NCBI RefSeq assembly: GCF_030254645.1
Contig: NZ_CP116346.1
Span: 1,406,001 to 1,470,000 of the forward strand
Direction: 5' to 3'
Length of the DNA stretch: 64,000 bases
Source: Paucibacter sediminis
GTDB lineage: Bacteria; Pseudomonadota; Gammaproteobacteria; Burkholderiales; Burkholderiaceae_C
Shown: in pieces, positions 1 through 64,000 of the stretch
Position numbering within the stretch: the first letter of the stretch is position 1
How the letters are laid out: each line of letters starts with the position of its first letter
Position numbers and translations under genes: made by a program
Notes under the pieces: generated by a model
Told to the model about the DNA's origin: nothing
Seen by the model: only the letters and a program-made list of their open reading frames with translations
Database searches by the model: none

Positions 1-249
1 CTGGTGCAGCTGGGCGGCACCGGCCTGGAGACCTTCGAACCCGCCTGGCTGGGTGCCCACCTGCGCCAGCCCACCCTGCTGGTACACGATCGCGACGATC
101 GTGCCGCCCCGCTCAAGCAGGCCCTGGCCCTGCATAAGGCGCTGCCAATCGCACAGCTGCAGCTCACCGATGGCCTAGGGCACCGGCGCATCCTGCAGGA
201 CGCCGCCGTGGCCCGGGCCGTGCTCCGCCACCTGCAGCCCGCCATCTGA
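1..249 (+). CDS. Alpha/beta hydrolase, C-terminal end (partial)
   Basis: The reading frame is open from the first base, so the gene begins before the window. About 82 C-terminal residues are visible. They fit the last third of an alpha/beta hydrolase: a beta strand leading into HDRDD, which would place the catalytic acid, and then DGLGHRRIL, where the His is the likely catalytic base. The serine elbow lies outside the window. The substrate cannot be judged from this fragment. The next 240 bases before the GGDEF gene hold no convincing gene. Confidence 0.75.
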   Translation: MVQLGGTGLETFEPAWLGAHLRQPTLLVHDRDDRAAPLKQALALHKALPIAQLQLTDGLGHRRILQDAAVARAVLRHLQPAI

Positions 250-493
250 CGACAAATTGCACAGATTGCGCCGGCCAAGTGTCGGGCTATGCTGAACTTC
301 CCTAGGCGCCGCGCGCGGCCGCTTCACTACACTGCGCCCGGCATGCAGAGGAGAGCGCGCGGTGGATCTGGGCAAAAAGAGCGTGTTTGCGGTCCCGTCA
401 TGGCGCCCGCAAACATGCTCTATTGCACGGTCCGGGGCTGCGACCAGGGCCGCGGCATTCAAGATGTCGTGCCGGGCGTCGATAGGGCAGAGG

Positions 494-2614
494 ATGAGCA
501 AGGCTTTCTTGGCTGACGCAGGAGCTCGCGCGCCCGGTGCCACACCGGTAGGCGCTGCCTGCCTGCGTCTGGCGCTGAGCCTCGGCCTGGCGCTGGGCCT
601 GCAGGCCTGCCAGCCGCCGGCCGCGCCGGTGGCACCATCGGCCTCCGCACCTAGTGCCGTCGGCCAGCTGCGCGGCAGCAGCGCGAGCTGGGCGGCGCTG
701 GAACAGATCGAGCGGCACGACATCGCCCTGCCCAGGCAGGATGCCGAGGCCCTGCAGAGCCTGCTGGAACAACTGCCGGCCGGCAGCGCCGAACGCCTGG
801 AGGCGCTCAGCCTGCGCGCGACCCTGCTGGCCAACCTGGGCGACCGTACCGGGCTCGACCAGATCCTGCACGAGCTCGAGCAATGGCCCAAGGAGGCGCT
901 GCGCCCGGCCGCGCAACTGGCCGCCAAGCTCGCACGCGCCACCCAGTTTTCCAAGAACGGCGAGCTGGCCGCGGCCAGCCAGGCCCTCGCGGGTCTGGCC
1001 GCCTACCGGCCCGGCCCGGTCGAGGCTGGCCTGCTGTGGCGCGCCCAGCTGCGCCTGTCCAAGGTGATGGGCGACCGCGGCGAGATGGACGAGGCCATCA
1101 ACGGCGGGCTGGCCGCGCTCAAGCTGGCCGAGGGCATGGACTCGCACTGGCGCCGCGCCGTCTCGCTGGCCAATCTGTCTTTCGCCTACTTCCGCGCCCA
1201 GCAACAGGAGCGCGCCACCGCCACCGTCGCCCAAGCGCTTGCCGAGGTCCAGCTGGATCCCGATCCGGCCACGCTGAATGCGGTGCAGACCTCGCGCTTC
1301 ATCGTCTATGCCGACCAGGGCGATGGCCGCGTCGCCCTGGAAGCGCACGCACAGGCGCTCGCCGCGGCACGCCAGATGAAGTCCGACACGCTGGTGTCGC
1401 TGGCGCTCGGCAACTCGGCCGACTACTACCTCAGGCGCGGCAACTATGCCAAGGCCTTGCAGATGGCGCAGGAGAGCCTGGTGCTGGCCCGGCAGACCCA
1501 TGACGTGCCCGCCGAGACGCTGGCGCGCCACAACGCCGGCATCGCCAAGATCGGCCTGCACCGGGTGGAAGAGGGCAAGCGCGAGGTCATGCAGGCGATT
1601 GCGATGGACGAGCAGCGCGAGGCCACCGCCTATGCCGCCGACGGCTGGCTGGAGCTGGGCAGCTATCTGGAGCGCGCCGCAGATCTGGGCGGGGCGATCC
1701 AGGCCTATCACCAGGCGCGCCGGCTTTCCGATCTGGTGCTGCGCGAAGAGAACCGCAAGGCCGTGCTGGAAGCGCAGGCGCGCTACGACGACGAGCAGCG
1801 CGCCAAGGAGATCGCCCTGCTCAACCATGACAACAGCCTCAAGGAAGAGCAGATCACGGCGCGCGACCTGCAGCTCAAGCTGTGGGGCGCACTGGGCGGC
1901 TGCGTGCTGGTCTCGGCGGCGCTGCTAAGCCTGGCCTACCGCCGCGTGCGCAAGACCAATCTGGCCCTCAAGAACACCAACGAATCGCTGCGCATCCAGA
2001 GCGAGCGCGACCCGCTCACCGGGCTGGCGAACCGGCGCCATTTCCAGGCCGCCATCAAGCGCCTGGCCGACCAGGGCCGGCTCTCGGGCACGGTGTTCCT
2101 GATCGACATCGACCACTTCAAGCGCGTCAACGACGTGCATGGCCACGCGGCCGGCGACTCGGTGCTGATCGAGGTGGCACAGCGCCTGCGCCACACGCTG
2201 CGCGAGCAGGACCTGGTGGTGCGCTGGGGCGGCGAGGAATTCCTCATCGTGGTGGCCTCGCGCGCCGCCGACGATGCCCGCCTGCTGGCCCAGCGCCTGC
2301 TGGATCAGATCGGCCAGCAGGCCGTGCAACATGGCGGTCAGGCCATCGGCGTGACGGCCTCGATCGGCTTCGCCAGCTTCCCGCTCGCGCCGCACAACCT
2401 GGCGGTCAACTGGGAGCGTGCCATCGACCTGGTGGACACCGTCATGTACATGGCCAAGGCGCATGGCCGCAACCGGGCCTATGGCATCGAGAGCATGGAA
2501 GCCGACGACGAAGACAGCCTGCAGGATCTCGCCGGCCGCATGGAGGCGGCCTGGCACGAGGGCCGGGTGCAGCTCTGCAGCCTGCAGGGGCCGCAGGCCG
2601 AGGAGGCCGCATGA
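494..2614 (+). CDS. TPR-containing diguanylate cyclase (GGDEF), putative lipoprotein
   Basis: Makes cyclic-di-GMP from two GTP. I chose the ATG at 494 because the frame can be opened earlier (362) but only this start puts a lipoprotein-like signal near the N-terminus, with LQAC at about residues 36-39. The product is about 706 residues. A long alpha-helical TPR-like region comes first, then a coiled segment, a membrane segment near residues 462-485 and a GGDEF domain. The active-site motif is GGEEF (about 579-583). An inhibitory I-site RxxD (REQD) sits five residues before it, so product inhibition is expected. Topology: periplasmic TPR sensor, cytoplasmic cyclase. The last codons overlap the next gene by four bases (ATGA), so the two are probably translationally coupled. 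Confidence 0.9.
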   Translation: MSKAFLADAGARAPGATPVGAACLRLALSLGLALGLQACQPPAAPVAPSASAPSAVGQLRGSSASWAALEQIERHDIALPRQDAEALQSLLEQLPAGSAERLEALSLRATLLANLGDRTGLDQILHELEQWPKEALRPAAQLAAKLARATQFSKNGELAAASQALAGLAAYRPGPVEAGLLWRAQLRLSKVMGDRGEMDEAINGGLAALKLAEGMDSHWRRAVSLANLSFAYFRAQQQERATATVAQALAEVQLDPDPATLNAVQTSRFIVYADQGDGRVALEAHAQALAAARQMKSDTLVSLALGNSADYYLRRGNYAKALQMAQESLVLARQTHDVPAETLARHNAGIAKIGLHRVEEGKREVMQAIAMDEQREATAYAADGWLELGSYLERAADLGGAIQAYHQARRLSDLVLREENRKAVLEAQARYDDEQRAKEIALLNHDNSLKEEQITARDLQLKLWGALGGCVLVSAALLSLAYRRVRKTNLALKNTNESLRIQSERDPLTGLANRRHFQAAIKRLADQGRLSGTVFLIDIDHFKRVNDVHGHAAGDSVLIEVAQRLRHTLREQDLVVRWGGEEFLIVVASRAADDARLLAQRLLDQIGQQAVQHGGQAIGVTASIGFASFPLAPHNLAVNWERAIDLVDTVMYMAKAHGRNRAYGIESMEADDEDSLQDLAGRMEAAWHEGRVQLCSLQGPQAEEAA

Positions 2615-4656
2615 GGGGCGGCTTCACCGGGGCCGCCCTGCTGGCCTTGCTGGCCTGCTGCGGCCCGGCGCGGGCCCAGGCCTTCGACGCCGAACTCGAC
2701 GCCCGACTGGCGCCGGTGGCGCGCCTGGCCTTCAACCATCCGGAGGCCGGCCTGCAGGTGCTGGAGCGCCTGCAGAAGGAGAAGCATGGCGGCGGCGCCG
2801 AGTCCGACCATTGGCAGTTTGAACTGGCGCGCGCGCGCCTGCTGCTGGCCGCGGGCGAGGTACGCCAGGCCCAGGAGCTGGCCGAGAAACTGGCGCGCCG
2901 CGCCGAAGACCATGCCAAGCTGCTGCGCGCCGAGATCGCCGAGCGCGGTGCCCAGGGCGACCTGGCCGCCGAGCTGGCGCAGCAAAGCCTGCAGGGCCTG
3001 GAGCGCGGCTGCTCGCGCAGCCAGCCGGCCGAGAGCGTGGCCAGGGGCGGCTGCGATTTCCGCGCCACCTGGGCGGCGCTGCGCATCCTGCAGCGCCACC
3101 AGATCAATCGCGGCGAGCTGGCCTTCGCCAACAACAGCAACAGCTTCGCGCTGGCGCTGGCCCAGGCCGGGCACGACAACCTGCTGAGCGTGATCAGCCT
3201 GGGCGACCTGGCCCTGGTCGAGCAGCTGCAGGACCAGGCCGACGGCGTGCGCCGCCACATCACGCTGGCGCTGCAGACCGCGCAGGGCGACGCCCAGGCC
3301 ATGGGGCGGGTGAAGGTCTACGAGGCCGCGCTGGCGGCGCGCCGGCGCGAGCCCGCCGTGCAACTCAAGCTGCTGGAAGAGGCCTTGCGCTATGCCACCG
3401 AGGCCGATGCCACGCGCGACGTGGCGCAGGTGCAGGGCAATCTGGTCGACTCCTATATGCACCAGGGCGAGCCCGCCAAGGCGGTGGCGATGGCCAGGCT
3501 GGCGCTGCCGGTGATCACGCGCTTCCGCGATTTGCGCTTGGAACGCACGCTGCGCCACAACCTCTCGGTGGCGCTGGTGCTGCTCAAGCAGTTCGATGCC
3601 GCCCGCCAGGAGATCGCGCGCGTGGACGTGCTGCGCCAGAGCCAGACCGACGGCGCCCAGCGCGTCACCGAGCTGCGTGAGCTGGGTCAGGCCTACGCCG
3701 ACGCCGGCCAGGCCAAGGAGGCCATCCGCCTCTACCACGAGGAGCGCCAGCTCAGCGCCGAGGTGGCGGCGCGCAACCGCGAGGCCTCGCTGCAGCAGCT
3801 GCGCCTGAAGTACGACAGCGAGGGCAAGCAGCGCGACCTGCAGCTGCTGGCGCGCGAGAACGCCATCAAGGAGCAGCAGCTCGTCAACCGCAACCGCGCC
3901 AGCCAGGTGGGCGTGGCGCTGGCGGTGCTGCTGGGCCTGTCGATGCTGCTGGTGGGCTGGATGCTGCTGCGCGTGCGCGATGCCAACCGCAAGCTCAAGG
4001 CCAAGCAGGCCCTGCTGCGCGCCCAGAGCGAGCGCGACCCGCTCACCGAGCTGGCGAACCGGCGCCACTTCCTGGGCGTGATGGCCCAGCAGGAGGCCGA
4101 CCGCTTCGAGGGCGCCCTGCTGATGGTCGACATCGACCACTTCAAGCATGTCAACGACCAGCATGGCCATGCCGCGGGCGACATCGTGATCTGCGAGGTG
4201 GCGCGGCGCATCACCCAGGCGGTGCGCAACGAGGATCTGGTGGTGCGCTGGGGCGGCGAGGAATTCCTGGTGTTCGCGCCCGGCGTGCCGCAGAGCCAGC
4301 TGCCGCAGCTGGCCGAGCGCATCCTGTTCGGCGTGGGCAGCACGCCGGTGCAGGTCGAGAGCGGCCCGCTGCAGGTGAGCGTCTCGATCGGCTATGCGCA
4401 TTTCCCGCTGCCGCCCTCCAAGCTCAAGCTGCACTGGGAGCAGGCGGTGAACTGGGCCGACATGGCGCTCTACACCGCCAAGGCCCAGGGCCGCAACCGC
4501 GCGGTCGGCATCGTCACCGTGCTGGCGCAGGACAGCGACGCGCTGCTGCAGATCGAGGCCGACTTCGACGCCGCCTGCTCGTCCGAGCGCGTCAGCCTGC
4601 AGCAGGTGGCGGGGCCGCCGCGCTGGCAGCACTCGAGCCAGTTCTTCGGCCAATAG
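2611..4656 (+). CDS. TPR-containing diguanylate cyclase (GGDEF), paralogue of the preceding gene
   Basis: About 681 residues starting at the ATG of the ATGA overlap with the upstream cyclase. A Sec signal peptide (cleavage near ARAQA) is followed by a helical TPR-like region, a membrane segment near residues 433-453 and a GGDEF domain with GGEEF at about 548-552. The I-site RNED is five residues upstream. The architecture and the wording of the cyclase domain (RDPLTxLANRRHF, IDHFKxVND, VVRWGGEEFL) match the previous gene closely, which indicates a tandem duplication. The sensor halves have diverged more, so the two probably respond to different periplasmic cues while feeding the same messenger pool. 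Confidence 0.9.
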   Translation: MRGGFTGAALLALLACCGPARAQAFDAELDARLAPVARLAFNHPEAGLQVLERLQKEKHGGGAESDHWQFELARARLLLAAGEVRQAQELAEKLARRAEDHAKLLRAEIAERGAQGDLAAELAQQSLQGLERGCSRSQPAESVARGGCDFRATWAALRILQRHQINRGELAFANNSNSFALALAQAGHDNLLSVISLGDLALVEQLQDQADGVRRHITLALQTAQGDAQAMGRVKVYEAALAARRREPAVQLKLLEEALRYATEADATRDVAQVQGNLVDSYMHQGEPAKAVAMARLALPVITRFRDLRLERTLRHNLSVALVLLKQFDAARQEIARVDVLRQSQTDGAQRVTELRELGQAYADAGQAKEAIRLYHEERQLSAEVAARNREASLQQLRLKYDSEGKQRDLQLLARENAIKEQQLVNRNRASQVGVALAVLLGLSMLLVGWMLLRVRDANRKLKAKQALLRAQSERDPLTELANRRHFLGVMAQQEADRFEGALLMVDIDHFKHVNDQHGHAAGDIVICEVARRITQAVRNEDLVVRWGGEEFLVFAPGVPQSQLPQLAERILFGVGSTPVQVESGPLQVSVSIGYAHFPLPPSKLKLHWEQAVNWADMALYTAKAQGRNRAVGIVTVLAQDSDALLQIEADFDAACSSERVSLQQVAGPPRWQHSSQFFGQ

Positions 4657-4704
4657 TGGAAGCCCCAGGGCGGGGCGCTCGGGCTTGCGCCCATACTGGT
4701 GCGC

Positions 4705-5697
4705 ATGAGCACCATCAAGCGCCGTGAACTGCTGGGCTTGGCCGCCCTGAGCATCAGCCCCTGGTCGCTGGCACAGGCGCCCTGGCCGAGCCGGCCACTG
4801 CGCATCGTCGTGCCCTTCGCCCCCGGCGGCACCACCGACCTGCTGGCACGTGCCATCGCTCCCGAGCTGCAGAAGGCCCTGGGCCAGCCCGTGGTGGTGG
4901 AGAACAAGCCCGGCGCGGGCGGCAACCTGGGCGCCGCCGAGGTCGCCAAGTCTACCGACGGCCATACCCTGCTGATGGGCACGGTGGGCACGCATGCGAT
5001 CAACCAGGCGCTCTACCCCAAGCTGCCCTACGACCCGGTGAAGGATTTCTCGCCCGTCACCCTGGTGGCGGCGGTGCCCAATGTGCTTGTGCTGAATCCG
5101 GCCCGGGCCCAGCATTACGGCATCAGTTCGGTGGCCGATCTGGTGCGGGTGGCGCGCGCCAACCCCGGCAAGCTGAACATGGCGTCCAGCGGCAACGGCA
5201 CCTCCATCCACCTGGCCGGCGAACTGTTCAAGAGCATGACCGGCAGCTTCATGCTGCACTTCCCCTACCGCGGCTCCGGCCCGGCGCTGATGGATCTGAT
5301 GGCCGGCAACACCGACCTGATGTTCGACAACCTGCCCTCGGCGCTGCCGCAGATCAGGGCCGGCAAGCTCAAGGCCCTGGCCGTCACCAGCGCGCAGCGC
5401 AGCGAGGCGGTGCCCGAGCTGCCCACCGTCGAGGAGGCCGGCGGCGCGGCGCTGAAGGGCTACGAGGCCAGCTCCTGGTTCGGCCTGCTCGCGCCGGCCA
5501 GCATGCCCGCCGAACAGGTGGCGCGGCTGCAGCGCGAGGTCTCCAGGTCGCTCGCCAACCCGGCCATCAAGGAACGCATGGCCTCGCAGGGCGCGATCGC
5601 CAGCGGCAACACGAGCGCCGAGTTCGCCGCCCTGATCGCCAGCGAGACCGCCAAATGGGCCAAGGTGGTGAAGGCCTCGGGCGCCAAGGTCGATTGA
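4705..5697 (+). CDS. Bug/TctC-family tripartite tricarboxylate transporter substrate-binding protein
   Basis: About 330 residues; a GTG two codons earlier is an alternative start. The N-terminus has a Tat-like start ([10 protein letters not shown]) leading into a signal peptide ending near LAQA. The family signatures are clear: [16 protein letters not shown] at the mature N-terminus, then [16 protein letters not shown]-type and [16 protein letters not shown] segments that line the ligand pocket. Bug proteins bind carboxylates or amino acids in the periplasm for TctAB transporters, but no TctA or TctB lies nearby, as is usual for the many orphan Bug genes in Burkholderiales. The ligand is unknown. 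Confidence 0.92.
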
Positions 5698-5759
5698 TAT
5701 TCGACAAGCGGCGCCGGGAACCGCCTTCCTACACTGGAGCGGCAACAGGGGATCCCGCC

Positions 5760-6620
5760 ATGGCCGACGCACATATCCGCAGCTTCTACGACGCCGCCAC
5801 CGCCACCGTCACCCATGTGGTGAACTGCCCGGTCACCAGGCGCGCCGCCATCATCGACAGCGTGCTGGACTACGACCCCAAGGCGGGCCGCGTCTCGCAT
5901 CTGAGCGCCGACCTGATCGCCGCCTGGGTGCGCGAGGAGGGGCTGACGGTGGATTGGCTGCTGGAGACCCATTGCCATGCCGACCACCTCTCGGCCGCGC
6001 CCTATCTGCAGCAGCGCCTGGGCGGGCGCATCGGCATCGGCGCCCATATCACCGCGGTGCAGCAGGTCTTTCGCAAGCTCTTCAACGACCCCGCCATCCC
6101 CACCGATGGCCAGCCCTTCGACCATCTGTTCGCCGACGGCGAGCGCTTCCAGCTCGGCGAGCTGAGCTTCGAGGTGCTGCACACCCCCGGCCACACGCCG
6201 GCCTGCGTGAGCTACAAGGTGGGCGACGAGGTCTTCATCGGCGACACCCTCTTCATGCCCGACTACGGCAGCGCGCGCTGCGATTTCCCGGGCGGCGATG
6301 CGGCCACGCTGTACCGCTCGGTGCAGCGCCTGCTGGCCCTGCCGGGCCACACGCGCCTGCATCTGTGCCACGACTACCCGCCCGCCAGCCGGCCGGCGAT
6401 GTGGGTCAGCACCGTGGATGACCAGCTGGCCCACAACGTGCACCTGCACCGCGGCGTCGGCGAGGACGATTTCGTGGCGATGCGCAAGTCGCGCGACCGC
6501 AGCCTGCAGATGCCGCAGCTGCTGCTGCCGGCGGTGCAGGTGAATGTGCGAGGTGGGTGCCTGCCCGAACCGGAAGACAATGGGAGACGCTATTTGAAGA
6601 TCCCCCTGAATGCACTTTGA
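5760..6620 (+). CDS. MBL-fold metallo-hydrolase, persulfide-dioxygenase/Blh-like
   Basis: About 286 residues from the ATG at 5760. The metal-binding motif THCHADH (near residue 65), HTPGHTP, and a final LCHDYPP are those of the glyoxalase-II/ETHE1/Blh branch of the metallo-beta-lactamase superfamily. GDTLFMPDYG and CDFPGGDA are typical of Blh-type proteins, which act on sulfane sulfur (glutathione persulfide) in the cytoplasm. No rhodanese domain is fused here. The stop codon lies inside the next gene (11-base overlap), a SulP anion transporter, so the pair is probably co-translated. Together they suggest persulfide oxidation followed by movement of the sulfur oxyanion, although that role is inferred from context. 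Confidence 0.85.
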   Translation: MADAHIRSFYDAATATVTHVVNCPVTRRAAIIDSVLDYDPKAGRVSHLSADLIAAWVREEGLTVDWLLETHCHADHLSAAPYLQQRLGGRIGIGAHITAVQQVFRKLFNDPAIPTDGQPFDHLFADGERFQLGELSFEVLHTPGHTPACVSYKVGDEVFIGDTLFMPDYGSARCDFPGGDAATLYRSVQRLLALPGHTRLHLCHDYPPASRPAMWVSTVDDQLAHNVHLHRGVGEDDFVAMRKSRDRSLQMPQLLLPAVQVNVRGGCLPEPEDNGRRYLKIPLNAL

Positions 6621-8280
6621 CCTGTCCGGCTGGCGCGACTACCGACAACGCCTTCTGCAAGACGATCTGCTCGCCGCGTTGGTGGTGAGCGTGCTGCTGA
6701 TTCCGCAAAGCCTGGCCTATGCCATGCTGGCCGGCCTGCCCGCCCAGGTGGGCCTGTATGCCAGCCTGCTGCCGCTGCTGTTCTATGCCGCGCTGGGTTC
6801 CAGCCCCTTTCTGGCGGTGGGCCCGGTGGCGGTGCTGGCGCTGATGATTGCGCAGACCCTGGGCCTGGCCCCCGCGGGCGTGAGCCCCGGGGAGGCGGCC
6901 CTGGTGCTGGCGGCCGAGATCGGCCTGATCCTGGCCCTGGCAGCGGCGCTGCGTCTGGACGCCCTGGCCGCGCTGCTGAGCGTGCCGGTGCTGCACGGCT
7001 TCGAGACCGGCGCCACCCTCACGATTGCCGCCAGCCAGCTGCCGGTGCTGTTGGGCAGCCCGGCCCAGGGCTTCGACCTGCCGACCATTCTGCAAAGCGC
7101 CGCCGCCAGCGGCTGGACGCTCAAACCCGTGACCGCCGCCTTCGGCCTGGGCGCGCTGGCCCTGCTGGTGCTGGCCCGGCAAGGCCTGACCCCGGTGCTG
7201 GCGCGGCTGGCGCCGCTGCTGCTGCTGTTATGCATGATGGCGCTCGCCTGGCGCAGCGATGCGCTCGGCCATGGCGTCAGCCTGGTGGGCCAGCTGCCGC
7301 CCCTGCACCTGCCGTTCACGCTGCCGCGGCTGCAGGCCGAGCTCTGGTGGGCGCTGCTGCCGGGCGCAGCGGTGATCGCGCTGGTGGGCTATGTCAGCAG
7401 CCTGGTGGTGGCGGAGTCGCTGGCGCGGCGCCATGCCCAGCGCGTCACGCCGCGGCGCGAGCTGATGGGCCTGGCGGCCGCCAATCTGGCCGCCGCCCTG
7501 AGCGGCGGCATGCCGGTGGCGGCGAGCTTCTCGCGCAGCGTGCTGATGAGCGATGCCGGCGCGCGCACCCGCGTGGCCGGCGTGCTGGTGGCCTTCTTCA
7601 TGGCCATGGCCATGCTGCTGCTGGCGCCCGCGCTGGCCTGGCTGCCCAAGTCGGTGCTGGCGGCCACCATCATGGTGGCGGTGCTCTCGGGGCTCAAGCT
7701 GGGCCCCTATGCGCAGGCCTGGCGCTATGCCCGACCCGAGTGCCTGCTGATGCTGGGCGTCACCCTGCTGGTGCTGTGCTGGGGCGTGACCGGTGCGCTG
7801 GGCCTGGGCGTGCTGGGCTCCATCGCCCTGCTGCTGCAGCGCACCGCGCGCCCCCATGTGGCCTTGATCGGCCGCGTGCCGGGCACTGAGCATTACCGCA
7901 ACGTGGGCCGCTACCAGGTCGAATGCCAGCCCGGCGTGCTGGGCCTGCGCATCGACGAAAGCCTGCTGTTCACCAATGTGCGCAACCTCAGCGACGTGGT
8001 GCAGGGCCATCTGGACCACCACCCCGAGGCCAGGCGGGTGGTGCTGCTGATGTCGCCGGTGAACGGCATCGATTTCAGCGGCCTGGAGGCGCTGCGCGAG
8101 CTGCACGACACGCTCGCGCGCCAGGGCGTTCGCCTGGATCTCAGCGAGGTCAAGGGCCCGGTGCTGGACCGCCTGAAGGCGAGCGACTGGCAGCGCTGGT
8201 TCAAGGGCCGGCTCTATCTCAGCCACCACCATGGCATGGTGGATGGCCTGCAGCAGGCGCCCGACTGGGTCAGCCCCTGA
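6610..8280 (+). CDS. SulP-family anion permease with STAS domain
   Basis: About 556 residues. It begins with DDLLAALVVSVLLIPQSLAYAMLAGLP, the hallmark first transmembrane region of SLC26/SulP transporters, here split over the first 45 residues. Ten or more hydrophobic helices follow, and a cytoplasmic STAS domain occupies roughly residues 440-550 (SPVNGIDFSGLEAL). SulP proteins move sulfate, bicarbonate or other anions. The overlap with the upstream persulfide-dioxygenase-like gene favours a sulfur oxyanion. No carbonic anhydrase is linked, which makes a bicarbonate role less likely. Confidence 0.9.
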   Translation: MHFDLSGWRDYRQRLLQDDLLAALVVSVLLIPQSLAYAMLAGLPAQVGLYASLLPLLFYAALGSSPFLAVGPVAVLALMIAQTLGLAPAGVSPGEAALVLAAEIGLILALAAALRLDALAALLSVPVLHGFETGATLTIAASQLPVLLGSPAQGFDLPTILQSAAASGWTLKPVTAAFGLGALALLVLARQGLTPVLARLAPLLLLLCMMALAWRSDALGHGVSLVGQLPPLHLPFTLPRLQAELWWALLPGAAVIALVGYVSSLVVAESLARRHAQRVTPRRELMGLAAANLAAALSGGMPVAASFSRSVLMSDAGARTRVAGVLVAFFMAMAMLLLAPALAWLPKSVLAATIMVAVLSGLKLGPYAQAWRYARPECLLMLGVTLLVLCWGVTGALGLGVLGSIALLLQRTARPHVALIGRVPGTEHYRNVGRYQVECQPGVLGLRIDESLLFTNVRNLSDVVQGHLDHHPEARRVVLLMSPVNGIDFSGLEALRELHDTLARQGVRLDLSEVKGPVLDRLKASDWQRWFKGRLYLSHHHGMVDGLQQAPDWVSP

Positions 8281-8292
8281 GCCCTGCCGGTT

Positions 8293-8928
8293 TCAGCGCT
8301 CGGCCAGCGCCAGCTTCAGGCCGAAGCCGACGAACATCGCGCCGATGGCGCGGTTCAGCCAGGCCGTCCAGCGGCCGGGCAGGCGCACGCGCCGGCTCGC
8401 CATGGCGGTGCTCCAGGCCAGGAAGTGGCACCACAGCATGCCGTTGAAATCGAAGATCGCACCCAGCACGATGAAGGCCAGCGCCTTGTGCTCGGCGTCC
8501 GGGGCGATGAACTGCGGCACGAAGGCGAGGAAGAACAGCGCCACCTTGGGGTTCAGCAGATTGGTCCAGAAGCCCTGGGCAAAGATCTTGCGATAAGGCA
8601 GGGCCGGCGGCGGCGGCGCCTCGGCGGCCGCCGCCGGCTTGCCGCGCGCCAGCAGCATGCCGGCCCCCACATAGAGCAGGTAGGCCGCGCCCAGCAGCTT
8701 GATGAGGCCGAAAGCGGTGGCCGAGGTGGCGAGCAGGGCCGAGAGCCCCAGCGCCGCCGCCAGGATGTGCACGATGGTGCCCGCGCCGATGCCCAGCGCC
8801 GCCGCCGAGCCGGCGCGCCAGCCCTGGGTGGCGCTGCGCGCCATGATGAGGACGGAGTCCGGGCCCGGCGCGATGTTCAGCAGCAGGCCGGAGACGATGA
8901 ACAAGCCCAGATCGTGGATGCCCAGCAT
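8293..8928 (-). CDS. LysE/RhtB-family amino acid exporter
   Basis: About 211 residues from the ATG at 8928, which has a purine-rich AGAAGGAAA ribosome site about 10 bases upstream; an ATG seven codons earlier is less likely. Six hydrophobic segments and the family signature NIAPGPDSVLIMARS at residues 18-32 identify the LysE/RhtB superfamily. A second marker is GFWTNLLNPKVALFFLAF in the middle of the protein. These inner-membrane proteins export amino acids such as homoserine, threonine or lysine. The substrate cannot be assigned and no linked regulator is present. Confidence 0.9.
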   Translation of the reverse strand: MLGIHDLGLFIVSGLLLNIAPGPDSVLIMARSATQGWRAGSAAALGIGAGTIVHILAAALGLSALLATSATAFGLIKLLGAAYLLYVGAGMLLARGKPAAAAEAPPPPALPYRKIFAQGFWTNLLNPKVALFFLAFVPQFIAPDAEHKALAFIVLGAIFDFNGMLWCHFLAWSTAMASRRVRLPGRWTAWLNRAIGAMFVGFGLKLALAER

Positions 8929-8970
8929 GGGTGGTGTTTCCTTCTCCAAAGGCAGGCAGTCTACGGTAAC

Positions 8971-8992
8971 CTAGGGGCCTGTTGACGCTACG
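8971..8992 (+). repeat. Degenerate single end of the 266-bp element family
   Basis: The bases GGGCCTGTTGACGCTACG at 8975-8992 match the terminal repeat of the element at 55460 in 16 of 18 positions and are preceded by TAG plus one extra G. No matching second end is found nearby. It lies in the short gap between the divergent exporter and sensor-kinase genes. It is either a relic of an old copy or a chance resemblance. Confidence 0.4.
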
Positions 8993-9031
8993 CCAGGGAG
9001 CCTGCCAGCGGCGAGCCGCGGCACCACGTAC

Positions 9032-12000
9032 ATGGCCATGGCACGCCTGTCCTGCTTGCGCGCGCTGACGAGGCTTGCCCTGCTGGCCGGCCTGCTGCTG
9101 GCGCCCGCCTTCGCGCAGGCGCAGAGCGCGGCCATGCAGACCCTGCGCTTCCAGCATCTGCGCGGCGAGCAGGGCCTGCCGGACGACTCGGTGACCGCGA
9201 TGCTGCAGGACCAGCGCGGCTTCATGTGGCTGGGCACGGTGGCCGGGCTGGCGCGCTACGACGGCCGGCGCATGAAGCTGTTCGGCTCCGAGCCCGAGCA
9301 GGCCGCCAGCCTCAGCCATGCCTTCGTGCTGGCGCTGCTGGCGGATGGCGCGGGCGGCATGTGGGTGGGCACGGCGCGCGGCCTCGACCATCTGGACTGG
9401 GGCAGCGAGCGCATCCGCCGCCACGAGCTACCCGCCTGGATGAGCGCCCAGCAGCGGCGCGTGTTCGCGCTCGCCCCGAATGGCAGCGGCCGCCTCTGGC
9501 TGGCCACCATGGGCGGCCTGCTGCGCTACGACATCCGCAGCGGCGAGGCCGAGCGGGTCGGCAGCGGCGGCGCTGACGCCGCGACGGCCGATGAAACCGC
9601 AAGAGCCCTGCTGCCGGACGGCAGCGGCGGAGTCTGGGTCGGGCAGGGGGCACGCGTCCGGCATCTGGACGCCGCGGGCCGCGAGCTGCAAAGCCTGGAC
9701 GCCGCGGCCGCCAGTGGCGACGCCGTGCGCGGCACCGTGCGCAGCCTGCTGCTGGACCATCGTCATCGCCTCTGGGTCGGCACGCATGCGGGCGCGCAGA
9801 TCTGGGAGCTCGGCGGCGCCGTGCCGCGCCTGCATGCCGATACCGCGCTGCTGCCCAAGCTGGGCGTGGTGTACGCGCTGCGCCAGGACGACGAGAAGAC
9901 CGTCTGGCTGGGCTGCACCACCGGCCTGCTGCGCCTGCGCGACGCCGCGCCGCCGGCCGAGTGGTTCCGCCACCATCCGGCGCTGCCGAACAGCCTGGGC
10001 GGCGACTCCGTCGCCTCGCTGTTCCAGGACGAGGCCGGCACGCTGTGGGTCGGCACCTGGGGTTATGGCGTGAGCCTGGTGGACCTGCAGAGCCAGGGCT
10101 TCACCAGCTACCGCCACCTGCCCGATGTGGCCGACAGCCTGGCCCAGCCGGGCGTGATGGCGATCGTGCCGGATGGCCGCGCCCATGCCTGGGTAGGCAC
10201 CTACGGCGCCGGCCTGAACCGCCTGCACCTGCCCAGCGGCCATGCCGAGCGCATCGCGCCGGCCGCCACCGGCATCGCCCGCATCAAGGCCCTGCTGCCC
10301 GAGGGTGCCGACCAGCTCTGGATCGGCGGCGAGGAGGGCCTGACGCGCTACGACATCCGCCTGAACCGCCACCAGCGCATCGCGCTGGACCACCGCACGC
10401 CGGCCGGCGCCTCGATCAGCTCGCTGCTGCGCGACCGCCAGGGCGAGGTCTGGGCCGGCAGCGCGGCCGGCCTGTACCGCATCGACGGCGCGGGCCGGCT
10501 GCGCAGCTACCGCGCCACCGGCAGCCCCGGTTCGCTCGCGCACGACACGGTGGACTGCCTGCTGGAAGACCGCGAGGGCCGGCTCTGGATCGGCACCAAG
10601 GGCGGCCTGCACCGTTGGCTGCCCGAGAGCGAGGGCTTCGAGCAACCGCTGCGGCCCAGCGCCGGCATCGCCAATCCGGCGCGCCTGAACATCCAGGCGC
10701 TGCGCCAGGACAGCCGCGGACGCATCTGGGTAGGCACCGACCTCGGCCTCTACGAGCTGCTGCAGGACGGGTCGGGCTGGACCCTGGCCTCCTGGCGCCA
10801 GACCCTGGGCATGCCGCCGGGCTGGATCAATGCGATCCAGGACGCCGTCGATGGCGAACTCTGGATGTCGGGCCAGCGCGGCCTGGTGCGCCTGCGCCCC
10901 GAGCAGCATCTGGCGCGCCTCTACCCCAGCCATGGCGGGCCCTTCGACGGCGTGTTCAGCTTCGGCGCGGCGGCGCGCAGCGAAGACGGCAGCCTGTTCT
11001 TCGGCGCGGCGGCGCTCTATGTCTTCAAGCCCGAGCTGCTGCGCGACAACCTCAGCCCGCCGCGCGTGGTGCTGTCGGACCTGCTGGTCTTCAACCGCTC
11101 GCTGCTGGCAGACGCGGGCCCGGGCGCCTCGGCAGCGGCCGCGCCAGGTGCCAGCATGGCCAGCGCGCCGCTGAGCCTGCAGGAGCTGGGCATAGACGGG
11201 CCCTTGCACGAGGCGCAGGCGCTGCGGCTCTCGCACCGCGAGGCGATGGTGAGCCTGGAGTTCGCAGCCTTGAGCTTCTACGACCACGCGCTCAACCAAT
11301 ACGCCTGGATGCTGGAGGGCTTCGACAAGGAATGGATACGCGGCAAGCCCGGCGAGGGCGTGGCCACCTACACCAATCTGGACCCGGGCAGCTACCGCCT
11401 GCTCGTCAAGGCGGCCGGCGCCGGCGGGGTCTGGAGCGAGGACGCCTTCAGCCTGCCCGTGGAGGTGCTGCCGCCCTGGTGGGGCAGCCGCTGGTTCCGC
11501 GGCCTGGCGCTCGCCCTGCTGCTGCTGGGCCTGAGCCTGCTGCACCTGCTGCGCCTGCGCTCACTGCAGCGCGCCCAGCAATTGCTGGAGCGGCAGGTGC
11601 AGGCGCGCACCCAGCAGGTGGTGGAGCAGCAGCAGCAGCTGGCGCGCGAGAAGCAGGCGGTGGAGGTGCAGCACGAGGCCGCCGAGCGCGCGCGCCGCAG
11701 CATCACCCTGCTGAGCGAGATCGGCCGCGAGCTCACCGCCTCGCTCGACGCCAAGGACATCTGCGAGACGCTCTACCGCCATGTCGACAAGCTGATGGAC
11801 GTCAGCGTGTTCGGCGTCGGCCTGGTGGACTGGGACGAGCGCCTGGTGCGCTTCGACTTCGTGCGCCAGGGCGGCCGCGCCTTCAAGCCCTACAAGCGCA
11901 GCCTCGACGCCCAGGAGCAGCATGCCTCGCAATGCGCCCTGCACGCGCGCGAGCTGATCGTGCGCGAGCTGAACCGCGATGTGCGCGCGCTGGACGAGCG

Positions 12001-13015
12001 CGTGCGCGCCCTCGGCGAGGCCCAGCAGATCGAGCTGGAGGACGGGCTGGCGCCCAACCCGGCGCGCTCGGGCCTGTACGTGCCCATGCTGCTGAAGGGC
12101 CAGGTGATGGGCGTGATCAGCGTGCTGAGCAGCCGCCCCGACGCCTACCGCGAAACCGACCTCGACATGCTGCGCAACCTGGGCGCCTATGCCGCGGTGG
12201 CGCTGGCCAAGGCCGAGGCCTTCCACCGCCTCGAGTTGACGCAGGAGAAGCTGGTGGAGCAGGAGAAGCTGGCCGCCTTGGGTGCGCTGGTGGCCGGGGT
12301 CGCGCACGAGCTCAACACGCCGATCGGCAACGCCCTGCTGATGGCCAGCACGCTGCGCGACAGCAGCCGGCGCTTCCGCCAGCGCCTGGGCGACGGCGGC
12401 CTGCGCCGCTCGGAGCTGGACAGCTATTGCGACGGCATCGACGCGTCCAGCGAACTGCTGCTGAAAAGCCTGGAGGGCGCCACCACCCTGGTGCAGAGCT
12501 TCAAGCAGCTGGCGCTGGACCAGAGCTCGGACCAGCGCCGCCGCTTCGACCTGCGCCAGGTGTGCGCCGAAATCGTGCTGACCCTGCAGAACTTCCTGCG
12601 CCACGACCAGCATGAGCTGACCCTCGAAGTGCCCGACGGCATCATGCTGGACAGCTACCCCGGCCCGCTGGGCCAGGTGCTCAGCAACCTGATCGTGAAC
12701 GCCGTGCTGCATGGCTTCGAGGGCCGCAAGGGCGGCCGCATCCGGCTCGCCGCCGAGCTGCAGGGGCGCGAGCAGGTGCTGCTGAGCTTCAGCGACGACG
12801 GCCGCGGCATCGCCCCCGCCCACCTGAAGCGCATCTTCGACCCCTTCTTCACCACCCGGTTGGGCCAGGGCGGCAGCGGCCTGGGCCTGCACATCAGCTA
12901 CAACATCGTCAGCTCGCTGCTGGGCGGGCGCATCAGCGTCGCCAGCACGCCGGGCGAGGGCACGCGCTTCGAGCTGCTGCTGCCGCTCAATGCGCCGCAG
13001 GCGCCGAGGTCCTGA
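9032..13015 (+). CDS. Two-component-regulator-propeller sensor histidine kinase with GAF domain
   Basis: About 1327 residues with a Sec signal peptide (ends near FAQAQS). A series of Reg_prop repeats (LWVGT, MWLGT, LWIGG, IWVGT) builds a large periplasmic beta-propeller to about residue 720. A Y_Y_Y domain follows (YAWMLEGFDKEW, TYTNLDPGSYRL), then one transmembrane helix near 817-845, a coiled coil, a cytoplasmic GAF domain (about 890-1066) and the kinase core. The phospho-acceptor is His1092 in VAHELNTPIGN. The N box (NLIVNAVLHG), G1 (DDGRGI) and G2 (GSGLGLHI) of the ATPase are intact. There is no receiver or DNA-binding domain, so it is not a one-protein hybrid, and no response regulator gene is adjacent. 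The gene converges with an AraC regulator six bases away. Confidence 0.93.
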   Translation: MAMARLSCLRALTRLALLAGLLLAPAFAQAQSAAMQTLRFQHLRGEQGLPDDSVTAMLQDQRGFMWLGTVAGLARYDGRRMKLFGSEPEQAASLSHAFVLALLADGAGGMWVGTARGLDHLDWGSERIRRHELPAWMSAQQRRVFALAPNGSGRLWLATMGGLLRYDIRSGEAERVGSGGADAATADETARALLPDGSGGVWVGQGARVRHLDAAGRELQSLDAAAASGDAVRGTVRSLLLDHRHRLWVGTHAGAQIWELGGAVPRLHADTALLPKLGVVYALRQDDEKTVWLGCTTGLLRLRDAAPPAEWFRHHPALPNSLGGDSVASLFQDEAGTLWVGTWGYGVSLVDLQSQGFTSYRHLPDVADSLAQPGVMAIVPDGRAHAWVGTYGAGLNRLHLPSGHAERIAPAATGIARIKALLPEGADQLWIGGEEGLTRYDIRLNRHQRIALDHRTPAGASISSLLRDRQGEVWAGSAAGLYRIDGAGRLRSYRATGSPGSLAHDTVDCLLEDREGRLWIGTKGGLHRWLPESEGFEQPLRPSAGIANPARLNIQALRQDSRGRIWVGTDLGLYELLQDGSGWTLASWRQTLGMPPGWINAIQDAVDGELWMSGQRGLVRLRPEQHLARLYPSHGGPFDGVFSFGAAARSEDGSLFFGAAALYVFKPELLRDNLSPPRVVLSDLLVFNRSLLADAGPGASAAAAPGASMASAPLSLQELGIDGPLHEAQALRLSHREAMVSLEFAALSFYDHALNQYAWMLEGFDKEWIRGKPGEGVATYTNLDPGSYRLLVKAAGAGGVWSEDAFSLPVEVLPPWWGSRWFRGLALALLLLGLSLLHLLRLRSLQRAQQLLERQVQARTQQVVEQQQQLAREKQAVEVQHEAAERARRSITLLSEIGRELTASLDAKDICETLYRHVDKLMDVSVFGVGLVDWDERLVRFDFVRQGGRAFKPYKRSLDAQEQHASQCALHARELIVRELNRDVRALDERVRALGEAQQIELEDGLAPNPARSGLYVPMLLKGQVMGVISVLSSRPDAYRETDLDMLRNLGAYAAVALAKAEAFHRLELTQEKLVEQEKLAALGALVAGVAHELNTPIGNALLMASTLRDSSRRFRQRLGDGGLRRSELDSYCDGIDASSELLLKSLEGATTLVQSFKQLALDQSSDQRRRFDLRQVCAEIVLTLQNFLRHDQHELTLEVPDGIMLDSYPGPLGQVLSNLIVNAVLHGFEGRKGGRIRLAAELQGREQVLLSFSDDGRGIAPAHLKRIFDPFFTTRLGQGGSGLGLHISYNIVSSLLGGRISVASTPGEGTRFELLLPLNAPQAPRS

Positions 13016-13021
13016 AGCCGG

Positions 13022-13900
13022 CTACTGCCAGACCCGGTAGGCCCAGAAGCCCTCGTCGCTGGCGATACGCCGCCGCAGTTCCGCAGGTGAAAAGCCGGTG
13101 ATGCGGCGCGACTCGCGGCACAGATGTGACTGGTCCGCATAGCCCTGCTCCAGCGCCAGCTGGGCCCAGGCCGGCGGCTGCTGCGCACGCAGACCGGCAA
13201 AGAAGGCGCGCTCGGCGCGCCCCAGGCCGCGCAGTTCGCGCAGGGGCTGGCCGGCCCAGGCCCGGATGCGCCGCTCCACCTGGCGCAGGCTGCGCCCCGG
13301 CGCCGAGGTGGCGGCATGCAGGGCCAGGCCTTCGGCCCACTCGGCATAGCGCTGCAGGGCGGGCACGCGCTCCGCCCGCCACAGCGGCCGCAGGAACGCC
13401 TCGATGCAGGCCATGCGGGCGGCATCGTCGGGCGCGGCCGCCACTTGCGCGGCCATGGCCAGCCAGCTTGGGGGCAGCAGCGTGGCGGCATCCACGGTGC
13501 GGTTCATGAGGCTCTCGGGGGCCAGGCCGGTGAGGCGCCGCAGCGCGTCGGGCATCAGCATCAGCATCAGGCCCCGCGCCGGGCCCGGGTTCCAGGTGAT
13601 GCTGGGCATGGTCTGGGGGCCGCTCAGGCTGAACGCCACCGGCAGTGTCTGGCGCGGGCTTTGCAGGCTAGCGGGCGCGCCGGGTGCCAGCAGCTCGGCC
13701 GTGCCTTCGAGCCACCAGTTCAGGCTGCACAGGGGTGTAGCCGGGTAGTGGTTGAAGCGCTGTTCGGCCGGCAGAGCCAGGCCCAGCGTGCTGCGGCACA
13801 TCAGGCCGCGCACACAGCCGGCCAGGCCGGGGCTCGGCAGCAGCAGGCGGCTGTAGGCGTGGCTGTAGTCGTGGCTGTGGGCGTTCGACGCGGCAGGCAT
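13022..13900 (-). CDS. AraC-family transcriptional regulator
   Basis: About 292 residues. The C-terminal 100 residues carry two helix-turn-helix units. The second is typical of AraC proteins: QLALEQGYADQSHLCRESRR followed by TGFSPAELRRR. The N-terminal 170 residues are an effector domain resembling cupin-type AraC sensors (NHYPATPLCSLNWWLEG). The ligand and targets are unknown. It is divergent from a DUF4336 gene and convergent with the sensor kinase. The gap between the two divergent starts is only about 95 bases and could hold shared control sites. Confidence 0.9.
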   Translation of the reverse strand: MPAASNAHSHDYSHAYSRLLLPSPGLAGCVRGLMCRSTLGLALPAEQRFNHYPATPLCSLNWWLEGTAELLAPGAPASLQSPRQTLPVAFSLSGPQTMPSITWNPGPARGLMLMLMPDALRRLTGLAPESLMNRTVDAATLLPPSWLAMAAQVAAAPDDAARMACIEAFLRPLWRAERVPALQRYAEWAEGLALHAATSAPGRSLRQVERRIRAWAGQPLRELRGLGRAERAFFAGLRAQQPPAWAQLALEQGYADQSHLCRESRRITGFSPAELRRRIASDEGFWAYRVWQ

Positions 13901-13995
13901 GGCGCCGCAGTCTACGCAATGTCGAAACTCTTCAATACCGCCCGGCCGTGCCAGGCCAGCATGGCGGCCTCGTCAACCCGCAGGGAACCCCCGTC

Positions 13996-14673
13996 GTGCT
14001 CCATCGCATCACCGACCAGCTCTGGCATGCCCAGCATCGATTCCACGTCAACGGCCTGGCCGTCAGCTCACGCATGAGCGTGGTGCAGCTGCCCGGCGGG
14101 CAGCTGTGGCTGCACTCGCCGGTGCCCATCTCCGCCGCGCTGCGCGCCCAGCTGTGTGAGCTGGGTGAGGTGCGCTACATCGTGGCACCCAGCAAGACCC
14201 ACCACCTCTTCCTGGCCGACTGTGCAGCCGCCTTTCCCCAGGCGCAGCTGTTCGGCGCCCCCGGCCTGCGTGCCAAGCGGCCCGAGCTCGCCGGCCTGCA
14301 GGAGCTGCCCGAGCCGGCCGCAGCGCCATGGGCGCCGGCGCTCGACTGGGCCCTGTTCGAAGGCATCCCCTATGCCAATGAAACCGTCTGGTTTCACCGC
14401 CCCTCGGCCAGCCTGATACTCACCGACCTGCTGCAATGCTGGCAGCATGCGGGCTCCTGGCAGGCGCGCCTGTATGCACGCCTGACCGGTGTGCACCGGC
14501 AGCTGGCCGCCCCACGCACGGTGCGCGCCCTGGTGCGCGACCGCGCCGCCGCGCGGCGCAGCATTGAACGGCTGCTCGCTTGGCCGTTCGAGCGCGTGCT
14601 GCTGGCGCATGACGCCACGCTGGAGCAGGACGCGCACGCAAGCGTGGCACGCGCCTTGCGCGCCCTGGCCTAG
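13996..14673 (+). CDS. DUF4336 domain-containing protein
   Basis: About 225 residues from the GTG at 13996, which has AGGGA nine bases upstream; a GTG at 13948 would add 16 residues. The pattern LWHAQHRF, SSRMSVVQLPGGQLWLHSPVPI and VAPSKTHHLFLADCAAAFP belongs to the DUF4336 family, which has a metallo-beta-lactamase-like fold but lacks the full metal site. The HH pair is the most conserved feature. The biochemical role of the family is not established. It is divergent from the AraC regulator. Confidence 0.8.
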   Translation: MLHRITDQLWHAQHRFHVNGLAVSSRMSVVQLPGGQLWLHSPVPISAALRAQLCELGEVRYIVAPSKTHHLFLADCAAAFPQAQLFGAPGLRAKRPELAGLQELPEPAAAPWAPALDWALFEGIPYANETVWFHRPSASLILTDLLQCWQHAGSWQARLYARLTGVHRQLAAPRTVRALVRDRAAARRSIERLLAWPFERVLLAHDATLEQDAHASVARALRALA

Positions 14674-14772
14674 CAAGCAGCGGCTTGCGCCACCTCAAGC
14701 CCCGCGCCACGCGCCCTTCTAGACTGGCACTGCCCGAGGTGTGCGCACCTGGGCAAGAAAGGAGCCGTCACC

Positions 14773-15162
14773 ATGTTGCCCAAGGCCATTCTCCCCGCGT
14801 TGCCGGCCTGCTCGCTCGTCGCCGGCCTGCTGTGCGCCGCCGCGGCGGCAACGGCCCAGCCGCTGCCGCGCTCGCATATCGCCTCGCCCGAGGTCTATAC
14901 CGTGATCGCCGAGAACGAGCAGTACCTGGTCATCGCCGCCACCTGGAAGCCCGGCCAGAAGGACAAACCGCATGCCCACGCCAGCTCGGGCGTTTACGTG
15001 CTGACCGATTGCAGCCTGCGCTACTACAACGCCGACGGCAAGCTGCTGGCCGAGGGCCACCCGGTGGCCGGGCGTGCGGTGGTGCAGAACCCGATCGCCG
15101 GCCACATCGTCGAGAACGTCGGCAACGGCGACTGCAAGCTGATCATGTTCGAGCCGAAGTAG
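14773..15162 (+). CDS. Small secreted cupin-like protein
   Basis: About 129 residues with a signal peptide (cleavage near ATAQP) and a good ribosome site, AAAGGAG, ahead of the ATG. The mature protein contains KPHAHASSGVYVLTDC, resembling the first cupin motif with two histidines, and looks like a single small beta-barrel. The family is common next to hydrolases in beta- and gammaproteobacteria, but no function is known. It converges with the serine hydrolase gene, with 16 bases between the stops. Confidence 0.75.
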   Translation: MLPKAILPALPACSLVAGLLCAAAAATAQPLPRSHIASPEVYTVIAENEQYLVIAATWKPGQKDKPHAHASSGVYVLTDCSLRYYNADGKLLAEGHPVAGRAVVQNPIAGHIVENVGNGDCKLIMFEPK

Positions 15163-15178
15163 CGGCGCCGCGCGCGGG

Positions 15179-16657
15179 TCAGCGCAGCGGCGCCACGCGC
15201 CGCATCAGCTGGCCCCAGCTCTCCACCGCCTCCACCTCGCCGGCGGCATTGCGCCGGAACCGGTAGGCCTCGGCCAGGCTGCCGTCGTCGCGCAGCGCGC
15301 GGAACTGGTCGGGCCCGACCGGCTTGAGCAATTGCAGATCGCCCGCCGGGTCGCGCGTGGGCAGGTGCAGCAGGGCCAGCTGCTCGCCCCAGGGCACGAT
15401 CACGGTCTCGCTTTCCCAGGGCTGGTCGCTGTAGCGCCCGGCATAGGCGGGCAGCGCCGGGTTGCTGGCGGGCAGGCTCAGGCCCTTGGCCAGCAGCTTG
15501 CGGATCGGACGCGTGTAGCGGCTGCCGAAGTCCTCGCTGTCGTTGGCATTGCTCATCGTCGCCACCGCCAACTCGTCGTCCAGCGCCAGCACAAGGCCCG
15601 ATTGGTAGCCGGGGCAGAGGCCGCCGTGGCTGGCCAGGGTCTGGCTGCCATCGCGCCCCACCGCGAAACCCAGGCCCCAGCTGGTCTTGCCGTCGGGGTC
15701 GGTCCATTGCACGCGCTGCATCTCGCGCAGGGTGGCGACCTTGAGCAGCTCGCTACCGCCCTGCTTGCGCAGGCGGAACTGCCAGGCGGCAAAGCGCGCC
15801 AGGTCCTGCACCGTGGAGCTGAAGCCGGCCGCGGGCGTGATGCCCTCGGCCGCATAAGGCTTGAGCGCCTCGCGCGTGCCATCGCGCCGCAGCGAACCCC
15901 AGCCCTGCGCCAGACGCTTGCCCTGCAGCTCGAGCGGCAGCACGGTGCGCGTGTCGGCCAGCTGCAGCGGCGCGAGGATGTGGCGCTGCACATAGGTCTC
16001 GAACGGCAGGCCCGAGAGCCGGGCCACCAGCTCGCCCAGCAGGGCCATGCCCAGATTGCTGTACTGGAAGCGCTCGCCCACGCGCATGAAGCTACGCTGG
16101 CTGCCCAGGCGCTGCAGCATCTGCTCGCGCGTTGGGAACTTGAAGTCCGGCGCGGTCCAGTAGGCGAAATCGGCCTCGCGCGGCAGGCCGGCCGAATGCG
16201 TCAGCAGCGCGCGCACGCTGATCGCGCCGCTGTCGGGATCGTCGCGCTGCAGCGTGAACTCGGGCAGGAGCTTGCCGATGTCGTCGTCGAGCGAGAAGCG
16301 GCCCTGTTCCCACAGCTGCATCACCGCCACCGCGGTGAAGAGCTTGGAGATCGAGCAGATGCCGTAGACCGTGTCGGGCCCGGCCGGCAGCCGGCCGGCG
16401 GCGTCGAGCTTGCCATAGCCCTTGGCCCAGAGCAGCTCGGGGCCGCGCTGCACCGCCACCGACAGCGCCGGTACGCGCTCATAGGCGAGCTGGGCGTCGA
16501 GCCAGAGGTCCAGCAGGCGCAAGACATCCTGGGGCTGAGTCTTGGCGGCCACGGGCGTCATCGGCGCCGGGGTCAGGTCTTGCTGGGCCAGGGCGGCACC
16601 GCTTGCCAGAACGGCGGCCAGGGTCAGCTGGCGGGCGCGCGTGGCGAATGCATGCAT
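15179..16657 (-). CDS. Secreted serine hydrolase, class C beta-lactamase-like
   Basis: About 492 residues with a Sec signal peptide (ends near ALAQQ). The penicillin-recognising serine hydrolase motifs are present: SISK with Ser102/Lys105, YSN at 199-201, and HGG in ASHGGLCPG replacing the KTG box. The last 130 residues form a C-terminal extension seen in esterase/peptidase-type relatives (PF00144 proteins). The family includes AmpC, D-aminopeptidases and esterases. The HGG motif and the extension favour a periplasmic esterase or peptidase over a true beta-lactamase. Its substrate is unknown. Confidence 0.88.
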   Translation of the reverse strand: MHAFATRARQLTLAAVLASGAALAQQDLTPAPMTPVAAKTQPQDVLRLLDLWLDAQLAYERVPALSVAVQRGPELLWAKGYGKLDAAGRLPAGPDTVYGICSISKLFTAVAVMQLWEQGRFSLDDDIGKLLPEFTLQRDDPDSGAISVRALLTHSAGLPREADFAYWTAPDFKFPTREQMLQRLGSQRSFMRVGERFQYSNLGMALLGELVARLSGLPFETYVQRHILAPLQLADTRTVLPLELQGKRLAQGWGSLRRDGTREALKPYAAEGITPAAGFSSTVQDLARFAAWQFRLRKQGGSELLKVATLREMQRVQWTDPDGKTSWGLGFAVGRDGSQTLASHGGLCPGYQSGLVLALDDELAVATMSNANDSEDFGSRYTRPIRKLLAKGLSLPASNPALPAYAGRYSDQPWESETVIVPWGEQLALLHLPTRDPAGDLQLLKPVGPDQFRALRDDGSLAEAYRFRRNAAGEVEAVESWGQLMRRVAPLR

Positions 16658-16730
16658 CGTTGTTCTCCGCTGTGTGCCGAATGCGGCGCCGACATGCTAC
16701 AGCGCCGTCGACGCGGCAGGCGGCCTCGAT

Positions 16731-17273
16731 TCAGGCCGCGGGCTCGAAGCGGCGCGGCGTGGCGCCGGCATGCCATTCGTAGTACAGCAGGTCGTGCCAG
16801 GCGCCCGCCAGCTCGATGGCGCGCGTGGCCCGCCCGAACTCGCGGAAGCCATTGCGCAGCAGCACGCGGCTGGAGCCGATATTGTCGGCACGCACCTCGG
16901 CCTCGATGCGCCACAGGCCCAGCCGCGTGCGCGCCTCCTCCAGCACCATGGCCAGCGCCCGCGTGGCATGGCCCCGGCCCTGGTGCGCGGCGCTCATGCG
17001 GTAGCCCAGCATGGCCTTGTTGAAGAAGCGCCGCTCCACATGGCGCAGATTGATGCGCCCGACAATCTCGTCGTGCAGCTTCAGCACATAGGCATGGGCG
17101 CTGTCGGCGGCGCGTGCCTGCTCGGCCTCGGCGATGGAGGCCTGCACCGCCGCAAGCGCGTAGAAATCCGGCTCGCGCGGATTGATCCAGCGCTCGAAGT
17201 AGGCGCGGTTCTCCAGCTCAAAGGCCAGCAGGGCAGCGGCATCGCCGCGCGCCAGGGGTTGCAGGTTCAGCAT
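16731..17273 (-). CDS. GNAT-family N-acetyltransferase, RimJ/RimL-like
   Basis: About 180 residues. The acetyl-CoA-binding motif is MSAAHQGRGHATRAL, followed by RIEAEVRADNIGSSRVLLRNGF, the RimJ/RimL signature. FERWINPREPDFY near the N-terminus is also typical of this branch. Members acetylate the N-terminus of ribosomal proteins or small amines; which applies here cannot be told. Its start codon lies immediately downstream of the YdeI-type relic. Confidence 0.88.
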   Translation of the reverse strand: MLNLQPLARGDAAALLAFELENRAYFERWINPREPDFYALAAVQASIAEAEQARAADSAHAYVLKLHDEIVGRINLRHVERRFFNKAMLGYRMSAAHQGRGHATRALAMVLEEARTRLGLWRIEAEVRADNIGSSRVLLRNGFREFGRATRAIELAGAWHDLLYYEWHAGATPRRFEPAA

Positions 17274-17274
17274 G

Positions 17275-17389
17275 GGTCCGGACTATAGAACCCCGCACAG
17301 CGCGCCTCGACCACCGACTCGGGCCGGCTCATGCTGGTCCCAAGCCAGGCGGCGAACTCGGCGGGGGTGGTGAAGAACAGGGGCTCGAC
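17275..17389 (-). pseudogene. Relic of a YdeI/OmdA-type gene with internal deletion
   Basis: Directly after the LysR stop and in the same frame, the minus strand reads EPLFFTTPAEFAAWL, the characteristic start of YdeI/OmdA-family proteins. It continues immediately into RPESVVEARCAGF, which corresponds to the WPESVDEALCFGWIDG block that normally lies about 25 residues further on. The frame then stops after about 37 codons. The start codon, the intervening block and the C-terminal three quarters are missing. This is a heavily deleted remnant lying between a LysR and a GNAT gene. Confidence 0.7.
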
Positions 17390-18313
17390 TCAGGCGTCCT
17401 GCAGGGCCGTCGGCAGTTCGGCGGCGAGCATGTCGATGGCGGCGCGGGTCTTCATCGGCAGCTGGCGCTGCTGTTGCCAGACCAGATGCACCTGCACCTC
17501 GTGACGGTGCAGTGTCTCGCCCAGCAATTGCAGTGCGCCACTGCGCAAGTGCGGCGCGACCAGCCAGCGCGGCAGGCGCGCCAGGCCCAGGCCGGCGAGG
17601 GCGGCATCGGCAATCGCCTGCACATCGTCGAGGCGCAGGCGGCGCCGCACCTGCAGATCCTGCGGGCGCCCGGCCTCGTCCTGCGCCTGCCAGGCACTCT
17701 CGGGGCCGCTGCCGGCATAGACGATGGCGCTGTGCCCGGCGAAGTCCGCGATGCACTGCGGCACGCCATGGCGCAGCAGATAGGCGGGCGCGGCACAGAT
17801 CACGAACTCGAACCGGCCCAGCGCGCGCGTCGCCAGGGTGGCGCTATCGCGCAGCGCACCCAGGCGCACGGCCAGGTCGAAGCCCTCGCCCTGCAGATCG
17901 ACGAGCCGGTCACTGAGGGCCAGCTCCAGTTCCAGGCGCGGGTGCTGGCTCAGCAAGCGGCTCAGCAGCGGTGCCACCAGCTGCCGCCCCAGCAGCAGGG
18001 GTGCGGCCACGCGCAAGCGGCCCACCAGTTCACGGCGCGAGACGTCCAGCGCGGTCTCGGCGGCCGCGATCTCGGCCAGGGCGCGCTGGCAGCGCTCGAA
18101 GAACGCCTGCCCGCTTTCGGTCAGGCTCTGGCGCCTGGTATTGCGGTTGAAGAGCTTGGTGCCCAGGCGCTGCTCCAGCCGCGCCACGCTCTTGCCCACG
18201 GCCGAGCGGGTCTGGCGCAGGCGTTCGGCAGCCAGGGCAAAACTGCCCGCCTCCACCACTTGCACAAAGGTGGCCAGGCCCTTGAGCCGCTCCTCGGCAT
18301 CGCTTGCGCCCAA
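17390..18313 (-). CDS. LysR-family transcriptional regulator
   Basis: About 307 residues. The N-terminal helix-turn-helix is FVQVVEAGSFALAAERLRQT with SAVGKSVARLEQRLGTKLF, the LysR pattern. An effector domain of two Rossmann-like lobes follows (GRLRVAAPLLLGR, FDLAVRLG, FEFVICAAPAYL). It is divergent from a quinone-oxidoreductase gene with about 100 bases between the starts, the usual arrangement in which a LysR protein controls the neighbour and itself. The YdeI-type relic follows its stop codon. Confidence 0.92.
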   Translation of the reverse strand: MGASDAEERLKGLATFVQVVEAGSFALAAERLRQTRSAVGKSVARLEQRLGTKLFNRNTRRQSLTESGQAFFERCQRALAEIAAAETALDVSRRELVGRLRVAAPLLLGRQLVAPLLSRLLSQHPRLELELALSDRLVDLQGEGFDLAVRLGALRDSATLATRALGRFEFVICAAPAYLLRHGVPQCIADFAGHSAIVYAGSGPESAWQAQDEAGRPQDLQVRRRLRLDDVQAIADAALAGLGLARLPRWLVAPHLRSGALQLLGETLHRHEVQVHLVWQQQRQLPMKTRAAIDMLAAELPTALQDA

Positions 18314-18415
18314 TTGGTTCCTCCTAGGCTACATAGAAGCGCACAAGATACTCCACTGCGGAAACTTTGTCCTCATAGACTTCCCTGCATTGCTTCACTC
18401 CTCGCAGGAACCCCG

Positions 18416-19468
18416 ATGCCAAGCACCTTCCGTCGCTACCAGCTGCAACGTGGCCAGGGCCTCGCCGGCTTGCAACTCTGCGAACTCGACGACACGGCGC
18501 TGCCGCCGCTGCAGCCCGACCAAGTGCGCCTGGGCATGCGCGCGGCCGCGCTCAACTACCGCGACTTGATGATTGCAAGTGCCGGCATGCCGGGCGAGCC
18601 GGCCATCAGCCCGCTCTCCGACGGCGCCGGTGTGGTGCTGGAGGTGGGGAGCACGGTGCAAGGCTGGCGGCCGGGCGATGCGGTGATCGCCAACTTCTAC
18701 CCGCAGTGGATCGACGGCCCGCTCACCGAGGCCAAGCAGCAGGGCGCACTGGGCAACCGCGGGCCCGGCATGCTGGCCGAGAGCGTGGTGCTGCCGGCAT
18801 CTGCCCTGCTGGCCATGCCGTCCACGCTCAGCTTTGCCGAAGCCGCCACCCTGCCCTGCGCCGGCCTGGTGGCCTGGAACGCGCTGTTCGTCGCTGGCGG
18901 CGCCCGGCCGGGCGACACCGTGCTGCTGCTGGGTACCGGAGGCGTCTCGATCTGGGCCCTGCAGCTCGCCAAGGCGGCCGGGCTGCGCGTGCTCATCACC
19001 TCATCCAGCGATGCCAAGCTGGCGCTGGCGCGCAGCCTGGGCGCCGATGCCGGCTGCAACTACCTGAACACGCCCGACTGGGCGGCCTGGGCACGCGCCC
19101 AGACCGGCGGGCGCGGCGTCGATCTGGTGTTGGAGACCGCGGGACGTGCCACGCTGGGCCGCTCGCTCGCCGCGCTGCGCCGCGAGGGCACGCTGGCGCT
19201 GGTGGGCGGCACCTCGGGCTGGGGCGGCGAGCTGGATGCCGATGCCATGATCGACGGCGCGCTGCGCATCGTCGGCGTGCTGGTGGGCAGCCGCGCCATG
19301 GCCGAGGATCTGGTGCGCTTTGTCGAGCACAGCGGCCTGCGACCGCTGATCGCGCGCCGCTACGCCTTTGAAGACGCGGCCCAGGCCTACGCCGACCTGG
19401 CCACGGCCGGGCAGGTCGGAAAACTGGTGATCGAGATCGCGCCGGCGCTCACAGGCACTTCTCCATGA
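18416..19468 (+). CDS. Zinc-free NAD(P)H quinone oxidoreductase / MDR-family alcohol dehydrogenase
   Basis: About 350 residues from the ATG at 18416 with GCAGGAA upstream. The medium-chain dehydrogenase fold is plain: an N-terminal catalytic domain (ALNYRDLMIASAG, SDGAGVVLEVG), LPCAGLVAWNALF at the domain boundary, and the nucleotide-binding loop LLLGTGGVSIWALQLAKAAG. The zinc-ligand cysteines of classical alcohol dehydrogenases are absent, so it should act as an NAD(P)H-dependent reductase of quinones or enones. It is probably controlled by the divergent LysR gene. The last 20 bases overlap the convergent acetyltransferase. Confidence 0.9.
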   Translation: MPSTFRRYQLQRGQGLAGLQLCELDDTALPPLQPDQVRLGMRAAALNYRDLMIASAGMPGEPAISPLSDGAGVVLEVGSTVQGWRPGDAVIANFYPQWIDGPLTEAKQQGALGNRGPGMLAESVVLPASALLAMPSTLSFAEAATLPCAGLVAWNALFVAGGARPGDTVLLLGTGGVSIWALQLAKAAGLRVLITSSSDAKLALARSLGADAGCNYLNTPDWAAWARAQTGGRGVDLVLETAGRATLGRSLAALRREGTLALVGGTSGWGGELDADAMIDGALRIVGVLVGSRAMAEDLVRFVEHSGLRPLIARRYAFEDAAQAYADLATAGQVGKLVIEIAPALTGTSP

Positions 19469-20345
19469 ACACCCCGGTGGCATCGGCCACATAACTCCCG
19501 AAAGGCCCGCGCGGCTGGTAGCCCAGGCCGCGGTACAGGGCCAGGGCCTCGGGCTGGTGGATGCCGGTTTCCAGCCGCGCCAGCGTCACGCCCTGGATTT
19601 GCAGCAGCAGCTCCAGGCGCTGCATCAAGGCCTTGGAGATGCCGCGGCCGCGCCAGGCCTCGAACAGGAACACGCGCTTGATCTCGCCGTAGGCGGGGCC
19701 GCCATCGTCGGGCTGCACCAGCTTGACGGCGCCGCAGCCCACCAGCTGGCCGTCCCACCAGGCGCCCAGCAGGCTGACGCCCGGGCGGCCCAGCGCCGCG
19801 GCGCTTTCCAGATGGCTGCCGACCGCCGGATAGCGGCTCAGCATATAGGCGTCGGAGGCAGCCAGCAGTGCGCCGGCCTCGGCCGGCGCCAGCGGCGCGA
19901 TGCGCAGCGGGCCGGGGTTGCTCAGGCTGTAGTCCACCTCGCCCGAGCCCGGCCGCATGGCGCCGCGCGCCCAGCCCTGGGCGGCGTAGAAGCGGTCGGC
20001 ACGCGTGTTCGCCCCGGTGCCCAGCAGCACGCGCGCATGGCCCAGGCCGAACAGCCAGCCCACCGCCAGCCGCAGCAGCTGCTTGCCCGCGCCCAGGCCC
20101 TCGCGGCCGGGTTCCGTGAACAGGGCCCAGATCGAGGCGTCCTCGGCGGCGGCATAGGAGAAGGCGATCACATCGCCGTCCGACTCGCAGACCCAGCCGC
20201 GGCCGAGTCGGTGCAGATAGTCCTCGTACATCTGCCGCGTGATGCGCGCCGGGTTGCTGAGGCGGTTCTCCTGCACGGCGATGCGGATCGCCGACATGGC
20301 GGGAATGTCGGCCAGGGTGGCGGGGCGGAAACTCAGCTCACTCAT
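19449..20345 (-). CDS. Tandem GNAT acetyltransferase (two fused GNAT domains)
   Basis: About 298 residues made of two acetyltransferase domains. The first (about 1-145) has EPGREGLGAGKQLLRLAVGW and FYAAQGW. The second (about 150-298) has RGRGISKALMQRLE, LETGIHQPEALALYRGLGY and GPFGSYVAD, close to PanZ/small-molecule GNATs. Either both lobes act or one is structural. The ATG overlaps the stop of the upstream unknown gene by eight bases, so it belongs to the Lrp operon. Since CtlX and an acetylpolyamine amidohydrolase are divergently encoded next door, acetylation of an amino acid or polyamine is a reasonable guess. Confidence 0.85.
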   Translation of the reverse strand: MSELSFRPATLADIPAMSAIRIAVQENRLSNPARITRQMYEDYLHRLGRGWVCESDGDVIAFSYAAAEDASIWALFTEPGREGLGAGKQLLRLAVGWLFGLGHARVLLGTGANTRADRFYAAQGWARGAMRPGSGEVDYSLSNPGPLRIAPLAPAEAGALLAASDAYMLSRYPAVGSHLESAAALGRPGVSLLGAWWDGQLVGCGAVKLVQPDDGGPAYGEIKRVFLFEAWRGRGISKALMQRLELLLQIQGVTLARLETGIHQPEALALYRGLGYQPRGPFGSYVADATGVFMEKCL

Positions 20346-20832
20346 GGCCGCGGAACTCCAGCGTCAGGCTTTGATGGAAGGGCAGGGCCTGCCATTGCCG
20401 CCCCAGCGCCTGCGCCGCCTCGAACATGGCCAAACCCGCCGCCGCGCCGGCGCCGGCGGGCAGCGGCGTGCCGCGCGCCGCACAGGCCGTGCGCACGCCC
20501 TCCTCGAAGGCCTCGGCATCGTAGGCACCGGCCCAGAGCTGGGTCTGCAGGGCCTCCACCACGCTCTCGGTCTGCGCCGCTTCGAGCTCGACCCTGGCGG
20601 CATCGGCGCCATGCGCCAGTTCCATCACATAGGCGGCATCGGCGCCGGCGGCCACCAGGCCCAGAAAGCCATGGCGCAGCGGCAGCGCCGACTCAACCAC
20701 ATAGTGCAGCAGGTCATGCGGGGCGATGCCCTGGCGCGGCATCTGGGTCTGGGTGCGCGAGCCATCGGCCCGCAGGCAGGTGAGACGGTCGAGCTTGTCG
20801 GTCTTGGCGAGCTTTTCGGCGATCAGTTGCAT
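20338..20832 (-). CDS. Unknown protein in the Lrp-acetyltransferase operon
   Basis: About 164 residues from the ATG at 20832. I do not recognise the family. It has no signal peptide or membrane helix, is acidic and alanine-rich, and looks mainly helical. Its best-marked segment is MPRQGIAPHDLLHYVVESAL, which resembles small proteins with a conserved HDLxHYVVE motif. It starts four bases after the Lrp stop and overlaps the GNAT start by eight bases, so the three genes are almost certainly one translationally coupled unit. Confidence 0.75.
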   Translation of the reverse strand: MQLIAEKLAKTDKLDRLTCLRADGSRTQTQMPRQGIAPHDLLHYVVESALPLRHGFLGLVAAGADAAYVMELAHGADAARVELEAAQTESVVEALQTQLWAGAYDAEAFEEGVRTACAARGTPLPAGAGAAAGLAMFEAAQALGRQWQALPFHQSLTLEFRGHE

Positions 20833-20836
20833 GGCA

Positions 20837-21274
20837 TCAGAGCTTGTAGGTGGCCAGCAGGATGCTGGTCTCGGTATTGGCAATGCCGGCGGTCTGGCGG
20901 ATCGCGCCCAGCACCTTCTCGAAGGCCTCGAGGCTGTCGGCGCGCAATTCGGCCACCAGGTCCCAGCGCCCGTTGGTGCTGTGCAGGGCCACCACATTGG
21001 GATGGCCGGCGAGCGCGCGCCGCACCTCGGCGGCCTGGTTGCCCTCCACCGCGATGCACATGATGGCCGGGATGCGGTGCGCCTCGGCGCCCGGCTTGAG
21101 CTTCACCGTGTAGCCGACGATGGTGCCCTCGCGCTCCAGCCGCGCCAGCCGGTTCTGCACCGTGGCGCGCGCCAGGCGCAGCTTCTTGGCCAGCGTCACG
21201 ACCGGCATGCGGGCGTCGTCGCGCAGCAGGGCCAGCAGTTGGCGGTCGGTGTCGTCCAGGCTGGGAATGGTCAT
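20837..21274 (-). CDS. Lrp/AsnC-family transcriptional regulator
   Basis: About 145 residues from the ATG at 21274 (MTIPSLDD); ATGs at 21292 and 21310 would add 6 or 12 residues and none has a strong ribosome site. The N-terminal winged helix (LDDTDRQLLALLRDDARM, LRLARATVQNRLARLE) is followed by a RAM ligand domain (GRWDLVAELRADSLEAFEKVL). Lrp-type regulators sense amino acids. Being divergent from ctlX suggests that this one responds to arginine, citrulline or a related amino acid and controls both arms. Confidence 0.92.
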   Translation of the reverse strand: MTIPSLDDTDRQLLALLRDDARMPVVTLAKKLRLARATVQNRLARLEREGTIVGYTVKLKPGAEAHRIPAIMCIAVEGNQAAEVRRALAGHPNVVALHSTNGRWDLVAELRADSLEAFEKVLGAIRQTAGIANTETSILLATYKL

Positions 21275-21394
21275 AGTGCGCTGTTCAGCCATGCAATTTG
21301 CCTGGTCCATCGTACTTTATGAGCACAGTGCAGGCTGTTTTCCGGCGCCGGCCCAGCGAAGAATCCGGCCCATCGCCACCTCGCTCCAAGCCTC

Positions 21395-22330
21395 ATGATT
21401 GCTCGTCTTCGCTCCGCCCAAGCCCCCAGCGCCGTGCTGATGGTGCGCCCCCAGCACTTCGCACCCAACCCGCAGACCGCCGCCGACAACCAGTTCCAGC
21501 GCCCGGCCACGCAGCCGCCGGGGCCGTTGGCGGCGGCGGCCTACGCCGAGGTGACGCGGGCCGCCGGGCAGCTGCGCGAGGCCGGTGTGCGCGTGCATCT
21601 GTTCGAGGACGACGGCGCGCGCGACACGCCCGATGCGGTGTTCCCCAACAACTGGTTCTCCACCCACGCCGGCGGCCATGTGGCCATCCACCCGATGTAC
21701 TCGCCGAACCGGCGGCGCGAACGCCGCAGCGACGTGATCGAGCTGCTCAAGCGCGACTACCGCGTGCAGGACGTGATCGACTACACCGGCCTGGAGGCCG
21801 ACGGCCTCTACCTGGAAGGCACCGGCGCGATGGTGCTGGACCATCTGGCGCGGGTGGCCTATGTGGCACGCTCGCAGCGCGCCGACCCGGTGGCACTGGA
21901 GCGCTTCTGCACCCATTTCAACTACGAGCCCATGGCGTTCGACGCGCACGATGCCGAGGGCAGGCCGATCTATCACACCAATGTGCTGATGTGCGTGGCC
22001 AGCGAGTTCGCCCTGGTGGGCTTCGAGCTGTTCGCGGACGCCGGGCGCGCGGCCCAGGTGCGCGCGCGCCTGGAGGAATCCGGCCGCACGGTGCTGGCGC
22101 TGAGCGCCGCGCAGATCGGCGAGTTCGCCGGCAACGCGATCGAGCTGTCGGACCAGGCCGGCGAGCGCCTGCTGGCCCTCTCGGCGCGCGCCCATGCCTG
22201 CCTGAGCGCCGCGCAGCGCGCCGTCATCGAGCGCTCGGCCCGCCTGCTGCCGCTGGCCGTGCCCACCATCGAGCTGGCCGGCGGCTCGGTGCGCTGCATG
22301 CTGGCGGGCATCCACCTGGCCGCGCGCTGA
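21395..22330 (+). CDS. ctlX: Citrulline-utilisation hydrolase CtlX (guanidino-group-modifying superfamily)
   Basis: About 311 residues. The pentein fold of arginine deiminase/dimethylargininase relatives shows in TPDAVFPNNWFSTHAGG (around residue 85), LEGTGAMVLDH and the C-terminal nucleophile Cys301 in GGSVRCMLAG. CtlX-type enzymes act on the ureido group of citrulline, giving ornithine, ammonia and carbon dioxide. The next gene starts 13 bases downstream and encodes an acetylpolyamine amidohydrolase, so ornithine/polyamine catabolism is the likely context. The divergent Lrp gene is the probable regulator. Confidence 0.85.
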   Translation: MIARLRSAQAPSAVLMVRPQHFAPNPQTAADNQFQRPATQPPGPLAAAAYAEVTRAAGQLREAGVRVHLFEDDGARDTPDAVFPNNWFSTHAGGHVAIHPMYSPNRRRERRSDVIELLKRDYRVQDVIDYTGLEADGLYLEGTGAMVLDHLARVAYVARSQRADPVALERFCTHFNYEPMAFDAHDAEGRPIYHTNVLMCVASEFALVGFELFADAGRAAQVRARLEESGRTVLALSAAQIGEFAGNAIELSDQAGERLLALSARAHACLSAAQRAVIERSARLLPLAVPTIELAGGSVRCMLAGIHLAAR

Positions 22331-22343
22331 GCGGGAGGGTGCC

Positions 22344-23384
22344 ATGCTGATCTTCCACAACCCCGTGCACCACGCCCACAGCGGCCGCCAGGAGATGTAC
22401 CGCGGCCGGCTGGTGGACTGCCACGAAACCCCGGCGCGGCTGGACTATGTGCTGGTGGAGCTGATGCGCCGCGGCCTCGGCCAGCTGCGCCTGCCCGGCG
22501 CGCCCGACATGGGCCTGCTGCTGCGCATCCACGATCCCGACTACCTGGGCTTTCTCGCCACCGTCTGGGCCGAATGGCTGGCGCTGGACCCGGCCCATGC
22601 GGCGCTGGATGTGCTGCCCTCGGTCTGGCCCGGCGCCGGGCTGCGCCGCGACGTCAGGCCGCGCAATCTGTCCGCCCAGCTGGGTCGTTATGCCTTTGAC
22701 GCCGGCAGCCCCATCACCGCCGGCACCTGGGAGGCCGCGCTGGCCGGCGCCGCCTGCGCCATCGATGCGGCGCGTGCGCTCGCCAGCGGCGCGCGGCGCG
22801 CCAGCATGGCGCTGACGCGCCCGCCCGGCCATCATGCCGGCAGCGATTTCTATGGCGGCTACTGCTTCCTCAACAACGCCGCCCTGGCGGCCCAGGCGCT
22901 GCGCGAGGCCGGCGCCACGCGCGTGGCGGTGCTGGACGTGGACTACCACCACGGCAATGGCACGCAGCAGATCTTCTACGAGCGCGCCGATGTTCTGACC
23001 GTCTCGATCCACGGCGACCCCAGCACCGAATACCCCTTCTACCTGGGCTATGCGGACGAGGCCGGTGCGGGCGCCGGGCTGGGCTGCAATCTGAACCTGC
23101 CCCTGCCCGCCGGCAGCGGCGTCGAGCCCTGGCTGGCCGCGCTGCAGACGGCGCTGGCGCGCATCCGCACCTTCGGCGCCGAGGCGCTGGTGCTGGCCCT
23201 GGGGGTGGACAGCTTCGAGGGCGATCCGATCTCGCGCTTCACGCTGCAAAGCGAGGATTTCCTGCGCATCGGCCAGCACGTCGCCGCCCTGGGGCTGCCG
23301 ACGGTGCTGGTGATGGAGGGCGGCTATGCGGTGGCCGAGCTGGGCATCAATGTGGCCAATGTGCTGGAGGGCTTCACGGCCTAG
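22344..23384 (+). CDS. Acetylpolyamine amidohydrolase (class II histone-deacetylase-like)
   Basis: About 346 residues, the size of Mycoplana APAH, with the same landmarks. These are RPPGHHAGSDFYGGYCFLNN, where the HH pair (about 163-164) is catalytic, DVDYHHGNGTQQIFYE with zinc ligands, GVDSFEGDPIS with the other zinc aspartate, and MEGGY carrying the oxyanion tyrosine. The enzyme removes acetyl groups from acetylated putrescine, spermidine or cadaverine using zinc in the cytoplasm. It is co-transcribed with ctlX and its last four bases overlap the convergent acyl-CoA synthetase. Confidence 0.92.
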   Translation: MLIFHNPVHHAHSGRQEMYRGRLVDCHETPARLDYVLVELMRRGLGQLRLPGAPDMGLLLRIHDPDYLGFLATVWAEWLALDPAHAALDVLPSVWPGAGLRRDVRPRNLSAQLGRYAFDAGSPITAGTWEAALAGAACAIDAARALASGARRASMALTRPPGHHAGSDFYGGYCFLNNAALAAQALREAGATRVAVLDVDYHHGNGTQQIFYERADVLTVSIHGDPSTEYPFYLGYADEAGAGAGLGCNLNLPLPAGSGVEPWLAALQTALARIRTFGAEALVLALGVDSFEGDPISRFTLQSEDFLRIGQHVAALGLPTVLVMEGGYAVAELGINVANVLEGFTA

Positions 23385-25078
23385 TCGCCGAACACCACCT
23401 TCTTGCGCTGCTCCACCCAACCCTCCAGTTGCGGGCCGTAGATCTCTTCCACGCGGTTGCGCTTGACCTTGAAGGTCGGGGTGATGAAGCCGTTGTCCAC
23501 CGTCCAGGGAGTCTTCACCGCCACCAGGCAATCCATCTGCTCATGTGGGTCGAGGTGGGCATTGATGGACTTCAGGTGCGCGTTGAGCTCGGCGCTGAGC
23601 TGCTCGCGCTGCGCCGGATCCTGGCTGGCCACGATGCCGTCGGCCGAGAGCATCACGATGCCCACCGGCTGGCCCATATTGGCGCCGGTCACCACGCAGG
23701 CCTCCACCGCGCTGTGCAGCATCAGCTTGTCCTCGATCGGCGCGGGCGCGACGTACTTGCCCTTGCTGGTCTTGAACAGGTCCTTCACGCGGCCGGTGAT
23801 GCGCAGGCAGCCGCTCGCGTCCAACGCGGCCTTGTCGCCGGTGCGCAGCCAGCCATCCTCGGTGAAGGCATCGCGGGTCAGCTCGGGTTCCTTGAAGTAG
23901 CCCTGCATCACCGCCGGGCTCTTCATCTGCAGCTCGCCGCTGACCGGGTCGATGCGCGTCTGCACGCCGTCATAGGCCGGCCCCACGGTGCCGGTCTGGT
24001 TCTTGCCGGGAATGGTGATGTGCGAGATCGCCAGGTTCTCGGTCATGCCATAGCCCTCGTTGACGGCCAGGCCGAGGCGGCGGTACCAGTCCAGCAGCGC
24101 CACCGGCATGGGCGCGGCGCCGCCGGCGGCCACCCGGCATTGGTCCAGGCCCAGCGCCTTCATGATCTTGCGCCGCACCAGGCCACCGATCAGCGGCAGG
24201 CGCAGGAGCTTGTCGAGCTTCGCCTGCGGCATCTTGTGCAGCACGCCCTGCTGGAACTTGACCCACAGGCGCGGCACCGAGAAGAAGATGGTGGGGCGGC
24301 AGCGCTGCAGATCGGCGGCAAAGGTGTCCAGCGAGTCGGCGAAGTAGACGCTGAAGCCGGCGCGCAGCCAGCCATGCTCGACCAGCACGCGCTCCACCAC
24401 ATGGGCCAGCGGCAGGTAGGAGAGCAGGCGGTCGTCGGCGCCCATGGGCACGCGGCCGATCGCGGCGGTGAGTGCCCAGGCGAAGTTGGCAAAGCTGTGC
24501 ATCACGCCCTTGGGCGCGCCGGTGGTGCCCGAGGTGTAGATCAGCGTGGCCAGCTCGTCGGCGCCGCGCAGCGGCTCGCCGCCCAGCGGTTGCGTGCGCG
24601 CGCAGATCGCGTCCCAGCCTTCGTAGGCGTTCTTCGCGTCGTCCGGCGAGAGCTTGTAGCTGATGCAGGGCAGGCCGGCCGGCACGCCGGGCTTCATGCC
24701 GGCCCAGCCATCGAGCTTGCCGATGAAGCAGGCCTTGGCCTCGCTGTGGGTGAGGATCTGGCGGATCGTGTCCGGCGCCAACGTCGGATAGAGCGGCACC
24801 GAGACATAGCCGGCCATCCAGATCGCCAGGTCACTCATCAGCCACCAGGCGCAGTTCTTGGAGAGGATGGCCACGCGCGAGCCGGGCTCCCAGCCCTGGG
24901 CCTGCAGATGCGCGGCCATGCGGCGCACCTGGTCGGCCACCTGGGCCCAGGTGAAGGTCTGGAGCTCACCGCCACCAGTCGCACCAAGAGGCTGCGTCAG
25001 TATCACGCGGTCGGCGGCCGTGCGCTCCCAGTGGTACAGGCGTTGCAGGGCGAGGCTGTCGGCGGGAATGCTGGCCAT
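23381..25078 (-). CDS. AMP-forming acyl-CoA synthetase
   Basis: About 565 residues from the ATG at 25078, which has AGGAGAC upstream; an ATG nine codons earlier is less well placed. The adenylate-forming signatures are complete: the P-loop YTSGTTGAPKGVM, NEGYGMTENLAISH, the hinge TGDKAALDASGCLRITGRVKD and a C-terminal TPTFKVKRNRVEE carrying the catalytic lysine. Hydrophobic pocket features and length match long-chain fatty acyl-CoA synthetases of the FadD15 group. The product enters beta-oxidation or lipid synthesis. Confidence 0.9.
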   Translation of the reverse strand: MASIPADSLALQRLYHWERTAADRVILTQPLGATGGGELQTFTWAQVADQVRRMAAHLQAQGWEPGSRVAILSKNCAWWLMSDLAIWMAGYVSVPLYPTLAPDTIRQILTHSEAKACFIGKLDGWAGMKPGVPAGLPCISYKLSPDDAKNAYEGWDAICARTQPLGGEPLRGADELATLIYTSGTTGAPKGVMHSFANFAWALTAAIGRVPMGADDRLLSYLPLAHVVERVLVEHGWLRAGFSVYFADSLDTFAADLQRCRPTIFFSVPRLWVKFQQGVLHKMPQAKLDKLLRLPLIGGLVRRKIMKALGLDQCRVAAGGAAPMPVALLDWYRRLGLAVNEGYGMTENLAISHITIPGKNQTGTVGPAYDGVQTRIDPVSGELQMKSPAVMQGYFKEPELTRDAFTEDGWLRTGDKAALDASGCLRITGRVKDLFKTSKGKYVAPAPIEDKLMLHSAVEACVVTGANMGQPVGIVMLSADGIVASQDPAQREQLSAELNAHLKSINAHLDPHEQMDCLVAVKTPWTVDNGFITPTFKVKRNRVEEIYGPQLEGWVEQRKKVVFGD

Positions 25079-25224
25079 GGGGTCTTGTCTCCTGTTTTCT
25101 TTCATACTGCTTTTTTGCTAGCGAAGGCTATCAGCAGATGGTAGACAGTGTCGACAAGCCCGCCAGGGGGTTTGTGCGGGTCGGCGCGATTTAAGAGGCG
25201 GCGCTCTAGCAGCCGCTCAACACC

Positions 25225-26532
25225 CTAGGCCTGCTCGGCCGCCAGCAGGGCCGCCAGGGCCTCGGCCACCTGCTCGGCCGGCACGCCCTCGCCGCGCTGC
25301 ACCGGCGCCTCGGCCAGCGCCGCGGCGCCCTCGCGCTTCAGGCGCGCCACCCATTGGCCGGCCTCGCGGCCCTGCTCGAAGCCCTGGCTTTGCAGCAAGA
25401 CCTGGCCCTCGGCGCTGGCGAGCTTGAAGTAGAACTTGCCGTCCGCCTCGCGGTATTGCTTGAACACCGGCAAGGCCGGCTTGGACTTGGCGGCGGGCGC
25501 GGCGGCCGCCTTGAGCGGCTGGAAGCGGCGCAGGCCGACGGCCTCGCGCAGCTGGGCCAGCAGCGGCGCGGCGAGCGCGCGCGCCTTGGCGGCGCCCTCC
25601 TGCAGGATCGCCTCGATGCGCTCGGGATGCGCCATCAGCGCCTCGTAGCGCTCGCGCATCGGGCCGATCTCGGCCTCGATCAGGTCCACCAGACGCTGCT
25701 TGGCCTCGCCCCAGCCCAGGCCGGCGCGCAGCTCGGCGCGGAAGGCGGCGCGCTGCGCCGGCGTGGCAAAGGCGTCATAGATGGTGACGAGGTGCGAGTT
25801 GTCGGCATCCTTGGGCTCGCCGGGCAGGCGGGAGTCGGTGACGATGCGCGCCACCGCCTCGCGCATGGCCTTGGCGCCACCCTCGAAGAGCGGGATCACG
25901 TTGTCGTAGCTCTTGCTCATCTTGCGGCCGTCGAGGCCGGGCAGCAGGGCCATGTCGGCCTCCACATTCGCCTCGGGCAGCACGAAGAAATCCTGGCCGC
26001 GGCCGAACAGGTGGTTGAAGCGCTGCGCGACGTCGCGCGCCATCTCGATGTGCTGGACCTGGTCCTTGCCCACCGGCACGCGGTGCGCGTTGAACATCAG
26101 GATGTCGGCCGCCATCAGGATCGGGTAGCTGTACAGGCCCATGGTGATGCCGGCGTCCGGGTCCTCGCCGGCCGCCACATTGGCGTCCACCGCACCCTTG
26201 TAGGCATGGGCACGGTTCATCTGGCCCTTGGAGGTGACGCAGGTCAGCAGCCAGGTCAACTCGGGGATCTCGGGAATGTCGCTCTGGCGGTAGAACACCA
26301 CGCGCGAGGTGTCCAGGCCGGCCGCCAGCCAGGTGGCGGCGATCTGCAGGCGCGAGGCCTCGATGCGGTCCGGCTCGTCGCACTTGATGAGGGCGTGGTA
26401 GTCCGCCATGAAGAAGAAGCTCTCCACGCCGGGCTCGCGGCTGGCCGCGATGGCCGGGCGCACCGCGCCGACGAAGTTGCCGAGATGGAGGGTGCCGGTG
26501 GTGGTGATGCCGGTCAGGACGCGCTGGGTCAT
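25225..26532 (-). CDS. trpS: Tryptophan--tRNA ligase with C-terminal DUF1508-like extension
   Basis: Charges tRNA-Trp. About 435 residues, roughly 100 longer than the E. coli enzyme. The class I signatures are TGTLHLGN near the N-terminus and KMSKS near residue 206, with the tryptophan-enzyme block MGLYSYPILMAADIL between them. The catalytic part ends near residue 335. The tail holds a linker and then KFYFKLASAEGQVLLQSQGF, which resembles the repeat in DUF1508/YegP proteins. Similar long forms occur in other Burkholderiales. The gene stands alone on the minus strand, and the stop is followed by a weak GC-rich hairpin and TTAAA. Confidence 0.95.
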   Translation of the reverse strand: MTQRVLTGITTTGTLHLGNFVGAVRPAIAASREPGVESFFFMADYHALIKCDEPDRIEASRLQIAATWLAAGLDTSRVVFYRQSDIPEIPELTWLLTCVTSKGQMNRAHAYKGAVDANVAAGEDPDAGITMGLYSYPILMAADILMFNAHRVPVGKDQVQHIEMARDVAQRFNHLFGRGQDFFVLPEANVEADMALLPGLDGRKMSKSYDNVIPLFEGGAKAMREAVARIVTDSRLPGEPKDADNSHLVTIYDAFATPAQRAAFRAELRAGLGWGEAKQRLVDLIEAEIGPMRERYEALMAHPERIEAILQEGAAKARALAAPLLAQLREAVGLRRFQPLKAAAAPAAKSKPALPVFKQYREADGKFYFKLASAEGQVLLQSQGFEQGREAGQWVARLKREGAAALAEAPVQRGEGVPAEQVAEALAALLAAEQA

Positions 26533-26705
26533 GATGTGGGTGCGAAGGAGTTCGGGCAGGCTGGCCGCTATTGTCGCGGCAAAGCCCTCCCCCTTCCGGT
26601 GGGGCCAGTTCTTGCCCCGGCGGGCGCGCGCATCGCCTAGGATAGGCAGGGCGCGCGGCCCCCATCGCAGGGGCGCGGCCCACGGGAGGACGGCGAAAGC
26701 TCTGG

Positions 26706-28973
26706 ATGGACAGCCTGATACTGATCAGCTCCTGCCTGGACGTGCTGATGGGCGCGGCCATGCTGGTGCTCTGGCGGATCGACCGGCGCTACGTCTATGT
26801 GCGCCTGTGGGGCTGGAGTGCCGTACTGCTGGGCACCGGCCTGGCGCTGGGCGTCGCCCTGGTGCCCGTCGAGATGCAGGGGCCGCGTGCCGACATCCAG
26901 GCCCTGGCCGCATCGCTGGCGGTGACGAGTTCGCTTTATCTGCTGATGGCCGGCGCGCACGCCTACCGAGGCCTGCCCTGGCCACACCGACGCTGGGCCG
27001 CGGCGCTGGGCCTGGCGATGCTGCTGATCGCCGGCCTGTCGCGCGTGCAACTGAGCCATGCGGTGATCGCCGCCGCCATCGTGCTCGCCGTGGGCAACTG
27101 GCTTTGCGCGGGCTGGATCGGCCTCGGGGCCGGCGGCAGCGGCGAGCGCGTGGTGGGCCTGATCCTGCTGGCCTCCGGCACCGTGCACGCGATCGGCCCG
27201 CTGCTGGATCCGCTCAGCCGCTCGCCCATCACCCATGCGCTGGGCCTGCTGGTGCAGACGCTGCTGTGCCTGGGCCTGATCCTGCTCTCGGTGGCGCGCG
27301 CGCACCGCGAGGTGCGCGAACAGGCCGACCGCTTCAGCCGCCTGGCCGAGCATTCGCTGCAGGGCCTGGCGGTGCTGCGCGGCGGTCGGCTGCTCTATGC
27401 CAACCGCGCCGCGCTGGCGATCTTCGGCTATGCCGAGCTGGGCCAGGCGCAGCGCGCCGATCTGCATCGCGAGCTGGTGCCTCCCGATCTGCAGCCGGCG
27501 GCCGAGCAGCGCCATGCCCAGGTGATGGCGCGCGCCGATGCGCGCGTCGAGTGGGAGGGACCGCGGCTCTCGCACGACGGCCGCTCGCTCTATGTGCGCG
27601 GCCTGTCCAGCCAGATCGAATGGGACGGCGCGCCGGCCGAGCTGCAGGCCCTGATCGACGACACCGCGCGCCAGCACGCCATCCAGGCGCTGCGCCGCCA
27701 GGCCCTGCACGACGAGCTCACCGGCCTGCCGAACCGCAATTTCGCCGTCGAGCAGCTGCAGCGCCTGACCGCCCGCAGCGATCCCTTCGCCCTCATCTCG
27801 GCCGATGTGGACCGCTTCCAGCTCATCAACGAGACCCTCGGCCACGAGTTGGGCGACGAGCTGCTGCGCGCGCTGGGCGAGCGCCTGTGCCGCGAGCTGC
27901 CGGCCCAGGCCATGCTGGCGCGCCTGGGCGAGGACCAGTTCATCGTGCTGCTGGAGGGCATGGCCGACGCCGCCGGCGCGCAGCGCGAGGTGGAGCGCAT
28001 GCTGGCGCTGCTGGAGCAGCCCTTCAGCGTCGGGGGTCAGGTCTTGTTCGTGCACCTCTCGGCCGGCGTGGCGCTCTACCCGCAGGATGGCCGCGACGCC
28101 CCCAGCCTGCTGCGCGCCGCCGATTCGGCCATGCACCGCGCCAAGGCCCTGCCGGGCAATTCCTATGTGTTCTTCGACAAGGGCATGAACCGCGCCGCGC
28201 GCGCGCGCCTGCAGGCCGAGCAGGCGCTGGCTCAGGCCATCCAGGCCGGCGAGATCCTGCTGGAGTACCAGCCCAAGTTCCGCGCCGGCACGCGCCGGCT
28301 GTGCGGCTTCGAGGCGCTGGCGCGCTGGCAGCGGCCCGACGGCACGCGCGTCAGCCCGGCCGAGTTCGTGCCCGCGGCCGAGCGCACCGGCCAGATCAAG
28401 GGCCTGGGCGAGCTGATCCTGCAAACCGCCGTCGCCCAGCTGCGCGACTGGCATGCCCGCTATGCGGCCGTGCCCACGGTGGCGGTGAACGTCTCGCCGC
28501 TGCAGTTCGAGGACGCTGACTTCGCGCAACAGGTGCTGCGCATGCTGGACCAGGCCGGCCTGCCGCACGCGGCGATCGAGATCGAGATCACCGAGACCGC
28601 CGCGATCGGCCACCTGGGCCATGTGCTGCCGCAGCTGGAGCGGCTCAAGCGCGCCGGCGTGCTGTGCTCGCTGGACGACTTCGGCACCGGCCAGTCCTCG
28701 CTGACGATGTTGCGCAAGCTGCCCATCAGCACCATGAAGCTGGACCGCAGCATGGTGGAGCCGCTGCCGCGCGCCGACGCCGCGGCGGTGCTGCGCGCCA
28801 CCTGCGCGCTGGGCCATTCGCTGGGGCTGGAGATCGTCGCCGAAGGGGTGGAGACGGAAGACCAGGCGCAGGCCCTGGAGGCGCTGGGCTGCACCCAGCT
28901 GCAGGGCTTCCACCTCGGCCGGCCGCTCAGCGCGGCGGCGGCTGGCGAGCTGCTGGCTCAGGCGCGCAGCTGA
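26706..28973 (+). CDS. Membrane PAS-GGDEF-EAL protein, probable c-di-GMP phosphodiesterase
   Basis: About 755 residues. Seven or so hydrophobic segments fill the first 200 residues and form a membrane sensor. A PAS domain follows (EHSLQGLAVLRGGRLLYANRAAL), then a GGDEF domain and an EAL domain. The cyclase motif is GEDQF (about 408-412) in place of GGDEF, so cyclase activity is unlikely and the domain may bind GTP as an allosteric site. The phosphodiesterase site is intact: EALARW at 536, NVSPLQF, EIEITET, LDDFGTG, MKLDRSMV and AEGVET. Net activity should therefore be c-di-GMP breakdown. The 3' end overlaps the convergent phzF-like gene by 16 bases. Confidence 0.93.
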   Translation: MDSLILISSCLDVLMGAAMLVLWRIDRRYVYVRLWGWSAVLLGTGLALGVALVPVEMQGPRADIQALAASLAVTSSLYLLMAGAHAYRGLPWPHRRWAAALGLAMLLIAGLSRVQLSHAVIAAAIVLAVGNWLCAGWIGLGAGGSGERVVGLILLASGTVHAIGPLLDPLSRSPITHALGLLVQTLLCLGLILLSVARAHREVREQADRFSRLAEHSLQGLAVLRGGRLLYANRAALAIFGYAELGQAQRADLHRELVPPDLQPAAEQRHAQVMARADARVEWEGPRLSHDGRSLYVRGLSSQIEWDGAPAELQALIDDTARQHAIQALRRQALHDELTGLPNRNFAVEQLQRLTARSDPFALISADVDRFQLINETLGHELGDELLRALGERLCRELPAQAMLARLGEDQFIVLLEGMADAAGAQREVERMLALLEQPFSVGGQVLFVHLSAGVALYPQDGRDAPSLLRAADSAMHRAKALPGNSYVFFDKGMNRAARARLQAEQALAQAIQAGEILLEYQPKFRAGTRRLCGFEALARWQRPDGTRVSPAEFVPAAERTGQIKGLGELILQTAVAQLRDWHARYAAVPTVAVNVSPLQFEDADFAQQVLRMLDQAGLPHAAIEIEITETAAIGHLGHVLPQLERLKRAGVLCSLDDFGTGQSSLTMLRKLPISTMKLDRSMVEPLPRADAAAVLRATCALGHSLGLEIVAEGVETEDQAQALEALGCTQLQGFHLGRPLSAAAAGELLAQARS

Positions 28974-29803
28974 CGCGCCGTGCCCGAGACGCGCAGCGAG
29001 GCGCCCGCTTCCCCGCCGATCTCCACCCGCAGGCGCGAGCGCATGCCCATGTCCTCGCCCTGCACGATCTCGATGCTGCCCTCGTGCGGCCAGCCGATGT
29101 CGCGCAAATAGCCGCCCAGGGCGGCGCTGGCGGCGCCGGTGGCCGGGTCTTCCAGCACGCCGCCGATGGCGAAGGCATTGCGCGTGTGGAACAGGCGCGG
29201 TGTCTCGGCCCAACCCAGCAGGATGGTGGTGAGGCCGTGCGCCTGCATCAGGCGCCGCCCCGCCTCCAGCTCGTAATGCATGGCCGCCAGGCGCGCGCGC
29301 CCGCGCAGCATCAGCAGCAGATGGTCGTTGCCGGCATGGGCCAGCGCCGGCGGCAGGCGCGCGTCCAGCTCGTGCGCGGTCAGGCCGAACAAGGCCAGCG
29401 CCTCGGCCAGCAGCGCCGGTGCGGCGGGCGCGCTGCGCGAGGGCGGCGACTGCAGGGCGGCCGCCGTGAGCGCGCCGGCCCGCTGGCCTTCGACGCTGAT
29501 GCGGGCATGGTTGAGCTGCAACTCGTAGCGCGCCGCGCCATGCGCCTGCGCCAGCGCCGCACCCAGCGCGACGGTGGCGTGGCCGCAGAAAGGCACCTCC
29601 GCCGCGGGCGAGAAATAGCGCACCCGCCAATCGCCATCGCCCAGGGGCGCGGCGAAGACGGTTTCCGAATAGCCCAGCGAGGCCGCCAGCGCCTGCATCT
29701 CGGCTGCGGGCGGCAGCGTCGCGCCCAGCAGCACGCCGGCCGGATTGCCGCCCTGCTCGCCGTCTGAAAACGCAGCCCAGTGTTGCACCTGATCCGATCG
29801 CAT
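28958..29803 (-). CDS. PhzF-family isomerase-like protein
   Basis: About 281 residues from the ATG at 29803. The PhzF fold signatures are GGNPAGVLL near residue 20, SLGYSETVF with the catalytic Glu47, YFSPAAEVPFCGHATVALG, and EDPATGAASAALGGYL in the second half. PhzF isomerises a phenazine precursor, but most family members sit outside phenazine clusters and have unknown substrates. No other phenazine gene is present, so only the family is assigned. Confidence 0.9.
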   Translation of the reverse strand: MRSDQVQHWAAFSDGEQGGNPAGVLLGATLPPAAEMQALAASLGYSETVFAAPLGDGDWRVRYFSPAAEVPFCGHATVALGAALAQAHGAARYELQLNHARISVEGQRAGALTAAALQSPPSRSAPAAPALLAEALALFGLTAHELDARLPPALAHAGNDHLLLMLRGRARLAAMHYELEAGRRLMQAHGLTTILLGWAETPRLFHTRNAFAIGGVLEDPATGAASAALGGYLRDIGWPHEGSIEIVQGEDMGMRSRLRVEIGGEAGASLRVSGTARQLRA

Positions 29804-29954
29804 GATGTGAGTTCCCGTTCGCCGGAATGGCCAAGGCCGCCATGGTGCCCAAGGCGGCGCAGGCGCGCCAGCCGCGCGCCATTGCACGCACGGCGCGGCG
29901 GGGCTTCAGCGCGCCTGCCTACAATCCGGCGGCCGGTTCGCTATGAGCCGGCAG

Positions 29955-30098
29955 CGTTCTCAGGGCGGGGCGGAATTCCCCACCGGCGGTATGCATGCCT
30001 TCATGCGAGCCCGCGAGCGCCCGCGGCCGCCAGGCCGCGGGGTCAGCAGATCTGGTGCGATGCCAGGGCCGACGGTCACAGTCCGGATGAAAGAGAAC
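29955..30098 (+). promoter_or_regulatory. FMN riboswitch (RFN element)
   Basis: The classic RFN order is visible. A closing stem is formed by GTTCTC at the start and GAGAAC at the end. Inside are CAGGGCGGGG followed by GAATTCCCCACCGGCGGTA, then a variable stem with AGCCCGCGAGCG, then GGTCAGCAGATCTGGTG, and finally GCCGACGGTCACAGTCCGGATG. It lies about 115 bases before the lumazine synthase gene on the same strand and should lower its expression when FMN is plentiful. Confidence 0.93.
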
Positions 30099-30114
30099 GC
30101 GAGTGCGCGGCGCG

Positions 30115-30156
30115 CGCCGGGCTTGGCTGTGGTCCCACCACAGGCAAGGCCCGGCG
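30115..30156 (+). promoter_or_regulatory. Possible expression-platform hairpin of the FMN riboswitch
   Basis: CGCCGGGCTTGGCTGTGG pairs with CCACAGGCAAGGCCCGGCG after a short loop, giving a long GC-rich stem just after the RFN element. It has no run of Ts after it, so it is not a textbook intrinsic terminator. It could act as a weak or Rho-assisted terminator, or alternate with another fold. Confidence 0.45.
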
Positions 30157-30213
30157 CCGCCGTGCGTTTGCGTGCTTGCCCTGATTCTTGTCACCAAGCT
30201 GTTGGAGCTTCAC

Positions 30214-30702
30214 ATGAATCAGTATTCTTCTTCTCTCACATCCCCCGGCACGCCGCGCATCGCCGTCGTCAGCGCCGGCTGGCACCGCGACATCGTCGGC
30301 CAGGCGCGCCAGGCGCTCAGGGCCGAGCTGCAGGCCCAGGGCCATCCGCCCGATCACGTCGACGAATTCGAGGTGCCCGGCGCCTTCGAGATTCCCCTGC
30401 ATGCGCAGCGCCTGGCACGCTCGGGCCGCTACCGGGCCATCATCGCCTGCGGCCTGGTGGTCGATGGCGGCATCTACCGCCATGAGTTCGTGGCCGGCGC
30501 CGTCATCGACGGCCTGATGCGCGTGCAGCTGGACTGCGATGTGCCGGTGTTCTCCGCGGTGCTGACCCCGCACCACTTCCACGAGCACGAGGAACACCAG
30601 CGCTACTTCGCCGCGCACTTCGTGAAGAAGGGTCAGGAGGTGGCGCAGGCCTGCCTGCAGACGCTGCGCGCGCTGCAGGCCCTGCAGCCGCTCGGCGCCT
30701 GA
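30214..30702 (+). CDS. ribH: 6,7-dimethyl-8-ribityllumazine synthase, RibH2-type
   Basis: About 162 residues from the ATG at 30214 with GGAG upstream. It condenses the ribityl-uracil intermediate with dihydroxybutanone phosphate to form the riboflavin precursor. SAGWHRDIV, FEVPGAFEIPLHAQRLARSGRY, GGIYRHEFVAGAVIDGLM and VLTPHHFHEHEEH match the decameric RibH2 type known from Brucella and Mesorhizobium, not the icosahedral RibH1 type. It is the only gene behind the FMN riboswitch, since the next gene runs the other way. A main rib operon with its own ribH is expected elsewhere in the genome. Confidence 0.92.
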   Translation: MNQYSSSLTSPGTPRIAVVSAGWHRDIVGQARQALRAELQAQGHPPDHVDEFEVPGAFEIPLHAQRLARSGRYRAIIACGLVVDGGIYRHEFVAGAVIDGLMRVQLDCDVPVFSAVLTPHHFHEHEEHQRYFAAHFVKKGQEVAQACLQTLRALQALQPLGA

Positions 30703-30709
30703 GGCTGGC

Positions 30710-31561
30710 TTAGCCCGCCGTTGCCATCACCTCGCCCAGGCGCACCGCGCCGCCCGGCCGCCAGGCCGGGTTGAAGGCGAGCGGCCCCTTGGGGAACAGC
30801 ATCACCACGGTGGAGCCGAGCAGGAAGCGGCCCATCTCCTCGCCCTGGGCGAGGTCGATGCGCTGGTCCTCATAGAACCATTCGCGCAGATGGCCGGGGC
30901 GCGGCGGGTTCACCACGCCATGCCAAGTGGTGGCCATCGAGCCGACGATGGTGGCGCCCACCAGCACCAGCACGAAGGGGCCCTTGGTGCTCTCGAACAC
31001 GCACACCACGCGCTCGTTGCGGGCGAACAGCCCCGGCACGCCGGCGGCGGTGGTCGGGTTCACCGAGAACAGCTCGCCCGGCACATGGATCATGCGCGTG
31101 AGCCGGCCGGCGCAGGGCATGTGGATGCGGTGGTAGTCGCGCGGGCTCAGGTAGAGGTTGGCGAACACCCCGTCCTGGAACTGCGCGGCCAGCCGGGCAT
31201 CGCCCCCCACCAGGGCGGTGGTCGTGAACTGGTGGCCCTTGGCCTGGAAGATCTGTTCGCCCTGGATGGCGCCGAACTGGCTGATCGCGCCGTCCACCGG
31301 GCACACCAGCTCGGCCTGGGCGATGGGCCGCGCACCCAGCTTGAGCGGGCGCGTGAAGAATTCGTTGAAGCTCTCGTAGCTCTCGGGCCTGCTGCGGTCG
31401 GCCTCGGCCATATTCACCTGGTAGCGCGCCACGAAGCGGCGGATCGCCCAGGTGGTGAGGCCGCCCAGCCGGGCACGTGCAAACGCCCCCGCCAGGCGCG
31501 TCAGGGCCTGCTTGGGCAGCAAATACTGGGGCACAACGGCGAGGCGGGTGGCGAGCGTCAT
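30710..31561 (-). CDS. psd: Phosphatidylserine decarboxylase proenzyme
   Basis: About 283 residues from the ATG at 31561. It makes phosphatidylethanolamine at the inner membrane. The family features are in order: YESFNEFFTRPLK, VDGAISQFG with the catalytic Asp, SPRDYHRIHMPCAG with the key His, FSVNPTTAAGVPGLFARNERVV, and the self-cleavage site LGST near the C-terminus. Cleavage before the Ser yields the pyruvoyl alpha chain and the beta chain. It is convergent with ribH, eight bases apart. Confidence 0.96.
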   Translation of the reverse strand: MTLATRLAVVPQYLLPKQALTRLAGAFARARLGGLTTWAIRRFVARYQVNMAEADRSRPESYESFNEFFTRPLKLGARPIAQAELVCPVDGAISQFGAIQGEQIFQAKGHQFTTTALVGGDARLAAQFQDGVFANLYLSPRDYHRIHMPCAGRLTRMIHVPGELFSVNPTTAAGVPGLFARNERVVCVFESTKGPFVLVLVGATIVGSMATTWHGVVNPPRPGHLREWFYEDQRIDLAQGEEMGRFLLGSTVVMLFPKGPLAFNPAWRPGGAVRLGEVMATAG

Positions 31562-31677
31562 GGGGCAAGGGCAGTCGAGGCTGCGGGATTGTAGGGGGGG
31601 CGCTTCAAACAGGGGGATGGACGCGGCGCGCCAGATCACTAGACTGGGCCGGCCCTTCGGTCCACGGGAGTCGCTCC

Positions 31678-32349
31678 ATGATGAAGACCTCGCTCGCCAG
31701 CCTTTCGCTGCTGCTCGGCCTTTGCGCCAGCGCCGGTGCCACGGTGCTCAACTTCGACGGCGCGGCGGGCTGCGCCTCGGACTGGTTCGGGGCCGGGCCG
31801 GGCGCGGACTGCGACCCCGGCTTGGGCGGCCCAGTGCTGCAGGGTTTCGGCGACCAGGCCGGCCTGCACATCGAATACCGCGACCTCAGCACCCCGGACA
31901 ACTGGAGCCTGAGCTGGTGGAAGGACGGCTACAACGACCTACCCGGCGCCCTCTACGCCGGCAGCGACGACGCCGGCTCGCATGCCAGCATCACGCTGCA
32001 AGCCCTGCCCGGCTACCAGGTCAAGCTGAACGGCTTTGCGCTGGGCGCCTATTTGAACAGCAGCTTGGGCACCCAGGTGCATGTGTACGAGATCGGCGGC
32101 GCCCAGACGCTGATGCAGGGCGCGGCGACGGCTGGCGATGCCAATACCAACACGGCGACCACGTTCAGTTTTGCGGCGGGCGCGTCCAGCCAGGGCTGGG
32201 TGATCGAGTGGCAGGATTCGGCCTATAACGTGGGCCTGGGCCGGCTGGACTTCGAGGTCACGGCGGTGCCCGAGCCACAAAGTGCGCTGCTGCTGCTGGC
32301 CGGCCTAGTCGCGGTGGGCGGTTTGGCGCGACAACGCCGCCTGCACTAA
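31678..32349 (+). CDS. PEP-CTERM sorting-domain protein
   Basis: About 223 residues with a signal peptide (ends near SAGATV). The mature part is rich in Gly, Ser and Asn and looks like a beta-sandwich. The C-terminus carries VPEPQSALLLLAGLVAVGGL followed by basic residues, a PEP-CTERM signal that exosortase/EpsH recognises. The protein should therefore be processed and placed at the surface or in the exopolysaccharide matrix. No exosortase gene is in the window. The alternative ATG one codon downstream is equally possible. Confidence 0.88.
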   Translation: MMKTSLASLSLLLGLCASAGATVLNFDGAAGCASDWFGAGPGADCDPGLGGPVLQGFGDQAGLHIEYRDLSTPDNWSLSWWKDGYNDLPGALYAGSDDAGSHASITLQALPGYQVKLNGFALGAYLNSSLGTQVHVYEIGGAQTLMQGAATAGDANTNTATTFSFAAGASSQGWVIEWQDSAYNVGLGRLDFEVTAVPEPQSALLLLAGLVAVGGLARQRRLH

Positions 32350-32415
32350 GCCGCGCAGTGCCCCGGCGCGGCCGGGCGCATTACCATTGCGCCCTTGCCA
32401 CGCCCGCGCCCTGCC

Positions 32416-34011
32416 ATGGACATCTATCTCGACGCCAACGCCACCACGCCCGTGCTGGCACAAGCCCGGCAGGCCGCGCTCGCGGCCATGGCGGAGGATT
32501 TCGGCAACCCCAGCAGCGTGCACAGCACCGGCCTGAAGGCGCGCGCGCTGATGGACGCCACGCGCGCCCGCGCCCGGCGCGTGCTGGGCGTGCAGAGCGG
32601 GCAGCTGCTGTTCGTCAGCGGCGCCACCGAGGGCATCCAGACCGCCGTGCTCTCGGCCCTGCATGCGCTGCGCCAGCGCCGTGCCGCGGGCGAGGCGGTG
32701 GGCGAGCTGCTGCTCTATGGCGCCACCGAACACAAGGCCGTGCCCGAGGCGCTGCGGCATTGGAACGACTTGCTGGGCCTGGGCTGCACGCTGCAGGCCA
32801 TCCCCGTCGGTAGCGACGGCCGCCACGACCTCGACTGGCTGCGCGCCCATGCCGCCCGCGCCGGCCTCGTCTGCACCATGGCCGCCAACAACGAGACCGG
32901 CGTGGTGAGCGATCTGGTGGGCATTGCCGCCGCGCTGGGCGGCCAGACAGGACGCTCGGGCTACTGGATGGTGGACGGCGTGCAGGGCCTGGGCAAGCTG
33001 GACCTGCACCTGCAGGCCCTGGGCATCGACTACGCGCCCTTCTCCGGCCACAAGCTCTATGCGCCCAAGGGCATCGGCCTGCTCTATGTGCGCGAGGGCG
33101 CACCGTTCACGCCGCTGATCGCCGGCGGCGGCCAGGAGGGCAGCCTGCGCTCGGGCACCGAGAACATGTCGGGCATTGCCGCACTGGGCGCGGTGCTGGC
33201 CGCGCTGGAGGATGAGGAGGGCCAGGGCTGCTTTCGCGATGGCGCCACGCTGCAGCGCTTCCGCCTGCGCCTGCTGGAGGCCCTGCGGGCCGCCTTCCCG
33301 GAGCTGGTGCTGAACGCGCCGCTGGAAACCAGCCTGCCCACCACGCTCAACTTTGCCGTGCCAGGCACCCCCTCCAAGCTGCTGCTGGACCTGTTCGACG
33401 CCGCCGATGTGCGCGTCAGCGGCGGCTCGGCCTGCAGCGCCGCCAAGGCCGCGCCCAGCTTCGTGCTGGAGGCCATGGGCCTGCCCGCCTGGCAGACCGC
33501 CGGCGCGATACGCATGTCCTTCGGACCGGTGGTGGACGAGGGCTTCATCGCCGAGGCCTGCGCGCGCATCCGCGCCTGCGGCGAGGCCCTGCGCGTCAGC
33601 CGCGAGGCAGAAGAAGCCGCACCGGTGACGGCCCAGGCCCCCGCCGGCGCCGGCGAGGCCCCGCGCGTGCTCGACCCCAAGGGCTTGAGCGAGCTGCTGG
33701 CCGGCCGGCCCGACACCCTGCTGCTGGACGTGCGCGAGCTCTACGAGCAACGCCTCACCCAGGCGCCGCGCTTCGAGGCCGGCACCCGGGTGCTGGCGAT
33801 GCCGCTGTCGCGCCTGCTCAGCGAGCCGCCCGCGCAATGGGGCCTGCCGCCCGCTTCGGCGCTGGTGTGCTTCTGCCGCAGCGGCAACCGCAGCGCCCAG
33901 GCCGCGCTGGCGCTGGCACGCGCCGGGCATGCTCAGGTCTTTACCCTGGCCGGCGGCCTGGCCCTGTGGCCGCGCCCCGAGCCCAGCTTCGACGCCGCGC
34001 TGTACGTGTAA
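32416..34011 (+). CDS. Cysteine desulfurase fused to a C-terminal rhodanese domain
   Basis: About 531 residues. The first 395 form a NifS/IscS-type PLP enzyme: YLDANATTPV at the start, the PLP-stacking His in ATEHKAV, Lys in FSGHKLYAPKG near residue 212, and the active-site Cys in SGGSACSAAK near 340. After an Ala/Pro linker a rhodanese domain follows (about 415-531: DTLLLDVRELYEQ, then CFCRSGNRS with Cys487). Sulfur taken from cysteine could pass directly from Cys340 to Cys487. The stop overlaps the next gene's ATG by one base (TAATG), and that gene encodes a rhodanese-type tRNA-modifying enzyme, so the two may work together. Confidence 0.9.
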   Translation: MDIYLDANATTPVLAQARQAALAAMAEDFGNPSSVHSTGLKARALMDATRARARRVLGVQSGQLLFVSGATEGIQTAVLSALHALRQRRAAGEAVGELLLYGATEHKAVPEALRHWNDLLGLGCTLQAIPVGSDGRHDLDWLRAHAARAGLVCTMAANNETGVVSDLVGIAAALGGQTGRSGYWMVDGVQGLGKLDLHLQALGIDYAPFSGHKLYAPKGIGLLYVREGAPFTPLIAGGGQEGSLRSGTENMSGIAALGAVLAALEDEEGQGCFRDGATLQRFRLRLLEALRAAFPELVLNAPLETSLPTTLNFAVPGTPSKLLLDLFDAADVRVSGGSACSAAKAAPSFVLEAMGLPAWQTAGAIRMSFGPVVDEGFIAEACARIRACGEALRVSREAEEAAPVTAQAPAGAGEAPRVLDPKGLSELLAGRPDTLLLDVRELYEQRLTQAPRFEAGTRVLAMPLSRLLSEPPAQWGLPPASALVCFCRSGNRSAQAALALARAGHAQVFTLAGGLALWPRPEPSFDAALYV

Positions 34012-34838
34012 TGGATCCCTCGCCCGCGTTCCTGCACAACAGCTTCTACAAGTTCGTGCCCCTGGCGGGGCCCGAGCGCGTGGCCCAGCGCCTGCGCGAG
34101 CTGGGTACGGCCCTGGGCGGCAACATCCTGGTGGCGCCCGAGGGCATCAGCGCGGCGATCAGCGCGCGTCCCGCGGACATGCAGATCTTTGAAGCGGCAC
34201 TGCAAAGCGACCCCGTGTTCGAAGGCGCCTTCGCTCAGGTGCATTTCAAGCACAACCCTTGCGAGCGCTCGCCCTTCACGCTGCTGAAAGTGCATGTGAA
34301 ACCCGAGCTGGTGGCCTTCGGCCTGCCCGGCGTGAGCGGCCTGGCCGATCTGCCCGACAGCCATGTCTCGCCGCAGCAATGGCGCGCGCTGATGCGGCGC
34401 GAGGACGTGGTGCTGATCGACAACCGCAACAGCTTCGAATGGCGGCTGGGCCGCTTCGAGGGCGCGATCGACCCCGGCGTGCGCCATTTCCGCGACTTCC
34501 CGGCCTATGTGCAAGCCCATGCCGACGAGTGGAAGCGGGCCGGCAAGACCGTGGCCATGTACTGCACCGGCGGCATACGCTGCGAAAAGATGGGCGGCTG
34601 GATGCAGCAGGAACTGGGCCTGAAGGTGGCTCAGCTGGACGGCGGCATCCTCAACTACTTCGAGACCATGGCCGACGCCGGCGCCGACTGGCAGGGCGAA
34701 TGCTTTGTGTTCGACAAGCGCATCGCCATCGACACGCAGCTGCATGAAACCGCCACCACCGCCGAGCAGGTGTTCGAGGGTGACCCGGCCGAAGCCTGGC
34801 GGCTGGCGCGGGCGCGGCGATTGGACCCGGCGGGCTGA
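34011..34838 (+). CDS. trhO: Rhodanese-related tRNA uridine 5-hydroxylase TrhO
   Basis: About 275 residues, read from the ATG that overlaps the previous stop. The N-terminal domain (FYKFVPL, GNILVAPEGISAAIS) and a rhodanese domain with VLIDNRNSFEWRLGRFEGA and MYCTGGIRCEKMGGWM are characteristic of TrhO/YceA. The two cysteines of CTGGIRC are strongly conserved in the family. TrhO adds the oxygen-dependent 5-hydroxyl to uridine 34 of certain tRNAs. Its coupling to a desulfurase-rhodanese fusion is notable because the known reaction does not need sulfur donation. Confidence 0.9.
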   Translation: MDPSPAFLHNSFYKFVPLAGPERVAQRLRELGTALGGNILVAPEGISAAISARPADMQIFEAALQSDPVFEGAFAQVHFKHNPCERSPFTLLKVHVKPELVAFGLPGVSGLADLPDSHVSPQQWRALMRREDVVLIDNRNSFEWRLGRFEGAIDPGVRHFRDFPAYVQAHADEWKRAGKTVAMYCTGGIRCEKMGGWMQQELGLKVAQLDGGILNYFETMADAGADWQGECFVFDKRIAIDTQLHETATTAEQVFEGDPAEAWRLARARRLDPAG

Positions 34839-34906
34839 GGATTTGGCGCTGCCCCGATAATCGACGCAGTCTTCCCGCTCAGAGCACCGCAGCCCAAGCT
34901 CCTCCC

Positions 34907-36208
34907 ATGTCCAACCTCATCGTCCACGGCGGCGCCCCCTTGGCCGGCCGCATCGTTCCCTCGGCCAACAAGAACGCCATCCTGCCCATCTTGTGCGCCA
35001 CCCTGCTCACGGCCGAGCCGGTGCGGTTGCGCGGCATCACCGAGATCACCGACGTCAAGAAGATCCTCGAGGTGTTCCGCAGCCTGGGCAGCTCGGTGGA
35101 GGTGGACTTCCAGACCGGCATCCTCGACGTGCACCACAAGAGCACGCATTTCGACCCGGCCAGCGACCGCCTGCCCGAGGAAATGCGCTCCAGCATCATG
35201 CTGGTGCCGGGCCTGATGGCGCGCTTCGGCGCGGCGCGCATCGAGGACGATGTGAAGGGCTGCACCCTGGGCGCGCGCGAGATCGACCCGCATGTGGAGG
35301 TGTTCGAGCGCTTTGGCGCGGTGGTGGAGCGTCAGAGCGACGGCCTGCTGCTGAACGTGCCGGGCCGGCTGCGCGCCAACGACCACTGGACCGACTACGC
35401 CTCGGTCACCACCACCGAGAACTTCGTGCTCTGCGCCGCGCTGGCCGAGGGCACCTCCACGCTGATGAACGCCGCCAGCGAGCCGCATGTGCAGGAGTTC
35501 TGCGCCTTCATGCAGATGCTCGGCGCCAAGCTGGAGGGTCTGGGCACCTCGCGCCTGAAGATCAGCGGCGTCGAGAAGCTCGGCGGCGGCGACTTCACCT
35601 TTGCCGAAGACTTCCACGAGATCGTCACCTTCCTGGCGCTGGGCGCCATCACCGGCGGCGACGTGCAGGTGAAGAACTCGCAACCCGAGCAGTTCCCGCT
35701 GATCGACCGCACCTTTGCCAAGTTCGGCGTCCGCATCGAGCACAAGGACGGCTGGTCGCGCGCCATCACCACCGGCGCGCTCAAGGTCAAGGAACCCTTC
35801 ACCCGCAACATCCTGCAAAAGGTCGAGGCCGCCCCCTGGCCCTATCTGCCGGTGGACCTGCTGCCCATCTTCGTGGCCCTGGGCGTGAAGGCCGAGGGCA
35901 GCGTGATGTTCTGGAACAAGATCTACGACGGCGCGATGGGCTGGACCAGCGAACTCTCCAAGTTCGGCGCCCATGCCTTCCTCTCCGATCCGCACCGCAT
36001 GGTCACCTTCGGCGGCAAGCCCCTGCATGCGGCCGAGGTCGAAAGCCCCTACATCATCCGCGTGGCCATCGCGCTCTTGATGGTGGCGGCCAGCATCCCG
36101 GGCCGCTCGGTGATACGCCATGCCGCGCCGATCCGCCGCGCGCATCCGCATTTCGTCGAGAACATCTGCTCGCTGGGTGCGCGCATCGAGTGGGTCGAAG
36201 GCGACTAG
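34907..36208 (+). CDS. murA: Divergent MurA-like UDP-N-acetylglucosamine 1-carboxyvinyltransferase
   Basis: About 433 residues. The enolpyruvyl-transferase fold is present, with Lys22 and Asn23 (SANKNAILPILCATLL), an Arg near 94 (EEMRSSIML), the PEP-attacking Cys119 (KGCTLGAREIDPH) and an Asp near 317 (PVDLLPI). However, several segments differ from standard MurA: IPLPGGCxIG-type wording becomes IEDDVKGCTLG, and the expected ENRF region reads WNKIYDG, so one substrate arginine seems replaced. It may be a paralogue with altered specificity rather than the housekeeping enzyme. The stop codon TAG is formed by the first base of the 266-bp element that follows. Confidence 0.85.
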   Translation: MSNLIVHGGAPLAGRIVPSANKNAILPILCATLLTAEPVRLRGITEITDVKKILEVFRSLGSSVEVDFQTGILDVHHKSTHFDPASDRLPEEMRSSIMLVPGLMARFGAARIEDDVKGCTLGAREIDPHVEVFERFGAVVERQSDGLLLNVPGRLRANDHWTDYASVTTTENFVLCAALAEGTSTLMNAASEPHVQEFCAFMQMLGAKLEGLGTSRLKISGVEKLGGGDFTFAEDFHEIVTFLALGAITGGDVQVKNSQPEQFPLIDRTFAKFGVRIEHKDGWSRAITTGALKVKEPFTRNILQKVEAAPWPYLPVDLLPIFVALGVKAEGSVMFWNKIYDGAMGWTSELSKFGAHAFLSDPHRMVTFGGKPLHAAEVESPYIIRVAIALLMVAASIPGRSVIRHAAPIRRAHPHFVENICSLGARIEWVEGD

Positions 36209-36473
36209 GGCCTGTTCACACTACGTTTGCACGATGCGTTGCCACCAGAAAAGCCGTGAACTAGGCGCAAACCGAAGCCGGGGTCACTCCCCCGGCGAGG
36301 CTTTGCAACGACGTGCACGGCTTTTCTGGTGGCAACCCGAAGGGAACGGGGTTGGCAGGGCCCATCTCGTCGTTGAACTCCTTGCCCAGGCAGCCAGCCT
36401 GGGCTGCGTCGTCCGCCTAGACCTGGGCCCTGCCAGCCCCGTTCGCACGGGCAAACGTAGTGTGAACAGGCCC
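36208..36473 (-). mobile_element. 266-bp structured element, copy 1 (TA-flanked, two internal hairpins)
   Basis: Perfect 23-base terminal inverted repeats (36208-36230 and 36451-36473) begin GGGCCTGTTCACACTACG and are flanked by TA on both sides (36206-36207, 36474-36475). Inside are two large hairpins. Stem A is 36238-36258 with 36316-36336, 21 of 21 paired. Stem B is 36344-36364 with 36424-36444, 20 of 21 plus a wobble. Each encloses a smaller hairpin (around 36285 and around 36395). No coding region is present. The sequence aligns best with the reverse complement of the copy at 55460, so I assign it to the minus strand by convention. Confidence 0.85.
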
Positions 36474-36480
36474 TAGGCCC

Positions 36481-37389
36481 ATGCGCGCCCTCATCGGCAA
36501 GGCCCTCACCGCACTGGCAGTCACCTGCTTGGCGGGCGGAGCCTTCGCCCAGGGGGGCGACACGGTGCGCTGGCTGGCGCAGGACCTGCCCCCGCATTTC
36601 AACTATGTAGACGGGCGCCCGCCGCAAAAACCCGCCGACCTCGGCCATGGCGAGCTGGACGGCATGCTGCGCATGCTGATCGCGCGCATGCCGCAGTTCC
36701 AGCATGAGTTTCTCGACGCCAGCCTGCCGCGCTTCGAAACCCTGGTGCGCCAGGGCCAGACGATGTGCTCGGTGCTGCATGTGCGCACGCCCGAGCGCCT
36801 GGGCTGGCTGTACTTCACGCACACCCATCCGGCGCTGTTCTCGCGCCAGATCCATGTGATCGTGCACCGCGACACGCTGGCGCGCCTGGAGGGCATGGGC
36901 CAGCCCCTGCAACTGGCCGAGCTGCTGCAGCGTGGCGACCTGACGGGCCTGCTGCCGCGCGACCGCAGCTTCGGCCCGCGCATCGATGCGATCCTGCAGG
37001 CCCAGGGCAGCCGCGCGCCCAAGACCGCCAGCGCCGCGCGCAATATGCAGGTGCTGGCCATGCTGCGCCTGCGCCGCATGGACTACACGCTCGAATACCC
37101 CTCGGTGGTGGACGAGTACCTGAAGGCCAACGAGGCCCAGGGCGAGCTGGTGAAGATCCCGCTGGCCGAGGCGCGCAGCACCATGGTGGCCACCGTGGCC
37201 TGCAGCCGCAACCCCGAGGGCCGCAGGCAGATCGAGGCGATCGACGCCGCGGTACGCCGGCTCGCCCAGGACCCCAACCGCGAGGCCTGGCTACGCGCCT
37301 GGCGCGGCGATCAGCTCGACGAGGCCGATCGCCAGCGCATCAACCGCTATATGGACGAGCGCGCCAAGGCCGGGCCGCAGATCGACTAA
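36481..37389 (+). CDS. Periplasmic solute-binding-like protein, TIGR02285-type
   Basis: About 302 residues with a signal peptide (ends near GAFAQGG). The mature protein resembles family 3 solute-binding proteins (TVRWLAQDLPPHFNYVDG; FSRQIHVIVHRD; a second lobe with YTLEYPSVVDEYL), of the TIGR02285 sort found in many beta- and gammaproteobacteria. No permease or ATPase gene is nearby, so a sensory or accessory role is as likely as transport. It starts six bases after the 266-bp element's flanking TA and is nine bases from the pseudouridine synthase downstream. Confidence 0.82.
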   Translation: MRALIGKALTALAVTCLAGGAFAQGGDTVRWLAQDLPPHFNYVDGRPPQKPADLGHGELDGMLRMLIARMPQFQHEFLDASLPRFETLVRQGQTMCSVLHVRTPERLGWLYFTHTHPALFSRQIHVIVHRDTLARLEGMGQPLQLAELLQRGDLTGLLPRDRSFGPRIDAILQAQGSRAPKTASAARNMQVLAMLRLRRMDYTLEYPSVVDEYLKANEAQGELVKIPLAEARSTMVATVACSRNPEGRRQIEAIDAAVRRLAQDPNREAWLRAWRGDQLDEADRQRINRYMDERAKAGPQID

Positions 37390-37398
37390 GCGCCGCTC

Positions 37399-38325
37399 GT
37401 GAGTCGCCCACAAAAGCTGGACCTGCCCCTGCGCGAGGGCGTCAGCGCCAGCGCCCTGGCCTGCCCGGCCGGCCCCTGGCCGCTGCTGCTGGACTTCATC
37501 GCCGAGCGCCTGAGCCTGGTAAGTCGCAGGGACTGGCAGGCCCGCATGGCGGCCGGCGAGGTGCTGGACGACCGGGGCCAGGTCTTGCCCCCCGAGGCCC
37601 CCTACCGCGCCGGGCGCCGCGTCTACTACTGGCGCTGGCTGGCCCAGGAGCATGAGATCCCCTTCGAAGAACAGATCCTGTTCCAGGATGACGAGCTGCT
37701 GGTGGCCGACAAGCCGCATTTCCTGCCGGTCACGCCCAAGGGGCGTTATGTGCAGCAGACCCTGCTGACGCGGCTGAAGCGCCGCACCGGCATCGCCACG
37801 CTCACGCCGGTGCACCGGCTGGACCGCGAGACCGCCGGCCTGACGCTGTTTGCCATCCGCCCCGAGAGCCGCGACGCCTACCAGCGCCTGTTCCGCGAGC
37901 GCAGCGTCGAGAAGGTCTACGAGGCGATCGCACCCTGGCGCGCCGAGCTGCGGCTGCCGCTGCCGCTCTGCTACCGCAGCCGCCTGCAGGAGCGCGCCGA
38001 GGCCTTCATGCAGATGCAGGAAGTGGCCGGCGAGCCGAATGCCGAGACCGGGATCGCCCTGATCGAGCGCCTGGGCGAGGCCTGGGCCCGCTATGAGCTG
38101 CGCCCCAGCACCGGCCAGAAGCACCAGCTGCGCGCGCAGATGTGCGCGCTGGGCCTGCCCATCCGCGGCGACCGCATCTACCCCCAGCTGCAGCCCGAGC
38201 AGGCCGAGCCCGACTACCGCGAGCCGCTGTGCCTGCTGGCGCGCAGCGTCGCGTTCACCGACCCCCTGAACGGCCAGCGGCGGCGCTTCGAATCGGCCCG
38301 TCAACTGCCGCTATCCGACACATAG
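37399..38325 (+). CDS. RluA-family pseudouridine synthase
   Basis: About 308 residues from a GTG start. The catalytic motif is HRLDRETAGL near residue 140, with the aspartate that attacks uridine. Supporting blocks are LLVADKPHFLPVTP before it and RPSTGQKHQLRAQMCALGLPIRGDRIYP after it. The N-terminal 80 residues form a small S4-like region. It isomerises uridine in rRNA or tRNA; the exact position cannot be assigned. It is likely transcribed with the preceding periplasmic protein. Confidence 0.9.
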   Translation: MSRPQKLDLPLREGVSASALACPAGPWPLLLDFIAERLSLVSRRDWQARMAAGEVLDDRGQVLPPEAPYRAGRRVYYWRWLAQEHEIPFEEQILFQDDELLVADKPHFLPVTPKGRYVQQTLLTRLKRRTGIATLTPVHRLDRETAGLTLFAIRPESRDAYQRLFRERSVEKVYEAIAPWRAELRLPLPLCYRSRLQERAEAFMQMQEVAGEPNAETGIALIERLGEAWARYELRPSTGQKHQLRAQMCALGLPIRGDRIYPQLQPEQAEPDYREPLCLLARSVAFTDPLNGQRRRFESARQLPLSDT

Positions 38326-38364
38326 CCTGGCATACACTGCCCCGAAATTCGGGGAGCGACAGGC

Positions 38365-41300
38365 ATGGCGGCAAAGGCGACGACGGCAATCAAGTTCGGG
38401 CTCGCGGCCCTGGCAGTGGCGGGTGCGGCGGCGGCAGGCTGGTTCGGCTGGCAGGCATGGCAAGGCCGCGGCGTCAACGAGTTAGGCAGCAGCGCCGAGA
38501 TCGGCGGCGAGCAGGCCGCCTTTGCCTTCAGCGAATGCAAGGCGCGCATGTTCGACGGCTCGCCCGCCATCGCGGTGAGCTTCACCCAGGCGCTGGACCG
38601 CCGCCAGGACTTCGGCGCCCTGCTGAAGGCCAGCGAGGGCGCCAAGGACGGCAAGCCCGAGGACGCGAAGCCGCTGGAAGCGCGCTGGGTGCTGGGCGAC
38701 AACCCGCGCGTGCTCTACCTGCCCTATGTGACGCCGGAGCGCAAATACCGCGTCACGCTGAACGCCGGGCTGGCCGCCAAGTCGGGCGCCAAGCTGGCCA
38801 CGCCGCAGAGCTGCGAGCTGCTGAGCGAAGCCATGCCCACCAGCTTCTACTTCGCCAGCCGCGGCGTGGTGCTGCCGGCCGAGCAGAACGGCGGCCTGCC
38901 GGTGGTGAGCGTGAACACGCCCGAGGTGGACCTGCAGTTCCTGCGCATCAAGCCCGAGGCCCTGCCGCGCTTTCTGGAGCAGGTGGGCGGCCGGCGCGAG
39001 GAACAACGCCGCGCGCAGCAGAGCGACGAAGAAGGTGGCGAGTACGAGGGCGGCTATTACTGGGACGACGGCGCGCGCCGGCTCAAGGGCCAGGTGGGCG
39101 GCTACATCCTCGACCAGCTGCGCGAGATGTCCGACAGCGTCTACATCGGCCGCTTCGCCACCGATGCGCGGCCGAACCGCCGCAACGTCAGCTACCTGCC
39201 GGTGGAGCGCATCAAGGAGCTGCAGGAGCCCGGGATCTATGTGGCGGTGATGAGCCAGCCCGGCCGCTTTGGCTGGGACTACCAGGTCACGCATTACTAC
39301 GTCACCGACATCGGCCTGCATGTGCGGCGGCACACCGAGCAGCTGGACGTGTTCGCCACCTCGCTGAAGAGCGGGCGCTCGCTCAGCGGCATCGAGCTCA
39401 CCCTGGTGGACGAGCAGGGCAAGGCCCTGGGCCAGGCGCAGAGCGATGGCGATGGCCATGCCGTCTTCAAGGGCCGCAGCGACAAGGCGCGCGCGCTGCT
39501 GGCCAGGCGCGGCAACAAGGAAATGGCGGTGCTGGCGCTGCGCGACCCGGCGCTGGATCTCTCGGAGTTCGACGCCACCGGCCATGCCTCGCGCAACCAC
39601 AAGCTCTTCATCTATGCCGGGCGCGATCTGTACCGGCCGGGCGAATCGTTCCAGGTCTCGGTGCTGGCGCGCGACGCCGACGGCCGCGCGCCGGCCAAAC
39701 CCCTGCCGCTGACCCTCACGCTCAAGAAGCCCGATGGCAGCAGCCTGGTGAACCAGCTGGTCAAGCCCGGCGCGACGGGCGCCGCCTACTACCAGCAAGC
39801 CCTGACCCTGCCCGCCGATGCCCCCACCGGCGGCTGGACCCTGCAGGCCCGCGTGGACCCGGCCGCCAAGCAGCCGGACGCGCAATGGAGCTTCAAGGTC
39901 GAGGAGTTTCTGCCCGAGCGCATGAAGCTGGAACTCAAGGCCGCCGAGGGCGTGATGCGCGGCGACACCGCGCTGGACGTGCAGGTGCAGGGCGACTATC
40001 TCTACGGCGCCCCCGCCGCCGGCAACCGCCTGCAGGCCAGCGTCTATGCCGAGCGCCAGCTCAACCCGCTGGCGCAGAAGCTGCCCGGCTTCCTGTTCGG
40101 CGACTTTGCCGACGACAAGCAGCGTTTCCGTGAAGACCTGGGCGACCAGGAGCTGGACGAGAAGGGCAATGCCGAGCTGCAGCTGGCGCCCAAGCTGGGC
40201 GAGCGCCACTCGCCCATGCTGGTGCGCGGCAGCTTCAGCCTGCTGGAGTCGGGCGGCCGGCCGGTGGTGCGCTCGATCGAGCGCAGCTGGTGGCCCGCCG
40301 CCGAGCTGCTGGCCGTCCGCCCCATGTTCGATCGCAACGTCGCCCAGGAGGGCGCGCTGGCCGAGTTCGAGCTCACGCGCGTGGATGCGGCCGGCAACTT
40401 CAAGCCCGCCAAGGAACCTCTGTCACTCAAGCTGATTTACGAGGAGCGCCAGTGGTACTGGCGCTATGACGACGGCCGCGGCTGGAACTCCGGCTACAAC
40501 ACCAGCGAGGAAGTGGTGGAGGCGCGCAGCATCAAGCTGGATGCGCGCAGCAAGCTGGCCCTGCCGGTGCGCTGGGGCCGCTACCGCCTGGAGATCAGCG
40601 ACCCGGCCACCCAGCAGACGCTGCGCTACGCCTTCTACGCCGGCTGGGGCGCGCAGGACGCCGACGACATGGGCAACCGCCCCGACCGCGTGCAGCTCAA
40701 GCTGCAGGGCGCGCCCTTCAAGCCCGGCGCCCTGGCCAAGCTCAGCATCAAGCCGCCGCACGATGGCGAGGCCCTGCTCACCGTGGAGGGCGACCGCGTG
40801 CTCTACGCCAAGCGCCTGAGCGTGAGCGCCAAGGGCACCGAGGTGGAGATTCCCGTGTCTGCCGACTGGCAGCGCCACGACCTCTACATCACCGTGGCCG
40901 CCTTCCGCCCCGGCAGCCAGGGCGACCGCGTCACCCCCGCGCGTGCGCTGGGCCTGGTACACCTGCCGCTCTACCGCGAGGAGCGCAAGGTCAAGCTGGA
41001 GCTGCAGGCGCCGGCCAAGGCCACGCCCGACAGCCAGCTGCCCGTGCTGGTGAAGGCGCCTGCGCTCGCGGGCAAGCCGGCCATCGTCACCGTCTCGGCG
41101 GTGGACGTGGGCATCCTCAACATCACCCGCTACAAGACCCCCGACCCGGTGGACTTCTTCTTCGGCAAGCACCGCTACGGCGCCGACATGCTGGACCTCT
41201 ACGGCAAGCTGATCGAGAAGATGGAGGGCGGCCAGGCCAAGCAGCGCTTCGGCGGCGACGCCGGCAAGCGCGACACCCAGAGCATGCCGCGCAAGGTCTT

Positions 41301-43473
41301 GCTGGTGGACCTGTTCAGCGGCCCGGTGCAGCTGGACGCCAAGGGCGAGGCCAGGCTGAACCTCAAGCTGCCGGACTTCAACGGCACGCTGCGCCTGATG
41401 GCGGTGGTGAGCAGCGCGGACAGCTATGGCAGCGCCCAGGCCGAGAGCGTGATTGCCGCGCCCCTGGTGGCCGAGCTGGCCATGCCGCGCTTCATCGCCC
41501 CGGGCGACAAGGCCAGCATCGCGCTGGACGTGACCAACCTCAGCGGCGCCACGCAGGAGGTCAAGGTGCAGCTGGAGGCCGGCGCGCCGCTCAAGATCAC
41601 CGGCACGCCCGAACCCATCAAGCTGGCCGACAAGCAGCGCAAGGTGCTGCGCTTCCAGGCCGAGGCCACCGATGCCTGGGGCCTGGCGCCGCTCAAGCTC
41701 ACCGTCACGGCCGGCGCTTCGCTCAAGCTGGTGCGCGAGGCGGCGCTGCAGGTGCAGCCCACCACGCCGCTGACGCGCGAGATCCGCCGCGTGCGCCTGG
41801 AGCCGGGCGCCAGCATGAAGCTGGAGCCCACGCTGCTGGATGCCTACTGGGCCGGCTCGGCCGCGCTCAGCCTGGCCGTCTCCGACAAGCCGCCCATCGA
41901 CGTGCGGGCCCAGGTGCGCGAGCTCTTGATGTATCCCTACGGCTGCCTGGAGCAGACCACCAGCAGCGCCTATCCCCTGGTGTTCATCGACGAGGACGCC
42001 GCCAAGCGCTTCGGCATGAGCCCCATCAGCCGTGAAGAGCGCGCCAAGCGCCTGGACGGCGCCTTCGCGCGCCTCTCGGGCATGCAGCAGCCCAAGGGCG
42101 GCTTCGGGCTCTGGGCCGCCTCCAGCCCCTACGAGGCCTGGCTGAGCGCCTATGTCACCGGCTTCCTGCAGGACGCGCGCGACGGCGGCTTCAACGTGCC
42201 CGAGACCATGCTCAAGCGCAGCCTGGAGGCGCTCACCGAGCAGTTCCAGCGCGCGCCGGCCTTCCAGACCCAGCCGCCCAAGGCCTTCAAGCGCGATGCC
42301 AACGGCCGCCTGAGCGACTACCGCGAGGTGGAGCTGCTGCGCATGGCGCACCAGCGCTTTGCCGAGGCCGCGCATGCCGGCTACATCCTGGCGCGCGAGC
42401 AGAAGGCGCCGCTGGCCACGCTGCGCACCCTGCACGAAAGCTACCGCGGCAATGCGCGCTCGCCGCTGCCGCTGATCCACCTGGGCCTGGCGCTCAAGCT
42501 GATGGGCGACGAGGCGCGCGCCAAGGTGGCGCTGGACGATGCCATGAAGGCCGCCTACGGCCTGCAGCCCGAGCAGAGCGAGGGTAGCGGCTGGTGGTGG
42601 GGCGAGTGGCTGGGCGACTACGGCTCCAAGGTGCGCGACCTGGCCCTGGGCTATGCCCTGCTGCAGCGCCACCAGATCGTGCACGAGCGCCGCGAGGGCC
42701 TGCTGTTCGACCTGGCCGGCGACTTCGACCGCCGCCGCTACTTCTCCACCCAGGAGCGCCTGGCACTCTTCCTGGCCGCCAACAGCGCCATGGGTGCGGC
42801 CAGCGCGAATGAGAAGGGCTGGAAGGCCAGCCTCACCCAGGGCAGCAGCGCCAGCACCGCCTGGGCCGGCAGTGGCACGCAGCAGCAAGCCATCGAACCC
42901 GCCAAGCTCAAGGCCGGCGTGAGCCTGAAGAACGAGGGCGCCGGCACGGTGTTTGTGGAGGTGGCGGCGCAGGGCTACCCGGTCAAGTTGCCGGCCGCGC
43001 AGGAAGATCGCATCAGCATCGAGCGCGCCCTCTTCAGCACCGATGGCAAGCCGGTGAGCGCGCGTACTTTCAACACCGGCGACATGCTGATCGTGCGCCT
43101 GCGCGTGCAAGCCAACAAGCAGGCCATCAAGGACGGCCTGGTGGTGGACCGCATCCCGGCCGGCTTCGAGGTCGAGAACCTCAACCTCAGCCAGGGCCCG
43201 CAGGCCGGCGAGTTCACGGTGGAGGGCACGAACATCGCGGCCGCCAACGCCAACGCGCGCATCGTCCACACCGAGTACCGCGACGACCGCTTCGTGGCCG
43301 CCGCCAAGCTCGACGGCAGCCGCCTGGAGCTGTTCTACCTGGTGCGCGCCGTGACCCCAGGCCGCTACGTGGTGCCGGCGCCCTACGCCGAAGACATGTA
43401 CCGCCCCGAGATCCGCGGCATCGGCAAGGCGGAGGGCGAGATCACGGTGGTGGACAAGCGTGCGGTTCCGTAA
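38365..43473 (+). CDS. Bacterial alpha-2-macroglobulin (YfhM-like)
   Basis: About 1702 residues. An N-terminal hydrophobic stretch (residues 10-30, no clear lipobox) should anchor it to the inner membrane facing the periplasm. A string of MG beta-sandwich domains follows, including a bait-region-like segment. The thioester motif GCLEQ is at residues 1193-1197, within YPYGCLEQTTSSAYPLV, and the thioester-domain helices continue to about 1480. Such proteins trap proteases that enter the periplasm and protect the cell envelope. It precedes pbpC, the usual partner, so the pair forms a conserved defence and repair unit. Confidence 0.95.
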   Translation: MAAKATTAIKFGLAALAVAGAAAAGWFGWQAWQGRGVNELGSSAEIGGEQAAFAFSECKARMFDGSPAIAVSFTQALDRRQDFGALLKASEGAKDGKPEDAKPLEARWVLGDNPRVLYLPYVTPERKYRVTLNAGLAAKSGAKLATPQSCELLSEAMPTSFYFASRGVVLPAEQNGGLPVVSVNTPEVDLQFLRIKPEALPRFLEQVGGRREEQRRAQQSDEEGGEYEGGYYWDDGARRLKGQVGGYILDQLREMSDSVYIGRFATDARPNRRNVSYLPVERIKELQEPGIYVAVMSQPGRFGWDYQVTHYYVTDIGLHVRRHTEQLDVFATSLKSGRSLSGIELTLVDEQGKALGQAQSDGDGHAVFKGRSDKARALLARRGNKEMAVLALRDPALDLSEFDATGHASRNHKLFIYAGRDLYRPGESFQVSVLARDADGRAPAKPLPLTLTLKKPDGSSLVNQLVKPGATGAAYYQQALTLPADAPTGGWTLQARVDPAAKQPDAQWSFKVEEFLPERMKLELKAAEGVMRGDTALDVQVQGDYLYGAPAAGNRLQASVYAERQLNPLAQKLPGFLFGDFADDKQRFREDLGDQELDEKGNAELQLAPKLGERHSPMLVRGSFSLLESGGRPVVRSIERSWWPAAELLAVRPMFDRNVAQEGALAEFELTRVDAAGNFKPAKEPLSLKLIYEERQWYWRYDDGRGWNSGYNTSEEVVEARSIKLDARSKLALPVRWGRYRLEISDPATQQTLRYAFYAGWGAQDADDMGNRPDRVQLKLQGAPFKPGALAKLSIKPPHDGEALLTVEGDRVLYAKRLSVSAKGTEVEIPVSADWQRHDLYITVAAFRPGSQGDRVTPARALGLVHLPLYREERKVKLELQAPAKATPDSQLPVLVKAPALAGKPAIVTVSAVDVGILNITRYKTPDPVDFFFGKHRYGADMLDLYGKLIEKMEGGQAKQRFGGDAGKRDTQSMPRKVLLVDLFSGPVQLDAKGEARLNLKLPDFNGTLRLMAVVSSADSYGSAQAESVIAAPLVAELAMPRFIAPGDKASIALDVTNLSGATQEVKVQLEAGAPLKITGTPEPIKLADKQRKVLRFQAEATDAWGLAPLKLTVTAGASLKLVREAALQVQPTTPLTREIRRVRLEPGASMKLEPTLLDAYWAGSAALSLAVSDKPPIDVRAQVRELLMYPYGCLEQTTSSAYPLVFIDEDAAKRFGMSPISREERAKRLDGAFARLSGMQQPKGGFGLWAASSPYEAWLSAYVTGFLQDARDGGFNVPETMLKRSLEALTEQFQRAPAFQTQPPKAFKRDANGRLSDYREVELLRMAHQRFAEAAHAGYILAREQKAPLATLRTLHESYRGNARSPLPLIHLGLALKLMGDEARAKVALDDAMKAAYGLQPEQSEGSGWWWGEWLGDYGSKVRDLALGYALLQRHQIVHERREGLLFDLAGDFDRRRYFSTQERLALFLAANSAMGAASANEKGWKASLTQGSSASTAWAGSGTQQQAIEPAKLKAGVSLKNEGAGTVFVEVAAQGYPVKLPAAQEDRISIERALFSTDGKPVSARTFNTGDMLIVRLRVQANKQAIKDGLVVDRIPAGFEVENLNLSQGPQAGEFTVEGTNIAAANANARIVHTEYRDDRFVAAAKLDGSRLELFYLVRAVTPGRYVVPAPYAEDMYRPEIRGIGKAEGEITVVDKRAVP

Positions 43474-43543
43474 TGAGTTGATGGGCTGTTTGCGCCGCGG
43501 CCCAGGTCGGCAGGCACGAAGGGCGCGCGCCACCACAGGTGTT

Positions 43544-43789
43544 GGCAAAGCCCTGGGCGGGTGGCCGCGGCGGCCATTTGCGCTGCCGAGGCGCACAGGG
43601 CCTTGCGGCCGCGCGCGTACTCGCGCGCCTCAAGCGCTGGATTGGCGCACTTTGTCTGAACGCAGCGAGCTGCAGGCGAGCGCAGTGAGTTGTGCGCCAG
43701 GCCGCAAGGCCCGAGCACCGCAGGGAAGCCCGAGCAGCGCGAGGGCCTGCGCAGCCTGGCCGCCGCGGCCACCCGCCCAGGGATTTGCC
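43544..43789. repeat. Nested inverted-repeat structure before pbpC
   Basis: The 333-base gap between the alpha-2-macroglobulin gene and pbpC contains three nested inverted repeats. The outer arms are 43544-43576 and 43757-43789, 32 of 33 paired, including a perfect 26-base part starting CCCTGGGCGGGTGG. The middle arms are 43598-43610 (GGGCCTTGCGGCC) and 43700-43712. The inner arms are 43643-43650 (TGGCGCAC) and 43692-43699. The centre (TGAACGCAGCGAGC, GCGCAGTGAGTTGTGCG) resembles a stem-loop repeat seen in other Burkholderiales. No gene is apparent. Confidence 0.75.
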
Positions 43790-43806
43790 GCTCGCCACCT
43801 CTGCGC

Positions 43807-46173
43807 ATGAACAAGCTCACCCGCTGGCACCGCCTGGCCCTCGCCCTGGCCGTGCCGGCCCTGCTCATCGCCGCGCTGGACCTGTTTGTCTTCCCATTGC
43901 CACCCGGGGCAAGGCCTGACCCCAGCGGCGCCGGCCAGTCCACCCTGGTGGTGCTGGCCGAGGATGGCACGCCGCTGCGCGCCTGGGCCAGCGAGGACGG
44001 CGCACTGCGCCATGCCATCACGCTGGCCGAGGTGTCGCCGCTCTATCTGCAGACCCTGCAGCATTACGAAGACCGCTGGTTCCGCGTGCACCCGGGCGTG
44101 AACCCCTGGGCGCTGGGCCGGGCCGCCTGGCAATGGGCAAGGCATGGCCGCATCGTCTCGGGCGGCTCCACCCTCACCATGCAAGTGGCACGCCTGCTGG
44201 ACCGCCGCGCCGCCGGCCGCAGCCTCTCAGCCAAGCTGCGCCAGATCCTGCGCGCCCTGCAGCTGGAGCTGCACCTCAGCAAGGACGAGATCCTCACGCT
44301 CTACCTCAACCACGCGCCCATGGGCGGCATGGTGGAGGGCGTGGAGATGGCTGCGCGCGGCTACCTGGGCAAGCCGGCGCGCGAGCTCTCGCAGGCCGAG
44401 GCGGCCCTGCTCACCGCGCTGCCGCAATCGCCCTCGCAGCTGCGCCCCGACCGCGCCCCGGCGCGCGCCCAGGCCGCGCGCGACAAGGTGCTCACCCGCA
44501 TGCAGACCCTGGGCGTGTGGGACGCCGCCAGCATGGCCGACGCCAAGCTCGAGCGCGTGTTCGCCCCGCCGCTGCGCGCCCAATGGCTGGCCCCGCTGGC
44601 GGCCGAGCGGCTGCGGCAGGAGGCCAGGCAGGGCACGCAGCCACCCGGCTCGGTGATACGCAGCACGCTCGACGCCGGCCTGCAGGCGCGCCTGGAGCAG
44701 GTGCTGCTGGACCGCCTCAACACCCTGCCCGAGAAGGTCTCGATCGCCGCCCTGGTGGTGGAGAACCAGACCCTGCAAGTGCGCGGCTACGCCGGCTCGG
44801 CCGACTTCTCCGACCTGCGCCGCGCCGCGCATGTGGACATGGTGCGCGGCCTGCGCTCGCCCGGCTCCACGCTCAAGCCCTTTCTGTACGCGATGGCGCT
44901 GGACCAGGGCCTGATCCATTCCGAGAGCCTGCTGATCGACGCGCCGCAGAACTTCGGCGGTTATGCGCCCGGCAACTTCCAGGCCGATTTCTCCGGCCCG
45001 GTGAGCGTGTCGGAGGCCTTGCAGCGCTCGCTCAATGTGCCGGCGGTGGACCTGCTGGAGCGCCTCGGTCCCGAGCGCTTTGCCGCGCAGCTGCGCCAGG
45101 CCGGCCTGCGCCTGCGCCTGCCCGCCAATGCCAGCCCCAACCTGAGCCTGATCCTGGGCGGCGGCAGCACCAATCTGGAGGAACTGGTGGGCGCCTACAC
45201 CGCGCTGGCGCGCGGCGGCGTGGCCGGTAAACCGCGCCTGCGCGCCGAGCAGCCGCTGGTGGAAACGCGCCTGATGAGCGAAGGCGCCGCCTACATCGTG
45301 CGCGAGATCCTGGAGAGCGGCGGCCGCCCCGGCGCGCCCTTCCGCGAGAGCGAGCAGCGCATCGCCTGGAAGACCGGCACCAGCTTTGGTTTCCGCGATG
45401 CCTGGGCGGTGGGCGTGACCGACCGCTACACCCTGGGCATCTGGATGGGCCGCCCCGACGGCACGCCCAACCCCGGCCACTTCGGCGCCAACAGTTCAGC
45501 CCCGCTGCTGCGCGACCTCGCCGCGGCCCTGGGCCCGCAACAACTGGCCCCGCGCCACGTGCCCGCCAGCGTCAAGCCCGTGCCCATCTGCTGGCCCCTG
45601 GGCCTGGCCGAGGCGAGCACCGCGCCCGCCCATTGCCTGCAACGCCGCCTGGCCTGGACCCTCGAAGGCGCCACCCCGCCCACCTTGCCCGACCGCCTGC
45701 AACCCGGCAGCCTGATCGAGGTGGCCTGGGTGGATGCGCACCGCCAGCAGCGCTTGCGCCCCGATTGCGCGGCGGCCGCGCAGGCCAGCCCCGAGCGCGT
45801 GGAACTGGCCCGCTGGCCCGCCCTGCTGCAACCCTGGATCGAACCCGCCCAGCGCAGCCCTCAAGAGCGCTGGCCCTGGGGGCCCGGCTGCGCGCCGCGC
45901 GCCCCACGCGGCGACGCCTTGCGCATCGTCGGCCTCGAGCCGGGCAGCCAGCTGCGCCCCGCGCCGGGTCAGCACCGCATTGCCCTCAAGCTGCAAGCGG
46001 TGGGCGCGCAGGAAGGGCTAACCTGGCTGCTGAATGGGCAGCTGGTGGGGCAGAGCGAGAAGGCGGGGGCGCCGTTGCTATTGGAGTTGTCGCGCAGTGG
46101 GGAGCAGACGCTGACGGCGATGGATGGGCGGGGGAGGTTTGGGCAGATCAGGTTTTCGGTCGTGAGTTTGTGA
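43807..46173 (+). CDS. pbpC: Penicillin-binding protein 1C
   Basis: About 788 residues. A short cytoplasmic tail and one membrane helix lead into a GT51 transglycosylase domain (HYEDRWFRVHPGVNP with its catalytic Glu; SGGSTLTMQVARLL). The transpeptidase domain has SPGSTLKPFLYAM, with the nucleophile near residue 352, and KTGTSFGFRDAWAVG. A C-terminal BiPBP_C domain ends the protein. PbpC polymerises and possibly cross-links peptidoglycan and is typically paired with alpha-2-macroglobulin. I see no good ribosome site, because the palindromic repeat ends only 17 bases before the start. Confidence 0.94.
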   Translation: MNKLTRWHRLALALAVPALLIAALDLFVFPLPPGARPDPSGAGQSTLVVLAEDGTPLRAWASEDGALRHAITLAEVSPLYLQTLQHYEDRWFRVHPGVNPWALGRAAWQWARHGRIVSGGSTLTMQVARLLDRRAAGRSLSAKLRQILRALQLELHLSKDEILTLYLNHAPMGGMVEGVEMAARGYLGKPARELSQAEAALLTALPQSPSQLRPDRAPARAQAARDKVLTRMQTLGVWDAASMADAKLERVFAPPLRAQWLAPLAAERLRQEARQGTQPPGSVIRSTLDAGLQARLEQVLLDRLNTLPEKVSIAALVVENQTLQVRGYAGSADFSDLRRAAHVDMVRGLRSPGSTLKPFLYAMALDQGLIHSESLLIDAPQNFGGYAPGNFQADFSGPVSVSEALQRSLNVPAVDLLERLGPERFAAQLRQAGLRLRLPANASPNLSLILGGGSTNLEELVGAYTALARGGVAGKPRLRAEQPLVETRLMSEGAAYIVREILESGGRPGAPFRESEQRIAWKTGTSFGFRDAWAVGVTDRYTLGIWMGRPDGTPNPGHFGANSSAPLLRDLAAALGPQQLAPRHVPASVKPVPICWPLGLAEASTAPAHCLQRRLAWTLEGATPPTLPDRLQPGSLIEVAWVDAHRQQRLRPDCAAAAQASPERVELARWPALLQPWIEPAQRSPQERWPWGPGCAPRAPRGDALRIVGLEPGSQLRPAPGQHRIALKLQAVGAQEGLTWLLNGQLVGQSEKAGAPLLLELSRSGEQTLTAMDGRGRFGQIRFSVVSL

Positions 46174-46343
46174 TCGCTTGAGACTGCTGGCGCCATACAT
46201 GTACGACAAAGTCGCTTGGCAGTTTCACGTCGGACGGCCAACGTACGCGCCTCAGACTAAGCGGGGCAGCAGCTCACCCTAAAGCAACGGGCGCACACCA
46301 GAGCCGATCCAGTCCATCCAGTTCAGCCACTTGTCGTCAGGGC

Positions 46344-47480
46344 TCAAGGCTTGGCACAGCCCTCGCCAGCCAGGCGGCCGTTGCGAGCGAGCAAAGCCAA
46401 GCCTGCCAGACCCAAGAGCATCAAGACGTAGGCGCTGGGTTCGGGAACGGCCGTCACCGCCAGCAGATAGCCTCGATACTGTTCAGTCAACACATTGCGG
46501 GCACGACCGACCACGGATCCGCTGTCGTTTATGCCGTTGGCTGTTTCCAGCACCCATCCCGCGCTAGCTAAAGCAGGATCGAGGAAGGTGTTCAAGTCGA
46601 TAGCTTTCGAATCAACCCACAGGGTCGCCCGCCCGGGCATGTTGATGCCTTCGGAGTCACCGACGACTTGGCCGGCATTGTTGATTGCGTTGCCTCGGCT
46701 AAGAGTCATCCCAGCGAGCGGCGGCAAATCAATGGTCGCGGCGCCACTCCAGACGACCCCATGCAAAGTGCCGTCGCCAAGCAGATAGGTAACACCCGTG
46801 ACCTGCCCCAGATTGTTGATGGCCTTGGCCTGCTCGCTCAGGTCCACGCTAAGGAAGCTGGCAGCACCGCCGTTCCAGACGAATGCTCCGTACGGACTGC
46901 CCCCTCCGCTTGCTCCACCTACGATTTGCCCAAGGTCATTAATACCCGTCGCCCAGCTGTTGCCGGCTGGTCCTGAAAAGGACCCAAGATCGGTGATCGT
47001 GGCCCCGTTCCAGACAACTGCATGCCGCGGTGCAAACGGCGCAATATAGGAAGAGCCCACGACCTGCCCGGCGTTGTTGATCGCGTAGGCAAGGCTTGAG
47101 CTAGCGCCGCCCAAGACGCCGAGATCTGTCGCCTGCGTACCGTTCCAAAGCGTGGCCCGCTGCCCAGTATTGCCAGTGAGGAATGCTGCACCTACGACCT
47201 GGCCGGCGTCATTGATGTCGGTCGCCCAACTATCCGTGCCGCCTAGCGTGCCAAGGTCGATCGCAGACGAACCACTCCACCGGGTGGCGCGCCGCTCGAC
47301 ATTGCCAGGGGTATACGCGACGCCGACTATCTGCCCCGCGTTGTTGATGGCTGCAGCAGAACTGAAGCTTCCGCCCAATGTGTCCAGCAACGTTGTGCTG
47401 TACGTAGCGGCCGATGCCATGCTGCCCGTCACAACAAGCGTGGCCGTCAGCGCAAGCCGGCCGTATAGATGCATGCTCAT
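46344..47480 (-). CDS. HAF-repeat PEP-CTERM protein
   Basis: About 378 residues from the ATG at 47480, just after GGGGAAGA; another ATG two codons later is possible. A signal peptide (ends near ASAATY) is followed by eight or so repeats of the form DLGTLGG...AINNAGQVVG, the HAF extracellular repeat, which probably builds a beta-propeller. The C-terminus is AVPEPSAYVLMLLGLAGLAL plus basic residues, a PEP-CTERM signal for exosortase processing. This region is visibly less GC-rich than its surroundings, suggesting a different history. The 170 bases after the stop show nothing I recognise. Confidence 0.88.
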   Translation of the reverse strand: MSMHLYGRLALTATLVVTGSMASAATYSTTLLDTLGGSFSSAAAINNAGQIVGVAYTPGNVERRATRWSGSSAIDLGTLGGTDSWATDINDAGQVVGAAFLTGNTGQRATLWNGTQATDLGVLGGASSSLAYAINNAGQVVGSSYIAPFAPRHAVVWNGATITDLGSFSGPAGNSWATGINDLGQIVGGASGGGSPYGAFVWNGGAASFLSVDLSEQAKAINNLGQVTGVTYLLGDGTLHGVVWSGAATIDLPPLAGMTLSRGNAINNAGQVVGDSEGINMPGRATLWVDSKAIDLNTFLDPALASAGWVLETANGINDSGSVVGRARNVLTEQYRGYLLAVTAVPEPSAYVLMLLGLAGLALLARNGRLAGEGCAKP

Positions 47481-47698
47481 TCTTCCCCCTGGCCTCAACA
47501 CTTGGGTGATCCATATTTCTGGCCGGCATGCTAGCTTGGTGCCACGAGTGACGTGCCTGGGTTCGTCAACATTTCTTTGCTGCTCCCCCGATTTGACGGT
47601 GGCAAAAACCCTGAGCTGCCCAGTTATCTAGACGGGCATGCTGGCTTTGCGGAAATCTACAGGAGCAGCAGGAAGGTCGGCCCTCCCCAGGCACCAGG

Positions 47699-48535
47699 CT
47701 ACTCCCTGCACCCCACCCTGCTCCTCTGCTCCGCCCGCCCCGCCTTGCACATCTCCAGCCAGAAGCTGCGCACAAAGGCCGGGTGGCGGGCGAACAGGTC
47801 CTTGCTGATGGGGGAGTAGTACCAACTCGTCAGCACCGGCGGTGAGAGCTTGCGCAGGCGTGCCGCCACCTCAGCGGGCTGGGTGGCCACCAGCATGTCG
47901 GGCAGGATGGCCACGGCGCTGCGGCCCTGCACGAGCTTGTTGAGCACGTTCTGCGTGTCCAGGCCGTTCTCGGCCGTCCAGTTGCGTTCGGCCACCAGCG
48001 CCCGCAGTGCCGGCACCGGTGCCACGCCAACGCGCATGTCCTCGGGGCCGCGCAGGGTCTGGCCGTCCCAGCTGATCTGCTGCGAGCTCAGGGCGTCCGC
48101 GTAGAGCGAGTAGCTGGAGAGATAGAAACCCAGCTGCGGGTCGACCTGACCGTCCTGTTGCATGGGCAGCGCGCTGATGGCCAGCAGTTCGACGCCCGGG
48201 AAGGCCACGCCCCAGATATCGATCTCGTTGCGCAAGAGCAGTTCACGGCCGCGCGTGATGGGAAAACGCTGCAGCTGCAGCCTTGGCGTGCAGCCGCTCC
48301 TGCTCACGGCCTGGCGTATCCAGTCGATCAGCTTGCCGGCGGGCGGCGCCGATTTATCCTTGCCCAGCAGCAGCGGCGCCAGCTCGTAGTCCAGCACGCC
48401 CACGCGCAGCTCGGCGGGGCAGCGCTGCTGTTGCTGCTGCAGCAGCTGCTGCTCGTCGGCCGCGGCCGCGCCGGCGGCCAGCAGCGGCCACAGGCAAAGC
48501 GCTGCAAAAGAGAAAGACGCGCGGGCTTGGTTCAT
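47699..48535 (-). CDS. Periplasmic solute-binding-like protein (family 3-like)
   Basis: About 278 residues with a signal peptide (ends near GAAAADE). The mature protein starts with a glutamine-rich stretch and then ELRVGVLDYELAPLL, similar to family 3 binding proteins. The second lobe has VAERNWTAENGLDTQNVLNKLVQGRSAVAIL. There is no adjacent permease. It resembles the orphan periplasmic proteins at 36481 and 60234 in size and fold, though the ligand and role are unknown. The gene lies nine bases upstream of no recognisable partner, the following minus-strand region being empty. Confidence 0.75.
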   Translation of the reverse strand: MNQARASFSFAALCLWPLLAAGAAAADEQQLLQQQQQRCPAELRVGVLDYELAPLLLGKDKSAPPAGKLIDWIRQAVSRSGCTPRLQLQRFPITRGRELLLRNEIDIWGVAFPGVELLAISALPMQQDGQVDPQLGFYLSSYSLYADALSSQQISWDGQTLRGPEDMRVGVAPVPALRALVAERNWTAENGLDTQNVLNKLVQGRSAVAILPDMLVATQPAEVAARLRKLSPPVLTSWYYSPISKDLFARHPAFVRSFWLEMCKAGRAEQRSRVGCRE

Positions 48536-48544
48536 GCGGCCTGG

Positions 48545-48766
48545 CTAAGACCGGGAAGACGCCAGATGGTGCGCCACCAAGGCGTTGGCGTGGCCATGCC
48601 CCAGCTTGTGCTCGGTCTTCAGCAGGTTCACCAGCTCCATGTGCTTGAGGCCGCCGGCGGCGCGCAGCACGCTCAGCCAATGCTCGATCGGCTGCCCGTA
48701 GGTCTTCTCGATGGACGGGAAGTAGGAGGCGGGACCTTTGACCTTGGGGGCGGGCGCGTCGGGCAT
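48545..48766 (-). CDS. DUF4287 domain-containing small protein
   Basis: About 73 residues. SYFPSIEKTYGQPIEHWLSVL and HMELVNLLKTEHKLGHGHANALVAHHL, split over most of its length, are the DUF4287 signature. The family is widespread, small and cytoplasmic, with unknown function, and is sometimes fused to DUF5655. It ends nine bases before the start of the periplasmic binding-like gene, so the two could share a transcript. Confidence 0.88.
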   Translation of the reverse strand: MPDAPAPKVKGPASYFPSIEKTYGQPIEHWLSVLRAAGGLKHMELVNLLKTEHKLGHGHANALVAHHLASSRS

Positions 48767-48843
48767 GGGGATGACTCCTAGTCATTCAATGCGATGGCTA
48801 GGCATTCTGCGTCGAAGGCAAGGCTTGCGCCAATAGACATGCG

Positions 48844-49239
48844 TCAGAACCAATAGTCGCCCACACAGCGCCCATCGCGCGGCAGGTCGTCAAACGTGTC
48901 CAGCCCATCAAAGTGGTCGATGGGGATGCGGGCCACCGCCTCCGGCTCGCACAGGCGCAGGTTCACCGCCATGCGGCGGCGGCCCTGCTCGTCGAGCCGC
49001 AGCCCGCGCCAGAAGGCGATGCAGCCGCATTGCGGGCAGAAGTGGAACTCCAGCGCCTTGCCGCGCACGAAGGGCCGGGTCGCGCCGCTGACATGGATGT
49101 CCTCGTTCTCATGGCCATAGGCCCAGAGCACGCCATAGCGGCGGCAGGCGGTGCAGTTGCAGGCGGTGGCGCCCTCGGGCTGGCCGGCCAGGGTCCATGC
49201 CACCGCGCCGCAGAGGCAGCTGCCATTCAAGGTCGTCAT
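48844..49239 (-). CDS. GFA-family (CENP-V/Gfa-like) zinc protein
   Basis: About 131 residues from the ATG at 49239. The zinc-binding pattern of the GFA domain is complete: GSCLCGAVAW at the N-terminus, CNCTACRRYG, and FHFCPQCGCIAFW. Members were named for a proposed glutathione-formaldehyde reaction, but for most of them the activity is unproven. It begins 19 bases after the stop of the flavin-binding split-barrel gene, so both are probably in one operon. Confidence 0.88.
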   Translation of the reverse strand: MTTLNGSCLCGAVAWTLAGQPEGATACNCTACRRYGVLWAYGHENEDIHVSGATRPFVRGKALEFHFCPQCGCIAFWRGLRLDEQGRRRMAVNLRLCEPEAVARIPIDHFDGLDTFDDLPRDGRCVGDYWF

Positions 49240-49258
49240 GATGCGTCCGCTCCGCTCG

Positions 49259-49882
49259 TCAAGGCTTGCCATCATCCAGCCGGTCGCGCGCCGGCAGCGC
49301 ATCGCGGAAGGCATCGAAGCTCTTCCACGCCGGCACCGGCGGGCTGTAGCCGGGCCGCGGCGCGTACACCGAGGGCTCGACCCATTGCAGCTTGTGCAGG
49401 TAGCGCGGGCAGTTGGGAAAGATGCGCGTGGCCGTGATGCGCACCATCAACACCGCGCCCGGGCATTCCGCGCACAAGGGGTCGTCCATGCAGACCTGCG
49501 CGGTGCCGTTGACGCGCAGGCGCTTGGGCGTCTCGAAGTCCACGAACAGCAGGCCGACATGGGGATTCAGCAGCACATTGCCCCAGCTGCGGTACATGCC
49601 GTTGCCGTCGTAGTCGGGCACGGCCAGGGTGTGATCGTCGAGGACGCGCACAAAGCCGGGTAGCCCGCCCTTGTAGGAGCAATCGGGGTGGCCCTCGGCG
49701 TCGGCGCTGGCGATGAAGAACATCGCGCAGCGCTGGATGAAGGCGCGGTCTTCGTCGGTGAAGGCGCTGCGCAGGGTGACCTGCTCGAGGCGGTCGGCGA
49801 TGGCGCGGGTGTCGCGCGCCTCCTGCAGCTGCCGCATGCCGGGGTGAAAGAAAGACATCGGATGCTTGGCCGCCGTCGTCAT
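49259..49882 (-). CDS. Pyridoxamine 5'-phosphate oxidase-like (FMN split-barrel) protein
   Basis: About 207 residues from the ATG at 49882, preceded by GAGGCAGG. The split-barrel core is seen in FFIASADAEGHPDCSYKGGLPGF..., VPDYDGNGMYRSWGNVLLNPHVGLLFVDF and LRVNGTAQV (shown in pieces), which would bind FMN. This branch is close to PPOX-class flavoproteins that reduce or oxidise small molecules, and it is not the vitamin B6 enzyme PdxH. The substrate is unknown. It is the first gene of the pair with the GFA protein. Confidence 0.85.
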   Translation of the reverse strand: MTTAAKHPMSFFHPGMRQLQEARDTRAIADRLEQVTLRSAFTDEDRAFIQRCAMFFIASADAEGHPDCSYKGGLPGFVRVLDDHTLAVPDYDGNGMYRSWGNVLLNPHVGLLFVDFETPKRLRVNGTAQVCMDDPLCAECPGAVLMVRITATRIFPNCPRYLHKLQWVEPSVYAPRPGYSPPVPAWKSFDAFRDALPARDRLDDGKP

Positions 49883-49971
49883 CGTCCTGCCTCACGATCG
49901 AAGCGCGCGGGCAAGACCGCCCGCCAGGGCATTCTGTGCCCGGGCGGGCGCCTCGCCAAGCACGGCGCAAT

Positions 49972-50511
49972 TCAGCTGGCGCTGGCCACGCTGGCGTAGG
50001 CCTGCAGCGCAGCCGTCACCTCGGGGTTGGGGCTCGTGCTGCTGCTGCCTGCGGCGGCGGCCTCTGCAGGTGCGGGCGCGGGTGCGGGCTCCGGTGCCGG
50101 CGGTGGCGGCGCGGCCTCGGTCTCGCCCTTGAACTTGGCAACGCCCTTGGCCTTGCCATGGCTCTCGGCGGCGACCATGGAGGCCAGGGCCGCCTTGAAC
50201 TCGGCTTCGCTGAGCTGGCCGTCGCCATCGGCATCCATGCGCTCGAAGAGCTGCTGCGCGCGCTCGTTCTGCTTGGCATGGGCGGCCGCGGCGGCGCGCG
50301 CGCCGGCCGGCGAGATGCGCACGAAATCCGTGGCCTCGAGATAGCCCTTGGCGTCGCGGTCGAGTCGGCCAAACAGCTGCTCGGCGCTGAGGCGGTTCAG
50401 CGGCCGGTTGTTGGCCGTGCTGATGCGGCTCGGGGTGCCGCTCCCTTCGGTGCTGGTACTGACGCTGGTACTGGTGCTGCGGTAGGGCGACAGGGCGCTG
50501 CTCGTCATCAT
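49972..50511 (-). CDS. EF-hand domain protein
   Basis: About 179 residues from the ATG at 50511, with AAGGAG nine bases upstream. A Ser/Thr-rich N-terminus is followed by a degenerate EF-hand (DRDAKGYLEATDF) and a canonical calcium loop DADGDGQLSEAEF. The next 55 residues are an Ala/Pro/Glu-rich linker and a short helical tail. There is no signal peptide, so it should act in the cytoplasm or leave by another route. It may sense calcium, but no partner can be inferred. Confidence 0.85.
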   Translation of the reverse strand: MMTSSALSPYRSTSTSVSTSTEGSGTPSRISTANNRPLNRLSAEQLFGRLDRDAKGYLEATDFVRISPAGARAAAAAHAKQNERAQQLFERMDADGDGQLSEAEFKAALASMVAAESHGKAKGVAKFKGETEAAPPPPAPEPAPAPAPAEAAAAGSSSTSPNPEVTAALQAYASVASAS

Positions 50512-50635
50512 GATGCGTACTCCTTCATGTTGCGCTGGGGGCCATGACTGCATTTCGGCCACACCCGGCAGCGACTGAGAGCCGCCACATGAAACAAACG
50601 TAATAGCCGGCCGCGCCCGGCCGCCGCTCCGCCCC

Positions 50636-52186
50636 TCAGCGCACCCGCTTGTAGCGGCTGTAGCCGCCCAGCTCGCGCTCCATGGGGCGCAGCACCAGGG
50701 TGGTGCGAGCCGGTACGGTGACGGTGAGAAAGCCGGCGCTCACCGTGCCCAGCGCCGCGGCGCCGGGTTGGCCGAGCGCGTCGACCATCGGGGTGTCGTC
50801 CATCAGATGGGCGTTGGCGATCATCACCCGCTCGGTGACGGGCTCGGCCCTGGGGTTGGCCAGCACCACCATGGTGTCGAGCGCGCGATCGGTGTAGCGC
50901 TCGAAGGCGAACAGCTGCTCGGCCTCCACCAGGCGGAAGTCGCCGACGCGCAGCGCGCGCTGCTGCTTGCGCAGCGCCACCAGCTGCTTCATCCACAGCA
51001 GCTCGGGGTTGTCGGCGCGCAGCAGCTCCCAGCGCATCGGGCTGCGGTTCTCGGGGTCGGGGCCGCCCGTCATGCCCAGCTCGGCGCCGTAGTAGATATT
51101 GGGCGCGCCGGGCAGGGTGAACTGCAGGGCCTGCACCATGCGGCGCTGGGCGGCATCGGGGAACTGGTTGGCGATGCGCGGGATGTCGTGGTTGTCGATC
51201 ACCATCCAGGACTTCAGCATGGGCTCGATGCCGGCATCGCGCACCAGGCGCTCGGTCATGCGCGCGGCCTTGGGGGCGGAAAGCTCGCCGCCGGCCAGGC
51301 CCAGCACGATCTGGCGCAGGCCGAAGTTCATCACCGCGTCGATGGACTTGAGCCATTCGCCCGGGTAGTTGACGATCTCGCCCACCACCAGCGAGCCGGG
51401 CTTCTGCTGGTGCGCTGCGTCGGTGAGCTCGCGCAGGTAGCGGTGGCCCAGCTCGAAGGCGGTGTCCAGGCGCCAGCCATCGGCGCCGTCGCGCAGATAG
51501 CTGCGCACCACCGAGTCGGGTGCGCCATAGAGGTAGTGGCGCACCGCGGGGTTCTCGAGATTGAGCTCTGGCAGGTTCTGGAAGCCCGTCCAGACGCGCG
51601 CGCCGCCCTCGTACTGCGGGCCGATCGCAAACCAGTCGCGCCAGCGGCTCTTGGGGTTGTTGAAGGCCTCCTGGAACTTGGGCGCGTTGCGGCCCATGTG
51701 GTTGAACACGCCGTCCAGCACCAGCTTCATGCCGCGCTGATGCACCTGCACCGCCAGCTGCCTGAACTCGCGCTGGCTGCCGTACTCGGGCGAGATGGCC
51801 TTGAAGTCGAAGGCGTCGTACTTGTGGTTGGTGTAGGCGAGGTGGATGGGGTTGAGGTAGAGCACGTCGGCGCCCAGCTGCTGGATGTAGTCCAGCTTGG
51901 TGCTGAGGCTTTGCAGGTCGCCGCCCCAGAAGTCCAGCTCCTGGCTGTTGAGCTTGGCATCGGCGAGGTAGACGCCGGGCCGCGCGGGCTCCGACCAATC
52001 GCGCAGGCGCTTGGGCGCGGGGTAGAGCGCGCGCTTGGCCTCCAGATTCGCCGCGGGCACGTAGCGGTCCACCAGCACCTGGTAGACGATGGCGCCGTTG
52101 CGCCAGTCGGCCTCGCGCTGCTCGAAGCTGGCGGCCATGCAGGCGGCCGGCAGGGCGAGCAGCAGGGTCAGATAGGCATGCTTCAT
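50636..52186 (-). CDS. Secreted GH13 alpha-amylase-type glycosidase
   Basis: About 516 residues from the ATG at 52186 with GGAGAC upstream. A signal peptide (ends near CMAAS) indicates export. The (beta/alpha)8 barrel shows all GH13 regions: LVLDGVFNHMG, DGWRLDTAF with nucleophile Asp241, VVGEIVNYPG with acid/base Glu270, and IDNHDIPR with Asp334. A C-terminal beta domain follows. NPIHLAYTNHKYDAFDF near residue 112 is typical of neopullulanase/cyclomaltodextrinase-like members. It should cut alpha-1,4-glucans in the periplasm or medium. An MFS gene lies 50 bases upstream on the same strand. Confidence 0.93.
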   Translation of the reverse strand: MKHAYLTLLLALPAACMAASFEQREADWRNGAIVYQVLVDRYVPAANLEAKRALYPAPKRLRDWSEPARPGVYLADAKLNSQELDFWGGDLQSLSTKLDYIQQLGADVLYLNPIHLAYTNHKYDAFDFKAISPEYGSQREFRQLAVQVHQRGMKLVLDGVFNHMGRNAPKFQEAFNNPKSRWRDWFAIGPQYEGGARVWTGFQNLPELNLENPAVRHYLYGAPDSVVRSYLRDGADGWRLDTAFELGHRYLRELTDAAHQQKPGSLVVGEIVNYPGEWLKSIDAVMNFGLRQIVLGLAGGELSAPKAARMTERLVRDAGIEPMLKSWMVIDNHDIPRIANQFPDAAQRRMVQALQFTLPGAPNIYYGAELGMTGGPDPENRSPMRWELLRADNPELLWMKQLVALRKQQRALRVGDFRLVEAEQLFAFERYTDRALDTMVVLANPRAEPVTERVMIANAHLMDDTPMVDALGQPGAAALGTVSAGFLTVTVPARTTLVLRPMERELGGYSRYKRVR

Positions 52187-52236
52187 GGTCGGTGTCTCCG
52201 GTGTTTCTTTAGCCGCTGTTGAAGCAAGCGGGATGC

Positions 52237-53490
52237 TCAGGCCTGCAGCCCCAGCCGCGATTGCAGGGCCAGGCGCTGACGGTTGAAGTTCCAGCCCACC
52301 AGCAGCACGCCCGCGGCGCCCAGGGCCAGCAGCCAGCTGGTGCCCAGCGCCTCCACCGCCAGCCCGGCCGCGCCCACGCCGAGCGACTGGCCGAGGAAGA
52401 AGCAGGAGGCGAACAGGGCCACCGCGGCGCCGCGGCGCTCGGGCGCCATCTGGGTGGCGCGGGTCTGCAAGGTGTTGTGCATCATGTAGAAGCCCAGGCC
52501 CATCACCAGGCAGGCCGGCATGGCCCACCACCAGCTGGGCGCCAGCGCTACGGCCAGCAGGGCGCCGGCCATCAGCAGCGAGCCCCAGCGCACCAGCGCG
52601 GTCTCGCCCAGGTGCTGCACCAGCTGGCGCGCGCCCAGCGCAAAGCCCAGGCCGCCCAGCGCGAACAGCATCACCAGCGCGCCCACGAAGGAGAGCGCGA
52701 GCGCAAAGCGCTGGTGCAGGTGCGAGGCCACGAAGGCGAAGGCGCCATAGAGGGCCGCGCCCTCGCAGAACACCGCCAGCAGCACCAGGCGCGACCAGGG
52801 GCCCGCCAGCACGGCGCGGAACTCGCGCAACAAGCCGGCCAGCACATGGCCGCGCTGCGGCTGGGTGGCCAGGGCGCTGGCGGGCAGGCCGCGTCGCACC
52901 CATTGCAGCACCAGGGCCACCAGCACGAACAGGCCCGCCACGGCGAAGAAGGGGGTGCGCCAGTCCAGGTGGTCGGCGGTGTAGCCGCCGGCCCAGACGC
53001 CCAGCGCAAAGCCGACGATCTGGCCAATCAGGAAGCGCGCCAGCACGGCCTGGCGGCGCTCGTAGGGCACCACATCGCCGATCCAGGCCATCGCCAGCGG
53101 GATCACCGCCGCCGCGGTGGCGCCGGCCAGCAGGCGCCCCAGCAAGAGGCTGGCATGGCCCTGGGCCAGCGCACAGGCCAGCGAGGTGAGGGCCGAGGCC
53201 ACGCAGGCCCAGCCGACCACACGGTACTTGCCGTAGCGATCGCCCAGCGGCCCGAACAGCAGCTGCGCCAGGCCATAGGCCACCGCGAACACGGTGATGA
53301 CCTGCGAGGCCTGGCCCAGCGTGATGGCGAACTCCTGCGCCAGCCGCGGCAGCAGCGCGTCGGTGAGGCGCAGCGAGATGCCGCTGGCCATGGCGGCAAG
53401 GGCCAGGCCGACGATGGCCAGGGCGGGCACCGGGGGCGAGGCGGCGGGGCGGGAGGAGCCGGTGGAATGGGCCTGGGGCTGCGCGGGCAT
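52237..53490 (-). CDS. MFS transporter
   Basis: About 417 residues with twelve predicted membrane helices. The A-motif between helices 2 and 3 is LLFGPLGDRYGKYRV, and the second half contains APERRGAAVALFASCFFLGQS, as in AraJ/Bcr-type drug-or-sugar exporters of the DHA1 group. The first 20 residues are polar and Pro/Ser-rich. It precedes the amylase gene by 50 bases on the same strand, so export or uptake linked to carbohydrate is possible but unproven. Confidence 0.9.
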   Translation of the reverse strand: MPAQPQAHSTGSSRPAASPPVPALAIVGLALAAMASGISLRLTDALLPRLAQEFAITLGQASQVITVFAVAYGLAQLLFGPLGDRYGKYRVVGWACVASALTSLACALAQGHASLLLGRLLAGATAAAVIPLAMAWIGDVVPYERRQAVLARFLIGQIVGFALGVWAGGYTADHLDWRTPFFAVAGLFVLVALVLQWVRRGLPASALATQPQRGHVLAGLLREFRAVLAGPWSRLVLLAVFCEGAALYGAFAFVASHLHQRFALALSFVGALVMLFALGGLGFALGARQLVQHLGETALVRWGSLLMAGALLAVALAPSWWWAMPACLVMGLGFYMMHNTLQTRATQMAPERRGAAVALFASCFFLGQSLGVGAAGLAVEALGTSWLLALGAAGVLLVGWNFNRQRLALQSRLGLQA

Positions 53491-53558
53491 GGCCCATTGT
53501 CACCAGACCGGCCGGCCCGGGCTGGCGCAGGGCTTTGCCGCGCGCGGCCCTGCCCGCC

Positions 53559-54419
53559 TCAGGGGCCCGCGTGCCGCAGCGTCTGCACCAGCATGCGCTG
53601 CAGGCTGTCCACCGCCTTGGAGCCCTTGGAGGCCTGGCTGCGGTAGACCGCCACCTGCATCGGCTCCAGTGGGCCCAGGCCATGGGCCAGGCCCAGCACC
53701 TGCAGATGCGCGGGCGCGCTGCACTGGGTCAGCGCCGCGATCGCCAGGCCGCTCTCCACCGCGGCGATCTGGCCGGCCAGGCTGGAGCTGTTGTAGACCA
53801 CCTTGTAGGGTCGGCCCTGCAGAGCCAGCGCATGGATGGCGCTGCGCCGGCCCAGGCTGGCTTCCTCGTAGACGGCGATGGGCAGTGGGTTGCGGCTCCA
53901 GACCTCGAACTGCGGCGCGCCCACCCAGACCATGGGCTCGTGGAAGAGCAGGGTGCCGCGACGGGCGTGATCGCGCGAGACCAGGGCCAGGTCCAGCTCG
54001 CCACTGGCCACGCGCGGGATCAGCGAGGTCGATTGCTCGCAGTCCAGCTGGATCTCCACCCCACCATGGCGCGGCGCAAAGCGCTTCAACACCGGGGTCA
54101 GGTAGCGGCTGGCGTAGTCGTCAGGCACGCCCAGGCGCACCACGCCGGCAATCGCCTCGTCGCGCAGGGCGGCCTGGGCCTCGGCCTGCAGGTCCAGCAT
54201 GCGGCGCGCATAGCCCAGCAAGGTCTGACCCTCGTGGGTCAACTCCAGCTGCCGCGGGCCGCGCTGCAGCAGCCGGCAGCCCAGCGCCGACTCCAGCTTC
54301 TTGAGCTGCATGCTCACCGCCGATTGCGAGCGGCTCACCTCCAGCGCCGCGCTCGAGAGCGAGCCGGCATCGACGGTGGCGACAAAGCATTTCAGCCAGT
54401 CGATCTGCAGATCGCGCAT
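53559..54419 (-). CDS. LysR-family transcriptional regulator
   Basis: About 286 residues from the ATG at 54419. The helix-turn-helix is FVATVDAGSLSSAALEVSRS with QSAVSMQLKKLESALGCRLL. An effector domain follows (GVVRLGVPDDYASRYL, ELDLALVSRD, ALTQCSAPAHL). It is divergent from an EamA transporter with 75 bases between the start codons, which usually means it regulates that transporter. The layout and sequence resemble LysR regulators of amino acid or metabolite exporters. Confidence 0.92.
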   Translation of the reverse strand: MRDLQIDWLKCFVATVDAGSLSSAALEVSRSQSAVSMQLKKLESALGCRLLQRGPRQLELTHEGQTLLGYARRMLDLQAEAQAALRDEAIAGVVRLGVPDDYASRYLTPVLKRFAPRHGGVEIQLDCEQSTSLIPRVASGELDLALVSRDHARRGTLLFHEPMVWVGAPQFEVWSRNPLPIAVYEEASLGRRSAIHALALQGRPYKVVYNSSSLAGQIAAVESGLAIAALTQCSAPAHLQVLGLAHGLGPLEPMQVAVYRSQASKGSKAVDSLQRMLVQTLRHAGP

Positions 54420-54494
54420 GGATTCGATAAACGCATGGATTGGCGTCGAATTATGCGCTTTGCGCGGCGCCAGCGCGCCGGCACAGTGCGCGGC

Positions 54495-55460
54495 ATGAAA
54501 CGCAGCAGTAGCACCCCGGCCACGCCCGGCCCCATCGATGCACGCGCCCTGGGCGTGATGACCCTGCTGTGCCTCACCTGGAGCCTGCAGCAGATCTCGC
54601 TGAAGGCGGTGGCCGACCAGGCCAGCCCGATGCTGATGGTGGCGCTGCGCTCGCTGGTGGCCCTGCTGCTGCTGGCGGCGCTGATGGCCTGGCGCGGCGA
54701 GGCGCCACAGCGTGCGCGCTGGCGGGCGGGCCTGCTGGCCGGCGCGCTGTTCGGGCTTGAATACCTGCTGGTGGCCCAGGCCCTGAAGCTGACGCAGGCC
54801 TCGCATGTGGTGATCTACCTCTACACCGCGCCGCTGTTCGCCGCACTGGGGCTGCACTGGCGCCTGCCGGCGGAGCGGCTCGCGGCGCTGCAATGGATGG
54901 GCATCCTGCTGGCCTTCGCCGGCATCGCCCTGGCCTTTCTGGGCGGCCGGCATGGCGGCGCGGCGGCGGGCGGCATGGCGCCGCTGGGCGATCTGCTGGC
55001 GCTGCTGGGCGGTGCGGCCTGGGGCGCCACCACGGTGACGATACGCTGCTCGGCCCTGGCCGCCGCGCCCGCCACCGAGACCCTGCTCTACCAACTGCTG
55101 GGCGCCTTTGCCCTGCTGCTGCCCGGCGCCTGGCTGAGCGGGCAATGGCAGTTCCAGCCCTCGGCCCTGGTATGGGCGCATTTCGGCTTCCAGAGCCTGG
55201 TGGTCTCGTTCGCCAGCTTCCTCACCTGGTGCTGGCTGTTGCGCCGCTACCTGGCCTCGCAGCTGGGCGTGTTCGCCTTCCTGACGCCGCTGTTCGGCGT
55301 GCTGCTGGGCGTCTGGCTGCTAGGCGAGGCCCTGGACCCCGGCTTCATCGCCGGCAGCGGCCTGGTGCTGGCCGGCATCGCGCTGGTGAGCGGCCACGCC
55401 GGCCTGGCACGCCGGCTGGCGGGGCTGCGCGAGCGCAAGGGTCGGGCACTGCCGGCCTAG
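54495..55460 (+). CDS. EamA/DMT-family transporter
   Basis: About 321 residues with ten hydrophobic helices in two EamA repeats. The first has LCLTWSLQQISLKAVAD and the second LLALLGGAAWGATTVTIR and LTPLFGVLLGVWLLGEAL, the usual positions of the family's conserved GE and W residues. These inner-membrane proteins export amino acids or metabolites, and the substrate is unknown. The divergent LysR gene is the likely regulator. The last codon position is set by the 266-bp element: the stop TAG consists of the flanking TA plus the element's first G. Confidence 0.92.
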   Translation: MKRSSSTPATPGPIDARALGVMTLLCLTWSLQQISLKAVADQASPMLMVALRSLVALLLLAALMAWRGEAPQRARWRAGLLAGALFGLEYLLVAQALKLTQASHVVIYLYTAPLFAALGLHWRLPAERLAALQWMGILLAFAGIALAFLGGRHGGAAAGGMAPLGDLLALLGGAAWGATTVTIRCSALAAAPATETLLYQLLGAFALLLPGAWLSGQWQFQPSALVWAHFGFQSLVVSFASFLTWCWLLRRYLASQLGVFAFLTPLFGVLLGVWLLGEALDPGFIAGSGLVLAGIALVSGHAGLARRLAGLRERKGRALPA

Positions 55461-55725
55461 GGCCTGTTAACACTACGTCGATGGGCCGCGAAGGCTCGCC
55501 TCAGCGGGCCAAGCTAGGCGCAGCGCGCCGCCCGCACTCACGTGCGGGCCAGCGTTGCAACGACGCGTGGCCCGCTGAGACGAGTCTTCCCGCAGGGTTG
55601 TGGCCAGAAAGACCGCAGGCCGCGTTGCAAATCCTCGCCGGGTGTCCAACCCGGCTGCGGTTTGCGCCTTGCCTGCGGCCTTTCTGGCCGACAACGCGAC
55701 CCATTGGCGTAGTGTTAACAGGCCC
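55460..55725 (+). mobile_element. 266-bp structured element, copy 2 (TA-flanked, two internal hairpins)
   Basis: Perfect 18-base terminal inverted repeats, GGGCCTGTTAACACTACG (55460-55477) and its complement (55708-55725), are flanked by TA at 55458-55459 and 55726-55727. Stem A is 55490-55511 with 55568-55589, 20 of 22 paired plus a wobble. Stem B is 55597-55620 with 55671-55695, with one bulge and one mismatch. The length equals copy 1 exactly and the hairpins fall at the same offsets within one base. Loop sequences such as CTAGGCG, CGTTGCAAA and CGGTTTGCGCC are shared with the reverse complement of copy 1, while the stems differ. No coding region is present. Confidence 0.87.
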
Positions 55726-56015
55726 TAAACCGGCAGCAGGTAGACGTCCGCCGCCGCGCGCTCCGCGGCGCTATGGCCTTGCAGGGCCTTGTCCCATGCC
55801 GGATCGCCGGCGTCGTGGCTCGCCGCCAGGCCCTGGATCATGTGGCCGGTCTCTTCGGTGCTGGCGTCGAACTCGGCCACCAGTTCGCGGTCGTCAAGAA
55901 ACAGCCGCGCCACCATATAACCGCCCGACTCGATCACCACCAGATAGCGCGCGGGCTTGCGCTGGTGGGTGTTGCTGTGCGGGCGGGGTGCCTCGCTGCC
56001 GAAGTTCTGGCTCAT
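55725..56015 (-). CDS. Unknown small protein downstream of the SNF2 helicase
   Basis: About 96 residues. I do not recognise the family. The N-terminal 20 residues are polar and probably flexible. The core RYLVVIESGGYMVARLFLDD suggests two beta strands, and the rest looks helical (ASTEETGHMIQGLAASHD). The gene starts 24 bases after the SNF2 stop on the same strand, so it is probably co-transcribed. Its stop codon TAG is made by the end of the 266-bp element plus the flanking TA. Confidence 0.72.
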   Translation of the reverse strand: MSQNFGSEAPRPHSNTHQRKPARYLVVIESGGYMVARLFLDDRELVAEFDASTEETGHMIQGLAASHDAGDPAWDKALQGHSAAERAAADVYLLPV

Positions 56016-56039
56016 GGTGGGGCCATCTTGCCATCCGCC

Positions 56040-60209
<4,170 letters not shown>

Positions 60210-60233
60210 GCCGGCAGTATGCCGCCCGGTCGC

Positions 60234-61052
60234 TCAGGGTCTCAGCAGCTCGGCCTCGCTGCGCTTGAAGGCCGCCGACTCGCGCACCTGCGCCAGCTCG
60301 GCCCACAGGCGCTTGGCCTGCGCCTCGTTGCCGCCGTAATAGCTGTGCGAGTAGACCAGGAAGTAGGACTTCTCGACCAGGGGCGGGTCCAGCCGCTGCA
60401 CGCGCTGGGCCCAGCGGGCATCGCGCTTGAGCGCCTCGTCGCCCTCGCCGGTGGGCAGGGCCAGGGCCTGCACGCGGCGCTTCACGAGCTTCTCCAGATT
60501 GGCCTCCACGCTGCGCGTGCCTTCATCGACCTTGAGCCCCATGGCCTGCAGCTGCTCGACGATGGAGTAGCCCGAGGGCGCGCCCACCACCAGCTCGCCC
60601 TTGGCCGCCAGATGGCGCCCGTCCCAAACCGGCCCCTCCTGCGCCAGCGCGTAGAGGCTGTAGCTCTCGCGGCGCATGCGCAGGCCCTCATCGGGCGCCA
60701 TGTCGCGCCAGGGAAAGATGGCGAACTGCATGCGGTCGCTGCGGTAGCTCATGCCCAGGGCCGCGTCCTGGCCGCCGCGCTGCAGCTCGGTCTGGCAACG
60801 CCGCCAGGGCATCAGGCTCAGCTCCAGCGCCAGGCCCATGCGCGCGGCCGCCTGCTCGATCAGCACGAAGTCCAGGCCCGCCGGCAGCGCGCCGGCGCGG
60901 CGCGGCTCGGCCAGGCGCCAGGGGTAGAGCGGTGCCTCGTCGGCACACAGGCGCAAGGGGCGCGCGGCCTCCTGCGCCCGCACACCGCAGCCGCAAGCGA
61001 GCAACACCGAGAGCAGAACCCAACGTCGTAAAAGCGGCATGAGCGAGGACAT
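60234..61052 (-). CDS. Periplasmic solute-binding-like protein (family 3-like), divergent from a c-di-GMP enzyme
   Basis: About 272 residues from the ATG at 61052; an ATG four codons later is possible. A signal peptide ends near CGVRAQE. The mature protein has LRLCADEAPLYPW, DFVLIEQAAARMGLALEL, RRCQTELQRGGQDAALGMSY (a cluster of lobe-1 features) and GAPSGYSIVEQLQAMG, typical of family 3 binding proteins. No transporter genes are linked. It is divergent from a MASE3-GGDEF-EAL gene with about 130 bases between the starts, suggesting shared control or a ligand-sensing role. Confidence 0.8.
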   Translation of the reverse strand: MSSLMPLLRRWVLLSVLLACGCGVRAQEAARPLRLCADEAPLYPWRLAEPRRAGALPAGLDFVLIEQAAARMGLALELSLMPWRRCQTELQRGGQDAALGMSYRSDRMQFAIFPWRDMAPDEGLRMRRESYSLYALAQEGPVWDGRHLAAKGELVVGAPSGYSIVEQLQAMGLKVDEGTRSVEANLEKLVKRRVQALALPTGEGDEALKRDARWAQRVQRLDPPLVEKSYFLVYSHSYYGGNEAQAKRLWAELAQVRESAAFKRSEAELLRP

Positions 61053-61180
61053 GCGAGCCGTGGCCTGACTTGATGGATGACAGGCTCTTGCTCGCATTCT
61101 GCGCGCAAAACCAGGGCGATGGCGCGGCAGGCTCAGGCTATGCTCTGCAGGAACAAAAAGCCAATGACAGGGAGCTTGCA

Positions 61181-63349
61181 TTGAAGGCTGATGAAGTGTT
61201 GATCAGCGAACCGACGCGCCTATTTGGCAAGCGCGAGATCGAGTCCACCGTATCGGCGCGCTGGATCATGGCGCTGGCCCTGCTGCTGCTGGCGGCCGGC
61301 TGGTTGCCGGTGACCGGCAACGAGTTGCTGGCCTCGCGCATCTTCCCGACCTGGCTGCACACGGTGTGCGAGCTGGCCGCCGTGCTGGTAAGCCTGCTGG
61401 TGTTCGCCTCGGTATGGACCGCCAGCTTCCACGACCGCCAGCACCACACCGTGCTGCTGGGCGCCGGCTTCATGGGCGTGGGTCTGCTCGACCTGGCCCA
61501 CCTGCTCTCCTACAAGGGCATGCCGGACTTCATCACGCCCGCAGAGCCGCAGAAGGCGATCGTGTTCTGGCTCTGCGCGCGCTATCTGGCCAGCCTGGTG
61601 CTGCTGACGCTGGCGCTGCAGCCGCATGCGCGCACCACCAGCCGCGCCGACCGCGCCCTCATGCTGGCCCTGAGCCTGGGCTTCGTGCTGGCCTGCCTGG
61701 GCCTGGCGCTGTGGGCACCCGAGCTGTGGCCGCGCTTCTTCATCGAGGGTCAGGGCTTGACCAAGCTCAAGATCGTCGCGGAATACGGCCTGATCCTGCT
61801 GCTCGTGCCCACCGCCTTGCTGCTGCTGCGCCGCGGCGCACGCGCGCGCTTCAACAGCGCCGACCTGGCCAGCGCGGCCATCATCAGCATCCTCAGCGAG
61901 CTCTGCTTCACGCTCTACGCCAACGTCAACGACCTCTACAGCCTGCTGGGCCACCTCTACAAGATCGCGGCCTATTACTTCATCTTCCGCGCGGTGTTCG
62001 TGGTCTCGGTGCGCGAGCCCTACCGGCGCCTCAGCGAGGAGATCGACGAGCACCGCCGCACCGAGCAGCGCCTGGAATACCTGGCCCACCACGACCCGCT
62101 CACCGGCCTGCCCAACCGCGTGCTGCTGCACGACCGCATCGAGCAGGCGATGGCGCAGGCGCGCCGCGATGGCGGCAAGTTCGCCGTCGTGCTGATGGAC
62201 CTGGACCAGTTCAAGAACGTCAACGACTCGCTGGGCCATGGTGCCGGCGATGCGCTGCTGCTCGCGGTGGCGCAGCGCCTGCGCGCCAGCCTGCGCGAGA
62301 CCGACACCATCTGCCGCCTCGGTGGCGACGAGTTCCTGCTGCTCTTCCACGACCTGCGGGAGCGCGAGGCGGTGCTGCCCATCCTGGCCTCGCTGCAGGC
62401 GCAACTGAGCACGCCGGTGGCGGTGGAGGGCAACGAGATGCGCGTCTCGGCCTCCTTCGGCGTGACCTTCTATCCGGACGACGGGCGCGACCTGGAGACC
62501 CTGCAGCGCCAGGCGGACACCGCCATGTACCGCGCCAAGGACAGCGGCCGCAACACCTTCCAGTTCTTCGACCCCAGCATGCATGCCCAGGGCATGGAGC
62601 GCATGCAGCTGCAGCATGGCCTGGCCAAGGCGCTGGAGCAGGGCGAGTTCGAGCTGCATTACCAGACGCAGGTGGAGCTGGCGACGGGCCGGCGCGTTGG
62701 TGCCGAGGCCTTGCTGCGCTGGCGCCGCGCCGATGGCAAGCTGATGCCACCGGCCGAGTTCATCCCGGTGGCCGAACAGACCGGCCTGATCGTGCCGATC
62801 GGCGCCTGGGTGCTGCACGAGGCCTGCCGCCAGGCGGCGCTGTGGCAGAACGAGCGCCAGGGCCGGCCGCGCATCGCCGTCAATCTCTCGGCCCTGCAGT
62901 TCCGCCAGGGCGACATCGAGGCCACCGTGCAGTCCGCGCTGCAGGCCAGCGGCCTGCCCCCCAGCCAGCTGGAGCTGGAGCTGACCGAGTCCATCCTGAT
63001 CGGCGACCCGGCCAGCGTGCTGGCCACGGTGACGCGGCTCAAGGCCATGGGGGTGAAGCTGGCGATCGACGATTTCGGCACCGGCTATTCCAGCCTCGCC
63101 TACCTGAGCCGCTTCCCGATCGACAAGCTCAAGATTGACCGCAGCTTCCTGCACCAGCTGGACGATGCCAGCCAGGGCGCGGTGATCGTCGAGGCCATCA
63201 TCGGGCTGGCACGCAGCCTGGGCCTGCGCACCATCGCCGAGGGCGTGGAGACCGAAGCGGTGGCGGCGCGGCTGCTGCAGCTGGGTTGCCAGGAGGCCCA
63301 GGGCTACTACTTTGCACGGCCCGTGCCGGCCAGTGAATTGTTCAGTTAG
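61181..63349 (+). CDS. MASE3-GGDEF-EAL bifunctional-type c-di-GMP enzyme
   Basis: About 722 residues. The frame opens earlier, but I chose the TTG at 61181 because GGGAG lies six bases before it and no ATG fits. A MASE3 membrane domain with about eight helices comes first (FMGVGLLDLAHLLSYKGMPD is its signature), then a GGDEF domain with an intact GGDEF at about 381-385 and I-site RETD upstream, then an EAL domain with EALLRW at 509, NLSALQF, LELTESI, IDDFGTGYSSL and AEGVET. Both catalytic sites look complete, so it could make or break c-di-GMP depending on signal. The last four bases overlap the convergent outer-membrane-type gene. Confidence 0.92.
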   Translation: MKADEVLISEPTRLFGKREIESTVSARWIMALALLLLAAGWLPVTGNELLASRIFPTWLHTVCELAAVLVSLLVFASVWTASFHDRQHHTVLLGAGFMGVGLLDLAHLLSYKGMPDFITPAEPQKAIVFWLCARYLASLVLLTLALQPHARTTSRADRALMLALSLGFVLACLGLALWAPELWPRFFIEGQGLTKLKIVAEYGLILLLVPTALLLLRRGARARFNSADLASAAIISILSELCFTLYANVNDLYSLLGHLYKIAAYYFIFRAVFVVSVREPYRRLSEEIDEHRRTEQRLEYLAHHDPLTGLPNRVLLHDRIEQAMAQARRDGGKFAVVLMDLDQFKNVNDSLGHGAGDALLLAVAQRLRASLRETDTICRLGGDEFLLLFHDLREREAVLPILASLQAQLSTPVAVEGNEMRVSASFGVTFYPDDGRDLETLQRQADTAMYRAKDSGRNTFQFFDPSMHAQGMERMQLQHGLAKALEQGEFELHYQTQVELATGRRVGAEALLRWRRADGKLMPPAEFIPVAEQTGLIVPIGAWVLHEACRQAALWQNERQGRPRIAVNLSALQFRQGDIEATVQSALQASGLPPSQLELELTESILIGDPASVLATVTRLKAMGVKLAIDDFGTGYSSLAYLSRFPIDKLKIDRSFLHQLDDASQGAVIVEAIIGLARSLGLRTIAEGVETEAVAARLLQLGCQEAQGYYFARPVPASELFS

Positions 63350-64000
63350 AAGGCAAACTGCAGCTGGGCGGAGAACATGTCGCCGCGCCGGCCATAGGTG
63401 GAGCCCCAGAGATAGGCGAACTGCCAGTTCACCGCCTGACGCTCCCCGACCGGCAGCGCCCAGTGCAGCACCGGCCCGACCCGGTGCGACTGTTTGGCGC
63501 GGGCGTCCCAGGCGCGCCAGTTGCCCAGCTCGCTGAAGCCCTGCACGCCCAGGCGCAGGCCCGGGGCCAGGCGGCGCTGCAGCTGCCATTGCAGCTTGAG
63601 CTGGGTGCCGCCGTCGGCGGCTTTGCCATAGCCATGCTCGAACAGGGCGTTGAGGTTGATCTGCCACAGCCCCCATTCGCTCTGCCACACCGGCCCCCAC
63701 TCGAGCGCCGGCCCGGACTCGTAGCCATGCAGCTGGCTGAGCTGGGCATGCAGGGCCAGATCGAAGGGGTATTGCCCCTGGGTGAGCATGAACTGGTTCT
63801 GCCAGCTCACGCTGCTGAGCTTGAAGCTGCTGGCCTCGGTGCCGATGTAGCTGGCCAGCAGGCGGGTGGTCCAGCGCGACCCGAAGCCATGGGCCAGGCC
63901 CAGCTCGGGCCAGAGCGTGGCCGCGCGGCCGCCGCTGGGCTTGACGGTCCAGTAGCGCAGCTCGAGCAGGGTCTGGCCCTCGTTATCGTAGGGCGTGAGC
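63346..64000 (-). CDS. Outer-membrane beta-barrel-type protein, C-terminal part (partial)
   Basis: The frame is open from the window end at 64000 down to the stop at 63346, giving about 217 visible residues; the start lies beyond the window. The sequence alternates hydrophobic and polar residues as in beta-barrel strands (FKLSSVSWQNQFML, GPVWQSEWGLWQINLNALFEH), with many aromatic residues, and ends in QLQFAF. A terminal Phe is the usual recognition signal for insertion into the outer membrane. It resembles barrel proteins annotated as copper-resistance or transporter-like, but no specific role can be assigned. Confidence 0.75.
   Translation of the reverse strand, partial: LTPYDNEGQTLLELRYWTVKPSGGRAATLWPELGLAHGFGSRWTTRLLASYIGTEASSFKLSSVSWQNQFMLTQGQYPFDLALHAQLSQLHGYESGPALEWGPVWQSEWGLWQINLNALFEHGYGKAADGGTQLKLQWQLQRRLAPGLRLGVQGFSELGNWRAWDARAKQSHRVGPVLHWALPVGERQAVNWQFAYLWGSTYGRRGDMFSAQLQFAF

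Follow-up and report, generated by a model that had tools for sequence, protein, structure and literature searches.

A MITE-like element with IS5-type affinities between the TAG stops of two convergent genes in Paucibacter sediminis

In the window, i.e. the whole 64,000-nucleotide stretch of Paucibacter sediminis DNA that was analysed, two convergent genes both end in a TAG stop codon that is completed by the same 266-bp repeat element. We consider it very probable that this element is a non-autonomous MITE, mobilised by an IS5-family transposase, whose target preference brings it into stop codons, where it rebuilds TAG and is tolerated. This account is built on the anatomy of the element, its genomic copies, a target consensus, intact neighbouring genes and the statistics of the insertion sites, all of which are direct observations. 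As the landing in stop codons follows mostly from the preferred target site, the arrangement is neat but largely ordinary, and it shows how a transposon can enter the tightest of junctions, that of overlapping convergent genes, without harm to either gene.

The insertion site and its two genes

The features on which the analysis rests are the following (window positions).

54495-55460, plus strand: gene for an EamA-family transporter, 321 aa (Pfam 3.7e-34)
55458-55459, no strand: left-hand TA of the duplicated target, supplying the EamA stop codon with its first two bases
55458-55460, plus strand: TAG stop of the EamA gene, made of the left TA and the G that opens the element; the joined flanks have TAA here
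55460-55725, no strand: MITE-like element (copy 2), 266 bp, quasi-palindromic, with a predicted three-way-junction fold
55487-55592, no strand: inner arm A of the element, an imperfect hairpin
55602-55689, no strand: inner arm B, with an apical motif common to MITE-like palindromes with other terminal repeats
55725-55727, minus strand: TAG stop of the 96-aa gene, made of the right TA and the element's other terminal G
55726-55727, no strand: right-hand TA of the duplicated target, which forms part of the stop codon on the minus strand
55725-56015, minus strand: conserved gene of 96 aa without a Pfam family; 62 of 299 genomes (own included) have a match
36206-36475 (genome 1442206-1442475), no strand: copy 1 including both TAs, situated at the TAG that ends a gene of the EPSP-synthase family

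Across the site, the sequence reads GCC TA, then GGGCCTGTTAACACTACG...CGTAGTGTTAACAGGCCC, then TA AAC C, with the ends of the element lying inside the TA pair. An initial annotation had described both TAG stops as supplied by the element, and the letters bear this out: the EamA reading frame ends GCC-TAG by way of the left TA and the element's first G, and the 96-residue gene on the minus strand ends GTT-TAG by way of the right TA and the other terminal G. When the element and one TA are removed, the flanks join to GGCCTAAACC, which agrees base for base with the reconstruction made there, reading GCC TAA on the plus strand and GTT TAG on the minus strand; in these joined flanks the convergent genes overlap by 4 bp (CTAA) and the TA is common to both stops. 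Since the base after the right TA is an A, the EamA stop was TAA before the insertion and is TAG now. The further proposal that the element landed in the two bases shared by overlapping stop codons is in keeping with the intact appearance of both genes, with the fit of GGCCTAAACC to the target consensus GGNCTAGNCC (agreement at five of the six informative positions) and with the same arrangement at two sister copies in the same genome.

We also weighed whether the arrangement might be a coincidence, in that one of the reading frames is spurious, or that the insertion truncated a longer gene and thereby made the stop. Such a reading could appeal to the lack of a Pfam family for the 96-aa protein and to the unconserved C-terminal tail of the EamA protein, to which 20 relatives align only as far as residues 301-317 of 321. 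However, the stop lies directly after residue 96 in 29/29 relatives' loci examined, so the minus-strand stop is native, and the right flank carries the EamA stop on as TAA, which makes this stop older than the insertion. These observations largely refute the coincidence, to which we give only a very small probability. The 299 genomes searched for the 96-aa gene belong to the same taxonomic family, and 61 of the matches lie outside the genome of P. sediminis itself.

Around the 96-aa gene, EamA was present in none of 29 loci of about 2-3.3 kb, which yielded no relative with this gene pair, and the 96-aa gene was present in none of 19 loci around EamA relatives. A search of 299 genomes with joined flanks gave, among the matches listed, none spanning the copy 2 junction. 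At the sister site at genome position 2024537, one relative lacking the element (genome G229, locus L298) can be aligned through the junction at 84%; in it, kup and the gene for the amidotransferase converge, both stops are TGA and 9 bp lie between them. This element-free convergent pair without a shared TA speaks against the shared-TA account, at the sister site only. In 29/29 relatives read, kup ends at the residue at which the element sits in P. sediminis, which supports a presumed insertion into the native stop codon at this sister site, though not the sharing of a TA.

Anatomy, copies and probable source of the element

The element ends in inverted repeats beginning GGGCCTGTTAACACTACG, with TA on either side. 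The 16-base terminal repeat occurs five times in the window when up to three mismatches are allowed, compared to 0.12 expected, and full-length elements occur elsewhere in the genome, so the ends are not due to chance. The 5.32-Mb genome contains 13 copies whose ends are paired; 12 measure 265-266 bp and the other 165 bp. Of the 13, 10 still have TA on both sides, giving the target duplication and the several dispersed copies by which MITEs are recognised. The element is likewise MITE-like in being short, in having terminal inverted repeats and in lacking a transposase gene, the reading frames confined to it being at most 73 aa long. Its DNA was matched in 21 of 60 genomes (own included), in many over part of the length only, and the exact degenerate end pattern was present in 48 of 399 genomes (own included). 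Solitary terminal repeats without a partner lie at window positions 8975-8990 and genome positions 165880-165897, possibly as relics of deleted copies; the latter starts at a GCC TAG. We further observed very small versions of 44-53 bp, approximately two back-to-back terminal repeats with TA on both sides, at loci L113/L248 (Roseateles violae), L186 (Solimonas fluminis), L403 and L450. In one relative (G029, loci L089-L100) only one of the 12 fetched copies has TA on both sides and many show CA or GA at one of them, which would suit old copies or a duplication that decays on one side first.

An autonomous relative with the same ends was found in three other organisms. When named genomes were searched for an exact match to a 20-base end, at least 120 stretches came back, and the 80 that were analysed contained 805-bp elements in Pseudoxanthomonas sp. 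J31, Xenophilus sp. Marseille-Q4582 and Gellertiella hungarica, all with TA on both sides and a CTAG target. In one of these copies (L250), segments from two frames match PF13340 (DUF4096, 1.2e-23) and PF01609 (DDE_Tnp_1, 3.5e-14). The 805-bp partner combines a DUF4096/DDE_Tnp_1 transposase with a 2-bp duplication at YTAR (3/3), as IS5/IS427-type elements do. Because these elements share their ends with the window element, they point to the latter being a MITE of an IS5-type transposon, and the 805-bp insertion sequence is its likely source of transposase. The IS5-type parent probably belongs to the IS427 group, a group name used in a published table (PMC3281130). One 146-aa query, run without a positive control, did not find the transposase segment in the genome of P. 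sediminis. Two further end pairs in another genome (L393 and L394 of G313), separated by 804 and 799 bp and flanked on either side by TA, are probably autonomous copies.

The window element adds to the known IS5-type MITEs, and a literature search over titles and abstract openings found no paper on MITEs in shared convergent stop codons. REP/BIME sequences consist of paired imperfect hairpins, often outside coding sequence. The window element resembles them, and systems with TnpA-REP, in its paired imperfect hairpins, but differs in having terminal inverted repeats and a TA duplication; such an origin was rejected, the sole Y1-transposase match in the genome not being accompanied by a close copy of this hairpin. 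With the IS5 family and its IS427-type members the element shares terminal repeats beginning with G, YTAR targets of which CTAG is commonest, and 2-bp duplications (PMC3281130 and PMC5493358). For IS5 the published target is Py-T-A-Pu, with CTAG the commonest at 15/24 (PMC5493358), and the IS427-group elements consulted in the table of PMC3281130 measure 832-865 bp with mostly 2-bp duplications. Together with the 805-bp partner, which carries DUF4096 and a DDE transposase, the lengths run from about 805 to 865 bp (same table, PMC3281130), whereas the window element is 266 bp long, non-coding and built of two inner hairpins on a basal stem. MITEPsy1 of Pseudomonas syringae is similarly small and non-coding, has inverted repeats, inserts at CTAG or YTAA and was probably moved by an IS5-family element, but its length is 100 nt, its duplication is 4 bp and its ends differ. 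It has six copies, two of them interrupting loci, two in intergenic DNA and two within other transposons (PMC3189936).

Stop codons and target preference

Of the 13 genome copies, 11 supply TAG to an adjoining reading frame, and three of these serve two convergent frames, namely window copy 2 and the copies at 1752104 (aminopeptidase P and MOSC) and 2024537 (Kup and class-II amidotransferase). Pfam or family conservation backs the gene at 8 of the 11 stop copies, the remaining three being 668738, 4570604 and 5273454. For copy 668738 the caller favoured an antisense reading frame, which makes its stop assignment uncertain, and at copy 301496 the left TA reads GA and the caller merged two genes, where Pfam shows two proteins with complete domains. 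The copies at 451169 and 1652773 are not at stops and both lie between divergent genes. With our home-made codon-usage caller, the source of all gene calls used here, applied automatically to the copies keeping both TAs, 8/10 were at stops. One copy (1913303-1913572, L068) lies inside a TAATG in which the stop of a penicillin amidase gene overlaps the ATG start of the next gene on the same strand, so that a probable translational coupling is split.

To judge these counts, we took as background the ordinary YTAR sites found over 464 kb of the P. sediminis genome, leaving out the window's two element copies. Among the 327 sites, 162 were intergenic, 111 lay inside genes, 46 in single stops and 8 in double stops, i.e. 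54/327 in stop codons. Against this share, P was 1.4e-7 for 11/13, 2.6e-6 for 10/13 and 1.8e-5 for 8/10, and three double stops in 13 gave P 0.0035. Convergent pairs overlapping by 4 bp numbered 9 of 79, counted with the window's two element copies in place, one double stop being at copy 1.

The element does not choose among YTAR sites evenly. Over 75 intact TA-flanked sites (49 plus 26 from a second batch) the target is GGNC-TA-GNCC, with G in 53% at -4, G in 57% at -3 and C in 76% at -1, mirrored on the right. The same preference was seen in 23 batch 1 insertions away from stops (G in 50% and 52% at -4 and -3). In GC-rich genes, codons of the form GNC are common. When such a codon precedes TAG on each strand, the result is the target palindrome, and targets are therefore often stop codons. 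Indeed, among ordinary sites that agree at 5 or more of the 6 informative positions, 19/43 (44%) are stop codons and 5/43 (12%) double stops.

We then weighted YTAR sites by this preference, using weights learned only from non-stop insertions (23 sites, possibly including stops that were not recognised as such). The expected share of stops in the P. sediminis genome became 0.345, or 0.587 with gene-internal sites excluded, and weighting about doubles the expected share, to about a third. Relative to these values, and treating sites within one genome as independent as in all our stop statistics, the curated 11/13 gave P 0.0003, and P 0.048 with gene-internal sites excluded. For batch 1 across all genomes, where null sites from other genomes were taken from stretches around the element, 24/44 YTAR sites were at stops compared to 0.327 expected (P 0.0023, or 0.039 with gene-internal sites excluded), with double stops at 7/44 versus 0.056 (P 0.01). 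Batch 2, from other genomes, started from 60 loci that gave 37 new element pairs. Of these, 26 were flanked on both sides by TA and had sufficient surrounding sequence, and 23 of the 26 lay at YTAR; here 9/23 were at stops versus 0.334 (P 0.35), and 3/23 were double stops versus 0.036 (P 0.047). Sequence preference thus accounts for batch 2, and batch 1 and the P. sediminis genome lie above it. The remaining excess of stops probably comes mostly from selection against insertions that break genes, and the excess of double stops is the main, if mild, hint of anything beyond preference and selection.

One might read these excesses as active targeting, in which the element family seeks out stops or converging transcription units beyond its sequence preference, for example through supercoiling, R-loops or termination complexes. 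The batch 1 and curated P. sediminis counts at stops, and the double stops above expectation in both batches, would fit such targeting. On the other hand, batch 2 is explained by sequence preference, both stop excesses shrink once gene-internal sites are excluded, and 40 of the 75 intact sites lie away from stops (20 intergenic and 20 gene-internal), the other 35 being at stops (25 single and 10 double). We therefore hold active targeting to be quite unlikely. Should the double-stop excess be real, the element could be used to test directly whether transposition is drawn to converging transcription.

Under the preferred account, in which target preference does most of the work, a MITE would be mobilised in trans by an IS5-family transposase with DUF4096 and DDE_Tnp_1, the transposase itself being inferred from the shared ends. 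This enzyme would duplicate TA and favour the palindrome GGNC-TA-GNCC with its YTAR, mostly CTAG, core; in a GC-rich genome the palindrome would approximate a GNC codon plus TAG on each strand, and targets would often be stops and, in some cases, the 4 bp over which two convergent ones overlap. With a G at each of its ends, the element would restore TAG on entering a TAR stop, both proteins would keep their length and the insertion would be tolerated. For copy 2, the plus-strand stop would have changed from TAA to TAG, the minus-strand stop would have stayed TAG and 268 bp would have been added between the gene ends. A testable rule follows: CTAG-preferring IS5-type elements should collect at stops in GC-rich genomes, because their target sequence lies there.

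The fold and the meeting gene ends

Folded on either strand, the element is predicted to form a basal stem with two hairpin arms, at -200.7 and -199.6 kcal/mol (z -15.6 and -14.3), and the outer arms of 42 nt are 88% complementary with some flank counted in. Across 47 elements with the inner motif (15 of 62 similar-sized elements were dropped for its absence), 96.3% of cells in the 89 predicted pairs are standard, and two-sided changes occur in 59 of the pairs.

The idea that the insertion now acts as a two-way transcription barrier fared less well than the insertion into a shared stop TA, which stood: a consensus scan of 55300-55900 found 0 intrinsic-terminator-like sites, i.e. no GC hairpin with a T run (Rho-independent terminator) on either strand, with 0.2 expected in shuffles. 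The very stable structure modelled right after both stops could affect transcript ends. A related explanation is that the element is kept at gene ends as something useful, separating convergent genes, ending transcripts or protecting mRNA 3' ends. The stability of the fold on both strands and the compensatory changes in 59/89 pairs would agree with this, but the same covariation is also expected if the palindrome matters for transposition or if template switching corrects it, 20/75 intact sites lie inside called genes, and terminator-like sites are lacking from the scanned interval. Hence, we regard usefulness at gene ends as unlikely. More generally, position at a stop codon is by itself no evidence of regulatory function.

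The apical motif of arm B (window 55623-55672) recurs in MITE-like palindromes with quite different terminal repeats, both at loci L124, L126, L127 and L128 and at genome positions 1851493-1851760, 2569223-2569489, 2836216-2836483 and 4899047-4899314. The repeats of these palindromes are AGAGCGTGTTTRCGATCCC in the P. sediminis genome and CTAAATGCGGCAGTTG, AACCTGGAAACGGCAGTTG and CTAGTGTCCTGAGTCAG in other genera, as though several transposon systems had acquired one and the same hairpin as cargo. A more speculative reading, which we think rather improbable, is that ends and target were shaped together for life in stop codons, with shared convergent stops as a safe harbour and the hairpin pair acting on the transcripts that meet there. 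It would build on GGNC-TA-GNCC being equivalent to two overlapping convergent stops in GC-rich genes, on the terminal G that rebuilds TAG on both sides, and on a hairpin pair that is conserved and whose apical motif also sits inside MITE-like palindromes with unrelated ends.

An identity with a known Rfam RNA was considered and rejected, as the window element gave only sub-threshold matches (best 38.8 bits versus a gathering score of 90), and in 15 other loci nothing reached the gathering score for the element, an FMN riboswitch being the only match. The same holds for the Cupriavidus-1 RNA, with a weak match of 24.1 bits (gathering 45.5) and none at E 1 in the one other motif carrier tested; a literature search on Cupriavidus-1 found nothing. 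In the window, the only Rfam match at the gathering score is an FMN riboswitch at 29952-30102.
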